This document shows positions 1-64,000 of a stretch of 64,000 bases of DNA, piece after piece; position 1 is the first letter of the stretch, and each line of letters opens with the position of its first letter. The notes under the pieces were generated by a model. The model had not been told where the DNA came from, did no database searches, and saw only the letters and a list, made by a program, of their open reading frames with translations. A program made the translations under genes and the position numbers. The DNA is from an uncultured Bacteroidales bacterium. GTDB lineage: Bacteria > Bacteroidota > Bacteroidia > Bacteroidales > FEN-979. The DNA lies in contig CAIVAT010000034.1 in the NCBI GenBank assembly GCA_903903985.1, positions 62,001-126,000 of the forward strand, read 5' to 3'.

Positions 1-1
1 T

Positions 2-3000
2 CTTGGTCTGGTTACGACCTATGACCCTACTCCCGACCTGTTATATATGACAGATTATTACTGGAAAATTGTCCCTGGGAATACACAGGGTGAGCCAATA
101 GGTTGTCCGATATGGAAATTTACCACCGGGCCTGATCCCACCATCATCCTATTCCCCTATTGTGAAAGTTTCGACGGGGTGGATTTCGCTCCTTACGGTT
201 GGACCAATAAAAAAACAGCCGGCTCCGGTACCCCTGGAATATGGGACCGCCAGACATCAGGAACCTACCCTACCTGTGCACCATACTCGGGCGCTGGAAT
301 GGCCAGGTATAGCTGTTATAGTCTGTCATCCGGAACGGCGGGCATCCTGGTTACCCCCCCGATAAACCTCCCGTCAGACCTTTACAGGGTTACGTTCTGG
401 ATGTACCGCGACAGCGGATATCCGGGATATTCAAATGAGGTTGTCAATGTTTTCTATAACACATCGCCTACCAGTACCGGTGGCACTTTGCTTGGAACAA
501 TACACCGCTCGTATTCTTTGAGCCCGCCGGAAGCGGTTGCCAATGAGTGGTATCCATACTATTTCGACCTGCCGCCAGGCTCGGGCGGACCCGGACGATA
601 CATTGGTTTTGAAGCAGTCAGCCAGTATGGGAATAATATTTTCCTGGATGACGTGTGCGTCGTGGAACAACCGCTTTGCCCGGCTCCGGTCAACCTGACG
701 GCTTCGAATATTACAACCAATTCGGCCGATATTGGCTGGTCAAGTCCCGGTTCGTACTGGGATGTGGAATACGGGGCGGTTCCATACCTGTTTACAGGGA
801 CACCTACATTTTCCACAACATCCAACCCTTATCCATTGGGAGGTTTGACCGCCAATACCTCCTATGCCTACAAAGTGCGTAACGTTTGCGTAGGCGGATT
901 GTACAGTACATGGTCAGGGCCCTATGTCTTTACAACGATGTGCAATTCTGTTGCTTTACCCTATTCCGAAAACTTTGACGGGGTTGTAGCACCTGCCATC
1001 CCACCCTGCATGACTGTGACCAATGACAACGGGGACGGAGTCAAATGGACAACCTACGCAACGAATCCATTATCCTCCCCAAATTCGATGTCTATCGGGT
1101 TTAGCACATCACTTGCCATGAATGACTGGTTCTTCAGTCCGGGCCTGAACCTGACGGCAGGGGTCAACTATACTGTGAAATTCTGGTACAGGGCGCAATT
1201 GGCAACCTACCCGGAAAAGCTGCAGGTACTCTGGGGCACATCGCCCAGCGCTGCAGGAATGACCGGCGGTACCATATGGGATAATCCCAGCGTTGTCAAT
1301 ACTACTTATGCAGCAGACAGTGGCACTTTTACACCCCCGGCAAACGGAGTTTACTACGTTGGCTGGCATGGTTACAGCAATGTAAATATGTACCGGCTCT
1401 ATGTGGATGATGTTTCAGTTAAAGCCGGTGCCTATATCAATGCAGGTACGGACAAGTATACCGTGTCTGCAGGCACTCTTACTTTTGGCACATCCGGTTC
1501 GGATTATCCTCCCCTGCCTGCGGGTTTCTTCGGGCCGGGATCTATGCCCTTCGAAGGCACAATTTTCCTCCAAGGCCATCATTCCAATGGTTCAAAGGAC
1601 CCTGACGGAGATGTTTCCATCAACCGGACTGTACCATTGGCTTTTGGATCCCCGCCATCCGTGGGGACAGTTCCCACTGAAATGACCCAGCTCAGTCTAA
1701 GCAGCTCGGCACCCATCCTTGTTCAATATGATGTGCCGCCCATGCAACCTGATTCATTTTTTGATGTTTTCTTTGAAATTCCATTATCGGGTGTCCCGCC
1801 AATGGGAACCTCTCAAATTACGCTGCAAAATCAGTATGGGGGTATGTTTTTGTTAAATCAATCCGTTCAGCCGGTCATTACGTTTGTGAATACCATGAAT
1901 CCGTCGGAGGTTTATACATTCGATCCGGAGGGGATGGGACGTCCTGCTCTTTCTTACTCTTCAACCGTGGCATATCCCTGGACACTTTCGCCAATCCCCG
2001 GCCAGTTTGATCCCCTTGTACCCGAGACCGGCGAGGAGGAATTGAAATTACTTACCCCCTCGGGCAGTTCGATCAGTTTAGCACCTCTCCTGGAACGCGA
2101 CGATAACAATTTCATGGTTGAAATGAATGAAAATGCTGTTGCCACCATGTTTCATGGGAATGGCTTCAATGACGGTCAGTTTTACTATTATCCCAACACC
2201 AACTGGTGGAATGTGTGGTGGTATGATCATCCGATCAGGACCAACAGAATGAAATATATCCTGAGGCCTGTCATGAACATCTCTCCAAGATTGACGTCGT
2301 TGAACAGTTCTGTTGAAATTGTCTATACCTACTCCACTCCCCAATGGTACTCCTGGGTGACCGCACCACGCCCGCCTTTGCCTTCGGATGTACCCACGCT
2401 GACCCAGGAAAATCTGATGATCCAACGGTCTCCATCATTATTTAGCTATTCCGGCGAAATTACAAGTCCAATCCCGGTTCCTCTGACGACTCCTTATATT
2501 TTACCCTATTACAATCCTGAATGGATGTCGGTGGACATCCGTGGTTATAATTTTTACCTGTCCGGGCTTTTAAACCATGTATGCTTCAGGCCGGCCACTC
2601 CATCGGTTGATTTCGGGGATGCACCTCAACCCTATCCCACCCTGTTACTAAATAACGGGGCCAGGCATACCATTGTCGCAGGCGTATTCATGGGGAACCT
2701 CATTGATGCAGAGGCAGACGGACAACCCAATGCAAATGCCACCGGCGACGATATAGCCCCTCCTTTGGCCGATGATGAAGATGGGGTCACCTTCAATACG
2801 CCATTGAATCCCGGTCAGGTAGCCACCCTGACGGTAAAGTCATCCATGGCCAATGCCCTCCTGCAAGGCTGGATCGATTTCAATGCCGATGGTGACTGGG
2901 CCGATGCAGGTGAACAGATCATGACAAACCTGGTGGCGGTTGCCGGAAATAATGTAGTGAATTTCAATGTTCCTGCAGGAGCAAAATCAGGACTTACCTT

Positions 3001-6000
3001 TGCCCGGTTCAGGTTAAGCACGATGCCAAATTTAACTTATACGGGTCTTGCACCCAATGGAGAGGTCGAAGACTACCAGGTCAATATTGAAACAATGCAA
3101 CAATTTGATTTTGGAGATGCACCTGATCCTACCTACCCAACCTTGCTGGCAAGCAATGGAGCAAGGCACATTGTTACCGGATTAAAGCTTGGGACCTTGA
3201 TTGATGCTGAGCCAAATGGCCAGCCAAATGCCACAGCAACCGGCGATGATAATAATAACCTGAATGATGAAGATGGCATTTGGTGGGGATGCGATTTTAT
3301 ACCCGGACAGGTGAATACGATTAAAGTGACCGCCAGTGGGCCAGGATTCCTGAACGCCTGGTTTGATTTCAATATTGACGGCGACTGGGCTGATCCTGGT
3401 GAACAGGTCTTCACGAATGTTGCACTCCTTGCCGGAACTACCGATCTGTTTGTGAATGTTCCTGCCGGTGCATCCTTGGGAAATACTTTTGCACGCTTCA
3501 GGTTCAGTTCACAGCAAAATTTGAGTTATACAGGTCTTGCACAAGATGGTGAGGTAGAAGACTATATGGTCACGATCCATCCGCCAGAAGAGATGGATTA
3601 TGGTGATGCCCCAGATCCGACCTATCCGACGCTCGCGGCTTCCAATGGAGCCAGGCATCGCCATGACCCCAATATCCCGTTATTCCTCGGAAACAAAATT
3701 GATTGGGAAATAAATGGCCAACCCAATCCGCTGGCCAATGGCGATGACATGAATAACCTTTCCGACGAAGATGGGGTCATTTTCCTTACGCCGATGCTCC
3801 CGGGAGGTGTGGCAACAATCAATGTGACTGCTTCGATGGGTGGTGGCGCATTGCAGGGATGGATCGATTTCAACCAGAATGGCACCTGGGATCCGACGGA
3901 GCAAATTTTCACCAACACCGTCCTTGTCGCTGGAGTTCAACTACTTACTTTCAATGTTCCTCCCAATGCACTGCTTGGCAAAACCTATGCCCGTTTCCGT
4001 TACAGCACCATGGGAAATTTGATGCCATATGGTTGTGCTCCAAACGGAGAAGTTGAAGACTATATGATCTATATCGGGGATTATGATCTGGGCGATGCCC
4101 CGGATCCTTCCTACCCGACGTTACTTGCTTCAAACGGAGCAATTCATAAGAAAACCGGGCTTTACATGGGAGTTCGTATTGATGCTGAACCAAACGGACA
4201 ACCTAATGCCACAGCTACCGGGGATGATACCAACCCGCCGGGATTAAACGATGAAGATGGCGTTTGGTGGCCCTGCAATTTCGTACCCGGACAGGTTAAT
4301 ACTGTAAAAGTCACCACTTCAGGACCAGGATTCCTGAATGCCTGGATTGATTATAACATCGACGGCGACTGGAGCGATCAGGGGGAACAGGTTTTCACCA
4401 ATGTTGCCCTTCCTCTCGGGACAACCGATCTTTTTGTGGCTGTACCTCCCACTGCCTCTTTTGGAACCACCATTGCACGATTCCGTTTCAGTACGCAACA
4501 AAATCTCTCCTATACAGGATATGCAAGTGATGGAGAAGTTGAAGACTACACGATCGTCATCCAGCCGACCCAGGAGATGGAGTATGGTGATTTGCCTGAT
4601 CCGCCCTATCCTACCCTTGCAGCATCCAACGGTGCCCGCCATGCACATGATCTGAATAATCCAATCCCTATATTCCTTGGAAACCTCATCGATTGGGAAA
4701 TGGATGGCCTGCCAAGTCCGAATGCAAAAGGTGATGACCTGAATGCAATACCCGACGAAGATGGGGTCATTTTCAATACGCCTTTGATTCCGGGCATGCC
4801 TGCATTAATTACAGTAACGGCTTCAATGGGAGGTGGGGCCTTCCAGGCATGGATCGACTACAACCACGATGGAGACTTTATGGATGCCGGAGAACAGGTC
4901 TTCACCAATCTGGTTCTCATTGCAGGTCCTCAACCACTGAATTTCATTGTTCCGCAAAACGCCTTATTGGGCAATACATATGCACGTTTCCGTTACAGTA
5001 CCATGGCCAACCTGATGCCTTACGGTTGCGCCCCGAATGGCGAAGTGGAGGATTACGCTGTATTTATTGGCCAGCCCGAGACCTATGACTACGGTGATGC
5101 TCCTGATCCCACCTATCCAACCCTGTTGATAAACAACGGAGCCCGTCATCTGATCGACAACGTGACCTATCTTGGTTCATTGATTGATGCCGAAATTGAC
5201 GGACAACCTTCGGCACTTGCTACCGGGGACGACTTCGCCGGCCTCGATGATGAAGACGGCGTCACCTTCATGTGGCCTTTGTCTGCAGGAATCCCATGCA
5301 AATTGAAGGTGAAAGCATCCGTCGGCGACGCCTTGTTCAACTGCTGGATCGATTACAATGGCAATGGCTCCTGGGCTGAACCCAACGAACATGTTTTCGT
5401 TGACCGTAATCTCCTTGCAGGGGATAATTATCTCACCTTCATCCCGCCCCGCGGCATTCATCCGGGAACGACCTATGCCCGCTTCCGTTTCAGCCATCAA
5501 CCGGCTCTTTCCTTTAACGGCACGGCATATGACGGGGAAGTAGAAGATTATGCGGTAAATGTAACCCAATATACCGATACCAAATGGCAGCAGCTGCCCG
5601 ACACGCTCCTGCCCGGGTTGCACGCCACAGATGGAAACATCCTTGCTGATGACTGGGTGTGTAACGGCGAAGTCGTAACGGATGTCCACTGGTGGGGAAA
5701 TTATGAAATGGGACCGACAGGCGGTGAATTAAGACGTCTGGGAATCAATCATTTCCAATTGAATATTTACTCCAGTTCAAACTGCCTCCCAAACAACATT
5801 GTTAAGAGCTATATGGTACCATTCGTTGCCGGAATGGAAATCCCGACAGGCCTCATAAACAACGAAGGTTCACCTATTTACAGATATGACTTCCTGTTGC
5901 CGGAACCATTCATCCAGGTCAAGGACTCAACCTACTGGCTCTCGATTCAGGCAATCTCAAACGATGTTCAGAACCCTCCATCCTGGCGCTGGCAGGATGC

Positions 6001-6676
6001 CAACCGTTGGTTATTCCCGATTCTCTGCGGAGCAGCTAATAATAACGGCATCTGGCAGACCATTACCTGGCCATTCCCTCCACTGGTCAAATTTGAGGAT
6101 CTTGCCTTCAGGATGACCTCCTGGAGAGTGGATAGTCTTAACCTGCAAAACATTGATGTCGTCGGTGGTCAGAATATTTGTTACGATGCAAACAAGGTGA
6201 TCATCGTGGCTGGCGGTGGAACCACGTTCACGGTATACCCGGGTGGCAGTGCAACCATGATCGCAGGAGAGAGGATCGCGTACCTGTATGGCACAACGGT
6301 AAAATCAGGTGGATACATGCGGGGGTCTATCACTACGACAGGCGAGTTCTGCAATTGGCTGAAAACTTCATTGGTAGCGAATGCCATCACCGAACCGGAA
6401 GACAAGACTCCTCCAGAATTGATCATTCAAAACGCGGAATTTAAAGTTTACCCGAACCCAACGACCGGGGAGTTTATTATTGAACTTTCTGCAGCTACCG
6501 AAACCAACGAGATATCTGTAGAAATTTACAGCATGCTGGGCACCAGAGTGTTTTCGAAAAAATTTGAGGGAAGCACCAAATCCACAGTTTCGCTGGCTTC
6601 ACAACAACCCGGAATCTACATCCTTCATGTTACAACAGGTAAGGAGACCCGGATGGTCAAGATTATTAAATTATAA
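2..6676 (+). CDS. Giant secreted protein (5'-truncated by window edge): fibronectin III/MAM-like domains, six tandem GEVED-type domains, C-terminal T9SS sorting domain
   Basis: The reading frame of ORF 47..6676 stays open to the window start (LGLVTTYDPTPDLLYM...). Six repeats of D(F/Y)GDAPDPxYPTL..NGARH...GEVEDY. C-terminus FKVYPNPTTGEFIIEL...GIYILHVTTGKETRMVKIIKL is typical of T9SS type A sorting domains. Confidence 0.9.
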   Translation, partial: LGLVTTYDPTPDLLYMTDYYWKIVPGNTQGEPIGCPIWKFTTGPDPTIILFPYCESFDGVDFAPYGWTNKKTAGSGTPGIWDRQTSGTYPTCAPYSGAGMARYSCYSLSSGTAGILVTPPINLPSDLYRVTFWMYRDSGYPGYSNEVVNVFYNTSPTSTGGTLLGTIHRSYSLSPPEAVANEWYPYYFDLPPGSGGPGRYIGFEAVSQYGNNIFLDDVCVVEQPLCPAPVNLTASNITTNSADIGWSSPGSYWDVEYGAVPYLFTGTPTFSTTSNPYPLGGLTANTSYAYKVRNVCVGGLYSTWSGPYVFTTMCNSVALPYSENFDGVVAPAIPPCMTVTNDNGDGVKWTTYATNPLSSPNSMSIGFSTSLAMNDWFFSPGLNLTAGVNYTVKFWYRAQLATYPEKLQVLWGTSPSAAGMTGGTIWDNPSVVNTTYAADSGTFTPPANGVYYVGWHGYSNVNMYRLYVDDVSVKAGAYINAGTDKYTVSAGTLTFGTSGSDYPPLPAGFFGPGSMPFEGTIFLQGHHSNGSKDPDGDVSINRTVPLAFGSPPSVGTVPTEMTQLSLSSSAPILVQYDVPPMQPDSFFDVFFEIPLSGVPPMGTSQITLQNQYGGMFLLNQSVQPVITFVNTMNPSEVYTFDPEGMGRPALSYSSTVAYPWTLSPIPGQFDPLVPETGEEELKLLTPSGSSISLAPLLERDDNNFMVEMNENAVATMFHGNGFNDGQFYYYPNTNWWNVWWYDHPIRTNRMKYILRPVMNISPRLTSLNSSVEIVYTYSTPQWYSWVTAPRPPLPSDVPTLTQENLMIQRSPSLFSYSGEITSPIPVPLTTPYILPYYNPEWMSVDIRGYNFYLSGLLNHVCFRPATPSVDFGDAPQPYPTLLLNNGARHTIVAGVFMGNLIDAEADGQPNANATGDDIAPPLADDEDGVTFNTPLNPGQVATLTVKSSMANALLQGWIDFNADGDWADAGEQIMTNLVAVAGNNVVNFNVPAGAKSGLTFARFRLSTMPNLTYTGLAPNGEVEDYQVNIETMQQFDFGDAPDPTYPTLLASNGARHIVTGLKLGTLIDAEPNGQPNATATGDDNNNLNDEDGIWWGCDFIPGQVNTIKVTASGPGFLNAWFDFNIDGDWADPGEQVFTNVALLAGTTDLFVNVPAGASLGNTFARFRFSSQQNLSYTGLAQDGEVEDYMVTIHPPEEMDYGDAPDPTYPTLAASNGARHRHDPNIPLFLGNKIDWEINGQPNPLANGDDMNNLSDEDGVIFLTPMLPGGVATINVTASMGGGALQGWIDFNQNGTWDPTEQIFTNTVLVAGVQLLTFNVPPNALLGKTYARFRYSTMGNLMPYGCAPNGEVEDYMIYIGDYDLGDAPDPSYPTLLASNGAIHKKTGLYMGVRIDAEPNGQPNATATGDDTNPPGLNDEDGVWWPCNFVPGQVNTVKVTTSGPGFLNAWIDYNIDGDWSDQGEQVFTNVALPLGTTDLFVAVPPTASFGTTIARFRFSTQQNLSYTGYASDGEVEDYTIVIQPTQEMEYGDLPDPPYPTLAASNGARHAHDLNNPIPIFLGNLIDWEMDGLPSPNAKGDDLNAIPDEDGVIFNTPLIPGMPALITVTASMGGGAFQAWIDYNHDGDFMDAGEQVFTNLVLIAGPQPLNFIVPQNALLGNTYARFRYSTMANLMPYGCAPNGEVEDYAVFIGQPETYDYGDAPDPTYPTLLINNGARHLIDNVTYLGSLIDAEIDGQPSALATGDDFAGLDDEDGVTFMWPLSAGIPCKLKVKASVGDALFNCWIDYNGNGSWAEPNEHVFVDRNLLAGDNYLTFIPPRGIHPGTTYARFRFSHQPALSFNGTAYDGEVEDYAVNVTQYTDTKWQQLPDTLLPGLHATDGNILADDWVCNGEVVTDVHWWGNYEMGPTGGELRRLGINHFQLNIYSSSNCLPNNIVKSYMVPFVAGMEIPTGLINNEGSPIYRYDFLLPEPFIQVKDSTYWLSIQAISNDVQNPPSWRWQDANRWLFPILCGAANNNGIWQTITWPFPPLVKFEDLAFRMTSWRVDSLNLQNIDVVGGQNICYDANKVIIVAGGGTTFTVYPGGSATMIAGERIAYLYGTTVKSGGYMRGSITTTGEFCNWLKTSLVANAITEPEDKTPPELIIQNAEFKVYPNPTTGEFIIELSAATETNEISVEIYSMLGTRVFSKKFEGSTKSTVSLASQQPGIYILHVTTGKETRMVKIIKL
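2609..5570 (+). repeat. Six tandem GEVED-type coding repeats, about 483-507 bp each, starting near 2609, 3107, 3596, 4085, 4580 and 5087
   Basis: Recurring GDAPDPxYPTL start and GEVEDYxVxI end in the translation; starts placed on the nucleotide sequence in the same frame. Confidence 0.9.
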
Positions 6677-6787
6677 GACGTGAGACGATGGGCGTGGAAG
6701 AGATTCCGCGTCCATCGTTTATCCGAAAACAATCCTGCAGGATCGCTGGCTTTCAGAATGAGGAGATTTCAATTTGAAAGCATTAAG

Positions 6788-6822
6788 AAAGGGAAATAAG
6801 CAAAACTTACTTCCCTTTTTTT
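6788..6822 (+). terminator. Rho-independent terminator-like hairpin after the GEVED-repeat gene
   Basis: aaagggaaataag-caaaa-cttacttcccttt: 13-nt arms with one mismatch, 5-nt loop, followed by a T tract. Confidence 0.7.
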
Positions 6823-6852
6823 CGGAACAGTGAACCATAAAAATATAAACAG

Positions 6853-7995
6853 ATGAAAGCCCGGGCAGTTTATTTCCTGATGATGATGTTCATTTTATTT
6901 ATATCATTCCCCATGACAGGACAGCCTTTGTTTGAACCGACAACTTTTCCTGTCGCAGCGATAAATCCGATTGTAAATACGGTTGATCCAGGGGTTACCA
7001 ATGCACTTGAGTGGGTCAATGCCGACTGGCACAGGGCCTGGTGGGCATGGGGAGACGCGACGATATACTCTCAAAGCAGGGAGAATTGGATGGCAGTATG
7101 TCCGGAAGGGACTACCACCTACCCGGCAGTAACCCTGTTTGAACTTGATGCGGCCTCGGATTTGAATGTCCGTGAACTTTTAGATTGTGCAAGTTTTGAG
7201 ATCGTATACAACGGAACCAGGGTAACCATTTGGGTGTTTGGCAATGCCAACAACCCTGACAACCTGGACTTTCGCTGGATCGGAGCCTCAGGGATCGGCC
7301 GTTCGTTTATCAATGATGAGCCTGGCTACCTGGTGCGGTTGAATAATAACCCGAATTCGGACAAGCAGTTTTTTAATGCCGTGGATGTTTCCCCGGGAAA
7401 TCCTGCTTTTAATTTTGATTCCTGGTATGGGGCATTTGGCCATTATTCTTTCAATAATTCACCGTTTGCGAACGGGTTACCCAATGCAAGGCCATGGGAC
7501 CATGAGGTCTATGAGCTTTGTTTTCGCGGGCTGGGGCAACGATGGTATTATTGTGCGGGGGATGTGTGGATTGCACATTGCAAATTCTGGCCGGACGGTG
7601 TCTGGAGAAATGAAAATCAAAAAGAACTTGAAGGACATATTGGAGATACGGCCCAATGGGGACTGACAACAACCGATGGTTACCTGTACCTGCCCCAAGG
7701 AGACACCACTGTCCTTAAATTTTATTGCAGCAACCTTACCGGGTCAGTTTTGCAGTATACTTATGTATTAAACAGTTCTTTAAGTAACATTTGCCGGCCA
7801 AATGCAGGATCATTTTCCCTGGCGGCACACAGCGACACCATGCTGAACATTTCAGTTGCAGGCATTGCACCGGCAGGACAACGGGATACGATAAAAATGA
7901 CCGTAAACTCTTTAAAATCGTCGGGATCAGTATGCAGTAATCTGGCTGAAGGTTGGTTCAAACGACGATATTTAGCTGCATTATCTGCAAATTGA
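6853..7995 (+). CDS. Secreted protein of unknown function; 3' end runs into a four-helix-bundle (S23) remnant
   Basis: N-terminal signal peptide MKARAVYFLMMMFILFISFPMTGQ. The last ~25 codons (SSGSVCSNLAEGWFKRRY) resemble S23-type four-helix-bundle proteins. Confidence 0.6.
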   Translation: MKARAVYFLMMMFILFISFPMTGQPLFEPTTFPVAAINPIVNTVDPGVTNALEWVNADWHRAWWAWGDATIYSQSRENWMAVCPEGTTTYPAVTLFELDAASDLNVRELLDCASFEIVYNGTRVTIWVFGNANNPDNLDFRWIGASGIGRSFINDEPGYLVRLNNNPNSDKQFFNAVDVSPGNPAFNFDSWYGAFGHYSFNNSPFANGLPNARPWDHEVYELCFRGLGQRWYYCAGDVWIAHCKFWPDGVWRNENQKELEGHIGDTAQWGLTTTDGYLYLPQGDTTVLKFYCSNLTGSVLQYTYVLNSSLSNICRPNAGSFSLAAHSDTMLNISVAGIAPAGQRDTIKMTVNSLKSSGSVCSNLAEGWFKRRYLAALSAN

Positions 7996-8165
7996 CCGAC
8001 TTCATTCAGGAAGCAAGAGAAACTCAAACCTGGCTTGAGTTCTCATTGGCCTGCGGGTATATTGACAAAGCCGTTTTTGATCAATACCTGGAACAATATG
8101 AGCACCTCATTGCTCAGCTTCTAACAATGGAACAAAAAGCCAACTCATTCTGCTCCCATATCTAA
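7909..8165 (+). pseudogene. Fragment of four-helix-bundle (S23/IVP-like) protein, 5'-truncated and frameshifted
   Basis: SSGSVCSNLAEGWFKRRYLAA in frame 1 continues as (F)ICKLTDFIQEARETQTWLEFSLACGYIDKAVFDQYLEQYEHLIAQLLTMEQKANSFC in another frame; one extra T near 7983 restores a continuous family-like sequence. Confidence 0.7.
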
Positions 8166-8175
8166 CGTCTTACGT

Positions 8176-8787
8176 CTATAGTCTAACGTTAAAATAACCA
8201 GCCAGCATCTCCCTCAACTGCTCATACTCCGTCACCACCGGAAATTCGGGATAATCATTGATCACGTTTTGCGGCGGGCGGAACAAGATACCAACATCTG
8301 CCTGTTTCAGCATATTGATGTCATTGTACGAATCGCCCATGGCAATTACCTGGTATTTCAATCCCTGCAGGGCTTCCACGGTCCTTCTTTTCGGGTCAGG
8401 CTGACGCAATGTATAATCAATGATCCGGTTGGTCTCATCCATCACCAGGGTATGGCAAAACAGCGTAGGGCGCCCCAGTTGTTTCATCAGCGGATCGGCA
8501 AACTGGATGAATGTGTCGGAAACAACAATCAGCTGAGTCCTTTCCTTTACCCAGTCGATGAACGCCAATGCTCCGGGCAGGGGTTTAATTTGCGCAATGA
8601 CATTCTGGATATCATGCAGTTTCAATCCATGCCGATCAAGGATCTTCATCCGGCTGTGCATCAGCAGGTTGTAATCCGGTTCATCGCGGGTAGTGCGGCG
8701 CAGTTCCTGGATGCCGGTTTTATCGGCCACGTTGATCCATACTTCAGGAACGAAAACCCCTTCAAGGTCGGAACAAAGAATATACAT
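8176..8787 (-). CDS. thrH: ThrH-like bifunctional phosphoserine phosphatase/homoserine phosphotransferase
   Basis: HAD family motifs: CSDLEGVFVPEVW, VVSDTF, MGDSYNDINMLKQADVGILFRPP. Start placed at internal Met (MYILCSDLEG). Confidence 0.85.
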   Translation of the reverse strand: MYILCSDLEGVFVPEVWINVADKTGIQELRRTTRDEPDYNLLMHSRMKILDRHGLKLHDIQNVIAQIKPLPGALAFIDWVKERTQLIVVSDTFIQFADPLMKQLGRPTLFCHTLVMDETNRIIDYTLRQPDPKRRTVEALQGLKYQVIAMGDSYNDINMLKQADVGILFRPPQNVINDYPEFPVVTEYEQLREMLAGYFNVRL

Positions 8788-8815
8788 TTTTAGGTTTTGA
8801 AATTTGAAATTTGAA

Positions 8816-10186
8816 TTAAAAAGTATCCAGCAGGAACTGTTTAAAGTCCTTGTATGCAACTGGCAATTCCGTTACAAATTCCTGCCTGCCGTCAAGTCCT
8901 TCCAGGCTTTTCGGAAGTTCCGGATCCAAACCGATCAACCGGTTTATTTCTTCAGGGAACTTTGCAGGATGGGCTGTTTCAAGCGATACGCAAAGCTGTT
9001 CCGGATGGTTTTCGCCCTCATTCTTTTGAAGGTATTCCTCCAGGCCTGCCCATCCTACCGCACCATGTGGCTCGAGAATTACATTGTATTGCTGGTATGC
9101 TTTCCGGATGGTCTCCCTGGTTTGCTGGTCGGTAATGCTGAGTGAGAAAATCTCTTTCCTCATCAAATCCATATCTGCTGCATGATAAATGGTTCCTTTT
9201 TCATCCATCCTGCCGCCATAGAGTGCAACCAGCCTTGCCAGGTTGCTTGGATGGCCAACATTCATGGCACTGGAAATGCAATTCTTCGACGGTTCGATCT
9301 TATGATACTTCCCGGTGCGGAGATAGGTTGGGAACTCATCATTTTCATTGGTTGCAATGATGAATTTCTGAACCGGCAGCCCCATTTTCATGGCAAGCAC
9401 TCCGCCCATCATATCCCCAAAGTTCCCGGAAGGAATAGAAAAGATGATCTTTTCAGTATGATTTTCAACCCTCCCCTTCGCGAAAGCATAGAAATAATAG
9501 ACAATCTGGGGGATCAACCTGCCGATGTTGATGGAGTTGGCCGACGAGAGGCTGAGATCGTCAAGACCGGGATCAGAAAAGGCCTGTTTTACCAAAGCCT
9601 GGCAATCGTCGAATTTAGCATCAAGGGCAAGCACATGCACATTTTTCCCCAGCGTGGTCATCTGTTTTCGTTGCCGGTCGGTCACCTCGTTCTTAGGAAA
9701 AAGGATGACCACCTGGATTTGATCGAGGCCATAAAAAGCATTGGCCACCGCACTTCCCGTATCGCCTGATGTGGCGGTAAGGATCAGCAGTTTTTTTCCG
9801 TTTTGCTTCAGATAATACTGCATCAGTCGCCCCATCATGCGTGCGGCGAAGTCCTTGAATGATGCCGTTGGCCCCTGGTCGAGCCGCATGATGTATTTTC
9901 GCTCATACACCTTCTCCAGGGGAACAGGATAGTCGTATGCATCCCTGACGATCGCCCACAGCGTTGCATCTGCAATTTCGCCGGCTAAATATCTCCTGAT
10001 CACATCGAATGCAATTTCATGGTAAGGCTGCCCGGAATAACGGGAAATATCTACCTGCGATATTTGGGGTACCGATTGTGGAAGATAAAGCCCCCTGTCC
10101 GGTGCCTGGCCTTTCAGCAATGCCTGGCTAAATGTGACCGCTTCGGAGTTCTGATTGGTGGAATAAAAAAGCAAGGGTTGTTCCAT
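8816..10186 (-). CDS. thrC: Threonine synthase
   Basis: PLP fold II signatures: DQGPTASFKDFAARMM, ATSGDTGSAVANAF, SIPSGNFGDMMGG. Confidence 0.95.
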   Translation of the reverse strand: MEQPLLFYSTNQNSEAVTFSQALLKGQAPDRGLYLPQSVPQISQVDISRYSGQPYHEIAFDVIRRYLAGEIADATLWAIVRDAYDYPVPLEKVYERKYIMRLDQGPTASFKDFAARMMGRLMQYYLKQNGKKLLILTATSGDTGSAVANAFYGLDQIQVVILFPKNEVTDRQRKQMTTLGKNVHVLALDAKFDDCQALVKQAFSDPGLDDLSLSSANSINIGRLIPQIVYYFYAFAKGRVENHTEKIIFSIPSGNFGDMMGGVLAMKMGLPVQKFIIATNENDEFPTYLRTGKYHKIEPSKNCISSAMNVGHPSNLARLVALYGGRMDEKGTIYHAADMDLMRKEIFSLSITDQQTRETIRKAYQQYNVILEPHGAVGWAGLEEYLQKNEGENHPEQLCVSLETAHPAKFPEEINRLIGLDPELPKSLEGLDGRQEFVTELPVAYKDFKQFLLDTF

Positions 10187-10202
10187 TTTAATAAATCTGT
10201 AG

Positions 10203-11654
10203 TTACTTTCTTAACGTAGCTGAAGATGCCCCACCGGCAGAATACTCCGGTGAAGTCATCTTCACTTTCCTGCCATCGAGCACCGACAAGGCCTGGTCAA
10301 GATCCCGGATAATATCATCGGGATGTTCCACACCCACACAGAGCCGGATCAGGTTTGAGGGGATTCCGGCCAGTTTCCTGCCTTCTTCCCCTTGCTGTGA
10401 GTGGGTTGAGATTGCCGGGATGGTTGCAACCGATTTGATCCTTCCCAGGTCGGTGGCACGCCAGATCCTTGTAAAAGCATCAAACACATCGCGTGTTTGC
10501 TTTGCATCGCCCTTTACAAGAAATGACATCAGGTGGCCATACCGGTTTACCGGTCTTCCATATTGTTCATCGTACTCTGTATCAACAAGATATAAATATT
10601 TAGCAGCGAGTTCATGCAGCGGGTGATTCTCAAGGCCAAGATATTCGACCTTTTCAACATGCTTATGCTGCGCCAGGAATTGTGCCACCTTCATTGTATT
10701 CCTGCTCATTTGGTCCATCCGCATGCGGATGGTCCGGATGTCGTTGATGGCCAACACGGCATTCATTGGCGAAATATTGGGCCCATTGTCACGGTTGGGA
10801 AAGAGTTTCAGGTACGTGGCAAAGTCGGCTTTCATTTCCGGGCTGCCGATTTTTGATGTCAGGTTGTTCCTGGAAATAATTGCACCTGTAATGCCAAACC
10901 CACTGGTCGCCAGGGATTTTGTAACTGACTGTACGACAATGTCGGCCCCATGCTCGATCGGCCGGAGCAGGGCCGGGGTTGCAACAGTAGCATCAACAAT
11001 CAATGGTATTCCATATTTATGAGCAAGATCAGCAACTTTTTTCAAATCAAAAAAGGCAAGTCCGGGATTGCTTGGCAGTTCACCGTAAAGGAACCGCGTA
11101 TTTTCATCAATAAGCGATTCCCATTCGGCAAGATCGGAAGAATGAACCACCTTTCGCCATTCAACCCTGCGCTCGGCATCCTTGCGCATAGAAAACTGCT
11201 GGTAGGTTCCCCCGTAAACCTGTGTGGTGGCTACAAAGTTCATGGGTGCACCCGGATGTTCCGGATCATCAACCAGGAACGGATCCACGGCGCTCTGAAT
11301 GGCAGCCATGCCGGATGAGGTTGCTATGCAGGAAGTTTCAGCATCCGATCCATAGCCGTCAAGCAAAGCAAGCACCCCTTCTAGGTAGTACACGGTAGGA
11401 TTGGCGATGCGGGAGTAGCACCACGTTGGTATTTTATATCCCAGGGCAGCCTCCATTTCATCAGCATCCCGGTAAGCCTGGGATGTCGACATATAAACCG
11501 GTTCAATGATCGATCCCTGGTTAAAATCAAGGGCTTCCTGCATGGAATATATGCCATGGGCCGCGATGGTGTCGAACCGGCATTTTTTCATCTGGACCTT
11601 GTACGCTCTGTGCCATTGCATCGCCCGGTTTGCTGCTTCAATGTAGTTGTTCAT
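10203..11654 (-). CDS. Cys/Met-metabolism PLP-dependent enzyme (O-acetylhomoserine sulfhydrylase/methionine gamma-lyase-like)
   Basis: YSRIANPTVYYLEGVLALLDG, SSGMAAIQ, VQSVTKSLATSGFGITGAIIS; adjacent to thrC/thrH. Confidence 0.85.
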   Translation of the reverse strand: MNNYIEAANRAMQWHRAYKVQMKKCRFDTIAAHGIYSMQEALDFNQGSIIEPVYMSTSQAYRDADEMEAALGYKIPTWCYSRIANPTVYYLEGVLALLDGYGSDAETSCIATSSGMAAIQSAVDPFLVDDPEHPGAPMNFVATTQVYGGTYQQFSMRKDAERRVEWRKVVHSSDLAEWESLIDENTRFLYGELPSNPGLAFFDLKKVADLAHKYGIPLIVDATVATPALLRPIEHGADIVVQSVTKSLATSGFGITGAIISRNNLTSKIGSPEMKADFATYLKLFPNRDNGPNISPMNAVLAINDIRTIRMRMDQMSRNTMKVAQFLAQHKHVEKVEYLGLENHPLHELAAKYLYLVDTEYDEQYGRPVNRYGHLMSFLVKGDAKQTRDVFDAFTRIWRATDLGRIKSVATIPAISTHSQQGEEGRKLAGIPSNLIRLCVGVEHPDDIIRDLDQALSVLDGRKVKMTSPEYSAGGASSATLRK

Positions 11655-11897
11655 TTGGGTTGGAGATATAGTTATTTTTGGATTTTGGAGTTCGGATTTT
11701 AGAGTTGAATGGTCAAGGAATGAATGAGGATATCAAAAATAGAAAAAAAACATCAGACAATCCGGGTTGTTAAATGTTTAACTTTTCAACTGCCTTACAA
11801 GATGAATACAGTTTTTATGTAATTTCGTTGTTCCTTTGCCCGTTTATTGTTTGAGCCTTCACCTTTCGGAATTGACTCATCTTTTAACACTGCTACA

Positions 11898-13349
11898 ATG
11901 ATACACATTTATTCAAAAAGCCTGCAGAGATTAATCCTGGCAGTTTCTTTAGTAATTCCACTGATCAGCCATGCCCAGGAAAAAGGATTGACATTGAAAC
12001 AATTTGCAGGAATTTGGTCGGGATCACTGAAAGTTCAAACCACCCAGATCCGCCTGGTCATGAACGTATCGTTCAACGAAGCCGACAGCATGACGGTCAC
12101 CTTCGACAGCCCTGATCAGGGTGTTCTGGACCTGCCTACCAATAAAGTTACACTGACGGATGACTCTATTTATGTTTCAGCCGGGGCCATTGGAGGTAAA
12201 TTCACCGGCAAAATGAATAAGGAAGAAACTGCCATTGCCGGCTATTGGCAGCAGGGAGGGATGTCGATCGCGGTTACAATGGAAAGACTTGGGAAAAGGG
12301 TCATAGTGAACCGTCCGCAAGAACCAAAGCCACCTTTTCCATACCGGTCGGAGGAGGTCATCTTTCCCAATGGCAGGGATGGGTTTGACCTTTCAGGCAC
12401 CTTGACCGTTCCGGATGGTGCGGGGCGCTACCCGGCTGCAATCCTCATCACCGGTTCGGGACCCCAGAACCGCGACGAAGAGCTAGCCGGGCACAAACCC
12501 TTCCTGGTGCTTGCCGATTTCCTCACCAGAAAGGGATTCGCCGTACTGCGTTATGACGACCGGGGTGTAGGAAAATCGAAGGGTGAATTTAAAAAAGCCA
12601 CCACTTTCGACTTTGCAACCGATGCGGAGGCTGCCCTCAATTTTTTAAAAACCCGGCCGGAAATCGACTCGACAAAAATTGGTCTGATCGGGCATAGCGA
12701 AGGTGGGCTTGTTGCTCCCATCGTGGCATCGGAACGGAAAGACATCGCATTTATCCTGCTCATGGCAGGACCCGGCTTAACCGGTGAACAAATTCTACTG
12801 TTGCAATCTGCCCTGATTTCCAGAACAGAAGGAGCAGATGAAGCGAGTATCAAATCAAATGAAAAACTCAGCAAGGATATCTATACGGTACTGAAAAAGA
12901 ACCTCGACAATGAAAAGGTAGCCAGGAAGATCACCACACTCATGGCCGATTTCAATAAAAAGAATGCCAGGGATACAAGTTATCATCCCATGCCGGAAAA
13001 AGAACTCAACCTCCAGATTGAAAGCCTGACCTCCCCCTGGTTCCGTTGTTTTCTAACGCTGAACCCTGAAGTTTACCTCTCAAAAGTCACCTGCCCGCTT
13101 CTCGCGATCAACGGTGGCCTTGATCTGCAGGTACCGCCAAAAGAGAACCTTGAAGCCATTGAAAAAGCGCTGATATTCGGCGGGAATTCAGACTATGTGG
13201 TGGAAGAATTGCCAGGACTGAACCACCTCTTCCAGACCGCTAAAACCGGAAGTCCTTCGGAGTACGCAAAGATTGAAGAAACAATTTCACCGGCAGCCCT
13301 GGACATGATATGGAAATGGCTGGAAAAGAATGTGGGGCGTGTCAGGTGA
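11898..13349 (+). CDS. Secreted alpha/beta hydrolase
   Basis: Signal peptide at internal Met (MIHIYSKSLQRLILAVSLVIPLISHAQ); GSGPQNRDEE, LRYDDRGVGKSKG, GHSEGGLVAP nucleophile elbow, GLNHLFQ. Confidence 0.85.
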   Translation: MIHIYSKSLQRLILAVSLVIPLISHAQEKGLTLKQFAGIWSGSLKVQTTQIRLVMNVSFNEADSMTVTFDSPDQGVLDLPTNKVTLTDDSIYVSAGAIGGKFTGKMNKEETAIAGYWQQGGMSIAVTMERLGKRVIVNRPQEPKPPFPYRSEEVIFPNGRDGFDLSGTLTVPDGAGRYPAAILITGSGPQNRDEELAGHKPFLVLADFLTRKGFAVLRYDDRGVGKSKGEFKKATTFDFATDAEAALNFLKTRPEIDSTKIGLIGHSEGGLVAPIVASERKDIAFILLMAGPGLTGEQILLLQSALISRTEGADEASIKSNEKLSKDIYTVLKKNLDNEKVARKITTLMADFNKKNARDTSYHPMPEKELNLQIESLTSPWFRCFLTLNPEVYLSKVTCPLLAINGGLDLQVPPKENLEAIEKALIFGGNSDYVVEELPGLNHLFQTAKTGSPSEYAKIEETISPAALDMIWKWLEKNVGRVR

Positions 13350-13411
13350 CATGAGACGTGAAACGTGAAAATGCTGCGAGGCTTGTAATTTTTTTAAATA
13401 TTTTATTAAAC

Positions 13412-14770
13412 ATGGATTTCTCTTTAAATGCCGTTTCCCCGGTCGATGGCCGGTATAGTAAGATCACCGAACCGCTGGCCGCCTATTTTTCCGAAGGTGC
13501 CATCATCCGGTACCGTGTGTTGGTTGAGGTGGAATATTTTATTGCGCTCTGCCGTATTCCACTACCCCAGTTGATTCATTTCGACAAGAAAAAGTTCAAC
13601 AGGCTCCGCAATATTTATGAGGATTTTGACTCCCGGGATGCAGAAAGGGTTAAGGAAATTGAAAAGGAGACCAACCACGATGTAAAAGCGATTGAGTATT
13701 TTCTCAGGGAGCAGTTCGAAATCCTTGGTTTCGGTTCGTATAAGGAGTTTATCCATTTCGGGCTTACTTCGCAAGACATCAACAACACTGCCTTCCCCCT
13801 GGCAATGCGCGACGCATACCGCGACATCGTGGAACCAGCGCTTGAAACGATCTACAGTGACCTACTGGCACGCGCGAAGGAGTGGCTGAACATCCCAATG
13901 CTTGCCCGCACACATGGACAGCCTGCCTCTCCTACCACGGTAGGCAAGGAACTTTATGTGTTTGTCGAACGGCTTGGCATGCAGTTGGCGCTGATAGAAA
14001 CGATCCCCATCTCAGCCAAATTCGGCGGAGCAACCGGGAACTTTAACGCCCACCATGCAGCCTATCCCATGATCGACTGGGTGAAATTTTCCAATAAATT
14101 TATCAATGGAACACTTGGACTGGAGCGCTGCCAGACTACAACGCAGGTTGAACATTACGACAACATGGCTGCTTTTTTCGACAACCTGAAGCGCATCAAC
14201 ACTATTCTGATCGACCTCGACCGGGATATCTGGGCATATATCTCCATGGATTATTTCAAGCAAAAGGTTAAAAAAACAGAAACCGGATCATCTGCCATGC
14301 CCCACAAGGTGAATCCCATCGATTTTGAGAATTCTGAGGGCAACCTTGGGTTTGCCAATGCGATTTTTGAACATTTTTCGGCAAAACTTCCCATCTCCAG
14401 GCTGCAGCGCGACCTCACCGACTCAACCGTGATCCGCAACATCGGGGTTCCCATGGCCCATTCACTGATCGCCTACAAATCGCTGCTGAGAGGGCTTAAT
14501 AAACTGATCATCAATGAATCAAAACTCAGGAAAGACCTCAACGAAAACTGGGCAGTGGTTTCGGAAGCCATACAAACCATCCTTCGCCGTGAAAATTATC
14601 CGAACCCTTACGAAGCTTTGAAAGAACTGACCCGTGGCCGTGAAGGAATTACCCAGTCCACACTGGAAAAATTCATCGATGGATTAAAAGTTACGAAAAA
14701 GCTGAAAGAGGAGTTGAAGGCAATCACCCCGGAGAATTACACAGGGATCATTCCTGAAATTGCAAATTGA
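13412..14770 (+). CDS. purB: Adenylosuccinate lyase
   Basis: NAVSPVDGRYSKITEPL, TSQDINNTAFPL, ARTHGQPASPTTVGKE, GSSAMPHKVNPIDFENSEGN. Confidence 0.95.
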   Translation: MDFSLNAVSPVDGRYSKITEPLAAYFSEGAIIRYRVLVEVEYFIALCRIPLPQLIHFDKKKFNRLRNIYEDFDSRDAERVKEIEKETNHDVKAIEYFLREQFEILGFGSYKEFIHFGLTSQDINNTAFPLAMRDAYRDIVEPALETIYSDLLARAKEWLNIPMLARTHGQPASPTTVGKELYVFVERLGMQLALIETIPISAKFGGATGNFNAHHAAYPMIDWVKFSNKFINGTLGLERCQTTTQVEHYDNMAAFFDNLKRINTILIDLDRDIWAYISMDYFKQKVKKTETGSSAMPHKVNPIDFENSEGNLGFANAIFEHFSAKLPISRLQRDLTDSTVIRNIGVPMAHSLIAYKSLLRGLNKLIINESKLRKDLNENWAVVSEAIQTILRRENYPNPYEALKELTRGREGITQSTLEKFIDGLKVTKKLKEELKAITPENYTGIIPEIAN

Positions 14771-14815
14771 GAAATGCAAAATTTAAAATGAAAATTCAAA
14801 AGTTTATGATTAACC

Positions 14816-16387
14816 ATGTTCCAGGTGTTGAATAGCGAACAGGTATTCAACAACATTAAAAAATCATGGGATGACCAGCCTTTGGTCATCATCCTGGGAC
14901 TGGCAATTTTATTCCGGTTACTGGCGGCAATTTTCGCAAAAGGCTGGGGAATGCTGGATGATCATTTCCTGGTGATTGAAGCACCTCAATCATGGGTATT
15001 TGGTTATGATTATAATTCCTGGCTTCCAGGAAGCAAGGACAATGTCGGTCCCAGCGGTCACAACTTTTTTTATCCCGGTTTCCATTTCCTGCTGTTTACC
15101 CTGATGAAATGGATGCACATCGGCGACCCCCAGGTTAAAATGCTTATTGTGAGAATTTTACATGGCGCATTTTCGCTTATTACCGTATATTACGGGTACC
15201 GGATCGTTGAAACGCTTGAAGATAAGCGATCTGCAAGGCTGGCTGGGATTCTGCTTGCCATTTACTATTTTATGCCATGGACCGGCGTCAGGAACCTTGC
15301 CGAGTCGACGAGCATCCCCTTCGTCATGCTTGGATTCTGGCAAATGATCAACCCTGAAAACAATTCCCGGCGTTTTCGTGCCTTGTTCCTGGCCGGTATT
15401 TTTTTCGGACTGGCTTCAGATGTGCGCTATCAATTGGTGCTGTTCCCATCCGGGATTTTTATCCTTTTGCTGTTCCGTCGAAGCTGGAAAGAAATGGCCG
15501 GAATTGTGATGGGTGTCCTGTGTTCCTTCCTGCTTGTTCAGACGCTGATCGACCTGTTTATCTGGGGATATCCTTTTGCCGAGTTCATTGGGTACATAAA
15601 AGTCAACATTACCGACCGCAATTCTTACTTTACCTTACCCTGGTATAATTATTTCCTTACTGTCGGCGGAATCATGCTGCCTCCCCTGAGCCTGTTCCTG
15701 TTTTATGGCTTCATCCGCGGGTGGAAACGATATCTCCTGATCGTTTTTCCGGCTGCCCTGTTTTTCGCATTTCACTCCTTTTTTCCGAACAAGCAGGAGC
15801 GGTTCATCCTCCCCTTCATTCCCTTTTTCATCATGGTTGGATCCATGGGATATTACCAGTACATTCTCCCGTCGGGATTCTGGTCACGGCAAAAAAAATT
15901 ACTGCAGGCATGCTGGATCTTCTTTTGGGGAATTAACATCGTGCTGCTGCTGGGTTTGACGTTCATGTATTCCAAACGTGCCCAGGTTGAATCGATGTAT
16001 TACCTTTCAAGATATCCTTACCTGAAGACGATCATCGTTGAGGATGAGAAGGGCGAAGTGCCCCTGACCCCCCTTTTCTATACCGGGAAATGGCCTGTTT
16101 ATCCCGAACTGCATGCCCCCGATACAACAATTTACCAAAAGATCGCCCGCATGGCCGTTCTCCCAAAGTTTTATCATCCGCAGTTTTTTCTCTTTCACGG
16201 AGGTAAAAACCTCGACCGGCGCGTCGCAACCGCCAGAAAAAGTTTTCCTTACCTTGTTTATGAAACAACCATCGAAACTGGATTTATCGACAAACTCATG
16301 CACCGGTTGAACCCAGTCAACAAGGCAAACAGGGTTTATATTTACCGGAACAGGGAATTTTATAAAGAAAAGCAGGCCGTGAATTAA
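14816..16387 (+). CDS. Multi-pass membrane glycosyltransferase, Alg9/PIG-B (GT22)-like
   Basis: Many TM segments; LDDHFLVIEAPQSW near the N-terminus; NKQERFILPFIPFF resembles the GT22 HKE-RF motif. Confidence 0.7.
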   Translation: MFQVLNSEQVFNNIKKSWDDQPLVIILGLAILFRLLAAIFAKGWGMLDDHFLVIEAPQSWVFGYDYNSWLPGSKDNVGPSGHNFFYPGFHFLLFTLMKWMHIGDPQVKMLIVRILHGAFSLITVYYGYRIVETLEDKRSARLAGILLAIYYFMPWTGVRNLAESTSIPFVMLGFWQMINPENNSRRFRALFLAGIFFGLASDVRYQLVLFPSGIFILLLFRRSWKEMAGIVMGVLCSFLLVQTLIDLFIWGYPFAEFIGYIKVNITDRNSYFTLPWYNYFLTVGGIMLPPLSLFLFYGFIRGWKRYLLIVFPAALFFAFHSFFPNKQERFILPFIPFFIMVGSMGYYQYILPSGFWSRQKKLLQACWIFFWGINIVLLLGLTFMYSKRAQVESMYYLSRYPYLKTIIVEDEKGEVPLTPLFYTGKWPVYPELHAPDTTIYQKIARMAVLPKFYHPQFFLFHGGKNLDRRVATARKSFPYLVYETTIETGFIDKLMHRLNPVNKANRVYIYRNREFYKEKQAVN

Positions 16388-17514
16388 GGATCACTCTTCT
16401 CAAGAACATCAATCTCCCGTTCGATGAGTTCATAAATAACCAGGTCGGGTTTTTCGATGTCGACCAGTGACTTGTCATAGGCTGACCAGATCAATACGGA
16501 TTCTCCAAAAGATTCTTTTATAAATGGCATCATTGCTTCGAAGAATGAATCGCGGAAGATGAGGGCTTTAAGAGGGCGGGTGTGGCTGACAAACCTGAAT
16601 TCGTATTCATCCGGGTTCCTCTTGTAACCTCCAGGTATTGGTAATCTGCACTTTTCCCTTCCTGCATTGCATTCAAACTTTGGTTCCATCACCACCCTAT
16701 CTTCCGGAATTTTCATGGATAACATCCTCGTGAGGTCATTTGATTCTGAAGGAAGGGTACCAAATTTAAAGTCATTGATTGACAGCACTTTGATGCAAGG
16801 AAAATCACGAACGATCTTTTCCATGAGGGTTCTGTAACCAAGAAAGCCACCAAAGGAGTTCCAATGCGTGTCGTGAAGGTAAAATAATCGTTTATCGCGG
16901 TAATTGTGAAAATCTTCCTTCAGGTCGATGATGCGGATTTGATTACGATCCATCCTGGAAATCACCTGTTCCAGTTTGGTGGCGTGTTCAGATTTGATAA
17001 CGGGTAAACATTGACCATATACCGTATGCTTATTCGGAGCGATGGCAACGTACAATTTTATCCCTCTCCTCCTGCAATCCGCATCAATCCTTTTAATATT
17101 GTTCGCGATAACGCCGAGTTGCGATTCCGAAAAAAACGAGATCCCTTTTGATTCCTTAATCACATCACTGAAGGAATTTCCAAGGAAGTAGAAACCGTTG
17201 TCGCCTTTCACCACCTTTTCGGGAAAGGGGTTGACCGATAACAATGACACCTTTAAATACCGGAACAAATCAAGCATCTCATTCCTGAACCCAAAATTAT
17301 CGGCATGATACGCCATGAAGTCATTGAAATACCGGGCGGCGGATAAAATGATATTGGAGTGGCCCTTGATATCAAATGCCGGGAAAGAGGCACTTTTCCT
17401 GTTTTCATAGGCAAGCATTTCATTTTTCTCACTGAAAAACATCTTCACGGTCGGAAGCCAAAGGACCAGGATAAAGCCAAAGAGGAGTAACTTATGTTGC
17501 CATTCTTTTTTCAT
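16384..17514 (-). CDS. AlgJ/AlgX-like SGNH-fold O-acetylation protein
   Basis: YDTHWNSFG-like HDTHWNSFGGFLGY, APNKHTVYG, IFRDSFFEAMMPF; adjacent to an MBOAT gene. Start placed at MKKEWQHKLLL. Confidence 0.8.
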   Translation of the reverse strand: MKKEWQHKLLLFGFILVLWLPTVKMFFSEKNEMLAYENRKSASFPAFDIKGHSNIILSAARYFNDFMAYHADNFGFRNEMLDLFRYLKVSLLSVNPFPEKVVKGDNGFYFLGNSFSDVIKESKGISFFSESQLGVIANNIKRIDADCRRRGIKLYVAIAPNKHTVYGQCLPVIKSEHATKLEQVISRMDRNQIRIIDLKEDFHNYRDKRLFYLHDTHWNSFGGFLGYRTLMEKIVRDFPCIKVLSINDFKFGTLPSESNDLTRMLSMKIPEDRVVMEPKFECNAGREKCRLPIPGGYKRNPDEYEFRFVSHTRPLKALIFRDSFFEAMMPFIKESFGESVLIWSAYDKSLVDIEKPDLVIYELIEREIDVLEKSDP

Positions 17515-17519
17515 CGGGA

Positions 17520-18998
17520 TCAAAACCTGAAATAGATAAAAGGATTATACGTTTGGGCAGCGACAAAGGTGAGTGAAATCAGGAGTAGAAAAAATAAAAA
17601 GCCCAGGCGCAGCAGGGAATAGGCCGGCCCGATCCAATGGCTGGCCGTTGATCTGGCAATTATTCTTTTATTTATTATTGACATGAGCGGCGTTGAGAGT
17701 ATGATTGCACAAACCAGGGTTATGAACGTTTCCCTGTTTACGGTGAAAAACGAAATGTAGCTGTTTACCGCTCCTGATCCTTTAGAAAAAACAATCAGTT
17801 TATCATAGAAATGTACCGCCTGGTCCATGTTTGACGAACGAAACAAAACCCATCCGCCCATGATCACAACCATTGCATAGAGATGTTGTAACGGTATCCA
17901 GAGCCGGTGAAGGGCGCGTTTCAGGAATACCTGCTCCATGATCATGAAAAAGCCGTAATACAGGCCCCACAACAGGAAGGTGAGAGACGAACCGTGCCAA
18001 AAACCACAAATGACAAAGGTGACCAATGTGGCGATGGTATAGAGAATGTCGTTGGTGTCCATCCTGAAATAGGTCTCTTTTTTCCATTTTTTTGAATAAT
18101 AATAGGCCACCGGTAAAAAGACATAGTCGCGAAGCCAGGAAGACAGGGTCATGTGCCATCTTCTCCAGAATTCGCGGATGTTCTTTGAAATGTAAGGGTA
18201 ATTGAAATTTTCGGGAAAGGTGAATCCGGTCATCATGCCAAGGCCGATGGCCATGCCGGTATACCCGGCAAAATCGAAGAAAATCTGCATCGTATAGGAA
18301 ACCAGGCCCAGCCATGCCATCGGAGTGGAAAGGTGGTCAGCCGGCATTGAAAAAACCTGGTCGGCAACGGTTCCCAGGGCATTTGCTATCAAAACCTTCA
18401 AGCCAAGTCCGATGATAAATCGCTCTATTCCCAGGGCTATCTGAATGAACGACAGTCTCCTCGTGCGGAGCTCGTTTTTCAGATCAATGTACCTGGCGAT
18501 CGGACCGGCAAGCAGCAAGGGAAAAAATGCAAAACATACTGCAAAATCAATGAAGTTATATTCAGGCTCTGTCTTCTTTCTGTGAATATCCACCAGATAG
18601 GAGATCAACCTGAAAGTATAGAAACTGATCCCGACAGGAAGAACGAAAGAAGATAACATGTGCATGGTTGTCGCCGGACCGGGACAGATACCCACCAATG
18701 AAAAAATGAGTTCTGTCAATAAATGATGGTATTTGAAGACCGAGAGCAGGGCTACATTCATGGATATTCCAAGTGCGATGGCCCAGAACCGCCCTTTGTT
18801 ATGGATCAGGCGGCCGAAGGAGTAGTTCATGCCAAGAGAGAAGAACAGTACGATCGCGCTGAGATTGTCGAAAGAAAATACCATCACCAAACTGAAGATC
18901 AGAATTGTGACATTTTTCAACCTGTAGGGGATGGCATAATAGATGACCAGGAATAAAGGCAGGAAAAGGAAAAGAAATTTTACGCTGCTGAAAGCCAT
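17520..18998 (-). CDS. MBOAT family O-acyltransferase (AlgI-like)
   Basis: FYTFRLISYLVDIHRKK, NFNYPYISKNIREFWRRWHMTLSSWLRDYVFLP, FVICGFWHGSSLTFLLWG. Confidence 0.93.
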   Translation of the reverse strand: MAFSSVKFLFLFLPLFLVIYYAIPYRLKNVTILIFSLVMVFSFDNLSAIVLFFSLGMNYSFGRLIHNKGRFWAIALGISMNVALLSVFKYHHLLTELIFSLVGICPGPATTMHMLSSFVLPVGISFYTFRLISYLVDIHRKKTEPEYNFIDFAVCFAFFPLLLAGPIARYIDLKNELRTRRLSFIQIALGIERFIIGLGLKVLIANALGTVADQVFSMPADHLSTPMAWLGLVSYTMQIFFDFAGYTGMAIGLGMMTGFTFPENFNYPYISKNIREFWRRWHMTLSSWLRDYVFLPVAYYYSKKWKKETYFRMDTNDILYTIATLVTFVICGFWHGSSLTFLLWGLYYGFFMIMEQVFLKRALHRLWIPLQHLYAMVVIMGGWVLFRSSNMDQAVHFYDKLIVFSKGSGAVNSYISFFTVNRETFITLVCAIILSTPLMSIINKRIIARSTASHWIGPAYSLLRLGFLFFLLLISLTFVAAQTYNPFIYFRF

Positions 18999-19128
18999 GT
19001 ATTCCGGGGGTAAAAATCAATCGATTTTAATTAATAAATCCGGCACAAATATACTGAAAGCTTGCTGGCAAACACTATGATTACCCGATTACGTTGCTTT
19101 AGAAACTTCCGGTTATCTTTCAGTGCTT

Positions 19129-19755
19129 TGTTTGTATACTGAATCTGCAGAAAAAGAAGCGAAAAGGTTGGTTGAATATTTTCACTGCGATTTGAACAGC
19201 ATGGTTGTTGATATCGGATGCGGACTCGGCTGCCTCAATCGGAATCATCTGCGTCATCGGAGAGAATGATATAAGGGCATCGGTGCCGATAACATCTCCA
19301 TTAACTGGTATAAACGACACATCGAAAAATATCATCCCTCCATTAAATTTCACCATCTGAGTATTTAGAATGGGCGGTACAACACGAATGGAACAATGAT
19401 TGACAGGAATTTTCGCTTTGATTCAGCAGAATCCAGGGTGGACAACATATACCTTTTCTAAGTCTTATCCCACACAACAGAGGAGGCCATAAGCATTTAT
19501 CTCAAAGAGTTTGACCGAATACTTCATAACAACGGATCCATCTTCTTTTTTACTTTTATCGGGAAAAATGTTTCCGATATCACTTTCAATCCTGAAAATA
19601 ACAATATCAAATGTTCAGTACCTCTTCACGTTGTGAGATACAATAAAGATTACCTTTTCTCAATCATCATAGAATATGGATTTACAATCGTCAATTTCAT
19701 ACAATTAGTGGAAATTTGGGCAAAGTGGCATATATTTGTGTCAAATAAAAAATCA
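19129..19755 (+). pseudogene. Decayed SAM-dependent methyltransferase
   Basis: VVDIGCGLG; after a frameshift, SIGIICVIGENDIR; after another, INWYKRHIEKYHPSIKFHHLSI*NGRYNTNGTMIDRNFRFDSAESRVDNIYLF*VLSHTTEEAISIYLKEFDRILHNNGSIFFFTFI...PLHVVRYNKDYLFSIIIEYGFTIVNF. At least two in-frame stops and two frameshifts. Confidence 0.8.
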
Positions 19756-19795
19756 GCACCGGTTTCAAACCTTATCAGGCAGCACAGGTTAATCA

Positions 19796-20947
19796 ATGAA
19801 TAATAAACAAAAGAAGTTCAAAGAACAGATTTCTTCGATATTGGGCACAGATGCAGAGTGCATTCACCTTTATTGGAAAGGAAGGGTGGCTTTATATGCG
19901 TTGCTCAAAGCAGCCGGCATTAAAAACGGGGATGAGGTAATCATCCCGGGTTTTACCTGTGTGGTGGTTCCAAATGCAGTAATTTATACAGGTGCCATTC
20001 CGGTTTATGTTGATATTCAACGAACCACCTTAAATCCGTCTTTTGAAGATATCCGTGCAGCGGTGACCCCAAAAACAAGGGTGATCATACTCCAGAACAC
20101 CTTCGGGCTATCTTCAGGCCTGGAGTTCATAACAACTTGGGCTAAGTCGAACGGGATTTTAACCTTTGAGGACTGCACCCATGGTTTTGGTGGATTTTAT
20201 CAGGGGAAACCCAATGGCACATTTTGCGATGCTGCTTTTTTTTCCACTCAGTGGAATAAGCCTTTTTCAACAGGTATCGGGGGATTTTCAGCAGTCTTAA
20301 ACGATGAATTACAGGCCCGGTTGACCGAAACAGACAAATCTCTCATTCAGCCCGGCAGGTTTGAAAACATCTTACTCTTTTTGCTGATTAAGAGCAGGAA
20401 ATACCTGTTATCACCCGGTACCTATTACTTCCTGAGAAATTTTTACAGATTATTGAGCAAATTGAACCTGACAATCGGGTCCTCCTCCGGCGCAGAACTT
20501 AAAGATCCTGTAATTCCGGATTCATATTTTAAAGCCATGAGCAAAACCCAGGTAAATGAAGGGATTCATGAAATTCCCCTGTTGGCCGATGTTCTGGCTC
20601 TCAGAAAAAAGAATGCCGGGTTATTTACACAAATATTAGCGCAACATGGAAAGTACCATGTTATTCCGGAACTACATCGGAATCATTGTTTTCTCAAATA
20701 TCCTGTACTTGTTTCCGATAAAAAAAAGTTTGAAGAATCAGCAAGACGCCAAGGAATTGAGTCGGGGGACTGGTTTGTTTCCCCGATCCATCCGGTTGAA
20801 AAAGATTTTGAAAAATGGCTGCTTTCGTCAATTAAAATTCCAGTTGCATCAGACATTTCCAGGTATATCATGAACCTTCCTGCAGACACCAGGCATCCGG
20901 AACGTGTGATAGATTTTATTGAAAAAAATCTGGATATGTTTCTGTAG
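19796..20947 (+). CDS. DegT/DnrJ/EryC1/StrS family aminotransferase
   Basis: GDEVIIPGFTCVVVPNAVIYTGAIPVYVDI, EDCTHGFGG, FFSTQWNKPFSTGIGGFS. Confidence 0.88.
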   Translation: MNNKQKKFKEQISSILGTDAECIHLYWKGRVALYALLKAAGIKNGDEVIIPGFTCVVVPNAVIYTGAIPVYVDIQRTTLNPSFEDIRAAVTPKTRVIILQNTFGLSSGLEFITTWAKSNGILTFEDCTHGFGGFYQGKPNGTFCDAAFFSTQWNKPFSTGIGGFSAVLNDELQARLTETDKSLIQPGRFENILLFLLIKSRKYLLSPGTYYFLRNFYRLLSKLNLTIGSSSGAELKDPVIPDSYFKAMSKTQVNEGIHEIPLLADVLALRKKNAGLFTQILAQHGKYHVIPELHRNHCFLKYPVLVSDKKKFEESARRQGIESGDWFVSPIHPVEKDFEKWLLSSIKIPVASDISRYIMNLPADTRHPERVIDFIEKNLDMFL

Positions 20948-21109
20948 GAGAAATCGCATCAACCATCCGCCGGGCACTAGCAGCATTGAAACAATGACCC
21001 CATCTATTCAAACGGATGAATCACTGACAAAAACTTATGCCTACATTTGCGTCAGGAAACAATTGCTGATTCCGTGCCATCGCTCACCAAAGTGTTTGAA
21101 TTCAATGTA

Positions 21110-22351
21110 ATGAAAAAAGATGTTCTGATATATTTTGCCGGTAAAATTATCCCTGCCGGGGTTAATCTGCTAATTATAATTCTGGCAGTCAGGTTCCTGG
21201 GTAAGGCAGAATACGGAAAATATTCACTTGTCTTTTACGCCGCCATGTTGATCAGCACACTTACCTTTGGTTGGATTCAGCAGAGCATTATCCGCTTCCT
21301 GAGTGCATACCCCGGGGAGCAGGTCCTTGTCATCAACAGGTTTTATTTTCTTACCTTAATGAGCACGGTTTCGGCCGGCACCATTGGATTACTCCTCTGC
21401 CTGTTTTACTTTGGGCTCCAATGGTTCGACACGGCAGTCATCGTGATCTATATATTCATGTACAACCTTTTTCTTTTTCACCTTACTTTGAATCAAACAA
21501 AACAAAAATCTTTGCATTATGCGATGCTTGAAGGAACGTACAACCTGCTTTTTCTTTTTCTATTCCTCCTTTTGACATGGGTTTTCAATCAGCACTTATT
21601 CATCGTGCTTTTTATTGCCATGCTGGCAGGTCTTCTGTTAACGGAATTTTTGCGAATTACAATTCTCCCTGAAGGTCGGGTCGGGCTGGACCCTACCCGC
21701 ATCTATTTCAATGCCGGTTTTAGCAAACAAGCCTTCACTTTTGGCTTTCCGATTACGATCTGGCTTTTTTTATCGTACCTCCTGAATATTTCCGACCGTT
21801 TCATAATTAAAGAGTTCACCAGTTATGAAAATGTTGGAACCTATTCGGCTGCCAAAGATTTCATCATTAAGATTGCCACCTTCACGACTGTTCCGATTCT
21901 TTTAGCTTACTATCCGATGATTGTTGAGAAATGGAACACCGACCGGAAAATGGAGGCATTGCAATTGATCAGAAAAGGGTTGAATTACTGTTTTCTGATT
22001 GCCCTGGTAGTGATGATCCTCTTTCTGGTTTTTCAAAACCTGCTTTATACTAGGATCCTTCATCTGCAGTTGATGCGGCAAATCCTCGTATCATCCTCAT
22101 TGATCGGTTCTGCTTTCCTGTGGCAGATTTCGATGCTTTTGCACAAACCACTGGAGTTATTGCTGAAGCCAAGGCTAATGCTGATAGCTCTTATTGCAGC
22201 ATTGACCGTGAATGCGGTGGCAAACATCATATTTGTGCCCATGTGGGGTTATCCTGCATCTGCAGTGATATCACTGGTTTCGGTTATTACTTATATTATC
22301 GTTATTTTCGCTTTTTTATTCAGGTTCCGGAATCAGGGATTACTAAAATAA
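21110..22351 (+). CDS. Oligosaccharide flippase (Wzx-like, MATE/MVF superfamily)
   Basis: About 12 TM segments; AVRFLGKAEYGKYSLVFYAAMLISTLTFGWIQQSIIRF; SDRFIIKEFTSYENVGTYSAAKD. Start placed at internal Met MKKDVLIYFAGKIIP. Confidence 0.85.
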   Translation: MKKDVLIYFAGKIIPAGVNLLIIILAVRFLGKAEYGKYSLVFYAAMLISTLTFGWIQQSIIRFLSAYPGEQVLVINRFYFLTLMSTVSAGTIGLLLCLFYFGLQWFDTAVIVIYIFMYNLFLFHLTLNQTKQKSLHYAMLEGTYNLLFLFLFLLLTWVFNQHLFIVLFIAMLAGLLLTEFLRITILPEGRVGLDPTRIYFNAGFSKQAFTFGFPITIWLFLSYLLNISDRFIIKEFTSYENVGTYSAAKDFIIKIATFTTVPILLAYYPMIVEKWNTDRKMEALQLIRKGLNYCFLIALVVMILFLVFQNLLYTRILHLQLMRQILVSSSLIGSAFLWQISMLLHKPLELLLKPRLMLIALIAALTVNAVANIIFVPMWGYPASAVISLVSVITYIIVIFAFLFRFRNQGLLK

Positions 22352-22356
22352 TTGAA

Positions 22357-23630
22357 ATGAATAAGCTGGAGTCTGTGGTTTACCAAGTGTTAAAGCATAA
22401 TCCAAAAATAAAAAACCTGATCAGGGATATATACCAGGCTATTTTTTCAATTATCCCTGTTCCCCGTGAAAAATCGGCTTACCCGGTTACTGTAAGGGAG
22501 GGCTATTTTTTCGGGTTCCATGATAAAAACCCATGGTCGCATGATGGTTTTTATCTTCTGGCCCACGGCTGCCAGGAACTTTCCAATATAACACCGAGGC
22601 CCGGGGATCAGGTAGACATGGTTTTTTCAAAGGCGATAACTTTACTTCTTTTCAGAAAATCACCACTACTTCATGTTATAACTGGCAACAGGGGAGTATG
22701 CTGCAATGGTTAGGAAATACGAACAGGTTTATTTTCAATGATTCCGGAGGAGCAGAAAACGTGGCAAGAATTTTTAACACGGAGGGCCATGCCTTAGGTG
22801 TTTTACCACGAGCCATCGCGGCGGTCGATCCTGGCGGGAACAAGGCGTTATCATACAATTATACAAGGCTTCAAAAGCACTTTGACGGTTATGGCTATCC
22901 ATATGGCAGCGATCCCGAAATTGAAGAAAAAACACCCTCATCGCACGGCATAAGCATCATTGACATTCAAACGAACCATATTTCTCAATTATTCACGGTA
23001 AAGGATATTGCCTCCTTCCATCCTGAAAAAAGCATGGGAGAAGCGTATCATTTTTTCACACATTGCCTGTTTTCTCCTTCGGGACAACGGTTCCTATTTC
23101 TTCACCGGTGGATAAAAAACGAAAATTTCACATACACCCGGATGCTTTCATGCGATTTGACCGGAAAGCGTCTTCATATTTTCCCGACAAGCGATATGGT
23201 CTCACACATCGCCTGGCAGGATGAAACGCATGTGCTGGCTTATTGCCGTTCAAAAGAACACAGGGACGCCTATATCCTTTTTCGCGACATGAGTGAAGAT
23301 CACCGATTGATCGGGTTAAGCAATTTTACTTCCGACGGTCACCCTTCATTTGCAAGGAAATTCCCGGATTGGTTTGTTACCGATACTTACCCTGATCGGT
23401 TACGGCGGAGTTACCTCATCCTGTTCAACACATTAACAGAAAAACGATTTGATCTGGGTTATTTCCGCCAGCCAATCGGATTTAAGGAAGCCGTCAGGTG
23501 CGACTTGCATCCCCGGTGGAACCATGATGCCACCATGATCTGTTTTGATTCGGCCCATACCCGAAAAAGATCGCTGTGTACCATGAATATCGGAGATTCA
23601 CTTTCCACCGGAAATGTACATTCATTTTGA
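22357..23630 (+). CDS. Conserved polysaccharide-locus protein with WD40-like segments, split by a -1 frameshift near T6 tract 22622-22627
   Basis: Frame 1: MNKLESVVYQVLKHNPKIKN...EGYFFGFHDKNPWSHDGFY...PRPGDQVDMVF; continues in another frame as FKGDNFTSFQKITTTSCYNWQQGSMLQWLGNTNRFIFNDSG... (ORF 22698..23630). Confidence 0.65.
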
Positions 23631-23633
23631 ATT

Positions 23634-24479
23634 ATGAATCAAGCAGACATCCTCGTCATTGGCGTTATTTATAATACGTATCCGGAAACAATACGGTACC
23701 TCAACAGCCTCACTCCCCAGGCAACCGTGAACCTGGCTGTCATTCTTGTTGATAACAGCGACCAGGCTGCATCTCCTGATTTTATAAAAAAAATTAACGG
23801 ATTGCCTTTTCTTCATTACCTCGAAACAGGGAAGAACCTTGGATATTTCGGAGGAGCAAGGGAAGGATTAAAATATTATCTGGCGGAACATCCGATCTAT
23901 CCTTCATGGATCCTTGTTACCAATGTCGACATCGTTTTTACACCTCAGTTTTTTACCCGATTAACCGCACTGAACCACCGCCAAAGCCTGGGACTGGTCG
24001 CTCCATCCATCATTTCAAAAAAATGGAACACCGATTATAATCCGAAAATTCAGCAACGGTACTCCAAAAAGAAACTCCTTTTATACAGGTTCCTGTATTC
24101 AAGTTTTCTTGTTCATAATTTATTTCTCCTGGCTGCATATGGGAAAAAGTGGGTAGGTGGCGTGCGCGGCAGAAATAAAGAAGCAGCAGCATCCCAGGGT
24201 CAATTGGGGAAAAAAATCTACGCTCCTCATGGATCCTGCCTGGTGTTTAAGAATGACTATTTTATTGGCGGAGGCACCCTGGACATGCCCAATTTCCTGT
24301 TTGGGGAAGAGGTGATGGTTGCTGAAACGGCAATGCAATTGGGGCTTGATGTTGAATATCATCCGGAATTGGTTATTCATGATTATGAACACGCTTCCAC
24401 AGGTTTTTTTCTGACCCCCAAGATGAGTGGATATAACCGTCAAGCTATTCAGTCAATTCTAACCCGGTATTACCCATAA
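23634..24479 (+). CDS. Glycosyltransferase family 2
   Basis: ILVDNSD, FLHYLETGKNLGYFGGAREGLKYYL, WILVTNVDIVFTPQFF, HGSCLVFKNDYF. Confidence 0.85.
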   Translation: MNQADILVIGVIYNTYPETIRYLNSLTPQATVNLAVILVDNSDQAASPDFIKKINGLPFLHYLETGKNLGYFGGAREGLKYYLAEHPIYPSWILVTNVDIVFTPQFFTRLTALNHRQSLGLVAPSIISKKWNTDYNPKIQQRYSKKKLLLYRFLYSSFLVHNLFLLAAYGKKWVGGVRGRNKEAAASQGQLGKKIYAPHGSCLVFKNDYFIGGGTLDMPNFLFGEEVMVAETAMQLGLDVEYHPELVIHDYEHASTGFFLTPKMSGYNRQAIQSILTRYYP

Positions 24480-24551
24480 TTGCTTTTATCAGTTTTTTTT
24501 TCGGTGTTCTTTCTGTGTTAAATTTAATAAATTATCCTAATAACTTCTGAG

Positions 24552-25343
24552 ATGGAAATTATACGTCAGGCTATCCGCAGCATTATCAAACCAGATTCTT
24601 CCCTATATAAAAGCGGAGCTTCTGTCCTGGATTTTTTATCTGTCATTAAAACAGAAGGCTATAAAACCTGGCGCATGCTTAATAATCTCAGTGAGGGAAG
24701 TGAGAAAGATCCCATCCGGGCTGTTAAATTGCGGAATGTGTCATATCCCATTCACATCAGGCCGGGAACCCGCGACACACATACGATTATAAATAACATT
24801 GTGAGAGAAGAGTATGGGAAACTGACCAATGTCACTTCTCCAAAATGGATGATTGATGCAGGTGCTTACATTGGCGATACCACAGCATATTTCCTTTCCC
24901 GGTTCCCTGATCTGAAAGTAATTGCGCTTGAGCCAAATCCTCCCAGTCATGAGATGGCAAAACTTAACCTTGAACCCTATGGTAAGCGTGCCATACTTGA
25001 AAAAAAGGGGCTTTATATTACCAATGGAATTGCTTGTTTTTCAGGCGACAGTACTGGTGCTTCCATTGACAATACGGGTTTCGAAATTGATTGTACAACA
25101 GTTTCATCCCTTATGGACCAATATTCGATCCCAAGGATTGATATTCTGAAAATGGACATTGAAGGCGCTGAGGAAGCCATCTTTGCCGCCAATCCTGCAA
25201 CCTGGTTGAACCGGGTGGATTTGTTGATTGTTGAAATCCATTGCGATCCTGAAAAATCTCTGGTTCCTCGTGCATTAAGGGAAAATGGTTTTTCCATGCA
25301 ACAATACAGGTCCATCTGGTATTGCCGGCCAGTTAAAAAATAG
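24552..25343 (+). CDS. FkbM family methyltransferase
   Basis: MIDAGAYIGDTTAYFLSRFPDLKVIALEPNPPSHEMAKLNL...IDILKMDIEGAEEAIF. Confidence 0.88.
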   Translation: MEIIRQAIRSIIKPDSSLYKSGASVLDFLSVIKTEGYKTWRMLNNLSEGSEKDPIRAVKLRNVSYPIHIRPGTRDTHTIINNIVREEYGKLTNVTSPKWMIDAGAYIGDTTAYFLSRFPDLKVIALEPNPPSHEMAKLNLEPYGKRAILEKKGLYITNGIACFSGDSTGASIDNTGFEIDCTTVSSLMDQYSIPRIDILKMDIEGAEEAIFAANPATWLNRVDLLIVEIHCDPEKSLVPRALRENGFSMQQYRSIWYCRPVKK

Positions 25344-25347
25344 TTTC

Positions 25348-26373
25348 ATGCATCCTTGTGTAACAGTAATCGTACCCAGTTTCAATGAGGAAAAGCATAT
25401 TGCTTCCCTGCTTGATAACCTTCTTCAACAGGATTATCCCATGGATCGGATGGAAGTTTTTATTGTGGATGGCATGAGCAGGGACCGGACACAGGAAATC
25501 ATCCGGGATTATCAAATCCGGTACCCGTTCATTCAGCTTTTACTGAATGAGAAGCGTTTTGTTCCATTTGCCCTTAATCAGGGGATAAGAAAATCGCAGG
25601 GAGAGGTTATCATCAGGATGGATGCCCATTCTGAATACCCTTCCAATTATATCAGTACACTGGTTAACTACCTTTTTGAACTCAAGGCAGATAATGTAGG
25701 TGGTATATGGCTCACCAGACCGGGCAATGATTCTGTGAAAGCAAATTCAATTGCCATTGCCCAATCCTCAGCCTTTGGAGTGGGAAATTCACATTTCCGT
25801 TTGGGGATTCATGAAATAAGAAAGGTGGATACCGTGCCTTATGGTTGTTTCAAAAAATCTTTGTTCGACAGAATCGGGATGTTTGATGAAGAACTTCTCC
25901 GTAACCAGGACGATGAATTTAATGCACGGATTATCGAAAATGGCGGATCTATATACTTGATCCCTGATGTTGCCATCACCTATTATGCACGTTCTGACGT
26001 TTCATCTCTGATCAGAATGTTTTATCAATATGCATTTTTCAAACCCCTTGTTAACCGGAAATTGAAAATGCCGGCTACCATCCGTCAATTCATCCCCCCA
26101 CTTTTTGTCTTGTTCCTGCTTTTGGGATGGACCGTTGTTTTCTTCCTGCCATCCTTTCTGCCGTTATATCTCGCCGGTGTCGGAATCTACCTCCTTTTCA
26201 ATATTATTTATACGGTGAAAAGCGCATGGAATCGCGGGAAAGGGCTTCTTGTTTTTTTTCTGCCATGGATTTTTTTCATCCAACATGTGGCCTATGGGAT
26301 CGGGTATCTCAACGGGCTTATTAACTTTGTTCTTTTGAAAAGATCAAAGGGCACAATCGTTTCCTCTCGCTGA
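25348..26373 (+). CDS. Glycosyltransferase family 2 with C-terminal TM segments (ExoA-like)
   Basis: VTVIVPSFNEEKHIASLLDNLLQQDYP, EVFIVDGMSRDRTQEI, IIRMDAHSEYP, RNQDDEFNARI. Confidence 0.88.
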   Translation: MHPCVTVIVPSFNEEKHIASLLDNLLQQDYPMDRMEVFIVDGMSRDRTQEIIRDYQIRYPFIQLLLNEKRFVPFALNQGIRKSQGEVIIRMDAHSEYPSNYISTLVNYLFELKADNVGGIWLTRPGNDSVKANSIAIAQSSAFGVGNSHFRLGIHEIRKVDTVPYGCFKKSLFDRIGMFDEELLRNQDDEFNARIIENGGSIYLIPDVAITYYARSDVSSLIRMFYQYAFFKPLVNRKLKMPATIRQFIPPLFVLFLLLGWTVVFFLPSFLPLYLAGVGIYLLFNIIYTVKSAWNRGKGLLVFFLPWIFFIQHVAYGIGYLNGLINFVLLKRSKGTIVSSR

Positions 26374-26376
26374 TTT

Positions 26377-27501
26377 TTACTTCGACCGGATCCGCCCCAC
26401 GATCCGCTCAAAATCCTCTTCTGATAAGTTTGATCCGGAAGGAAGGCAGATTCCGTTGTTAAACAGATGTTCCGCATTGCCGTTCAGATAGGAAGGGAAA
26501 TTCCGGAACACTTCCTGCATATGCATTGGCTTCATCAACGGCCGGGAATCAATGTTATCCTCTCCCAAAGCCCGGATGACCGACCTGGCATTGAAAACAT
26601 CACCAGGTTTATTCAATATGGCTGCGGTAAGCCAGAAATTAGAAAAAAAACTGTCGTCCGGTTCTGACTGGAAAACCAACCCCGGAATATCTGACAATAA
26701 TTCACGGTAACGTTGATTGTTGAAACGGTGCGCTGCCACTCGCTCCACAATAACCTCCATCTGGCCACGGCCAATCCCTGCCAGGACATTGCTCAGCCGG
26801 TAATTGTATCCCAGTTGCTTATGCTCAAAGTGAAGGGTATTCTCTTTGGCCTGTGATGCCAGGAACCTGGCGCGGTTGGCATATTCAGGGTTCTTTGAAA
26901 CAAGTGCCCCGCCACCTGAAGTTGTGATGATCTTATTGCCATTGAACGACAGGGTCCCCACTTCGCCAAATGTACCGCAATGCCCTCTTTTGTATTTGCT
27001 TCCCAGTGCCTCGGCGGCATCTTCTATGAGCGGAATTTCATATTTCAGTGATATTTCTGAATATGCATCAATTTGTGCAGGCATTCCGTAAATATCAACA
27101 AAAATGATCGCCTTCGGTTTTTTATGGTGTTTGATCCTGTCGATGATCGCCAATTCCATCAGTTCCGGATCGATATTCCAGGTGTACATCTCACTGTCGA
27201 TAAAAACAGGAATTGCTCCCTGGTATACAATCGGGTTGACGGTAGCCGTGAATGTGAAATCGGGGGCAATAACCTCATCGCCACGGGTCACGCCCAAAAG
27301 GATCAATGCAAGGTGTATAGCAGCCGTACCGGTGCACAGGGCGGCAACGTGGGAGCCATCCAGGTACTGTGACAGTGACCGTTCAAATTCATCCACATTC
27401 GGCCCCAGCGGGGCAATCCAGTTCGTCGCAAACGCCTCCCTGATGTATTTTTCCTCCCGCCCGCTCATATGCGGGGGCGACAGCCATATCCTAGTACTCA
27501 T
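26377..27501 (-). CDS. DegT/DnrJ/EryC1/StrS family aminotransferase (PglE-like position)
   Basis: LSPPHMSGREEKYIREAFATNWIAPLGPNVDEFE, EVIAPDFTFTATVNPIVYQGA, IEDAAEALGSKYKR, FNGNKIITTSGGGALV. Confidence 0.9.
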   Translation of the reverse strand: MSTRIWLSPPHMSGREEKYIREAFATNWIAPLGPNVDEFERSLSQYLDGSHVAALCTGTAAIHLALILLGVTRGDEVIAPDFTFTATVNPIVYQGAIPVFIDSEMYTWNIDPELMELAIIDRIKHHKKPKAIIFVDIYGMPAQIDAYSEISLKYEIPLIEDAAEALGSKYKRGHCGTFGEVGTLSFNGNKIITTSGGGALVSKNPEYANRARFLASQAKENTLHFEHKQLGYNYRLSNVLAGIGRGQMEVIVERVAAHRFNNQRYRELLSDIPGLVFQSEPDDSFFSNFWLTAAILNKPGDVFNARSVIRALGEDNIDSRPLMKPMHMQEVFRNFPSYLNGNAEHLFNNGICLPSGSNLSEEDFERIVGRIRSK

Positions 27502-28138
27502 AATCCTTCTTTCGTATCAATGTATAGAAAATAATTTTCAGGTCCTCCATTAAGTTATACCTCCCGAGGTACTTCAGGTTTATTTTAACCTTATCAGGAT
27601 AAATCACATGGTCATTGTATTCTTTGGGGTTCTCACACCCGGCCAGTATTTCCTCCTCATGATAGTATTTAAGCGAAGCCGGCCCGGTAATGCCCGGGCG
27701 CAACGACAATATCTCCCTTTCCGGGCCAGTCAAAAGGTCGGCATAGCCGGGCACATCGGGCCTGGGGCCCACAAAACTCATATCGCCGACAAGGACATTG
27801 ATCAATTCGGGGAGTTCATCCAGTTTCCACTTTCGAAGAAATGCACCGGCTTTCGTGATACGGTGGTCGTTGGCCGCAGTCACCGTGTTCACGTCGGTGT
27901 GGGGCACCATGGTCCTGAATTTTATGATTGTAAACAGCCTGCCATGCCTGCCGACCCTTTTCTGTGTGAAAAACATGGGCCCTGGTTTTCTGGAAGGGGG
28001 ATGAACCCATCCAGGCACTGTTATTACAAGTGCTATCATGATAAAGACCGGCAGCAGCATAACCAGTAAGAGCAAGGCCAGCAAGCGATCGAAAATATAT
28101 TTTATGATGGAGTTGATAACAGACGGATTAAAGTCCAA
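27491..28138 (-). CDS. Undecaprenyl-phosphate sugar-1-phosphate transferase (PglC/WcaJ-type monotopic PGT)
   Basis: DRLLALLLLVMLLPVF, GPMFFTQKRVGRHGRLFTIIKFRTM, LRKWKLDELPELINVLVGDMSFVGPRPDVPGYAD. Probable TTG start. Confidence 0.92.
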   Translation of the reverse strand: MDFNPSVINSIIKYIFDRLLALLLLVMLLPVFIMIALVITVPGWVHPPSRKPGPMFFTQKRVGRHGRLFTIIKFRTMVPHTDVNTVTAANDHRITKAGAFLRKWKLDELPELINVLVGDMSFVGPRPDVPGYADLLTGPEREILSLRPGITGPASLKYYHEEEILAGCENPKEYNDHVIYPDKVKINLKYLGRYNLMEDLKIIFYTLIRKKDYEY

Positions 28139-28161
28139 AATTAGTGATTTTTACTTTGCTA

Positions 28162-28235
28162 CCTCACCCAAACCCTCTCCTCAAGGAGAGGGCATTCCCC
28201 TTCTCCTTGCAGGAGAAGGGGTTAGGGGATGAGGT
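28162..28235. repeat. Intergenic palindromic repeat, copy 1
   Basis: cctcacccaaaccctctcctcaaggagagggcattccccttctccttgcaggagaaggggttaggggatgaggt: outer CCTCA/TGAGG arms and two inner hairpins. Confidence 0.75.
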
Positions 28236-28280
28236 AAATCAAAAAAAGTTTCCTATTATTGTTTTCTGAATCAAAAACAC

Positions 28281-29153
28281 TTGAAAGTCTCCGGATTCAC
28301 CTTCGTCCGCAATGCCATTAAATACGATTACCCGGTGGTGGAATCGATCAGGTCGATATTGCCTGTTTGCGATGAGTTTATCGTGGCTGTCGGCCATTCG
28401 GAGGATGATACACGCAACCTGATCCTGTCAATCGGCGATCCGAAAATCAGGATCATTGATACATTTTGGGATGATACATTGCGTGAAGGTGGGAAGGTGC
28501 TTGCGGTTGAAACCAATAAGGCGTTGGATGCAATTTCACCCGGCAGCACGTGGGCCTTTTACATCCAGGCGGATGAAGTAGTTCACGAGAAATACCTGCC
28601 TGCAATCAGGACGGCGATGGAAAAAAGTGCTTCAGACCTCAACGTAGAAGGCCTTCTTTTTAACTATACCCACTTCTACGGTTCTTATCAGTTCATTGGC
28701 GATTCCCGGAACTGGTATCGGCATGAAGTCAGGGTTATCAGAAACGATAAACAGATCCGATCGTACCTCGATGCCCAGGGATTCAGAAAAAACGGGAAAA
28801 AGCTATGGGTCAAGCCGGTTGATGCATTTGTTTATCATTACGGATGGGTAAAACCACCCCAGTTCCAACAGGCCAAACTACAAACCTTTCACAGATACTG
28901 GCATACAGATCGATGGATCGAGAAAACCGTACCAAAATCGGATACTTTTGATTATGCAGGGATGGATTTCCTGGCACCGTTTACTGATTCACACCCAGGG
29001 GTGATGCAAGAAAAGATCTCACGGCAAAACTGGGAATTCAATCCCGGGCCATCGGTAAAAGGAAGGTCTGTAAAAATATCACTGCTTCATTTTATTGAAA
29101 AAAAAACAGGTTGGAGAATTGGTGAATACAGGAATTACAGGATCGTCAGATAA
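28281..29153 (+). CDS. Glycosyltransferase (GT2-like, hypothetical)
   Basis: VSGFTFVRNAIKYDYPVVESIRSILPVCDEFIVAVGHSEDDT; probable TTG start. Confidence 0.65.
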   Translation: MKVSGFTFVRNAIKYDYPVVESIRSILPVCDEFIVAVGHSEDDTRNLILSIGDPKIRIIDTFWDDTLREGGKVLAVETNKALDAISPGSTWAFYIQADEVVHEKYLPAIRTAMEKSASDLNVEGLLFNYTHFYGSYQFIGDSRNWYRHEVRVIRNDKQIRSYLDAQGFRKNGKKLWVKPVDAFVYHYGWVKPPQFQQAKLQTFHRYWHTDRWIEKTVPKSDTFDYAGMDFLAPFTDSHPGVMQEKISRQNWEFNPGPSVKGRSVKISLLHFIEKKTGWRIGEYRNYRIVR

Positions 29154-29182
29154 AAACGTGACGCGTGACACGTGACGCGTGA

Positions 29183-29217
29183 TTTGGGATAATTATCCTA
29201 TTTTCTTTATATATTTG
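29183..29217 (+). promoter_or_regulatory. Bacteroidota-type promoter (TTTG ... TATATTTG) upstream of the DUF5606 gene
   Basis: tttg at 29183-29186 and TAnnTTTG match tatatttg at 29210-29217, 18 bp before ATG 29235. Confidence 0.45.
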
Positions 29218-29234
29218 CAGAAAACTATCAAACC

Positions 29235-29702
29235 ATGGATTTAAGTAAGATCTTATCAATTGCCGGCAAGAACGGATTGTTTAAAGTCGTTTCACAGGGC
29301 AAGAATACCGTAATTGTGGAATCGCTCATCGACAACAAACGTTTTCCGGCCTTTGGACATGAAAAAATGAGTTCATTGGAGGAGATCAGTATATTTACAA
29401 CGGGTGAGGACCTTGCTTTGAAAGAGGTATTCAAGGCTTTTCATCAAAAATTGCAAGGGAAACCTGCCATCGATCATAAATCGGACAACAACACCCTTAA
29501 GAAATTCTTCCTGGAAATGGTACCTGAATTCGACCAGGACCGCGTGTACGTTTCGGATATCAAAAAGATGGTGAGCTGGTACAATACTTTGCTGGATCAT
29601 GGACTCCTTGATTTCACAGAAGAAATAAAAGAGCCTGAAACGGGCGAAACTTCTCCCGAGGTTCCGCCGAAAGCAGAGGACGAAGCCGAAGCCGGCAATT
29701 AA
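29235..29702 (+). CDS. DUF5606-like conserved Bacteroidota protein
   Basis: MDLSKILSIAGKNGLFKVVSQGKNTVIVESLIDNKRFPAFGHEKMSSLEEISIFT. Confidence 0.75.
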   Translation: MDLSKILSIAGKNGLFKVVSQGKNTVIVESLIDNKRFPAFGHEKMSSLEEISIFTTGEDLALKEVFKAFHQKLQGKPAIDHKSDNNTLKKFFLEMVPEFDQDRVYVSDIKKMVSWYNTLLDHGLLDFTEEIKEPETGETSPEVPPKAEDEAEAGN

Positions 29703-29751
29703 ACGTATCTGATGTCTTTGAGTCAATGAACGGGTTAATGTTACAGCATCG

Positions 29752-30531
29752 ATGGAGTTAAAAAAAAAGGTCCAGGATTTGCGGGTGATTGAAACCTCCC
29801 GGTTGAACAAGCGTCATTTTATCCTGGAACTCGAAGCCCCTGAAAAACTGCCCCTGATCCTTCCCGGACAGTTTGTCCAGGCTCTTATCAAAGATTCTCC
29901 ATCCACCTTCCTGCGACGCCCTTTTTCAGTTCATGCTGTCGATTACAGGAAAAACTCCCTGCGTTTGCTGATCCAGATCAAAGGCCCCGGAACACAGCAT
30001 TTGTCTGAACTGAAAGAAGGGGATCCTCTCAATCTCATTTATCCCCTTGGCAATTCTTTTTCCCTGCCATTTACCAAAGATGTGCTGCTCGTTGGGGGTG
30101 GATGCGGGGTGGCACCACTGTTATTCCTGGCACAATTTCTCAACCACAACAACATCTATCCCACCATCCTGCTCGGGTTCCGAACCAGGGAAGAAGTTTC
30201 GGAAATTGATGCCTATGCGGCATCCGGGAAAGTGCATGTGATTACCGATGATGGCACCGAAGGAGAAAAAGGGCTCGTGGTCGACCATTCCATTTTCCAG
30301 TTAGAGCGGCTTCCCTTTAAGAAGATTTTTTGCTGTGGCCCCGATGCCATGATGAAAGCGGTTGCAAAGATCGCACGGATGCATAAGACTGACTGCGAAG
30401 TGTCTCTTGAAAACACGATGGCTTGCGGGTTTGGAGTATGCCTTTGCTGCATCACCCCTACCGATAAAGGAAATGAACGCGTATGTGTTGAAGGACCCGT
30501 TTTTAATATAAACCGGCTGAAATGGCAGTAA
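29752..30531 (+). CDS. pyrK: Dihydroorotate dehydrogenase electron transfer subunit
   Basis: [41 protein letters not shown]-terminal 2Fe-2S cysteine cluster CGFGVCLCC; followed by pyrD. Confidence 0.9.
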
Positions 30532-30607
30532 AAATAATTACGATTTTCGATTTTCGATTTTCGATTTTTCATTGCGTTCCTTCGCCACGTCACTCCTTCG
30601 TTGTTTA

Positions 30608-31525
30608 ATGATGAAAGATCTCTCCATAAATATCGCAGGTCTCCATTTCAAAAACCCGGTCACCACCGCATCCGGTACTTTTGGATATGGCGATGAGTTC
30701 CTTGATTTTATTGACCCGGGAAAGCTTGGCGGGATTTTTGTCAAAGCCGTGACCGGTAAAAACCGGGAAGGCAATGCCTATCCACGCATGGCTGAAACAG
30801 CCTCAGGCATGCTGAATTCCGTCGGTTTGCAAAACAAAGGCATTGATCATTTCTGCCGTGAAATCTATCCGAAAATCAGGAATTTCAACACAAATGTCAT
30901 TGTCAACGTTTCTGGTTCCACGATTGAAGAATATATTGAGGTGGCCGAAAAGATCAACGATCTTGATGATATTCCAGCCATAGAATTAAACATCTCATGC
31001 CCAAATGTCAAGTTGGGGGGCATGGCTTTTGGCACCGTCCCCGACATGGCTACCGAAGTAACCGCAGAAGTGCGCAAAGTGTATAAGAAGGTGTTGATGG
31101 TAAAACTTTCCCCCAATGTCACCAGCATCACCGACCTGGCCAAGGCGGTAGTTGATGGCGGCGCCGATGCGATCACCCTCATCAATACTTTGCTGGGAAT
31201 GGCCATTGATGCCGAGAAACGACGACCGGTGTTGTCGACCATCACCGGGGGCCTGTCGGGCCCTGCCATTAAACCCATTGCCCTGCGCATGGTCTGGCAG
31301 GTTCATAAAGCGGTGCATATACCTGTCATTGGGCTTGGCGGCATCATGAATGCAACCGATGCCATCGAATTTATTCTTGCGGGAGCCTCTGCCATACAGG
31401 TTGGCACTGCAAACTTTATCGACCCGACTGTCTCTTTAAAAATCGTGGATGGCATAGATTCCTATATGGAAAGGCATAAGATCAAATTGGTTTCTGACCT
31501 GGTGGGCGCACTGAGGACGGAATAA
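30608..31525 (+). CDS. pyrD: Dihydroorotate dehydrogenase, catalytic subunit (class 1B)
   Basis: [90 protein letters not shown]. Confidence 0.95.
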
Positions 31526-31597
31526 ATCCTCATCGATTTACGATTTTCTAATTCGTTTTTAATCAAGCGTTTAACATACAATTAATCCATCCGGGTA

Positions 31598-34174
31598 ATG
31601 AAAAATCTCCTGCCGAAAATATCCATTGTGCTTGCATTGACTGCATTGGTTGCATTGACTGCATTGGTTGCATTGACTGCATTGCTTGCATTTCGTCCAT
31701 TGTCTCCATCGCATCCAGGCAAACTTACGGCGGCCAGGTGGGTAAAACCCTCCCTTGAGCCCAACGACTGGATGGCCATGCAGCGCATGTACCCTTATGA
31801 CCGGATCAGGCCTTCCTCCATCCAGGCGGCTATGAGACAGACAAAAATCCTGATGGACAAGGCTCCTGTCGACGATAATCCCTGGGTATTTACCGGGCCC
31901 GACAACATCGGGGGGCGCATCACAGATATTGAATCACCTGCAGGTAATTCTTCCATCATCTATATCGGTGCCTCCACAGGCGGAATCCTTAAAACGACTG
32001 ATCGGGGTGTCACCTGGACCAATCTTTTCACAGATGTTCCGGTCATTTCGGTTGGCGACATCGCTATCGATCCCAACAACTCCAACGTACTTTACTGTGG
32101 TACAGGAGAGGCCAATTCCTCCAGCTTCAGTTTCCTCGGCAACGGAGTTTACAAATCCACGGATGCCGGTGCATCCTGGCATCAAATGGGACTTTCAAAC
32201 TCCGCATATATTGGCAGGGTTTTGGTGGATTATTCCAACGATCTGCGGGTATTTGTTGCAGCATGCGGCAATCTCTTTTCTACCAGCGATGAACGTGGAA
32301 TTTATCGCAGCATTGACGGAGGCCAGAACTGGGAACGGGTCTTATACCTCAATGATTCGACTTCCGCCATCGATATAGTGCAACACCCGACCAATCCGCT
32401 GATCCTTTATGCCTCCATGTGGGAGCGGATCCGTGGACTGACAACCCGTCAATCGTTCGGTGAATCGTCCGGTATCTGGAAAAGCACGGATGGCGGTACT
32501 TCATGGAGTGAAATGACAAATGGTGTTCCAACCGGTAGTAACGTTGGACGGATCGGCATCGCCATCGCAAATTCCAACCCCGACATCCTGTATGCATTTT
32601 ACGACCTCGCCAATAATGATGTAGCCGTTTATAAATCGGTCAATGCCGGCCAATCATGGACCCGCACGAACGATGGCGCCTTATTTGGCATGAACAGCAA
32701 TTTCGGGTGGTACTTCGGACAGGTGCGGGTCGACCCGGCAGATGCCAACCGGGTATTCGTCATGGGTGTTTCCATGTTCCGTACCGAAGATGGGGGAAGC
32801 AGTTGGACGGATAACTCATCCTGGGATCTTCATGTTGACCATCATGCCATGTTTTTCACAGGATCAGGCAACACGGTCTATGAAGGAAATGACGGTGGTT
32901 TCTATGTCAGCGAAAACAACGGAATCCTTTGGTACAAAATCAACAACCTGCCGCTGACCCAGTTTTATGCCATCGATATTGATTATAAAAACCCCGAACG
33001 CATTTATGGAGGCACGCAGGACAACAACACCATCCGCACGCAAACCGGCGGGACCAGTGACTGGGAACCCATCCTGGGTGGTGACGGAATGTATACCCTG
33101 GTGGATTACACCGATCCTTCAACCATTTATGCCGAATACCAGTGGGGCAACCTTTACCGGTCGGATGATGGGGGATCTACCATGAATTATATTGCCGGAC
33201 CTATGTCGGGCGACCGGGTTAACTGGTCGGCGCCCCTGGCCATGCATCCTGTAAATCCATCCGTGCTCTATTTTGGAACTTACCGGGTATGGAAATCGAC
33301 CGACCGGGGAAATTCATGGCAGGCAGTGAGCGGTGACCTCACCGCCGGGATCAACCAATACTTTTATTCCATTACCACAATCACAGTTTCTACGGTTGAT
33401 CCATCCATCGTGATTGCCGGCACGGGCGACGGGAAGGTGCATGTTTCAACAAATGATGGCCAATCCTGGCAGGATATCTCCGCGGGACTGCCAAACCGAT
33501 GGGTTACAAAGGTTGCAGCCGACCCCTTCAATGCACAAACCATATATGTCACCCTTTCGGGTTTCCGCTGGGATGAACCCCTTCCGCATGTATTCAAGTC
33601 TACCAACCTGGGAATGTCCTGGACCAACATCACCGGCAACCTGCCCGAATTCCCGGTGAACGACATCGCCCTTGACCCCGATCTTCCGGGGAGGGTCATC
33701 GTGGCTACCGATGCGGGCGTTTATGGGACCACGAACGACGGACAATATTGGTACTGGATATGGGATGGCCTTCCGGCAGTGCCAGTGTATGCCCTTAAAA
33801 TTCATGCCCCCAGCCGTACCATTGTTGCCGGCACTTACGGGCTGTCTTCTTACAGAGCATCACTGAATAATCTGATGACCGGAGTACCTTCACAGCCCGG
33901 GTCGGTAACCCTGAACCTTACAGCAAATCCAAACCCGGTTGAAACCAGTACAACATTGAAATTCTATTTACCTGGTGATGACAGACTCGTCGTCAAAGCA
34001 TACGGAATGAACGGTAACCTTGTTCAGCAGATATTTTCAGGAACCCTTCACGCGGGAAGGCAGGAAATTACCTGGAGCCCCGGAAAAACACCCGGTGATA
34101 TACCTGCCGGGGTTTATCTTGTCAAAATCGAAGGAAAGCAGTATTCAGCAGCCACGAAAATTGTGAAATACTGA
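31598..34174 (+). CDS. Secreted BNR/sortilin-like beta-propeller protein with C-terminal T9SS sorting domain
   Basis: Repeated GIYRSIDGGQNWERV / GIWKSTDGGTSWSEM / VYKSVNAGQSW motifs; C-terminus LTANPNPVETSTTLKFYL...IPAGVYLVKIEGKQYSAATKIVKY. Confidence 0.9.
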   Translation: MKNLLPKISIVLALTALVALTALVALTALLAFRPLSPSHPGKLTAARWVKPSLEPNDWMAMQRMYPYDRIRPSSIQAAMRQTKILMDKAPVDDNPWVFTGPDNIGGRITDIESPAGNSSIIYIGASTGGILKTTDRGVTWTNLFTDVPVISVGDIAIDPNNSNVLYCGTGEANSSSFSFLGNGVYKSTDAGASWHQMGLSNSAYIGRVLVDYSNDLRVFVAACGNLFSTSDERGIYRSIDGGQNWERVLYLNDSTSAIDIVQHPTNPLILYASMWERIRGLTTRQSFGESSGIWKSTDGGTSWSEMTNGVPTGSNVGRIGIAIANSNPDILYAFYDLANNDVAVYKSVNAGQSWTRTNDGALFGMNSNFGWYFGQVRVDPADANRVFVMGVSMFRTEDGGSSWTDNSSWDLHVDHHAMFFTGSGNTVYEGNDGGFYVSENNGILWYKINNLPLTQFYAIDIDYKNPERIYGGTQDNNTIRTQTGGTSDWEPILGGDGMYTLVDYTDPSTIYAEYQWGNLYRSDDGGSTMNYIAGPMSGDRVNWSAPLAMHPVNPSVLYFGTYRVWKSTDRGNSWQAVSGDLTAGINQYFYSITTITVSTVDPSIVIAGTGDGKVHVSTNDGQSWQDISAGLPNRWVTKVAADPFNAQTIYVTLSGFRWDEPLPHVFKSTNLGMSWTNITGNLPEFPVNDIALDPDLPGRVIVATDAGVYGTTNDGQYWYWIWDGLPAVPVYALKIHAPSRTIVAGTYGLSSYRASLNNLMTGVPSQPGSVTLNLTANPNPVETSTTLKFYLPGDDRLVVKAYGMNGNLVQQIFSGTLHAGRQEITWSPGKTPGDIPAGVYLVKIEGKQYSAATKIVKY
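31633..31690 (+). repeat. Coding tandem repeat (9-nt units, 18-nt higher-order unit) in the signal-peptide hydrophobic core
   Basis: tgcattgac tgcattggt tgcattgac tgcattggt tgcattgac tgcattgct tgcatt, encoding ALTALVALTALVALTALLA. Confidence 0.9.
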
Positions 34175-34217
34175 CAGGAGCAATGAGCAAAATCAGAACC
34201 AATGAACAGTAACCGGG

Positions 34218-36452
34218 TTACTTATTTGCCTGGGAGTAATAACCACCATAAACAAATTGACAGCATGCCTGGATGGAGATATTTGGATTCACGGCTGCGC
34301 AATTGAGTGACTGGTAATAGTACTGTACTCCCGGCGTATAAGCAGTTCCGGCAGCCAGTTTTGTTTTACTAATCCCGAATCCGCTTTTCGTGCTGTTTGC
34401 ACAGTTTGTCCAGGTGTGATTCACTACATCTGACCCGATGGAGTTAATATTCCATTGGGATTCGAAGGGGTTGATATTGGAAGAGCATTTGCCATGTGTA
34501 TAGTTCGTGCCAATGTTAACGGTAATAAAAGTGCTTGCATTTCCCGCTCCATATGAAACGTTATAACACCCCCAGTGCTGAAGCTCAAGGGTGCCGCCAA
34601 CCACTTCAGTACCAGTCGTCAATGAGGTATAGTTGCCATCGGCGACTACATTGTAGTATTTGGTGCTGGTGGTAGTTCCCGACATCGTCATGTAACCCGC
34701 TTTGCTATTTGGGTTTTGAAAATACCTGCTGGTGTCTGTCTGACTTGAAACTTTGTAACTGGAATTGGTGGTCCCGGCGAAGGGGATTGCTATCTTGTTA
34801 TCCGGTGAGTTTTGACCCAGCAGGTAATAATTGAAGGTACTGAAATCAAAATAGGGCGGAACTTTTTTCCAATACCCGGTTTCATGGGTGATGAAGAGCG
34901 TGCCCCATCGCCAGACCGCAGAAAAATAGGCAAATTCAATGAAACAGGCTGACGTACTGTCTGTTGAAGTTTGGGATGGGTTTTCAGGGTTGTACCAGAG
35001 CGGAGTAACGTACCCACAAATGGAGTTATAAAACACCCAGGGCGGATTCTGAATAAACGTCTGTTGTTTTGTGGTAGGCCATACCTGGTCCCTTACCCCC
35101 ATGGTTCCAAAACGATAGATATACCAGTTATTATCAGGGTGACAGGTTTGACTGACATCCCAGTAGGTGTATGGCAACACGCTGGCAACAGTCGCAGCCT
35201 TTGCGCTGATGGTCTTTCCGTATACATTAACAACAAGGGGTGTCGTTGCATTTCCTCCATACATGCTGGGAGTAAGAATATGCCCGCACATTACCGGGAA
35301 TGGCAGGTCGAATGCATCATACAGCAGATTTGCCACAAACTGTGACCGCGCCAAAACGTTGATAAAAACAACATCCGGCGCAAGGCCCGCATTGGCATAC
35401 TGCATGTCACTTTTAAACCGGGTTGAGTCCCTGTAATCGTTGGTATTTGCAACCAGGTAGTCGACTGTCGAAAGGAAAGTACTGACCTCTGCAACAATGG
35501 CAGTCTGAAAATTCCCATGCCAGAAATTTGAATCATATTGGAGTTTCCCGGTTGAATCAATAACATTGCAGGCGTTTATCATAATGGTGGCAGCCTGAAA
35601 CTGGTAGTTGACCACGGTCATAAAGTAGTTTTCCAGGATTCTATAGGCCCTCATTGCATCAGCCGAATCGTTTACCTTTCCGTTGCATTTTCCGATCAAA
35701 GACTTTGCATAGGTCATTAATCCGCCTGAAAGAGTATCTCCAAGCGGTACTTTCAAATAATTTTCCATTGTTGTGATGCATAGTGACAGGTTTATCCCGC
35801 CATTGGTACCCGCATAAACGGCTGTGGCATAATCGTACATACCAGCCTTATTGGTACTCATTTGCAGTATCAGATCGGAATTTGTAGGATTTTGCTGCCA
35901 GGCGGCCGCAGTTTGTGAATAATTCAAAAACTCGTTTGATAACCCGGGACCCATTGCGGTTTGAATCTTACTGATTTCCTGGCCAATATACATGCTGGTT
36001 AAATAGGAGCCAAGGTCGGCGATCTGGATATCCAGGCTGCTGGCCATGCTTTGAACATCGTTATTCAAGGAAGTGATCTGGCCGGTCAGATTGCTAAATC
36101 CATCATTCATGTTTTGAAATTGCTGTACAGTCCAATTATAATTATAAATGCCCCACAACATTCCTCCCAGGTCCGATAATGGATCAAACGGGTCATCCCC
36201 GCTGACTAATCCTTTCCCAACCTTGTGAATAATGGAGCCTGGGAAAAGACGCTGACTTGCGATTTCCTCATCAGACATGATATGCAACATCCTGTTAACG
36301 AACACGTTGGGCGTGGCCGGTGTGACTGGGCCCGGTGGTGGTACCGGAATGTAATCTGAGTCCTGCTTCCTGCAGGAAGCGACGACAATCACGATCAGCG
36401 CCAGCAGCAGGGCCGTTGGCATGATTTTCGAGAATAGATTTTGTGTTTTCAT
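34218..36452 (-). CDS. Predicted lipoprotein of unknown function (744 aa)
   Basis: LLALIVIVVASCRKQ lipobox; helical N-terminal half; Cys-containing C-terminus (SLNCAAVNPNISIQACCQF). Confidence 0.6.
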   Translation of the reverse strand: MKTQNLFSKIMPTALLLALIVIVVASCRKQDSDYIPVPPPGPVTPATPNVFVNRMLHIMSDEEIASQRLFPGSIIHKVGKGLVSGDDPFDPLSDLGGMLWGIYNYNWTVQQFQNMNDGFSNLTGQITSLNNDVQSMASSLDIQIADLGSYLTSMYIGQEISKIQTAMGPGLSNEFLNYSQTAAAWQQNPTNSDLILQMSTNKAGMYDYATAVYAGTNGGINLSLCITTMENYLKVPLGDTLSGGLMTYAKSLIGKCNGKVNDSADAMRAYRILENYFMTVVNYQFQAATIMINACNVIDSTGKLQYDSNFWHGNFQTAIVAEVSTFLSTVDYLVANTNDYRDSTRFKSDMQYANAGLAPDVVFINVLARSQFVANLLYDAFDLPFPVMCGHILTPSMYGGNATTPLVVNVYGKTISAKAATVASVLPYTYWDVSQTCHPDNNWYIYRFGTMGVRDQVWPTTKQQTFIQNPPWVFYNSICGYVTPLWYNPENPSQTSTDSTSACFIEFAYFSAVWRWGTLFITHETGYWKKVPPYFDFSTFNYYLLGQNSPDNKIAIPFAGTTNSSYKVSSQTDTSRYFQNPNSKAGYMTMSGTTTSTKYYNVVADGNYTSLTTGTEVVGGTLELQHWGCYNVSYGAGNASTFITVNIGTNYTHGKCSSNINPFESQWNINSIGSDVVNHTWTNCANSTKSGFGISKTKLAAGTAYTPGVQYYYQSLNCAAVNPNISIQACCQFVYGGYYSQANK

Positions 36453-36712
36453 CGTTTAGGGTAAGTTGTGTTACAGATTCTTTGAATAATGAGGTTAGGA
36501 TATACCCGGGCCGTTTTTAAAAACTGGTTTCTACCAGGTGCATTGTTTATCCCGAAATTGGCAATTGCGCGACAGGCAAAAATACTGTCACTGGTATTTC
36601 GTTTTAAAAGTAGGGGAAGAAGGTGGTTTTCCTCGTAAGGAATACTATAATTCTCTGTAAGATAAAGGCTGATATTCGTGTAAGTGTTTACCCTACACCA
36701 CGGAAAAAATAA

Positions 36713-38117
36713 TCAAAGATTGCATCCGGCAAGTTTCCACTTGTCATTTGCACCGTCGCTTTTGATCAGGAAATAGGCCTCCCTGTTATAAATTTGAATT
36801 TTTTCAGGAAAGGGGAAAGGCAACACAGTACCTTCCTGCAGCTTCCCGGTTTCAAGATTGATTTTTTGGATTTTGACCATCCCGTTTCTAAAGAACGTCG
36901 TGTAAACCCCATGTGAATATTCATCAACCAGGATTTTGCGGCCCCCACCGCCAACCAATATTCAATAACTGATTGGAACTGGCCGGGAGCGCCTTCGATG
37001 CTGTTTCCTGATGAAAGGTTACGGGGACTGTGTTAATGACTTTTCCATTTTCATTCATCAGTTCCAGGTAATTACCAGGAAAATTGAAAAATGCAATCGT
37101 GTTTTCTCCCGTTTTTATAACCGGAAAAACCAGCCTGTAAAATTCAAACTCATGGGCCCTCTCCTCGTTCACTTCGTAAAATTGACCGGGGCTTTCCCCT
37201 CTCGAAAAATCAAAGGCAGGAGTTGTATAAAATTCGTCCTCACGATCCGTCATAAAGTAGTGCTGGGGAGGAACAGTGGCATTCCACTTTTGATAGTATG
37301 TTTGATCATCAATATATTCAGCTATTTTTTTTTCATCAAAGTGCTTCCGGATATATTTTTTACCAGCGCCCTGTTCGTAGAATCCAATGGCTGTCCCAAA
37401 TCCATTCGCAAGGTCTTCCTGGAAATACAACCGGTCTGACATTTTAAAAATAAACGGTTCGACAAGCCTTGATAAAGAATCGACTGTTGTTTTATGTAAA
37501 AACTCTATCCTGTTCTCTTTTCTATTGAAAAAGACCTGATAGGCGTTACCCGCCCTGGAGAAGTAATGGACATTGGCAAGGAAGTCCTTAAAAAGTGAAA
37601 CGGGTGGGATTTCAGGTAATTTTGAAATTGCCAGGGTGTCTCCGATCAGGTTAAGTAAAACAAGTTCAGATCGTTTTAGCTGATATCGAAAAACAAGCAA
37701 CAGGATGTTGCCATCCATCAATTCATAATCGAGGACTGAATAGTTCTTATCTTTAAACAGGTAGGAATATTTTACAGCGGAAATGTCGACTTCCCGCAGC
37801 GGATACGATTTTGGAGTTAATGAAAATTCAACCGGGGTTTGGGGAACCTCCAGTACATCATAATATGCATTTTCATATCCGACACACGTGATGACCAGTG
37901 AAGCGGGAACTTTAGTTATTCGTAATGAAAAAAAACCAAATTTATCCGTTGACGTTCCGTTGTTTGTTCCATGTACTTTTATATTAACATCATGAACCGG
38001 CTTCAGGGTGCGTTCATCCTTAACAATCCCTTTAAAAAGATTTGTCTGAGAAAAAAGATTACCATGAAGGAAGAGAAAAAAGAGTGTTAAAAACCAGATT
38101 AAATTTCTCATTAACAA
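36713..38117 (-). CDS. Carboxypeptidase-like regulatory-domain protein, paralog of the next gene; frameshifted near the C-terminus
   Basis: FKGIVKDERTLKPVHDVNIKVHGTNNGTSTDKFGFFSL. ORF 36924..38117 ends NIGWRWGPQNPG* while the paralog's C-terminal sequence continues in another frame (RKILVDEYSHGVYTTFFRNGMVKIQKINLETG...DKWKLAGCNL). Confidence 0.7.
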
Positions 38118-38120
38118 TTG

Positions 38121-39470
38121 CTATAGCTTAACCCTGGCCAGTTTCCATTTATCTGATACTCCGGTCCCTTTATAAAGGAAATATGCATCTCCCTTGTAAA
38201 TCCTGATTTTTTCAGGTAAGGGCAGAGGTAAATCGTAACTCCTGGTCAAACAACCGGTTTCCAGGTCAATCTTCCTGATCTGGGCCATCCCGTTTTTCCA
38301 AAACACCGCATAGACATTCCGGTAATACTCATCCACCAGTATTTTACCATGCCATTTCCAGTCGTTGACAGGGACAATGGCTGAAATCATGGAGGCGAGC
38401 AGGTTTTCGTCAGGGTCCTTGTGGAAAGAGATTGGGACGGTCCGATACACCTTTCCCGCCGGGTCCATCAACTCGATCACATCTTCTGAAAAGTTAAAAA
38501 CAGCCATGTTGCTTTCTCCAAGTTTCACCACGGGGGCGTTGATCTTTTTGTAATTAAAAAGAATATTCGCCCGGATGTCGTCGCCGCTGACACTGGCAGG
38601 GCTTGTTTCCGGCAACTGGCTGTTCCAGAGGGAATAAAACTTAAAGTCATCGTAGAGGTTTTTGCGGGTGGTTTCTCCTGAAAAATAGCGGATATACTCC
38701 TTATGATGGTCCTTATCGTAGTACCCGATGTTTTTCCCCAATCCATCAGGGGTATACTCCTCGAAATAAACACGACCGGCTGATGCGAAGAGAAATGGCT
38801 GGGCCATCATTCTCAGTGAATCATAGGTAGTCTGATACATGAACCCAAGTTGTTTCAGGGAATCGTTATAATAGCACTGAAATGCCTTTCCCCTGCTGGA
38901 GATGTAATGAACATGGCCAAGGAAATCATTGTACAGGAGCCTGGGTTTCAATTCGGGAACCGGTGAGATGGAAATCGTATCCCCTGCAAGGGTGAGCAGT
39001 ACAAGTTCAGACCGTTTCAGCTGGTACCGGAAAATGAGCAAAAGCAGGTTGTCATCCATGATTTCGTAATCAAGAACAGAATAATCCATATCCTTGAAAA
39101 CATACCTGAATTTTGTTGCAGGAATCTCCACCTCTTTAAGGCCATATACCCTGGGGCGCATGATCATTTCAAGAGGTTTCAGGGAAACTTTCGCGATGTC
39201 GTAATAAACAGTCTCGTAGCCAATACAGGACAGGGTGACCGACGCCGGAATTTTTTCCAGGATCAGCGAGAAGCGGCCCTGCTTATCGGTAACGGCACCC
39301 CGGGTTGTTCCGTTTACTTTTATGTTGACATCCCCGATGGGTGTTTGGGTAATTTCATCTTTTACTGTACCGGTTATCCTGGTATTTTGTGTATAGCAAG
39401 ATGTTCCCGGGAGAAAGGAGAAAAAGACCAACTGCAGTGTTAATATCCTGGTGAGCAGGGATGATTGCAT
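38121..39470 (-). CDS. Carboxypeptidase-like regulatory-domain protein (intact paralog)
   Basis: RITGTVKDEITQTPIGDVNIKVNGTTRGAVTDKQGRFSLIL; colinear along its length with the gene at 36713..38117. Confidence 0.8.
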   Translation of the reverse strand: MQSSLLTRILTLQLVFFSFLPGTSCYTQNTRITGTVKDEITQTPIGDVNIKVNGTTRGAVTDKQGRFSLILEKIPASVTLSCIGYETVYYDIAKVSLKPLEMIMRPRVYGLKEVEIPATKFRYVFKDMDYSVLDYEIMDDNLLLLIFRYQLKRSELVLLTLAGDTISISPVPELKPRLLYNDFLGHVHYISSRGKAFQCYYNDSLKQLGFMYQTTYDSLRMMAQPFLFASAGRVYFEEYTPDGLGKNIGYYDKDHHKEYIRYFSGETTRKNLYDDFKFYSLWNSQLPETSPASVSGDDIRANILFNYKKINAPVVKLGESNMAVFNFSEDVIELMDPAGKVYRTVPISFHKDPDENLLASMISAIVPVNDWKWHGKILVDEYYRNVYAVFWKNGMAQIRKIDLETGCLTRSYDLPLPLPEKIRIYKGDAYFLYKGTGVSDKWKLARVKL

Positions 39471-39571
39471 CTTGTTTCCTGATAAAAACAGTACCCTGTA
39501 ATTATGTTATCGGTTAAGCCATTAACAAACCATCAGGTAAAGATACTCAAATATTTGCGAAAACACTCCGC

Positions 39572-40276
39572 TCATCTTTCAGCTGCTTTTGAATTCACAC
39601 TTTTAAAGAGGTAAGCGAGGCCGATCTCAAAATCCATGTTCAGCATTTTAACCTGGTCTGATCCCCAGGCTTTTGAAATGGAAGTGAGGTTCATGCTGAA
39701 ACTATATTCAAAAACGAAATGGAGGGTTTTATAAACGGGAAATTCAATGCCAAGCCCCGGTGATATTCCGAATTCAAATGCAGGGTAATAATCTTTTGCG
39801 CTGCCATTCAACGTGTCTGTTCTTGTAATCGGCGGAAGGCCCATTTGCCAGGAATCAATTATTCCGGTGCAGGATGAATGGATCATCGTCCCGAAATAAA
39901 TTCCGGGATAAATGAAAAATTTTACCTTTGAGCCCACGACAAATTGTGGTTGCAATTGCAAAAGGATCTGGCCGATTCTATAATCCACATCGACATGCGT
40001 ATTGCCACCCAGTCCTCCGAAATTCGAGTTTACACCAAACGACCGGTTTACATATTGAATTTCGATGCCCAGGTTGAACACGTGTTCCGTCCGTTGCCTG
40101 ATGGATCCTGCAATCATGAATGAATTATTGGGATAATCGTACTTTGCTCTGAAATGGCCCTCTTCCGGTTGCGTGAACCAGAAATAGTCGTACCCGGCTT
40201 TTATGCCGATTTGTACCTGTCCGGCCGAAAGCATTGGAATGCCAAGCAGCATGAACCCTATACAAATCCATTTCAT
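39572..40276 (-). CDS. Outer-membrane beta-barrel (porin-family) protein
   Basis: Signal peptide; GIKAGYDYFWF; alternating beta-strand pattern; C-terminal LNMDFEIGLAYLF. Confidence 0.65.
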   Translation of the reverse strand: MKWICIGFMLLGIPMLSAGQVQIGIKAGYDYFWFTQPEEGHFRAKYDYPNNSFMIAGSIRQRTEHVFNLGIEIQYVNRSFGVNSNFGGLGGNTHVDVDYRIGQILLQLQPQFVVGSKVKFFIYPGIYFGTMIHSSCTGIIDSWQMGLPPITRTDTLNGSAKDYYPAFEFGISPGLGIEFPVYKTLHFVFEYSFSMNLTSISKAWGSDQVKMLNMDFEIGLAYLFKSVNSKAAER

Positions 40277-40306
40277 ATGATTAAAGCTAAATGAATGAGT
40301 CCAACC

Positions 40307-40357
40307 ACCTCAACCCCGTCCCCTTCTCCTTCAGGAGAAAGGGTGCAGGGGATGAGG
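40307..40357. repeat. Intergenic palindromic repeat, copy 2
   Basis: acctcaaccccgtccccttctccttcaggagaaagggtgcaggggatgagg, same architecture as 28162-28235. Confidence 0.7.
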
Positions 40358-40376
40358 CAATCAAAATCAACAATCA

Positions 40377-41639
40377 TCAACTGATCACATTCACCTCCAT
40401 TTCCAGGGTGATCCCGAATTTCCGGTAAACAGAATCCATGATCTGGTTTGCAAGTCCGACGATTTGCAGGCCGGTGGCGTTGCCATAATTAACAAGCACC
40501 AGCGGCTGGTTGGGATGAACGCCGGCATCTCCCGTACGGTAACCTTTCCATCCGCACTGTTCGATGAGCCATGCTGCAGGGATTTTTGCATAAGCAGTTT
40601 TCACTGCCCCTTCACTGATGGTATGGGCTGCAGGGCGGGAAGCTTTTTCAGCCAGGTAATCATTGTCAGGTGCCAGGGGGTAAAAAGGTATGGCCGGAAA
40701 ACGATCCTGAAGTGAAATAAAATGTTCGTGGCAGATCAGCGGGTTTTTAAAAAAACTGCCGGCATTGCCAATTTCAGCCGGATCGGGCAGCTTCCGGCGC
40801 CGGATGTTGCAAACAGCTTCTCGCACATCGCTGATTGTTGGAACACTGACCCCAAGGTATTCCAACTCGGGCCGGATATCGCCGTAATCAAGTTTAAGCA
40901 AAGATAACCCTGTGACGCTTTCACTCTGCGACTCTGCGGCTCTGTCACCTTGTAACCCTGTTACCCTGTTACCTTGTAACCCTGTTACCCTGTTACCTTG
41001 TAACCCTGTTACCCTGTTACCTTGTAACCCTGTTACCCTGTTCCCTTGCAATTCCGATATCTTATCCAACCTGAACGTTACATTCAGAATGATGACTTTC
41101 CCCTTCAGATCTCTTTTAAAAATGCTGTCACGATAGCCAAACTGGCATTCTTCCGTAGTAAACCGTTTTTGTTTTCCCGAATTGATCTCCACCACCTGAA
41201 CCGATTCGATGACATCCTTCACCTCCACGCCATAAGCGCCGATATTCTGAATTGGCGCCGCACCAACGGTGCCGGGGATCAGGGACAGATTCTCCAGGCC
41301 CGCCCATCCGCGGCTTACACAATACTGAACAAATTCGTCCCAGGTTTCACCTGCTTCTGCCGTGACAAGTACCTGGTTTTCATTTTCCTCCCTGATGACA
41401 ATCCCCTTTGAATTGATCCTGATGACAATTCCTGAAAAATCTCCGGTAAAAATCACATTGCTGCCCCCGCCCAGGAAAAGGATGGGCATGTGGATCATGT
41501 GCCGGTAGTTGAGCAGCGTCAGAACCTCTGAATGGGTTTTTGCTTCAACGAAATAGCGTGCTTCCGCTTCCATTCCGAAGGTATGAAAAGGTTTCAGGGA
41601 AACTTTCTGGTCGAGATGCATGGTGTTGCAAAATACCAA
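40377..41639 (-). CDS. murB: UDP-N-acetylmuramate dehydrogenase with an internal low-complexity insertion
   Basis: FHTFGMEAEARYFVEA, LGGGSNVIFTGDF, IPGTVGAAPIQNIGAYGVEVKDVI, RRRKLPDPAEIGNAGSFFKNP, AAWLIEQCGWKGYRTGDAGVH. Confidence 0.93.
   Translation of the reverse strand: MVFCNTMHLDQKVSLKPFHTFGMEAEARYFVEAKTHSEVLTLLNYRHMIHMPILFLGGGSNVIFTGDFSGIVIRINSKGIVIREENENQVLVTAEAGETWDEFVQYCVSRGWAGLENLSLIPGTVGAAPIQNIGAYGVEVKDVIESVQVVEINSGKQKRFTTEECQFGYRDSIFKRDLKGKVIILNVTFRLDKISELQGNRVTGLQGNRVTGLQGNRVTGLQGNRVTGLQGDRAAESQSESVTGLSLLKLDYGDIRPELEYLGVSVPTISDVREAVCNIRRRKLPDPAEIGNAGSFFKNPLICHEHFISLQDRFPAIPFYPLAPDNDYLAEKASRPAAHTISEGAVKTAYAKIPAAWLIEQCGWKGYRTGDAGVHPNQPLVLVNYGNATGLQIVGLANQIMDSVYRKFGITLEMEVNVIS
40906..41049 (-). 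repeat. Period-8 tandem array inside murB (18 units of 8 nt; 24-nt higher-order unit encoding LQGNRVTG)
   Basis: aaccctgt gacgcttt cactctgc gactctgc ggctctgt caccttgt, then four 24-nt blocks [aaccctgt taccctgt (taccttgt)], the last ending tcccttgc (+ strand), with no phase break. Confidence 0.95.
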
Positions 41640-41676
41640 AATTAAACGAATTATCTGTTGATACGATGGAAAAAAG

Positions 41677-41684
41677 TACTTTTG
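41677..41684 (+). promoter_or_regulatory. TAnnTTTG promoter element upstream of GT4 gene
   Basis: tacttttg at 41677-41684, upstream TTG at 41658-41660. Confidence 0.35.
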
Positions 41685-41712
41685 TTAGTGCAAATCGTAA
41701 ATTCAAAATCCA

Positions 41713-42852
41713 TTGCCCTTCTCCATAGTCTCCGTCACCAACGACCTCACCACCGACCAGCGGGTTGACCGTACCTGCCGGACACTGGTAAAATCGGGCT
41801 ATGATGTATTGCTGGTTGGCCGTAGGCTCAGGGAAAGTAAAACCCTGGTTCAGCGCTCCTACAAGACACACCGGTTGAGGCTCCTTTTTGACAAGGGTCC
41901 GCTATTTTACGCTGAATATAACATCATGCTTTTTTTCTTTCTGCTGGTTCACAAATACGACCTGGTCGTTTCCAACGACCTGGACACACTCCCGGCAAAC
42001 TACCTTGCAAACCGGTTAAAGAATACTTTTTCAAAAATCAAAAATCAAAAAAGTCAACTTCATGATTGCCATGAATATTTCCGGGGTGTTCCGGAACTTA
42101 ACGGGAGAAAAGCCGTTACCTGGATCTGGAAATGGATCGAAGATCGCATTTTCCCGAAATTACGCCACGTGATAGCAGTAAATCAGTCGATAGCCGACTT
42201 ATACTCTGAAGAATATGGCAACAATATTGGAGTCATACGCAATGTGCCGTTTAAAAAACCGAAGAGCGATGGTATTGATAAGGCTTCTCTGAACATCCGG
42301 TGCGACCGGAAAGTTATCATTTACCAGGGAGCCCTGAATGTTGGCCGCGGGCTGGAAGAAGCCATCCTGGCGATGAACTATCTGAACACCGATGCCATGC
42401 TGGTCATTGCAGGCATCGGGGACATTTTTGAAACATTAAAAACGTTGACGTCGGCTCAGGGCCTCGGGGAAAAAGTACTGTTTCTTGGCCAGGTACCGTT
42501 CCAGGATCTGCATTCATATACGTTGATGGCCGATCTGGGGCTTTCCATCGAAAAGGATGTGAGCATCAACTACCATTATTGTTTGCCAAATAAATTTCTC
42601 GATTACATCCAGGCGAATGTCCCCGTGTTGGTTTCACCATTCCCGGAAATGAAGGCCATTGTTGATCACTATCAAATAGGGGAATTCATTGAAAGCCACG
42701 AACCGGAAAAGCTTGCTTTTCAATTGGACTCAATACTGAACAATCCCGGCCAACTGTTAGTTTACAAACAAAACCTGACGAAAGCGGCGGAGGAGCTTTG
42801 CTGGGAAGCAGAAGAGAGGAAGCTGGTGAAAATCGTGACACGTGACAAATGA
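41713..42852 (+). CDS. Glycosyltransferase family 4-like
   Basis: SIVSVTNDLTTDQRVDRTCRTLVKSGYDVLLVGR, DCHEYFRGVPEL, IYQGALNVGRGLEEAILAM, NYHYCLPNKFLDYIQANVPVLVS. Probable TTG start. Confidence 0.85.
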   Translation: MPFSIVSVTNDLTTDQRVDRTCRTLVKSGYDVLLVGRRLRESKTLVQRSYKTHRLRLLFDKGPLFYAEYNIMLFFFLLVHKYDLVVSNDLDTLPANYLANRLKNTFSKIKNQKSQLHDCHEYFRGVPELNGRKAVTWIWKWIEDRIFPKLRHVIAVNQSIADLYSEEYGNNIGVIRNVPFKKPKSDGIDKASLNIRCDRKVIIYQGALNVGRGLEEAILAMNYLNTDAMLVIAGIGDIFETLKTLTSAQGLGEKVLFLGQVPFQDLHSYTLMADLGLSIEKDVSINYHYCLPNKFLDYIQANVPVLVSPFPEMKAIVDHYQIGEFIESHEPEKLAFQLDSILNNPGQLLVYKQNLTKAAEELCWEAEERKLVKIVTRDK

Positions 42853-42877
42853 CGATTTAATATTTGAATTTTAAATT

Positions 42878-44008
42878 TTGAGTTCTCTAACCGTTCATAT
42901 CATCTCTTTCGACATCCCGTTTCCTGCCAATTACGGCGGGGTGATTGATATTTTCTACAAGATCAGGTTGTTGCATCGTGCCGGTGTTTCCGTCCACCTT
43001 CATTGTTTTGAGTACAACCGTGATCGTGCCGATGAATTGAAACAATTCTGCGCGTCTATCAATTATTATCCCCGAAACACAAGTTTATCTGCCAAATTCG
43101 GTATAAAACCATACATTGCTGCAAGCAGGATATCGCAGGCCCTGCTCGCCAACCTGCTGAAAGATGAACATCCCATCCTGTTCGAAGGGCTTCATACCTG
43201 CGCGATCCTTTCAGATCCAAAGCTGAAAGGCAGGTTCCTGATCTATCGCGAAAGCAACATTGAGCACCACTATTACTACCAGTTGTTCCGTGCTGAAAAG
43301 AGTCCCTGGAAGAAATTGTATTTCCTTGCCGAAAGTTTCAGGTTGGAAAATTTTCAGAAAATCCTTCATCATGCCTCCGTCATGCTTGCAGTGTCGCGCA
43401 ACGATACAAATTATTTATCCGGTGTCTTTCCCGGCAAAAAAGTGGTTTACCTTCCGAGTTTTCACCGGGATGATGTGGTAAATATTAACCCCGGGAAAGG
43501 AACCTATGCCCTTTACCAGGGTAAACTTTCCGTGCCTGAAAACAGTATTGCTGCTGAATTTCTGATCACCAGGATCTGGGAGGCCACTTATCCGGAACTG
43601 TTGATTGCAGGACTCGATCCGCCTCCATGGCTGATCAGGCTGGCTGCTTCACGGCCGAACATCCGGATTATCAGTAACCCGGGTGAGGAAGAAATGTTCC
43701 GGTTGATCCGGCAGGCACAGGTCAATATCCTGGTCACATTTCAACCGACGGGTCTGAAACTTAAACTCCTCAATGCACTTTTCAACGGACGCTTTTGCCT
43801 TGTAAACCCCGATATGGTAGCCGGAACATCCCTGGAAGAACTATGTGAAATTGCAGCCAGCCCTGGCGAATTTAAAGAAACCTTGCATCGCCTTTTCTCA
43901 TCGGAATTCACTCAAAACCAAATCAACCAAAGAGAAATTGTCCTTCAGAAGCATTATTCGAACCAAAATAATTGTAAATTGCTGGTGGAGATATTGACTT
44001 TGCATTGA
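42878..44008 (+). CDS. Glycosyltransferase (GT4-like)
   Basis: VHIISFDIPFPANYGGVIDIFYKIRLLHRAGVSVHLHCF; YRESNIEHHYY; YQGKLSVPEN. Probable TTG start. Confidence 0.75.
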   Translation: MSSLTVHIISFDIPFPANYGGVIDIFYKIRLLHRAGVSVHLHCFEYNRDRADELKQFCASINYYPRNTSLSAKFGIKPYIAASRISQALLANLLKDEHPILFEGLHTCAILSDPKLKGRFLIYRESNIEHHYYYQLFRAEKSPWKKLYFLAESFRLENFQKILHHASVMLAVSRNDTNYLSGVFPGKKVVYLPSFHRDDVVNINPGKGTYALYQGKLSVPENSIAAEFLITRIWEATYPELLIAGLDPPPWLIRLAASRPNIRIISNPGEEEMFRLIRQAQVNILVTFQPTGLKLKLLNALFNGRFCLVNPDMVAGTSLEELCEIAASPGEFKETLHRLFSSEFTQNQINQREIVLQKHYSNQNNCKLLVEILTLH

Positions 44009-44045
44009 TGTTTAACCTACCTTTATAAGTTCTAAGTAAACCATT

Positions 44046-44921
44046 ATGAAAAAAATCCTTGTACCAGTCGATTTTTCAAGCCATACCGATATTACCTGCA
44101 GGTACGCCATTGAATTTATCAAGGTGTTTGGCGGTGAGATCAAGCTTTTTCATACCTACTTCGACCAGATCATCATTGCCGACACCAGTTTCCCGGATAC
44201 ACTCGACATGAGTACTATTTATAATGAGGAGTTGATGAAAGAGATTTTCCGGCAGGCGGAAAATAACATGATTGAACTGGAAGAAAAGGTGAATAACCTG
44301 ATTAAAAAAGAAAACCTCGCGAATATCACCATTTCATCAACCGTAACAGGCGGGGAACTGGAACACGAACTCAAAGGTATTTGCTCAGATTTCCACCCGG
44401 ATATTGTGGTCATGGGAACCACCGGAAGAGGTAAAAACGTCAACATTTGGGGAAAGGTGTCCAGTTTCATCATCGATCATGCAAAAGTGCCGGTAATTAC
44501 AGTTCCGGAAATAAAAAATTTCCATGGTTTTAAAACCATCATGTTTGCAGCCGATCTTTCCGAAGGGAATGCTTCCACCATTTCGGGATTGATCGATCTG
44601 TTTTCAATTTTCTCAGCCAGGATCCATGTTGTCCACTTCCTTACCAAGACAAAGCAAAGTGATGCTTACACACGGATGAAAGCCCTTCAGATGAAGTTTG
44701 GGAAAGAGGAAAAAACCAGCCAGGTGTCTTTTGAAGTCATTGAAGTGTCGGAAGATAACCAATCGGCCGTCGACCACTTTGCGACCGCAAATAAAATTGA
44801 AATGATCGCCTTTCAGCCGCACAAACACAGCCTGCTTTACATGTTCTTTACTAAAAATATCACTAAAAAGAACCTGTTTGCAACCAATATTCCTTTGCTT
44901 TCTGTCCCCGCAACAGTATAA
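44046..44921 (+). CDS. Universal stress protein (tandem UspA domains)
   Basis: MKKILVPVDFSSHTDITCRYAIEFIKVFGGEIKLFHTYF; PDIVVMGTTGRG; second domain TIMFAADLSEGNASTISG. Confidence 0.9.
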   Translation: MKKILVPVDFSSHTDITCRYAIEFIKVFGGEIKLFHTYFDQIIIADTSFPDTLDMSTIYNEELMKEIFRQAENNMIELEEKVNNLIKKENLANITISSTVTGGELEHELKGICSDFHPDIVVMGTTGRGKNVNIWGKVSSFIIDHAKVPVITVPEIKNFHGFKTIMFAADLSEGNASTISGLIDLFSIFSARIHVVHFLTKTKQSDAYTRMKALQMKFGKEEKTSQVSFEVIEVSEDNQSAVDHFATANKIEMIAFQPHKHSLLYMFFTKNITKKNLFATNIPLLSVPATV

Positions 44922-44924
44922 CGG

Positions 44925-46421
44925 TCACCTGACCTTCACCAGTTTGTAATTCTCATACCTGTAGATCACCCAACTGCGGTTTTCAAATCCATTCTCCCTG
45001 GTTTGATTGAAATCGTATGTCGTCAGCAATGACTGAACCTTCGACTCACCAATGCAGCGTGCGATATCGACACCAAATGCATTTAAGGCAGAAAGGAAAT
45101 AGTAAGCCTGATCGAATCCCTCAAATGCAAGGAGTTCCGGGTCTGTTTTATAAACATCCTGGTACTGGCGTACAAATTGTTTCACGGCAGGATTATCGTA
45201 ATCAATAAAGGAACTCGTCATCATATGGGTTTTCAGGGCAACCAGGTACTCATTCTCCAGTCCTTCCATTGTCGACCAGCCTGGCAGACCAATGAGTGTG
45301 AGATTATATTCATTGCGTAACTTATACATACTTTTCAGCAAATCGAGCACATATGCCTGGTTGTCGGAAAAAGCGACCACCCAATTCGGTTCATCCTTCG
45401 AATAGCGGATAATGGCAGCTTCCTGACCTTCCACAACCTGAACCTTTATGTTTCGTTCCAGGCATTCCTTTTTCAGCTGATCCGGGGCAAGGTTATCATG
45501 ATACTGACCATTCCTGATGATCAACACCTGTCCGCCATTAAACGATTGGGCCAGGGTTGCAGCCAATTGCTTAATCTGGTTCTGCTTCGAAGGCTGCACT
45601 TTAAAAACATAAGGATTGCCGGTAACCAGTTCGTTGCGTTCAGATATGGGGTTGATCAGGTTGATTTTATATTTTTTAGCAAATGAGGCAACCATTTGAA
45701 AATTTGGATGGTAGAGTAAACCGAAAATCAGGTCCATCGATTTCAACTCCGGATTCTCCAGCAATAACCTTGTTCTGGCGGTGTCCTTATCCGCATCATA
45801 AACATGAAGTTTAATCTTCAATCCCTGTTTTCCAAGGGAGTCGACGGCCATCCTGAAACCTTCATAATAGGGAAGAAACTGGAAAGATTTTGAGGTTTCA
45901 AAGATACCGGGTTCCGGGTTGGCAGCATCGATCTGATCAACCCCATCCAGGAAAAGCGGGAGCATCAGCGCCACATTGTATACGGATTTCTTTGTGCTGC
46001 CGTCCTGGCCACAAGGCAATGGTGCAACGACCACCGAGTCAATCTTTGCAGGAGTTTCCTTTGTTTCCATGCCGGTTTCTTTCCCTGCATTCCCATGGTC
46101 TTTTTTAACACCGGCCTTGGGGATGGCCACACTTTTTTGTCCGGGAACAGGAATTCTAAGTTTCTGATCGGCCCTGATCCCCTCTTTTACCCCTGGATTC
46201 TCCCGGATGATCTCATTTACATCCACGCCATAGGCCTTTGAGATCATGTACAGGGTTTGCCCCCTTTTGATGGTATGGATGTAATAATCTTTTCCGTCAT
46301 ATTTCTCCATGACCGATGAGTGCATCTGCTTCAACTGTTCCTGGGTATTCTGGGCAGCTAATTTTCGCCCAGGAAGATGACTGAAAAACACAATTAAACT
46401 TAAAACCAAAAAATATCTCAT
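44925..46421 (-). CDS. LysM domain fused to type 1 periplasmic-binding-like domain (LpoA-like fold)
   Basis: YYIHTIKRGQTLYMISKAYGVDVNEIIRENPGVKEGIRADQKLRIP (LysM) then VYNVALMLPLFLDG...YYEGFRMAVDSL...DLIFGLLYHPNFQMVASFAKKYKINLINPIS. Confidence 0.85.
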   Translation of the reverse strand: MRYFLVLSLIVFFSHLPGRKLAAQNTQEQLKQMHSSVMEKYDGKDYYIHTIKRGQTLYMISKAYGVDVNEIIRENPGVKEGIRADQKLRIPVPGQKSVAIPKAGVKKDHGNAGKETGMETKETPAKIDSVVVAPLPCGQDGSTKKSVYNVALMLPLFLDGVDQIDAANPEPGIFETSKSFQFLPYYEGFRMAVDSLGKQGLKIKLHVYDADKDTARTRLLLENPELKSMDLIFGLLYHPNFQMVASFAKKYKINLINPISERNELVTGNPYVFKVQPSKQNQIKQLAATLAQSFNGGQVLIIRNGQYHDNLAPDQLKKECLERNIKVQVVEGQEAAIIRYSKDEPNWVVAFSDNQAYVLDLLKSMYKLRNEYNLTLIGLPGWSTMEGLENEYLVALKTHMMTSSFIDYDNPAVKQFVRQYQDVYKTDPELLAFEGFDQAYYFLSALNAFGVDIARCIGESKVQSLLTTYDFNQTRENGFENRSWVIYRYENYKLVKVR

Positions 46422-46444
46422 AAATTCACATTTTCGCTGTTTCC

Positions 46445-47974
46445 TCACTCCCACTCAATGGTCGCCGGGGGCTTTGAACTGATGTCATACACCACCCTGT
46501 TTACTCCCTTGACCCTGTTGATGATGTCGTTGCTCACTTTTGCAAGGAAATCATAAGGCAGATGCGCCCAGTCGGCAGTCATGCCATCGGTAGAGGTTAC
46601 GGCACGCAGGGCCACAACATTTTCGTATGTGCGTTCATCTCCCATCACGCCCACCGACTGCACCGGTAAAAGCACCGCAAAAGCTTGCCATACTGTATGA
46701 TATAGATTAAAGGCACGCAACCCGGAGATAAAAACATCATCAACTTCCTGTAAAAGGCGCACTTTTTCACGGTCGATGTCGCCCAGGATGCGAACGGCCA
46801 GCCCGGGTCCGGGGAAGGGATGGCGGTTGACGAATTCGGCATCGAGCCCGATGGTATGCCCTACCTTTCTCACTTCATCCTTGAACAAGGTATTGAGGGG
46901 TTCAACGATTTTCAGTTTCATGAAATCGGGCAGTCCTCCAACATTATGGTGCGATTTGATGGTGGCTGAAGGTCCCTTGACTGAATGCGATTCAATGACA
47001 TCCGGGTAGATTGTTCCCTGTGCCAGCCATTTGATCTCCTGAATTTTATGCGCTTCAGCATCAAACACCTCTATGAAGGTCTTTCCGATGATCTTGCGTT
47101 TCAGTTCGGGATCAACCACATCTTTTAAGGCGTTGATAAAGAGATCGCGTGCATCCACCCCGGTCACATTCAAATCGAGGGTTTTGTAACGCTCCATTAC
47201 CTTGCTGAACTCATTCTTCCGCAGTAAACCGTTATCCACGAAAATGCAAAAGAGATTTTTTCCAATGGCCCTGTTCAGCAGCATGGCCGCAACGGAGGAA
47301 TCCACACCACCCGACAGGCCTAGCACAACCCGTTCGTTGCCCAGTTTTTCTTTCAGGGATGCCACGGTGCTCTCCACAAACAATTCCGGAGTCCATGATT
47401 GCTGGCATTTGCAGATATTGACTACAAAATTTTTCAGCAATTGCAAGCCTTCTGTGGTATGGTATACTTCGGGATGAAACTGGATTCCATAAGTCTCTTC
47501 GCCGGCAACCCGGTAACCGGCATACAATACCTGGGAGGTACTGGCAATTATCCTGAAATCATCCGGTGCGCTCAGGATGGTATCCGCGTGCGACATCCAC
47601 ACCTGGGTTCCCTGCGACAAGCCCCGAAGCAAATCACTGGTTTCATCCATTGACGTTAGGTTTGCACGGCCATATTCACGGATTTCCGAAAGGGAAACAA
47701 CGCCGCCCGAGGAATGAGCAAGGTACTGGGCCCCATAACAAATGCCCAGAAGCGGCAGGTTGCCCCTGAGGTGCGTGAGATCCGGGAATGGGGCATTGCT
47801 GTCGCGCACTGAAAAAGGGCTTCCTGAAAGAATTACCCCCTTGATATGATCGCCCGGATCGGGAAATTTATTGAAAGGATGTATTTCACAAAACACATTC
47901 AGTTCACGCACTCGCCGTGCAATAAGCTGGGTGTATTGTGATCCGAAATCAAGGATCAAAATGGTTTCTTGCAT
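46445..47974 (-). CDS. guaA: GMP synthase (glutamine-hydrolysing)
   Basis: [65 protein letters not shown]-terminus. Confidence 0.97.
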
Positions 47975-48073
47975 GCTACAAATATATCAAAATGCAAAAT
48001 GCAAAATCAGGCTGTTAAACAAATTCGGGAAAAGATCAGCTCAGCGTTTCCTTTTGCACATTGCATTTTACAC

Positions 48074-49801
48074 TTATCGGATGAGCACGGCCTCGTAGCG
48101 TGATGAATTTCCCACAGCATCGGTCACCGTAAGCAGGAAATTGTTTTTCCCGGGTTTCATCATCTCATCAAAGGCATACGTCAGGAGCCTGTTTTTCTCA
48201 TCATAATCCATCAGGATCCATTTTCCGTTGAGCGTTCCACGGTAGGTTTTGATCCCGGCAAGGTTATCGGAAATTTTCACCAGAATCGAAGATTGTTTCC
48301 TGACTTTTTTATTCGGAAAAATATTGATTACCCTGATCACCGGTGGTTCTGTGTCGACGGTCACCGTGAAATTCCCGAATTCGCGGACCTTTGTGGTGAT
48401 CCATCCATTCTCGAATGTGCCTCCCTTGCTGGAGAATTTGTTTCCCGGAGATACTTCCACAATCACCGCCTTTGACTCCATGTTCTTCGGAAGGTTATCT
48501 GTTTTGATCGACAGGGTACACCAGGTGTGAAGAGGCATGTATTGATTTTGAAGATGGTACACGCCGGAATACGAGCCATGCACCGGTGGGGTAAGGGAAT
48601 ATTCGAAAGGAAAATCATCATACACAGCCTCTGCGGGAACATCAAACCTGATGCCGGGCCGGTTAAAATGATTATCCGATTTATAGGTAAACAATTGACA
48701 ACCTTCATGGTCAGGATGCAAATTGTTCTCTGCATTCCCCGGGGGATGGCTCTTCACATAAAAAACAAGTGTGGCAGGATTCCCAAAGGCATCTTTCACC
48801 ATATATTGGATTTTATGCACCTTTGAATCCACGAAACTGACAACTCCCCTGTTTTTGACATTGGAATAAACACTCAGCCTGTTGTTTGGAGCAACATACG
48901 AACGCTGTATCTTGCGTTTGTTCTGAACAAATGCCGGGTAATCCATCAGGCTGTTTACATATCTTGTTTCGGCAAAGGCAAACCGTTCAATGTTCTGTGA
49001 AAACACCTTCACCCCATCAACCGTCAGGTCAATGGCATGCACTCCTGTTTTCAGTCCGCCCTCCGCATTATCAGAGGTTTCAATACCAAAGATGATGCTC
49101 CCGGAAACCTTCAGGGTATCGGCCATCATCAACCTGAAGCTGCCACCGGAACCTGTTACCGGGATCAGCACGGCTTTATCGGATAAGTTCACTGTCGAAT
49201 TGCCACCCATTGGATAAACTTTAACCCATGTGATCCTGGGTGGAATCCCATCGGTTTTCATGAACCCAAAATCAAGCGGGTCGATGATCTCCTGGGTTTT
49301 AGCATCGCGGATTTCAAAATGAACATGTGGCCCTCCGGAGGCGCCTGAATTTCCTGAATAGGCGATGATATCTCCTTTTTTAACCTTCAGCGTCTTCTCC
49401 GGAACCTCAATATCAATGGAGAACGACTCCTTTTTCATTTGTTGTGCCCTTGCCCAGGAAGCAATTGCGCCGGCATAATTCCGAAGATGCCCGTATAAGG
49501 AGGTATATCCATTGGGATGTGTGATGTACAAGGCCTTGCCAAATCCGCCGGGTGAAATGTTCACACGTGATACATAGCCATCGGCAATGGCATATACCGG
49601 TTTTCCCTGGACCCCTTCGGTTCGGATATCAATTCCCGAATGAAAGTGATTCCTCCGGATCTCACCAAAGGAACCAGCCAGCGAAACCGGGAAACTGACC
49701 GGAGAACGAAAGTAGGTTTTCGGATACTGCGTTTGCCCTGTTGTCAATTGACCGGATGCAAACAATAGTAAAAAAATAATCGCCAGCCGGGAATCCCTCA
49801 T
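48074..49801 (-). CDS. M23 family metallopeptidase
   Basis: HSGIDIRTEGVQGKPVYAIADGYVSRV, ITHPNGYTSLYGHL, GASGGPHVHFEIRD. Confidence 0.92.
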   Translation of the reverse strand: MRDSRLAIIFLLLFASGQLTTGQTQYPKTYFRSPVSFPVSLAGSFGEIRRNHFHSGIDIRTEGVQGKPVYAIADGYVSRVNISPGGFGKALYITHPNGYTSLYGHLRNYAGAIASWARAQQMKKESFSIDIEVPEKTLKVKKGDIIAYSGNSGASGGPHVHFEIRDAKTQEIIDPLDFGFMKTDGIPPRITWVKVYPMGGNSTVNLSDKAVLIPVTGSGGSFRLMMADTLKVSGSIIFGIETSDNAEGGLKTGVHAIDLTVDGVKVFSQNIERFAFAETRYVNSLMDYPAFVQNKRKIQRSYVAPNNRLSVYSNVKNRGVVSFVDSKVHKIQYMVKDAFGNPATLVFYVKSHPPGNAENNLHPDHEGCQLFTYKSDNHFNRPGIRFDVPAEAVYDDFPFEYSLTPPVHGSYSGVYHLQNQYMPLHTWCTLSIKTDNLPKNMESKAVIVEVSPGNKFSSKGGTFENGWITTKVREFGNFTVTVDTEPPVIRVINIFPNKKVRKQSSILVKISDNLAGIKTYRGTLNGKWILMDYDEKNRLLTYAFDEMMKPGKNNFLLTVTDAVGNSSRYEAVLIR

Positions 49802-49804
49802 GAG

Positions 49805-51874
49805 TTATCTTACAGGCAAAAATGAATATCTCTTTGAATAAAATAACATTTGTTTGGCAAAATCAACAGGGTAGGCTATTTTCACATCGACGATGACTCC
49901 GTTCTTCTTGACCAGCGAGTATTGAGGATTTATAAACCCGGTATAGGGTGCGATATTGAGCCTTTCATATCTTTTAAGCACCTCTTTGTGAAGCTCAGGG
50001 TCAACCTGAACACCATAGGTCTCCACCAATTCCAGAGCTGCCTTGTAATCGCCCTCAGAGGTGATCTGCTGTATGATTTTCAGCAATTCACCAAACTCCG
50101 CTCTCAAACCCTCGTAATCATTGATCCTGAAATAGGTCTTTCCATCGCGGGTGACCTTTGCAATTATTTTTTTTGACTTTCCCTTTTCATACACCCAATG
50201 GGCGATGAGCGCCCGGTCGCGCATGTGCGACTCTTCGATGTTCTTGCCGGGATGAATTCGTACCAGTTGGGTCATCAACCCGTTGCGAATGTAACTGTCA
50301 TATTCTGCCTTCGCTACTTCTTCATTGGTGACCAATCCCAGTTTTACAAGCATCGGGTCGCTGATATAGTACAAGGCAAAAAGGTCGGCCCTTGATTCCT
50401 CGATGGTAGAGTGGTAATTTTTCAGCGCATCGGCCCCAACACCATGATTAAGCTGTCCGGAACCATGTCCGAGACATTCATGAAGATCGGTAGTAAGGTT
50501 ACCGGCCAGGTGTCCGAATTCTTTTGATCGCTTGACCTCCTCCGCTGAAAATGCAAACTCCTCCAGGAACCCGTTGCCTTGCGAGGCCTTGTCGTATGCG
50601 TCGGTGATGTTGTCCATGGTCACCGACTTTGACCCATATTCTTTCCTTATCCAGTTAGCATTTGGAAGATTTACGCCGATCGGTGTCGTTGGGTCGCTCT
50701 CCCCTCCAAGTTGTGCCACGGTGATTACCTTTGCGGTGACACCTTTGACCGTCTTCTTTTTAAATTCCGGGGCCACAGGGGAATTATCTTCGAACCATTG
50801 TGCGTTATTACTTAGGATTTCCGTACGTTTGGTTGCCTCCACATCCTTGAAATTAACGATTGATTCCCATGAACCTTTCATTGCCATCGGGTCACCATAG
50901 ACTTCAATGAACCCATTTACAAAATCAACCAGTGAATTCAGGTCTTTCACCCAGGCAATGTTGTATTCATCCCATGTTTTCAGATTACCTGACTCGTAAT
51001 AGGCGATCAATTTTTTAACGGCGTCATTTTGTTCAGGAGTTTCGGTTACTGTCAACGCTTTCTTAAGCCAAAGGACGATCTGTTCAATGGCCTGGGTGTA
51101 TAAACCTCCTGTTTTGTAAGTTTTCTCAACGATCTTGCCGTTTTCCCTCACCAATTTCGAATTCAGTCCAAAAGAAATCAGGGTATCCATTTTGTTCTTT
51201 TTGGCCTCTTTTTTCATCTTTGTGTAGAATTCTTCTGCTTCAACCTGTTTCACTCCTTCATAAAAATTGGAGGCGGAATTAAGTATCAGGTCACCGGAAG
51301 GATCCAGGCTTACGCGCTTTGGTGCAACTTCGGGGTTGAAGATCAGGTCGGTCATCTCAGCAATAAACTGCCCATTCTCCTGCTTCTTGGCGAGTGGCAA
51401 TGAACCGGAAGGAGTTGCACTGATCAAAGTTGAAAAGTACTCCCGTGAGAATTCCGGTAAAAATTTATCTGTGGAATAGTGATGGTGGATGCCATTGCAG
51501 AACCATACCCTCTTGAGATACACAACGAATTTTTTGAACTCTTCGCTTTTCCTGTCACCGGTGTAATCACGGTAAATTGCCTCCAGTGTAGTCCTGATCA
51601 ACAGGTTTGATTTATAATTCTGGTCATAGGTGATGTCCCTGCCGCTCAGGGCAGCCTGGCTCAGGTAATAGACCAGCGTTTTTTGCTTAAGGGATAGATT
51701 TTCAAATCCCGGCACCAGGTACCGCAGTATTTTCGAATCGGCAAACTGTTCCGTTAAATACTTGAATTCTTCTTCGTTTTCTCTCGAGATCTTGTCGTCT
51801 CCTTTGCGCTGCTGAGGTAAAGAAAAGGCTGTAAGTGCGATTGTCATAATAAAAATTGTGATAAAAGTTCTCAT
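49805..51874 (-). CDS. Dipeptidyl peptidase III-like (M49) metallopeptidase
   Basis: HECLGHGSGQL (HExxxH-type motif) and EESRADLFALY. Confidence 0.85.
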   Translation of the reverse strand: MRTFITIFIMTIALTAFSLPQQRKGDDKISRENEEEFKYLTEQFADSKILRYLVPGFENLSLKQKTLVYYLSQAALSGRDITYDQNYKSNLLIRTTLEAIYRDYTGDRKSEEFKKFVVYLKRVWFCNGIHHHYSTDKFLPEFSREYFSTLISATPSGSLPLAKKQENGQFIAEMTDLIFNPEVAPKRVSLDPSGDLILNSASNFYEGVKQVEAEEFYTKMKKEAKKNKMDTLISFGLNSKLVRENGKIVEKTYKTGGLYTQAIEQIVLWLKKALTVTETPEQNDAVKKLIAYYESGNLKTWDEYNIAWVKDLNSLVDFVNGFIEVYGDPMAMKGSWESIVNFKDVEATKRTEILSNNAQWFEDNSPVAPEFKKKTVKGVTAKVITVAQLGGESDPTTPIGVNLPNANWIRKEYGSKSVTMDNITDAYDKASQGNGFLEEFAFSAEEVKRSKEFGHLAGNLTTDLHECLGHGSGQLNHGVGADALKNYHSTIEESRADLFALYYISDPMLVKLGLVTNEEVAKAEYDSYIRNGLMTQLVRIHPGKNIEESHMRDRALIAHWVYEKGKSKKIIAKVTRDGKTYFRINDYEGLRAEFGELLKIIQQITSEGDYKAALELVETYGVQVDPELHKEVLKRYERLNIAPYTGFINPQYSLVKKNGVIVDVKIAYPVDFAKQMLFYSKRYSFLPVR

Positions 51875-51966
51875 GGTTATTAAAGTTAACAAGGTGTCTT
51901 TTTCGGAAGTGTCCAAATATTTCTGTTTTTTTTAACATCCAGGCCCCCGGGAAGTAATTTTCACTT

Positions 51967-52719
51967 TTATTTTTTTAATTGTGTATCAAATATTTCACCC
52001 CCCATGTACACAGGCACCACCTGTGTTGCATCGATGCTAAAAGAGTATGGGATCACATCATCCAGTTCCAGTTTTTTAAGCCGGTGGCGATGGGCAGCCT
52101 TTTCAATATATTTCAGGATGTCGGGCCGGGCAAGTCGCCACAGGTCGAGGGCGGCGGCAGCAGAATCGCACTGAGTCGTGAAATCCCCGCTTTGAATCAG
52201 TTTCTCCGTAAGTGCGCCTGCAAAGATCGTATCCTCCAGGCAAAATTTATTTTTCCATCCTGAACAAAGAATGACCACGTTCTTCTCTTCATCGATCAGC
52301 CAGGATGTCAATGCGGTAAGGTTGATAAAGGCCCCCATGGCGATCTTTTCTGCTTTTTTGGCAATTTCCAGCGCCCGGGTTCCATTGGTAGTGCAATAAA
52401 CAAGTGTCTTGCCATCGATGGCCTCCCTCGAAAAGTTAAATGCTGAATTTCCAAAATCGGCAAAGTCGAGTTTCTTGCCATCCTGCTCCGAGGCCACGAG
52501 AAATCCCTTTTCTTTCATCGCCCTGGCTTCATCAAGGGTCGAAACAGGCAAAATGGTTTTCACGCCACTGTTAAAAGCAGCACAGATGGAAGTCGTGGCC
52601 CGCAGAATGTCGACAAGCACAACGATGTAATTTTCATGGGTCTGTATTTCTGAAAATAGTTTTGGTGTAAGACACACTTCGATGCAATGAAGCTTTTTAT
52701 GCGGCTTTTCCATGTCCAT
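51967..52719 (-). CDS. comB: 2-phosphosulfolactate phosphatase family protein
   Basis: VVLVDILRATTSICAAFNSGVKTILPV, GNSAFNFSREAIDGKTLVYCTTNGTRAL, FCLEDTIFAGALTEKL. Confidence 0.88.
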   Translation of the reverse strand: MDMEKPHKKLHCIEVCLTPKLFSEIQTHENYIVVLVDILRATTSICAAFNSGVKTILPVSTLDEARAMKEKGFLVASEQDGKKLDFADFGNSAFNFSREAIDGKTLVYCTTNGTRALEIAKKAEKIAMGAFINLTALTSWLIDEEKNVVILCSGWKNKFCLEDTIFAGALTEKLIQSGDFTTQCDSAAAALDLWRLARPDILKYIEKAAHRHRLKKLELDDVIPYSFSIDATQVVPVYMGGEIFDTQLKK

Positions 52720-55307
52720 CAATAGTAGATGATTTCACATTTTGGATGCATCAGCTTCAATTTTTCCACCCGTTTCGCAGAAACCTTGGTATTGAACATC
52801 TTTACTGATTCAAGTTTACTCATGCCATCCAGTACATCAACATTTCCGACCCGGGTATTGTAGAACTCCATCACCTTCATACCGGTCAGTTTCTGCAGGT
52901 ATTTCAGGTTTTTAACCTGTGTGCCATTGAACTTCAGCACTTCGAGTTTCACCAGGTTCTGCAGGGCATCAATATCTTCGACCTGTGTATTTGAAAAATC
53001 AAGTTCAGTCAGGTTCGGCAGCCCGGTCAATGGCGCCAGATCAAGGATCGGGTTCTTCTGGCAATGCAGGATTTTCAATTTTGGCATGCGTGCAACAGGA
53101 TCCAGTTTGGAGACGGCAGTACCGGAGAACTGGAGTTCAGTCAACCGGGTCAGCTGCAGCAGAGGCAACAGGTCGGTAATCTGGAAATTCTCAGAGATAA
53201 CTATTTTTGGAAGCCCGGCAATCTGCTGGAGCAGCATTTTATCAGGCACTCCCTTAAGGTTGATCTGCTGAAGGAATACCTCTTTCCAGGGCTGGCTTAA
53301 CCCGTTCCACCATGCTGTATTTTCAAATGTCTGAAAAACCAGCAGACAATCCGGGTTTTTATCGTAGAATTTATCTGCCTCTTTGGCATCAACCTGTGTA
53401 TTGTCGGCAAAAACCAATTTCAGTTTAGTCAAAGGATACAACGGGCTCAGATCCGCCGCCAGCGTGTTGTCCAGGTTCAGTGATTCAAGTGCCGTGATTC
53501 CCGTAAGTGGCTGTAAACCGGCTACTTTTGTATTGGATGCATTCAAAACCTTTAATTCAGTCAAATCTTTCAATGGATCCAGGGAGGTAATGCCGGAACT
53601 CTGGCATTGCAGGGTTCGAAGTAAGATCAGCTTGCTCAATGGAGCCAGGGAAGTAACGGACATGCGTCCGCTGACGTTGATGCTGTCAAGAAGGACCAGC
53701 TGGTGCAGTTGCTCCGTGGATGGCTGATCGTCAAGTTTCAGGTAAAAATTAAACAGGTTTTGCCACTCGGGCGTCATCTCCTTCCACCATGCTGCCAGTT
53801 CCTTCGAAATATATATAAGCGATGCTTCGGGGTGCATCTTTAAAAAAGACAATGCTTCTTTTTGTTTGATCTTGGTATTGTTGCAGTAAACACGCTGAAT
53901 ACCCGGGAGATCATCCAGCGGAGCCAGGCTGCTGATGCCGGTACTGTCGCTCATTAAGATCCGCAGGTTTGTCAATGGCTTAAGTGCATCAAGGTTATCA
54001 ACCGGAGTGGATGAAATATTCAGGAATTCGAGTTTGAGAAGGGTTGAAACAGGTGTAATATCTTTAATTGCAGTGTGGTTGATGCGCAAATCCGTTATGG
54101 AAACCATATCCTTAACGGCGTCCAGAGAATTCACTTTTGTACCGCTGATATCGAGCGTGCTGAGCGATTGAAATGCAGGCAATACCGATAAATCGCTGAT
54201 TGGGGTTCCCTTTAACCGCAACTGGCTGATACTGATGCAATAGTGCAACGGTTCAAGGATTGTCACACCTGAGTTGGAAAGGTCAAGGATTTCCAGTTTG
54301 TTCAGGTTCCTCAGCGGCATGAGGTCGGTTATTTTGGTCCCGGAAACATTCACTTCCTTCAGGTCAGATAATTTATTCAGTGGCTCCAGGTCCAGAATCG
54401 ACTGATTGCCAGAAAGATCAACACTGCCGGCATGGACAATCTGGCCCAGGAACTGGTAAAACTCCGATCCCATGATGGGAGTTTGCACCCCACCGATCAT
54501 TGCGACAGAATCGTTGAAACTGTCGATCTGCGCCATCGGCATGCTGCCTTCAAGTTTCATATCCTTTGCGAGGACCGCCTTCCATTCATGGGAAAGACCA
54601 TTCCACCAGTTGCGCAGATCGTCTTTTTCATTCAGTTTGGTGGTATACACGCTCACGATCTTCAATTGCTGTTTCACCGAATCGAAGTTTATCTCGATAT
54701 ACCTCACTTTATTCGAATTTACCGAGTCGCTGTTCAGGGTTAACCCGCGAAGGTTGCGGTTTGCGGTCACCCGAAAATAGGTAAGTCCGTCCTGGCCGGC
54801 TTCCACGCTCACATCCTGTACCGAGTAACTGAACTTTGCATTTTTGAAAAAGAAACTCACATCGCTCAGGTATGCCGGCATGTCTTTGTAAAGTGGGACA
54901 AGACGGTTTTCATCCAGATCATCTTCGATCTGGACCTCTTCATCCCAGCACCATTTCAGGTAGCTTTGCGACAGGATGGTCTGTTTTTCGTTTACAGCGT
55001 TTCGTGGGTCGGCCAGAAAATTGAGCGAACTTTCGAAAAATTTTACAAGCGGGATGACCTGCAGCTTGAACGTATCAATTTTATTTGCCGCAATCATTCC
55101 TGCCTTTGATTTTACTGCCGCCGGCTTGCTGTTTGAATTGTTTTTCTTTTGCGCGGCGGGAGCTGGCTTTTTTTGTTTGGTTGTCCCGGTTTTTTTTTGA
55201 GTCGTCGCCGGATTGGTTCCGCTGCTGTTTTTTGTGTTGTTCTGTGCAATGACAAAAAAACTGCCGATAAAAAAAGTCAGGGTCAGGAGTATAAAAATCT
55301 TCCTCAT
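52719..55307 (-). CDS. Secreted leucine-rich-repeat protein with three WW-cap/LRR modules
   Basis: LRR ladders (LEILDLSNSGVTILEPL, LTELDFSNTQVEDIDAL); three caps NWWNGLSHEWK, AWWKEMTPEWQ, AWWNGLSQPWK. Confidence 0.88.
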   Translation of the reverse strand: MRKIFILLTLTFFIGSFFVIAQNNTKNSSGTNPATTQKKTGTTKQKKPAPAAQKKNNSNSKPAAVKSKAGMIAANKIDTFKLQVIPLVKFFESSLNFLADPRNAVNEKQTILSQSYLKWCWDEEVQIEDDLDENRLVPLYKDMPAYLSDVSFFFKNAKFSYSVQDVSVEAGQDGLTYFRVTANRNLRGLTLNSDSVNSNKVRYIEINFDSVKQQLKIVSVYTTKLNEKDDLRNWWNGLSHEWKAVLAKDMKLEGSMPMAQIDSFNDSVAMIGGVQTPIMGSEFYQFLGQIVHAGSVDLSGNQSILDLEPLNKLSDLKEVNVSGTKITDLMPLRNLNKLEILDLSNSGVTILEPLHYCISISQLRLKGTPISDLSVLPAFQSLSTLDISGTKVNSLDAVKDMVSITDLRINHTAIKDITPVSTLLKLEFLNISSTPVDNLDALKPLTNLRILMSDSTGISSLAPLDDLPGIQRVYCNNTKIKQKEALSFLKMHPEASLIYISKELAAWWKEMTPEWQNLFNFYLKLDDQPSTEQLHQLVLLDSINVSGRMSVTSLAPLSKLILLRTLQCQSSGITSLDPLKDLTELKVLNASNTKVAGLQPLTGITALESLNLDNTLAADLSPLYPLTKLKLVFADNTQVDAKEADKFYDKNPDCLLVFQTFENTAWWNGLSQPWKEVFLQQINLKGVPDKMLLQQIAGLPKIVISENFQITDLLPLLQLTRLTELQFSGTAVSKLDPVARMPKLKILHCQKNPILDLAPLTGLPNLTELDFSNTQVEDIDALQNLVKLEVLKFNGTQVKNLKYLQKLTGMKVMEFYNTRVGNVDVLDGMSKLESVKMFNTKVSAKRVEKLKLMHPKCEIIYY

Positions 55308-55313
55308 ACAGGA

Positions 55314-56147
55314 TTAATTTACATGGGTATAATTCCGCATCAAATCCCTCTTTTCCTTGTCGTTGATGCGGAGTACGTTAGATATAAGCCAGCCTGAATT
55401 TACATCGTTCCGGTTGAACCAGGAGATTTCAAAATACCAGTTTGGAACCTGGAATACGTGAAATTTAACATTGTTCACTGCATCAAAGCTGAGATTTCCG
55501 TTTTTCATTTCCATCACGAACAGGGCGGTCATATCCGGTTGATATTCCTTCTCAAAATAATAATCCAGGTTTTCCGGCTCCCGGAACGCCTTGTGAAGGG
55601 TCATAAAATCAAGTTCATGGCTCATCGGGTGGATGAAATATTTTTCATTGACCGTGTCGTTCAGATGGATAAACCAGGAATTAAACCGGTCGAAAAAAAC
55701 ATTGGAGATTACCCATTTGTACCCGTCGAGTTGCTTCTCGATTTTGAGGTACAGAATGATATTCACTTTCTCCTTCTTGTATAAAAAGGTGGCCGTCACC
55801 TCGGCAAACCACCCTTTTAAATAAAAATCAAGAAACGCCGGGTTTTTTTTGTTCAGGGCGTCATCAATAAAGACAAATTTCGCATCGGAACTGATGACCG
55901 GGCTTGAATTATCAAACAACATGTTCAGGTACTTTTTACGCGCTTTCAGGTCGCGATAACCCGGGTCGCCGGGGTAGAACCTTTTTCCCTGCACATCCTC
56001 CTCCCCGTTGAACCTCAGAAAGAACTGGTTTATCTGCTTGGTCTGGGCATAAAAAACCGACTCATCACCGGTAAGTGAACCGATCGATCCCTGGGAAAAT
56101 CCCATCATGGGGAACAACAGCAGACCAATCCATATGAAGTTTCGCAT
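55314..56147 (-). CDS. Secreted protein of unknown function
   Basis: Signal peptide at internal Met MRNFIWIGLLLFPMMGFSQG; long intact ORF downstream of the 56862 and 56278 genes on the same strand. Confidence 0.7.
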   Translation of the reverse strand: MRNFIWIGLLLFPMMGFSQGSIGSLTGDESVFYAQTKQINQFFLRFNGEEDVQGKRFYPGDPGYRDLKARKKYLNMLFDNSSPVISSDAKFVFIDDALNKKNPAFLDFYLKGWFAEVTATFLYKKEKVNIILYLKIEKQLDGYKWVISNVFFDRFNSWFIHLNDTVNEKYFIHPMSHELDFMTLHKAFREPENLDYYFEKEYQPDMTALFVMEMKNGNLSFDAVNNVKFHVFQVPNWYFEISWFNRNDVNSGWLISNVLRINDKEKRDLMRNYTHVN

Positions 56148-56194
56148 ACTTTTATCTTCTAAAAAATTTTCAAGCAAGATCCCCGACATTTTTT

Positions 56195-56257
56195 ACCACA
56201 TTAGGCACAACAGAACACATAGAAAAAACTATGGTGCCCTCCTGTGCCTATTGTGGT
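56195..56257. repeat. Intergenic imperfect palindrome
   Basis: accacattaggcaca ... tgtgcctattgtggt arms (one mismatch) enclosing catag-aaaaaa-ctatg. Confidence 0.75.
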
Positions 56258-56277
56258 GAAGAAAAAACTACACGGGT

Positions 56278-56856
56278 CTACTTGGATGTTTCTTTCACCC
56301 TAATATCACCGAGCATGACATCCCAGAAGCCTATGAGCCGGCCACCGATCTGTGTTTCTTTACGCTTTACATAAACGGTGATGTCTTTCTTGGTCGTGTC
56401 TTCATAAATCAGCCCCTTTTCCTTATCGTATGCCTGGAAACGCTGGTAAATGGTGATCACGCCAACATAGGTGCCGTCGGGTTGACGCACGAGGTCGCTC
56501 ACATACTGGATCTTATACCAGTCGATGGTAACCTTGTCGTAATTGAGTTGCATCAAACGATCGAAATACTCACGAACCTTGTAATAATTCACGTCCTGTT
56601 TGCCCAGTGATGACACTCCGATCTCACTGTTTTCCATAAACAATTCAGTGGCACGTTCGATCACGCGCTGTGCATCAGACCATGGGGTTTTTTTATCGCC
56701 GATGAGGCTGATGTATTTACTCAGGTCACGGACTTTTTCGAGGGCAAGACTGTCGATGGCCTGTTTGCGCTGGGGAGAAAGGTTGTCCTGTGCTGAAACC
56801 CGGTACGACATGGCGAACAGGGAGGCCAATATAATTAATGAAATTGTTTTTCGCAT
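56278..56856 (-). CDS. Secreted protein of unknown function
   Basis: Signal peptide MRKTISLIILASLFAMSYRVSAQ; intact ORF, 5 bp from its neighbour. Confidence 0.7.
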   Translation of the reverse strand: MRKTISLIILASLFAMSYRVSAQDNLSPQRKQAIDSLALEKVRDLSKYISLIGDKKTPWSDAQRVIERATELFMENSEIGVSSLGKQDVNYYKVREYFDRLMQLNYDKVTIDWYKIQYVSDLVRQPDGTYVGVITIYQRFQAYDKEKGLIYEDTTKKDITVYVKRKETQIGGRLIGFWDVMLGDIRVKETSK

Positions 56857-56861
56857 GGCTG

Positions 56862-57674
56862 TTACTTTTTAATTAGATCGAGTTCTTTGATTTTTCCACT
56901 GGAATCGGTCATGATGGCATCGATGTCATTTTTACTGGCCTTTGTATCCTTGAGAAGATTAAGGTAGCGTTTGATGGTGGTAGGCTTGTCATAATCCACT
57001 GCCGATCCTTCCCTGCTGATGATGATCAGCACCGGGGCATCATCCGACGAAAAGAATTGCAGGGTTTTACCGATGGTATTGTCGGCCTGCGTAAGGTTGC
57101 CGGTTTTGGCAGCATTTACAATGGTGGTGAAGGCATTCTCCAGTTGGGCTTTCACCGGTAAATTGCTGGTGCCGGATCGCATGTCCTGTATTTTCTTCTC
57201 CAGCCGGGCAATGAGTTCGTCAAGTTCCGGATCCTTAAGGTTCTGCTTTTTAATGGCATTGAGCTCTTTCTCCAGTTCATCAGCCGATTTATTATCCTTG
57301 TTCAGCAGAAGATCATAGAGTGCGGCCTTTGCCACATCCACTTTCTGCGCATTTGCCTGAGTTTGTTCAGCCAATAATGTTTTCAATTTTTGCTGTGCCT
57401 GAATGATCATTTCATTGAGAACGGGGTCGTTTAAATTCTTGTCCATGATCTGGCCGACCACGCGTTTCTGTTCGTCATACGAAAGCGTTGTAGTCCCACT
57501 GATGATGGGCTGAAGGTCTTTCTTGGCCTGTTCTATCTGGGCCTTGCGTTCCTTCTTTGATAACTTGCCTGTCGATTTGCAACTGTCGGCTCCGGCAACC
57601 ATGAGCGCCATCAACAGGATGAACATCATGCGCTGCCAGCGGATTGATCTGATTTTACTTGCTATTTCTGACAT
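56862..57674 (-). CDS. Predicted lipoprotein/secreted helical protein of unknown function
   Basis: Hydrophobic segment ending VAGADSCKS; Lys/Gln-rich helical body. Confidence 0.65.
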   Translation of the reverse strand: MSEIASKIRSIRWQRMMFILLMALMVAGADSCKSTGKLSKKERKAQIEQAKKDLQPIISGTTTLSYDEQKRVVGQIMDKNLNDPVLNEMIIQAQQKLKTLLAEQTQANAQKVDVAKAALYDLLLNKDNKSADELEKELNAIKKQNLKDPELDELIARLEKKIQDMRSGTSNLPVKAQLENAFTTIVNAAKTGNLTQADNTIGKTLQFFSSDDAPVLIIISREGSAVDYDKPTTIKRYLNLLKDTKASKNDIDAIMTDSSGKIKELDLIKK

Positions 57675-57790
57675 ATTGTTTATTTTTGGTTAACTTGTAA
57701 ACGGGTAAACGGGTAAAAAATTATTTCAATAAGCTGTTAACAATTCATGATGAGGTTCGGTGCATTTTGTCACGGGTCACGGGTCACGTG

Positions 57791-58879
57791 TTACGGTTTA
57801 TAAAAAGGAAACTTCACTACCTTCGCCCTCAATATTTTATCGCGGATCTTAATATGAATTTCACTTCCTTCTTTCGATAGATCCGATGGCACATATCCCA
57901 TGCCGATCGCTTTTTTGACAGAAGGGCCCATGGTACCAGACGTAACTTCTCCGATTTTATTGCCCCGGGCGTCCACAATTTCATATTCATGACGGGGAAT
58001 TCCCTTATCAAGCATCTCGAAACCAACCAGGTGGTGAGCGGTCCCGTTTTGTTTCTGCAAAAGCAAAACAGATTTGTTGATGAAATTCTTGTAATCGGTG
58101 AATTTAGTGATCCACCCCAAGCCTGCTTCGATGGGCGAAGTGGTATCATTGATGTCGTTGCCATACAGGCAGTAGCCCATTTCCAGGCGCAAGGTATCAC
58201 GGGCGCCCAGCCCGATCGGTTTGATGCCAAACTCAGCTCCTGCTTTGAAAACTGCTTCCCAAATTTTGGGAGCATCTTCGTTGGCCATATAAATCTCACA
58301 TCCGCCCGAACCGGTATATCCGGTAGTGGCAAAGATCACATCAGGAACACCCGCAAAAGTCAATTTTTTAAAGGTATAGTATTCCATACCGGTGACCGGG
58401 GTTTCCGTCAGTTTCTGCATGGCCTGCAGTGCCAGCGGACCCTGGATGGCCAGCTGGGCAATTTCATCAGAGGCGTTGTATAAATCAGCACCCATCTTGT
58501 TCTGCCTGTTGCACCACGCCCAGTCTTTTTCAATGTTTGATGCATTCACCACCAGCAAATAAGTAAAGTCGTCCACTTTATAAACCAGCAGGTCATCAAC
58601 GATACCCCCTGTTTCATTGGGGAAGCAGGAATACTGGACCTTTCCGGGGACCAGTTTTGATGCATCGTTTGAAGTAACCCATTGGATAAAATCCAGTGCT
58701 TTTGGCCCTTTCACCCAGAATTCGCCCATGTGGGACACATCAAAAACACCAAGCGCCTTGCGAACAGTCTCATGTTCCGCGTTAACACCTTCAAACTGAA
58801 CAGGCATGTTGTACCCTGCAAAAGGGACCATTCTGGCCCCCATCGCCACGTGATAATCTGTGAATGCTGTATTTTTCAT
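57791..58879 (-). CDS. gcvT: Aminomethyltransferase (glycine cleavage T protein)
   Basis: [74 protein letters not shown]. Confidence 0.96.
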
Positions 58880-59074
58880 GGGTATTTATTTTGGTTTAAA
58901 TCAGTTCTCATATCAACTGGAAAACAGACCTTTATACCGGCAGGTGGCACGGTTATGCTCAATGTGTGAATTGGTGGATGCGATAATCGGTGTAAAAGTA
59001 GGAAAAAATGCTTGTTGAATCGCCGAATGTTCATATTTTACGGCAATTGTTCATATGTTCAGTTAAATTATTTA

Positions 59075-59082
59075 TAAATTTG
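59075..59082 (+). promoter_or_regulatory. TAnnTTTG promoter element (taaatttg) very close to the 59087 start codon
   Basis: Motif ends 4 nt before the ATG at 59087. Confidence 0.35.
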
Positions 59083-59086
59083 GCGC

Positions 59087-60955
59087 ATGTTAATAACCAG
59101 GGAAAATACACCACGCTGGCTGATCTTTTTTATCGACATCACCATTGCAGTTTCTTCCGTCATCCTTGCCTATTTGCTGCGGTTCAATTTTTCGATCCCG
59201 CCCAGGGATCTGCAGCCACTCCCGCAGGTATTGCTTTACATGGCCTTCATCCGGTCGTTGAGCTTCATAATCGTCAGGACCTATGCAGGCATTATCCGTT
59301 ATACCAGCACCGGCGATGCATTGCGCGTTTTTGGAACGATCCTCGCCGGGAGTATCGTTTTCGCCCTGACCAACGTGGTGACGTACTTCTTTATCAACAG
59401 TCATTTCTTTATCCCGTTTTCGGTGATCATCATCGACTTCCTGGCCACCTCCTTCGGGATGATCACATTCAGGCTGATCGTCAAACTGGCATTTCTTGAA
59501 TTCCGGCAACCGGAAGGTGAAAAAGTGAATGTGGTGATATACGGGGCAGGGGAAGCAGGGATCACCGCAAAACGCACCCTCGACCGTGATGTTGGCACCA
59601 AGTATAAAGTGCTCGCTTTTATTGATGATCATGCAAGCAAACAAGGGAAAAAGCTCGAAGGCATTGATATTCTCAGCCCGGCGAAACTGGACAACCTACT
59701 CTCGACCAACTCCGTTGCCCAGATCATTCTGGCGATCATGCACTTTGATCCTTTAAAGAAACAGGAACTGGTGGATAAATGCCTGGCTTACAACACCAAA
59801 GTACTTACCGTGCCCCCCATGATGAGGTGGATAAACGGAGAGCTGAGTTTTAACCAGATCAAAAAGATCAACATAGAAGAGTTGCTTGAACGCGATGAGA
59901 TCAGGCTGGATGAAGAACGGATCGCACTCGAAATCACCGGCAAGACAATCCTCGTAACCGGCGCGGCAGGATCGATCGGCAGCGAGATCGTGAGGCAGAT
60001 CGCACATTTTGCACCCCGCCAGATCATTCTCATCGACCAGGCTGAAACTCCGCTCCATTACCTCGAACTCGAAACCCAGGAATACTCCCAGGGTTCCGCT
60101 GTTGAATTCATCCTGTGCGATATTGGCAATGAAGCCCGGATGCGGAAGATCTTCGATACTTTTCGCCCCGACATGGTATACCATGCAGCAGCATACAAGC
60201 ATGTGCCCATGATGGAAAACAATCCGGCAGAAGCGGTGCTCACCAACATCAGGGGAACCAGGATCATTGCTGACCTGTCGGTTGAGTTTCGCGTAAAAAA
60301 ATTCATCATGATCTCCACCGACAAGGCGGTTAACCCGACCAACGTCATGGGAGCTTCAAAACGGATCGCTGAAATCTATACACAGGCACTGGACAATGTG
60401 AACGGCACACGATTCATCACGACCCGGTTTGGCAATGTGTTGGGTTCGAATGGTTCGGTGATACCACTCTTTCGCAGCCAGATTGAAAAAGGGGGCCCCG
60501 TCACCATCACCCACCCGGAGGTGACCCGGTTTTTCATGACCATCCCGGAGGCATGCCAGTTGGTTTTGGAAGCTGGCGCCTGGGGCAAAGGCGGAGAAAT
60601 ATTCATTTTCGACATGGGCAAATCCGTGAAGATCATCGACCTGGCAAAAAAAATGATCCAGCTCTCCGGGCTTGTCCTTGGAAAAGACATCCAGATCAAG
60701 TTCACCGGATTGCGCCCTGGCGAAAAACTCTATGAGGAACTGCTCAACGTCGAAGAAAATGCCATGCCAACCCATCACCCGCTGATCCTGACCGCCAGGG
60801 TCCGTGCATTCAGTCTGAAGGAAGTGAAGCAGGATATTGAAGAACTGATCGCCCTGGTGCCAACCCGTTCAAACTTCGACATCATCCGGAAGATGAAACA
60901 GATGGTACCGGAGTATAAAAGCCAGAATTCGGTGTTTGAAGAACTTGATAAATAA
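59087..60955 (+). CDS. Membrane NDP-sugar 4,6-dehydratase (PglF/WbpM/CapD family)
   Basis: Four N-terminal TM segments; VNVVIYGAGEAGITAKRTL; ILVTGAAGSIGSEIVRQIA; YHAAAYKHVPMMENNPAEAVLTN; ISTDKAVNPTNVMGASKR. Confidence 0.92.
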   Translation: MLITRENTPRWLIFFIDITIAVSSVILAYLLRFNFSIPPRDLQPLPQVLLYMAFIRSLSFIIVRTYAGIIRYTSTGDALRVFGTILAGSIVFALTNVVTYFFINSHFFIPFSVIIIDFLATSFGMITFRLIVKLAFLEFRQPEGEKVNVVIYGAGEAGITAKRTLDRDVGTKYKVLAFIDDHASKQGKKLEGIDILSPAKLDNLLSTNSVAQIILAIMHFDPLKKQELVDKCLAYNTKVLTVPPMMRWINGELSFNQIKKINIEELLERDEIRLDEERIALEITGKTILVTGAAGSIGSEIVRQIAHFAPRQIILIDQAETPLHYLELETQEYSQGSAVEFILCDIGNEARMRKIFDTFRPDMVYHAAAYKHVPMMENNPAEAVLTNIRGTRIIADLSVEFRVKKFIMISTDKAVNPTNVMGASKRIAEIYTQALDNVNGTRFITTRFGNVLGSNGSVIPLFRSQIEKGGPVTITHPEVTRFFMTIPEACQLVLEAGAWGKGGEIFIFDMGKSVKIIDLAKKMIQLSGLVLGKDIQIKFTGLRPGEKLYEELLNVEENAMPTHHPLILTARVRAFSLKEVKQDIEELIALVPTRSNFDIIRKMKQMVPEYKSQNSVFEELDK

Positions 60956-61085
60956 TGCAGGCAATGCATGAAATGCTTTGTTTGGAGTGGTCAATGGGAA
61001 AATAACATGAATACCAGTTTAACATAATCTGCAGAGATCTGCCCGTTGATCTGCGGAAATCTGCGTGACATCTTTTTAATTTTAA

Positions 61086-61997
61086 TTGATTTTGCTGACT
61101 ATCCTGGGTCCGACCGCCACGGGCAAGACTGCCCTCGCTGCAAGGCTTGCATATGAACTCAACGGGGAGGTGATCAGCGCCGACTCACGGCAGGTTTATC
61201 GGCGCATGAACATCGGGACCGGCAAGGATTATGATGATTATGTTGTTGATGGGGCGAAGATTCCTTATCATTTGATCGACATCGTAGACCCTGGATATGA
61301 ATACAACATCTTTGAATACCAGAAAGACTTTTTAAAGGTATACCACGACATCATTCAACGCAAAAAACTGCCGGTACTCTGCGGTGGATCTGGCATGTAC
61401 CTCGAAGCCGTGCTGAAAGGCTACCAGCTTGCAAAGGCAGAGAGCGATGATGCGTTTTTTGCTTCGCTGAAAGATAAAACGGATACCGAATTGATCGAAA
61501 TCCTGAAATCGTTTACAACGCCTCACAACATCACCGACTTTGAAGACAGGCCCAGGATTTTAAAAGCCATCCGCATTGTCCGGGCATCACGGGGGACGAA
61601 GAACGAATTAAACCATCACTTTCCACAGATCAGATCTACCATTATCGGCATCGATTATCCCCGCGGACTTGTGAAAGCCCGTATTACGAAGCGTTTGGAA
61701 TACCGCCTGGAGCATGGCATGATTACCGAAGTGGAGCAATTGCTGGCCAGTGGCATCACCCCCGAACGCCTGATGAAATACGGGCTTGAATATAAGTTTG
61801 TTACGCTTTATCTCACCGGAAAAATATCACGAGCCGACCTGTTATCTGAACTGAACATAGCCATCCGGCAGTTTGCCAAGCGCCAGATGACCTGGTTCCG
61901 CCGGATGGAAAAGCAAGGGTTGAAGATCCACTGGATTGACGGCCGGATGCCAGTTGAAAAAAAAGTAAACGAGATCAGAACTCATTTCTTTATCTGA
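61086..61997 (+). CDS. miaA: tRNA dimethylallyltransferase
   Basis: LTILGPTATGKTALAARLAYELNGEVISADSRQVYRRMNIGTGK; GGSGMYLEAVLKGY; RQFAKRQMTWFRR. TTG start. Confidence 0.95.
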   Translation: MILLTILGPTATGKTALAARLAYELNGEVISADSRQVYRRMNIGTGKDYDDYVVDGAKIPYHLIDIVDPGYEYNIFEYQKDFLKVYHDIIQRKKLPVLCGGSGMYLEAVLKGYQLAKAESDDAFFASLKDKTDTELIEILKSFTTPHNITDFEDRPRILKAIRIVRASRGTKNELNHHFPQIRSTIIGIDYPRGLVKARITKRLEYRLEHGMITEVEQLLASGITPERLMKYGLEYKFVTLYLTGKISRADLLSELNIAIRQFAKRQMTWFRRMEKQGLKIHWIDGRMPVEKKVNEIRTHFFI

Positions 61998-64000
61998 AAC
62001 CCCGGATGGCCGCATTGCCACAGTACAAATGCAAACTGGTCGGCAAAATTGGCATAGGTCACACTCCTGTCTTCCGTGAAATGCCCGTTGTCGTAGTTTA
62101 CCTTCATGAGCACAGGTTTGCCGGAAGTTGATGCGTTTTGAAGGGCAGCCGCGAATTTACCTGGTTCCCAGGCAACTACCCGCGGATCGTTCCAACCCCC
62201 GACACAGATTACTGCCGGGTACTTCGTTCCGGCGACGACATGCTGAACACCATCCATTTCAAACAAAGCGCGGCATTCTGTACTGTCTTTCACGGTGCCA
62301 AACTCAGGAATATTGACCGGCCCGTTGGATCCAAACTCCATCCTCATCGCATTGGCACACCCCACATTGCAGATGGCAGCGGCAAACAGGTCGGGGCGTT
62401 CGGTGATGGACCGGCTGATCAGGATTCCGCCAGCGCTGGTACCTGTTCCTGCGAGTTTTGATTTTGAAGTATAGCCCTTTGCGATCAGGTATTCGGCGCA
62501 ACTGATAAAGTCTTTCCAGGTGTTCGGCTTGGTGGTCTTATAGCCTGCCTTGTACCACTCCTCCCCTTTTTCGCTGCCACCCCGGATGTGCGGGTAAGCG
62601 ATCACGACACCTTTTACAGCCAGTGCATTTTCAAGCATGCTGAAATAGGGGGTCATGCTGATGCCATAGGCACCGTATCCATCCATCAGGCAAACATTCA
62701 ATCCATCTTTTTTGATTCCTTTTTTATAAATGATCGAAAGAGGGATCATCACCCCATCGTGCCCTTTAACCTCCACCTCTTCAACCATCAGATCTTTATA
62801 GGCATCCGGGTAAACCGGTGGCTTGTTGAAACTGCTGGGTGTCAGGGCATCGGTCGCCGCATTATAGTTGTACTCCATATAAGGCCGGTTCCAGGAGGTA
62901 ATCCCAAGGGAACAATCATTGGTTTTTGAATTGACACAACTGATGCCGATGGTGCCCGAATAAGGAAGTTTCACCTCAGAGGTCTTTTTGGTCTTGAAGT
63001 TATATTTCGACAGGTGATTGTTGATCCCATCGCTATGCACGATTAAAAGGTAATCTTTTGAATAGGTTACATTTTCAAGGGTCTGGTCTTTCCTTTCAGC
63101 AGCGATGGTCACGGCATTTGTCCAGTCCGGATGTTTAAGGCTGGTAGCGATCAGTTTGTAGTTCTTGGCGTTATTGTGCGTGATGGCATAGGCATCATCT
63201 CCGATAATTGCAAATCCACGCACCAGTTTATCGGATGGGGTGCATAAGGTCTTCCATTGGATTTTTTTAGCATGGAGTTGATCTGCCGGTGCATAGTTGG
63301 CAGTGATTTCAGGCTGAACACTTCCGACACCCGAAAAAATGTAGTTCTTTGAATCTTCAGATAAAAACGCAAAGGGGTAAACGCTTGGATCTATCTTCAT
63401 TTCCGGGTAACTTTCGTTGCTGAAGAAGTCAATGTCGCTGCTCATCGGGTTGCCCAGGACATGCAGTTTGGTTTTTGAATTCAGCCTTGACCCGGGGTCT
63501 TTGTTATCAGCTGATTTTATCCACGTATAAAAGAAACTTTTATTGTCAAAAGTCCAGCTGCCGGGACCTGCCGACGGATAAATGGAATCATTCAGGAATT
63601 TCTTTGTATCCACATCCATCACTTTGATGATGGTCACTTCCGCACCCTGCTGGGAATAACCGATGGTTAATTTTTTCCCGTCATAGCTGGGAATGGCGGC
63701 ATCTATGGTGAGGGTCTTCCCTGTGATGTAGGCCTGCGGGTCAAAAAGCAACTCCTCTTTCCCGTTGATCCCCTGACGGTAATAAAGCTTGCTAACGATT
63801 TCGCCGGGATTTCTTTTGTGGTAAAAATACCTTCCGTTTTCATAGATGATTGAGTTGATCCTGGGGGGCTGAAGTTTGTCCAGCTTCTTCCATTCCGCAA
63901 TAAGTTCATCCCGCCCATTCAGCTTGTTAAGGACAGAATTGGTAAGATCAGCCTGTTGCCTGAACCAGCTTTCCACTTCGGGTTTATCAATGTATTCCAG
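61982..64000 (-). CDS. S9 prolyl oligopeptidase family serine peptidase (5' end beyond window)
   Basis: YPHIRGGSEKGEEWYKAG, GTGTSAGGILISRSITERPDLFAA; the frame is open to the window edge (LEYIDKPEVESWF). Confidence 0.92.
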   Translation of the reverse strand: MEYIDKPEVESWFRQQADLTNSVLNKLNGRDELIAEWKKLDKLQPPRINSIIYENGRYFYHKRNPGEIVSKLYYRQGINGKEELLFDPQAYITGKTLTIDAAIPSYDGKKLTIGYSQQGAEVTIIKVMDVDTKKFLNDSIYPSAGPGSWTFDNKSFFYTWIKSADNKDPGSRLNSKTKLHVLGNPMSSDIDFFSNESYPEMKIDPSVYPFAFLSEDSKNYIFSGVGSVQPEITANYAPADQLHAKKIQWKTLCTPSDKLVRGFAIIGDDAYAITHNNAKNYKLIATSLKHPDWTNAVTIAAERKDQTLENVTYSKDYLLIVHSDGINNHLSKYNFKTKKTSEVKLPYSGTIGISCVNSKTNDCSLGITSWNRPYMEYNYNAATDALTPSSFNKPPVYPDAYKDLMVEEVEVKGHDGVMIPLSIIYKKGIKKDGLNVCLMDGYGAYGISMTPYFSMLENALAVKGVVIAYPHIRGGSEKGEEWYKAGYKTTKPNTWKDFISCAEYLIAKGYTSKSKLAGTGTSAGGILISRSITERPDLFAAAICNVGCANAMRMEFGSNGPVNIPEFGTVKDSTECRALFEMDGVQHVVAGTKYPAVICVGGWNDPRVVAWEPGKFAAALQNASTSGKPVLMKVNYDNGHFTEDRSVTYANFADQFAFVLWQCGHPGFQIKK

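What the first reader, a model, noticed from the sequence alone, without database searches (positions are those of the whole stretch)
40906..41049. Uninterrupted 8-nt array inside the essential gene murB, kept in frame through a 24-nt higher-order unit
Eighteen consecutive 8-nt units run without a phase break inside murB. The core is a 24-nt (3 x 8) unit encoding LQGNRVTG. Gain or loss of one 8-nt unit would shift the frame of an essential cell-wall gene, so only multiples of three are tolerated, which may explain the 24-nt block structure. The insertion lies between ...VTFRLDK and LLKLDYGDIRPEL, where ordinary MurB proteins appear to have only a short linker. The array resembles intergenic repeat DNA that has entered a coding region.
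Basis: partly seen in the sequence, partly recalled or inferred. Interest (0 to 1): 0.66.

Follow-up and report, generated by a model that had tools for sequence, protein, structure and literature searches.

The report
Octamer repeat array inside murB gene
In an uncultured lake bacterium, an 8-letter DNA repeat that is scattered at the edges of dozens of genes also sits inside the essential cell-wall gene murB, where every third copy carries a variant letter that removes a stop codon, so the gene still reads through and gains a floppy loop.

Summary
An array of CTGTNACC octamers lies in phase at 40906-41049, inside a full-length type I murB (minus strand). It adds a predicted disordered loop of about 50 residues just before the conserved tyrosine aligned with E. 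coli Tyr190.

The array belongs to a family dispersed over the genome: 57 BLAST places, control pattern 0. Eight of 19 genomes of the genus carry it, but only 4 of 396 sampled across the phylum. Most arrays lie at gene borders, with the 5' end of the G-rich strand (GGGTNACA) against the nearer gene (40 of 46) and inverted pairs always convergent (10 of 10). GGGNATC repeats of Xanthomonas and Nostoc follow the same placement rule.

The 24-nt unit is explained by stop codons as well as by frame. On the G strand a uniform array has TAA or TGA in every frame. In murB, every third unit carries GTAACC (TTA) or another stop-free variant. Of 46 arrays of six or more units, only two have an open G-strand frame: murB and an MFS transporter gene, the two coding ones. 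Both loops hold unrelated octamer families in sister species.

Best reading: slippage-grown repeat DNA tolerated in permissive loops after filtering for frame and stops. No function for the peptide is shown.

The parts
40377..41639 (-). murB ORF, 420 codons from the TTG at 41639; likely start ATG at 41621 (414 aa)
   Evidence: predicted model matches P. aeruginosa MurB 4jb1, TM (target) 0.95
40906..41049 (+). Array of 18 in-phase octamers, consensus CTGTNACC on the + strand (GGGTNACA-type G-rich strand is the murB sense strand)
40954..41049 (-). Core of four 24-nt units TTGTAACC-CTGTTACC-CTGTTACC, read on the minus strand as LQGNRVTG x4
40906..40945 (+). Diverged proximal units (CTGTGACG, CTTTCACT, CTGCGACT, CTGCGGCT)
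40905..41045 (-). Codons of the model's low-confidence loop, residues 193-239 of the 414-aa protein (pLDDT below 50)
40884..40886 (-). Codon of the invariant Tyr (Y246), aligned with Tyr190 of E. coli MurB; ends the LLKLDY segment right after the insertion
   Evidence: Tyr190 loop of type I MurB described in PMC4408115

Best explanation
The array is a coding copy of a genome-wide family of non-autonomous octamer microsatellites (CTGTNACC / GGGTNACA) that expand by slippage or unequal exchange. An in-frame unit encoding LQGDRVTG became established in the loop before the catalytic-site tyrosine of MurB in an ancestor within this genus. It then expanded in some species (here 4-5 x 24 nt, in G003 3 x 24 nt) and decayed or was replaced by other octamers elsewhere. 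The G-rich strand is the sense strand and a uniform G-strand array has a stop in every frame, so only blocks that are a multiple of three units and carry a stop-free variant at every third position (usually GTAACC, codon TTA) survive. The result is an extra, probably unstructured loop that is tolerated rather than used. Shown: family, placement, stop-slot pattern, variability of the loop between species, predicted disorder. Inferred: slippage as the mechanism, purifying selection as the filter, neutrality of the peptide.
For: Genome-wide family: 157 exact 14-mers against 0 in the control, 57 BLAST places, 65 array calls including a few short chance ones. Only murB and an MFS transporter have an array well inside a gene (the one other ORF around an array, at a contig end, looks spurious). 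All six stop-critical slots in murB are stop-free, and all three in the MFS gene. Of 46 arrays of at least six units, the only two with an open G-strand frame are these two. A search for stop-free bases three units apart gives, at 0 mismatches, only murB and the MFS gene in G000 and only murB in G003. Outside the genus the linker is 7 residues; inside it is 9-58 residues, with clean arrays (G000, G003), short or decayed forms (G018, G002, G004, G009) and unrelated octamers, CCACCCGT-type in G013 and AACTTACC in G016. The MFS loop behaves likewise: GGCGGACA and CACATCAG octamers in G014, GCACATCA in G004, GGTCACAG in G013. The loop is the main low-confidence segment of the model.
Against: Copy-number change was not observed directly; there are no reads or strains. 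The MurB tree is weakly supported, so one gain versus several cannot be decided. The stop-slot units were copied together in 24-nt blocks, so they are not independent events. Coding arrays are open by definition, so part of the 2-of-2 contrast is built in. Both coding arrays lie in the stop-prone orientation although the other strand is usually open, which pure tolerance does not explain; with two cases this may be chance.
Confidence: 0.75

Rival explanations
1. The loop is a functional, selected part of MurB in this genus (for example a regulatory or interaction loop near the Tyr190 substrate-binding loop), and the repeat is the way it evolves length.
For: It lies directly before the conserved Tyr. 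Every species of the genus examined except G012 has a linker longer than the family's 7 residues (9 in G012, 13 or more elsewhere).
Against: Sequence and length are not conserved between species, and unrelated octamers give unrelated peptides. The segment has pLDDT below 50. The same octamer peptide occurs in an unrelated MFS transporter loop.
Confidence: 0.12
2. The array is a nucleic-acid element acting at DNA or RNA level (G-quadruplex or protein-binding site) that happens to lie in murB, for example to pause or terminate transcription.
For: Family arrays follow a strict strand and position rule at gene ends; 37 of 59 arrays of four or more units carry a G3N1-7 quadruplex motif. GGGNATC repeats with the same placement form quadruplexes in vitro (PMC4692102).
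Against: The murB and MFS arrays themselves lack the G3N1-7 motif, because every third unit has GG instead of GGG. A terminator inside an essential gene would be harmful.
Confidence: 0.08
3. Assembly or binning artefact: a wrong copy number or chimeric join in a short-read MAG.
For: Contigs C8, C13, C62, C94, C96 and C125 start or end in such arrays, so the repeats do break this assembly.
Against: Both flanks are one murB with continuous frame on a 204 kb contig. An independent genome has the same array type at the same codons. Exact copy number stays unverified.
Confidence: 0.03

Closest known systems
GGGNATC quadruplex-forming heptamer repeats of Xanthomonas and Nostoc (Rehm et al. 2015, PMC4692102)
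   Same: Dispersed, mostly intergenic short tandem arrays of 2-26 units with a G-rich strand; G strand sense within 50 bp after a stop codon or antisense upstream of an ORF; nearer to the 5' neighbouring ORF whatever its direction; convergent inverted pairs; no leading or lagging strand bias; few in genes.
   Different: Unit is an 8-mer GGGTNACA, not a 7-mer GGGNATC; only part of the arrays have four intact G-tracts; found in a Bacteroidales genus; two long in-frame copies inside conserved genes, with stop codons avoided.
TAACTGA direct repeats of Beggiatoaceae, Cyanobacteria and some Bacteroidetes (MacGregor 2015, PMC4679880)
   Same: Heptamer arrays, mostly intergenic, containing stop codons in all frames on one strand and therefore overlapping ORF ends in that orientation; patchy taxonomic spread; near presumably essential genes.
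   Different: Different unit and length; repeats there sit mainly just upstream of start codons; internal coding arrays are rare and peripheral.
Rickettsia palindromic elements inserted in frame in conserved genes (Ogata et al. 2000, as reviewed in PMC2229807)
   Same: Repeat DNA shared by intergenic sites and conserved protein genes, kept in frame and tolerated by the protein.
   Different: RPEs are 105-146 bp single palindromic elements, not tandem octamers; here the same loops carry unrelated octamers in different species.

Membership tests
MurB, type I (UDP-N-acetylenolpyruvoylglucosamine reductase) | MurB FAD-binding and C-terminal domains | tested here: met
   Pfam PF01565 5.4e-25 and PF02873 5.9e-30; structure match 4jb1, E 1.7e-39
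MurB, type I (UDP-N-acetylenolpyruvoylglucosamine reductase) | Tyr190 loop segment present (absent in type II) | tested here: met
   Invariant Y246 in the position of E. coli Tyr190; definition from PMC4408115 and PMC10058398
MurB, type I (UDP-N-acetylenolpyruvoylglucosamine reductase) | Enzyme activity with the insertion | not testable with these tools
   Needs purified protein
GGGNATC-type G4 repeats (Rehm et al.) | Heptamer unit GGGNATC | tested here: not met
   Unit is CTGTNACC / GGGTNACA, 8 nt
GGGNATC-type G4 repeats (Rehm et al.) | Genome-wide, mostly intergenic arrays | tested here: met
   57 BLAST places; two of the family's arrays lie well inside genes
GGGNATC-type G4 repeats (Rehm et al.) | 5' end of the G strand next to the nearer ORF | tested here: met
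   40 of 46 arrays, median 9.5 nt against 70.5 nt, p 3e-7; within 15 nt of a stop codon 22 of 24 are G-sense (gene calls by longest ORF)
GGGNATC-type G4 repeats (Rehm et al.) | Inverted pairs always convergent | tested here: met
   10 convergent, 0 divergent, p 0.002
GGGNATC-type G4 repeats (Rehm et al.) | Quadruplex-forming capacity (four G-tracts) | tested here: inconclusive
Rickettsia palindromic element-like insertion | Single palindromic element of about 100-150 bp with terminal inverted repeats | tested here: not met
   Direct tandem octamers; upstream and downstream flanks of the arrays show no shared sequence
Phase-variable contingency repeat | Unit change switches the frame of the gene on and off | not tested
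   Frame is kept in every MurB of the genus recovered, but no population data were available

The most novel reading that the evidence does not exclude
The arrays are laid down by an active, orientation-specific process that extends the G-rich strand from gene borders into intergenic DNA, as in telomere-type repeat addition at broken ends followed by joining. That would explain the convergent pairs and the abutting 5' ends in Bacteroidales, Xanthomonas and Nostoc alike; murB and the MFS gene would be rare coding hits of it.
Probability: 0.05. Interest if true: 0.85.

Novelty: new variant of a known kind. Interest (0 to 1): 0.45.

Why it matters
It links intergenic repeat DNA to the evolution of an essential enzyme's loop with a readable signature: stop-free third units mark the coding arrays among dozens of non-coding ones, so the filter that selection places on repeat growth can be read directly. 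The same strand and position rule in an unrelated phylum, with a different unit length, suggests that placement follows a general rule and is not a property of one sequence. Two conserved proteins used as landing sites by unrelated octamers give a natural test of which loops tolerate new sequence.

Tried and rejected
Telomerase-like or DRT10-like reverse transcriptase as the source (DRT10: PMC12632851, seen in search results only): G000 has a single RVT_1 match, which looks like a group II intron protein by its sequence (my reading); G012 has arrays and no match; G015 and G016 have many RTs and no array hits; no octamer lies beside any RT locus fetched. RAYT/Y1 transposase: G008, the richest in arrays, has none. 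Replication-strand bias: no difference in flanking GC skew between array orientations, p 0.96. A shared flanking core or MITE ends: none seen by eye in the flanks. A general period-8 generator: the genus is rich in 7-nt and 8-nt arrays alike, so 8 is not unique. A bare 24-nt period as proof of coding constraint: rejected, since intergenic arrays show it too.

Full report
Observation. Window 40906-41049 holds 18 in-phase octamers. TRF reports the same array as period 24, 97% matches, and as period 8. The unit is CTGTNACC on the + strand, GGGTNACA-like on the minus strand. The array lies within an ORF of 420 codons on the minus strand (40377-41639) that is MurB by Pfam and by PDB sequence match. 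The first four or five units are diverged; the remaining core of about 13 units is clean and encodes LQGNRVTG four times. The exact 14-mer GTTACCCTGTTACC occurs 157 times in the 5.2 Mb genome and its reversed control never.

Where it sits in the protein. The alignment to crystal structures breaks at residue 193 and resumes at 247 with P. aeruginosa MurB, which has two residues there. By position, the E. coli residue matching the conserved Tyr of LLKLDYGD is Tyr190, the residue of the Tyr190 loop that defines type I MurB (PMC4408115, PMC10058398). AlphaFold2 on 26 MurBs gives a confident MurB fold (match 4jb1, target TM 0.95). One long stretch, residues 193-239, falls below pLDDT 50; it corresponds to DNA 40905-41045, almost exactly the array. 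A second short low-confidence stretch is 330-339.

Relatives. The 19 genomes of the genus are uncultured Bacteroidales MAGs, several from lakes. Outside the genus the linker is 7 residues. Inside it is 58 in the window genome, 34 in G003 (an independent assembly with three LQGDRVT units), 20 in G018, and decayed LQGDK or LQGHK forms in G002 and G004. G013 has a CCACCCGT-type octamer array there and G016 an AACTTACC one. The gene tree without the linker is too weakly supported to count gains and losses.

The family in its own genome. BLAST with an array gives 57 places. I fetched 40 stretches and listed the arrays. With simple longest-ORF gene calls, only two are well inside genes: murB and an MFS transporter gene at G000:C18:162200-162263; one further ORF around an array at a contig end looks spurious. 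The rest sit at gene borders. For arrays with genes on both sides, the 5' end of the G-rich strand is the nearer side in 40 of 46 (p 3e-7; median 9.5 against 70.5 nt). Neighbouring arrays of opposite strand are convergent in 10 of 10 cases. Within 15 nt of a stop codon, 22 of 24 arrays have the G strand as sense; several supply the stop codon themselves. This is the placement that Rehm et al. reported for GGGNATC repeats in Xanthomonas and Nostoc, convergent inverted pairs included (PMC4692102). The unit differs. 37 of 59 arrays carry a G3N1-7 quadruplex motif; the two coding arrays do not.

Why the unit is 24 nt. Read on the G strand, GGTNACAG repeats place the codon TNA in every frame once per 24 nt: TAA for the common T unit, TGA for the common C unit. 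In 477 intergenic units the fifth base is T 322, C 139, A 11, G 5. In murB all six critical slots are TTA, TCG or TTG; in the MFS gene the three are TTA, TTA, TCA. Of 46 arrays with at least six units, exactly two have an open G-strand frame, and they are these two. A pattern search across the genus for stop-free bases three units apart returns, with no mismatch, only murB and the MFS gene in G000 and only murB in G003. G018 has one intergenic match in a mixed array, and G013 has intergenic matches because its own family, GGTCACAG, is stop-free everywhere. So frame plus stop avoidance explains the block. A 24-nt period by itself does not, since intergenic arrays show 2-, 3- and 4-unit periods as well. 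Two cautions: coding arrays must be open by definition, and the critical units were copied in blocks, so the counts are not independent events.

A second landing site. The MFS loop varies in the same way: LQGDRVTG units in G000 and a remnant in G008, GGTCACAG-type in G013, GGCGGACA followed by CACATCAG octamers in G014, GCACATCA octamers in G004, and short non-repetitive loops in others. Two conserved proteins thus each receive several unrelated octamers at one loop. This points to loop permissiveness rather than to a property of one repeat. The genus as a whole is rich in both 7-nt and 8-nt arrays.

Mechanism. The most likely account is growth by slippage or unequal exchange of a low-complexity seed, with purifying selection removing, within genes, every change that shifts the frame or restores a stop. 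What lays down the strand and position rule at gene borders is unknown here and in the published cases. I tested whether reverse transcriptases or Y1 transposases track the arrays across the genus; they do not. Replication strand, judged by flanking GC skew, does not matter either.

Limits. All genomes are MAGs, G000 at 87% completeness. Gene calls are ORF-based. Array copy numbers in short-read assemblies may be off. No population data were available, and no function of the peptide was tested.

Noticed in passing
L066:3625-4884 (G000:C18:161625-162884): MFS transporter gene with a second in-frame octamer array; the same loop carries other octamers in G014, G004 and G013.
   Followed up: yes
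L227 (G004:C140): The MFS gene copy runs into a GCACATCA octamer array where the fetched stretch ends; another piece of the gene lies on contig C233, so the array probably broke the assembly.
   Followed up: partly
window 40300-40360 and L240 13142-13252: A palindromic stretch like TCCTTCAGGAGAAGGGG just downstream of murB; a 34-nt tandem unit with the same core occurs elsewhere in the genome.
   Followed up: no
L254 9511-9565, L260 15916-16407, window 29156-29182: GTGACGC/GTGACGG heptamer-type arrays with higher-order 14-, 28-, 35- and 42-nt units, a second large repeat family of the genus.
   Followed up: no
G274 (another family of the same class): One genome of a different family carries the same octamer array (17 matches), a sign of patchy spread or independent origin.
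   Followed up: no
L182 1030-2481 (G000:C42): The only RVT_1 match in the window's genome; by sequence it looks like a group II intron reverse transcriptase (not scanned against family libraries).
   Followed up: partly
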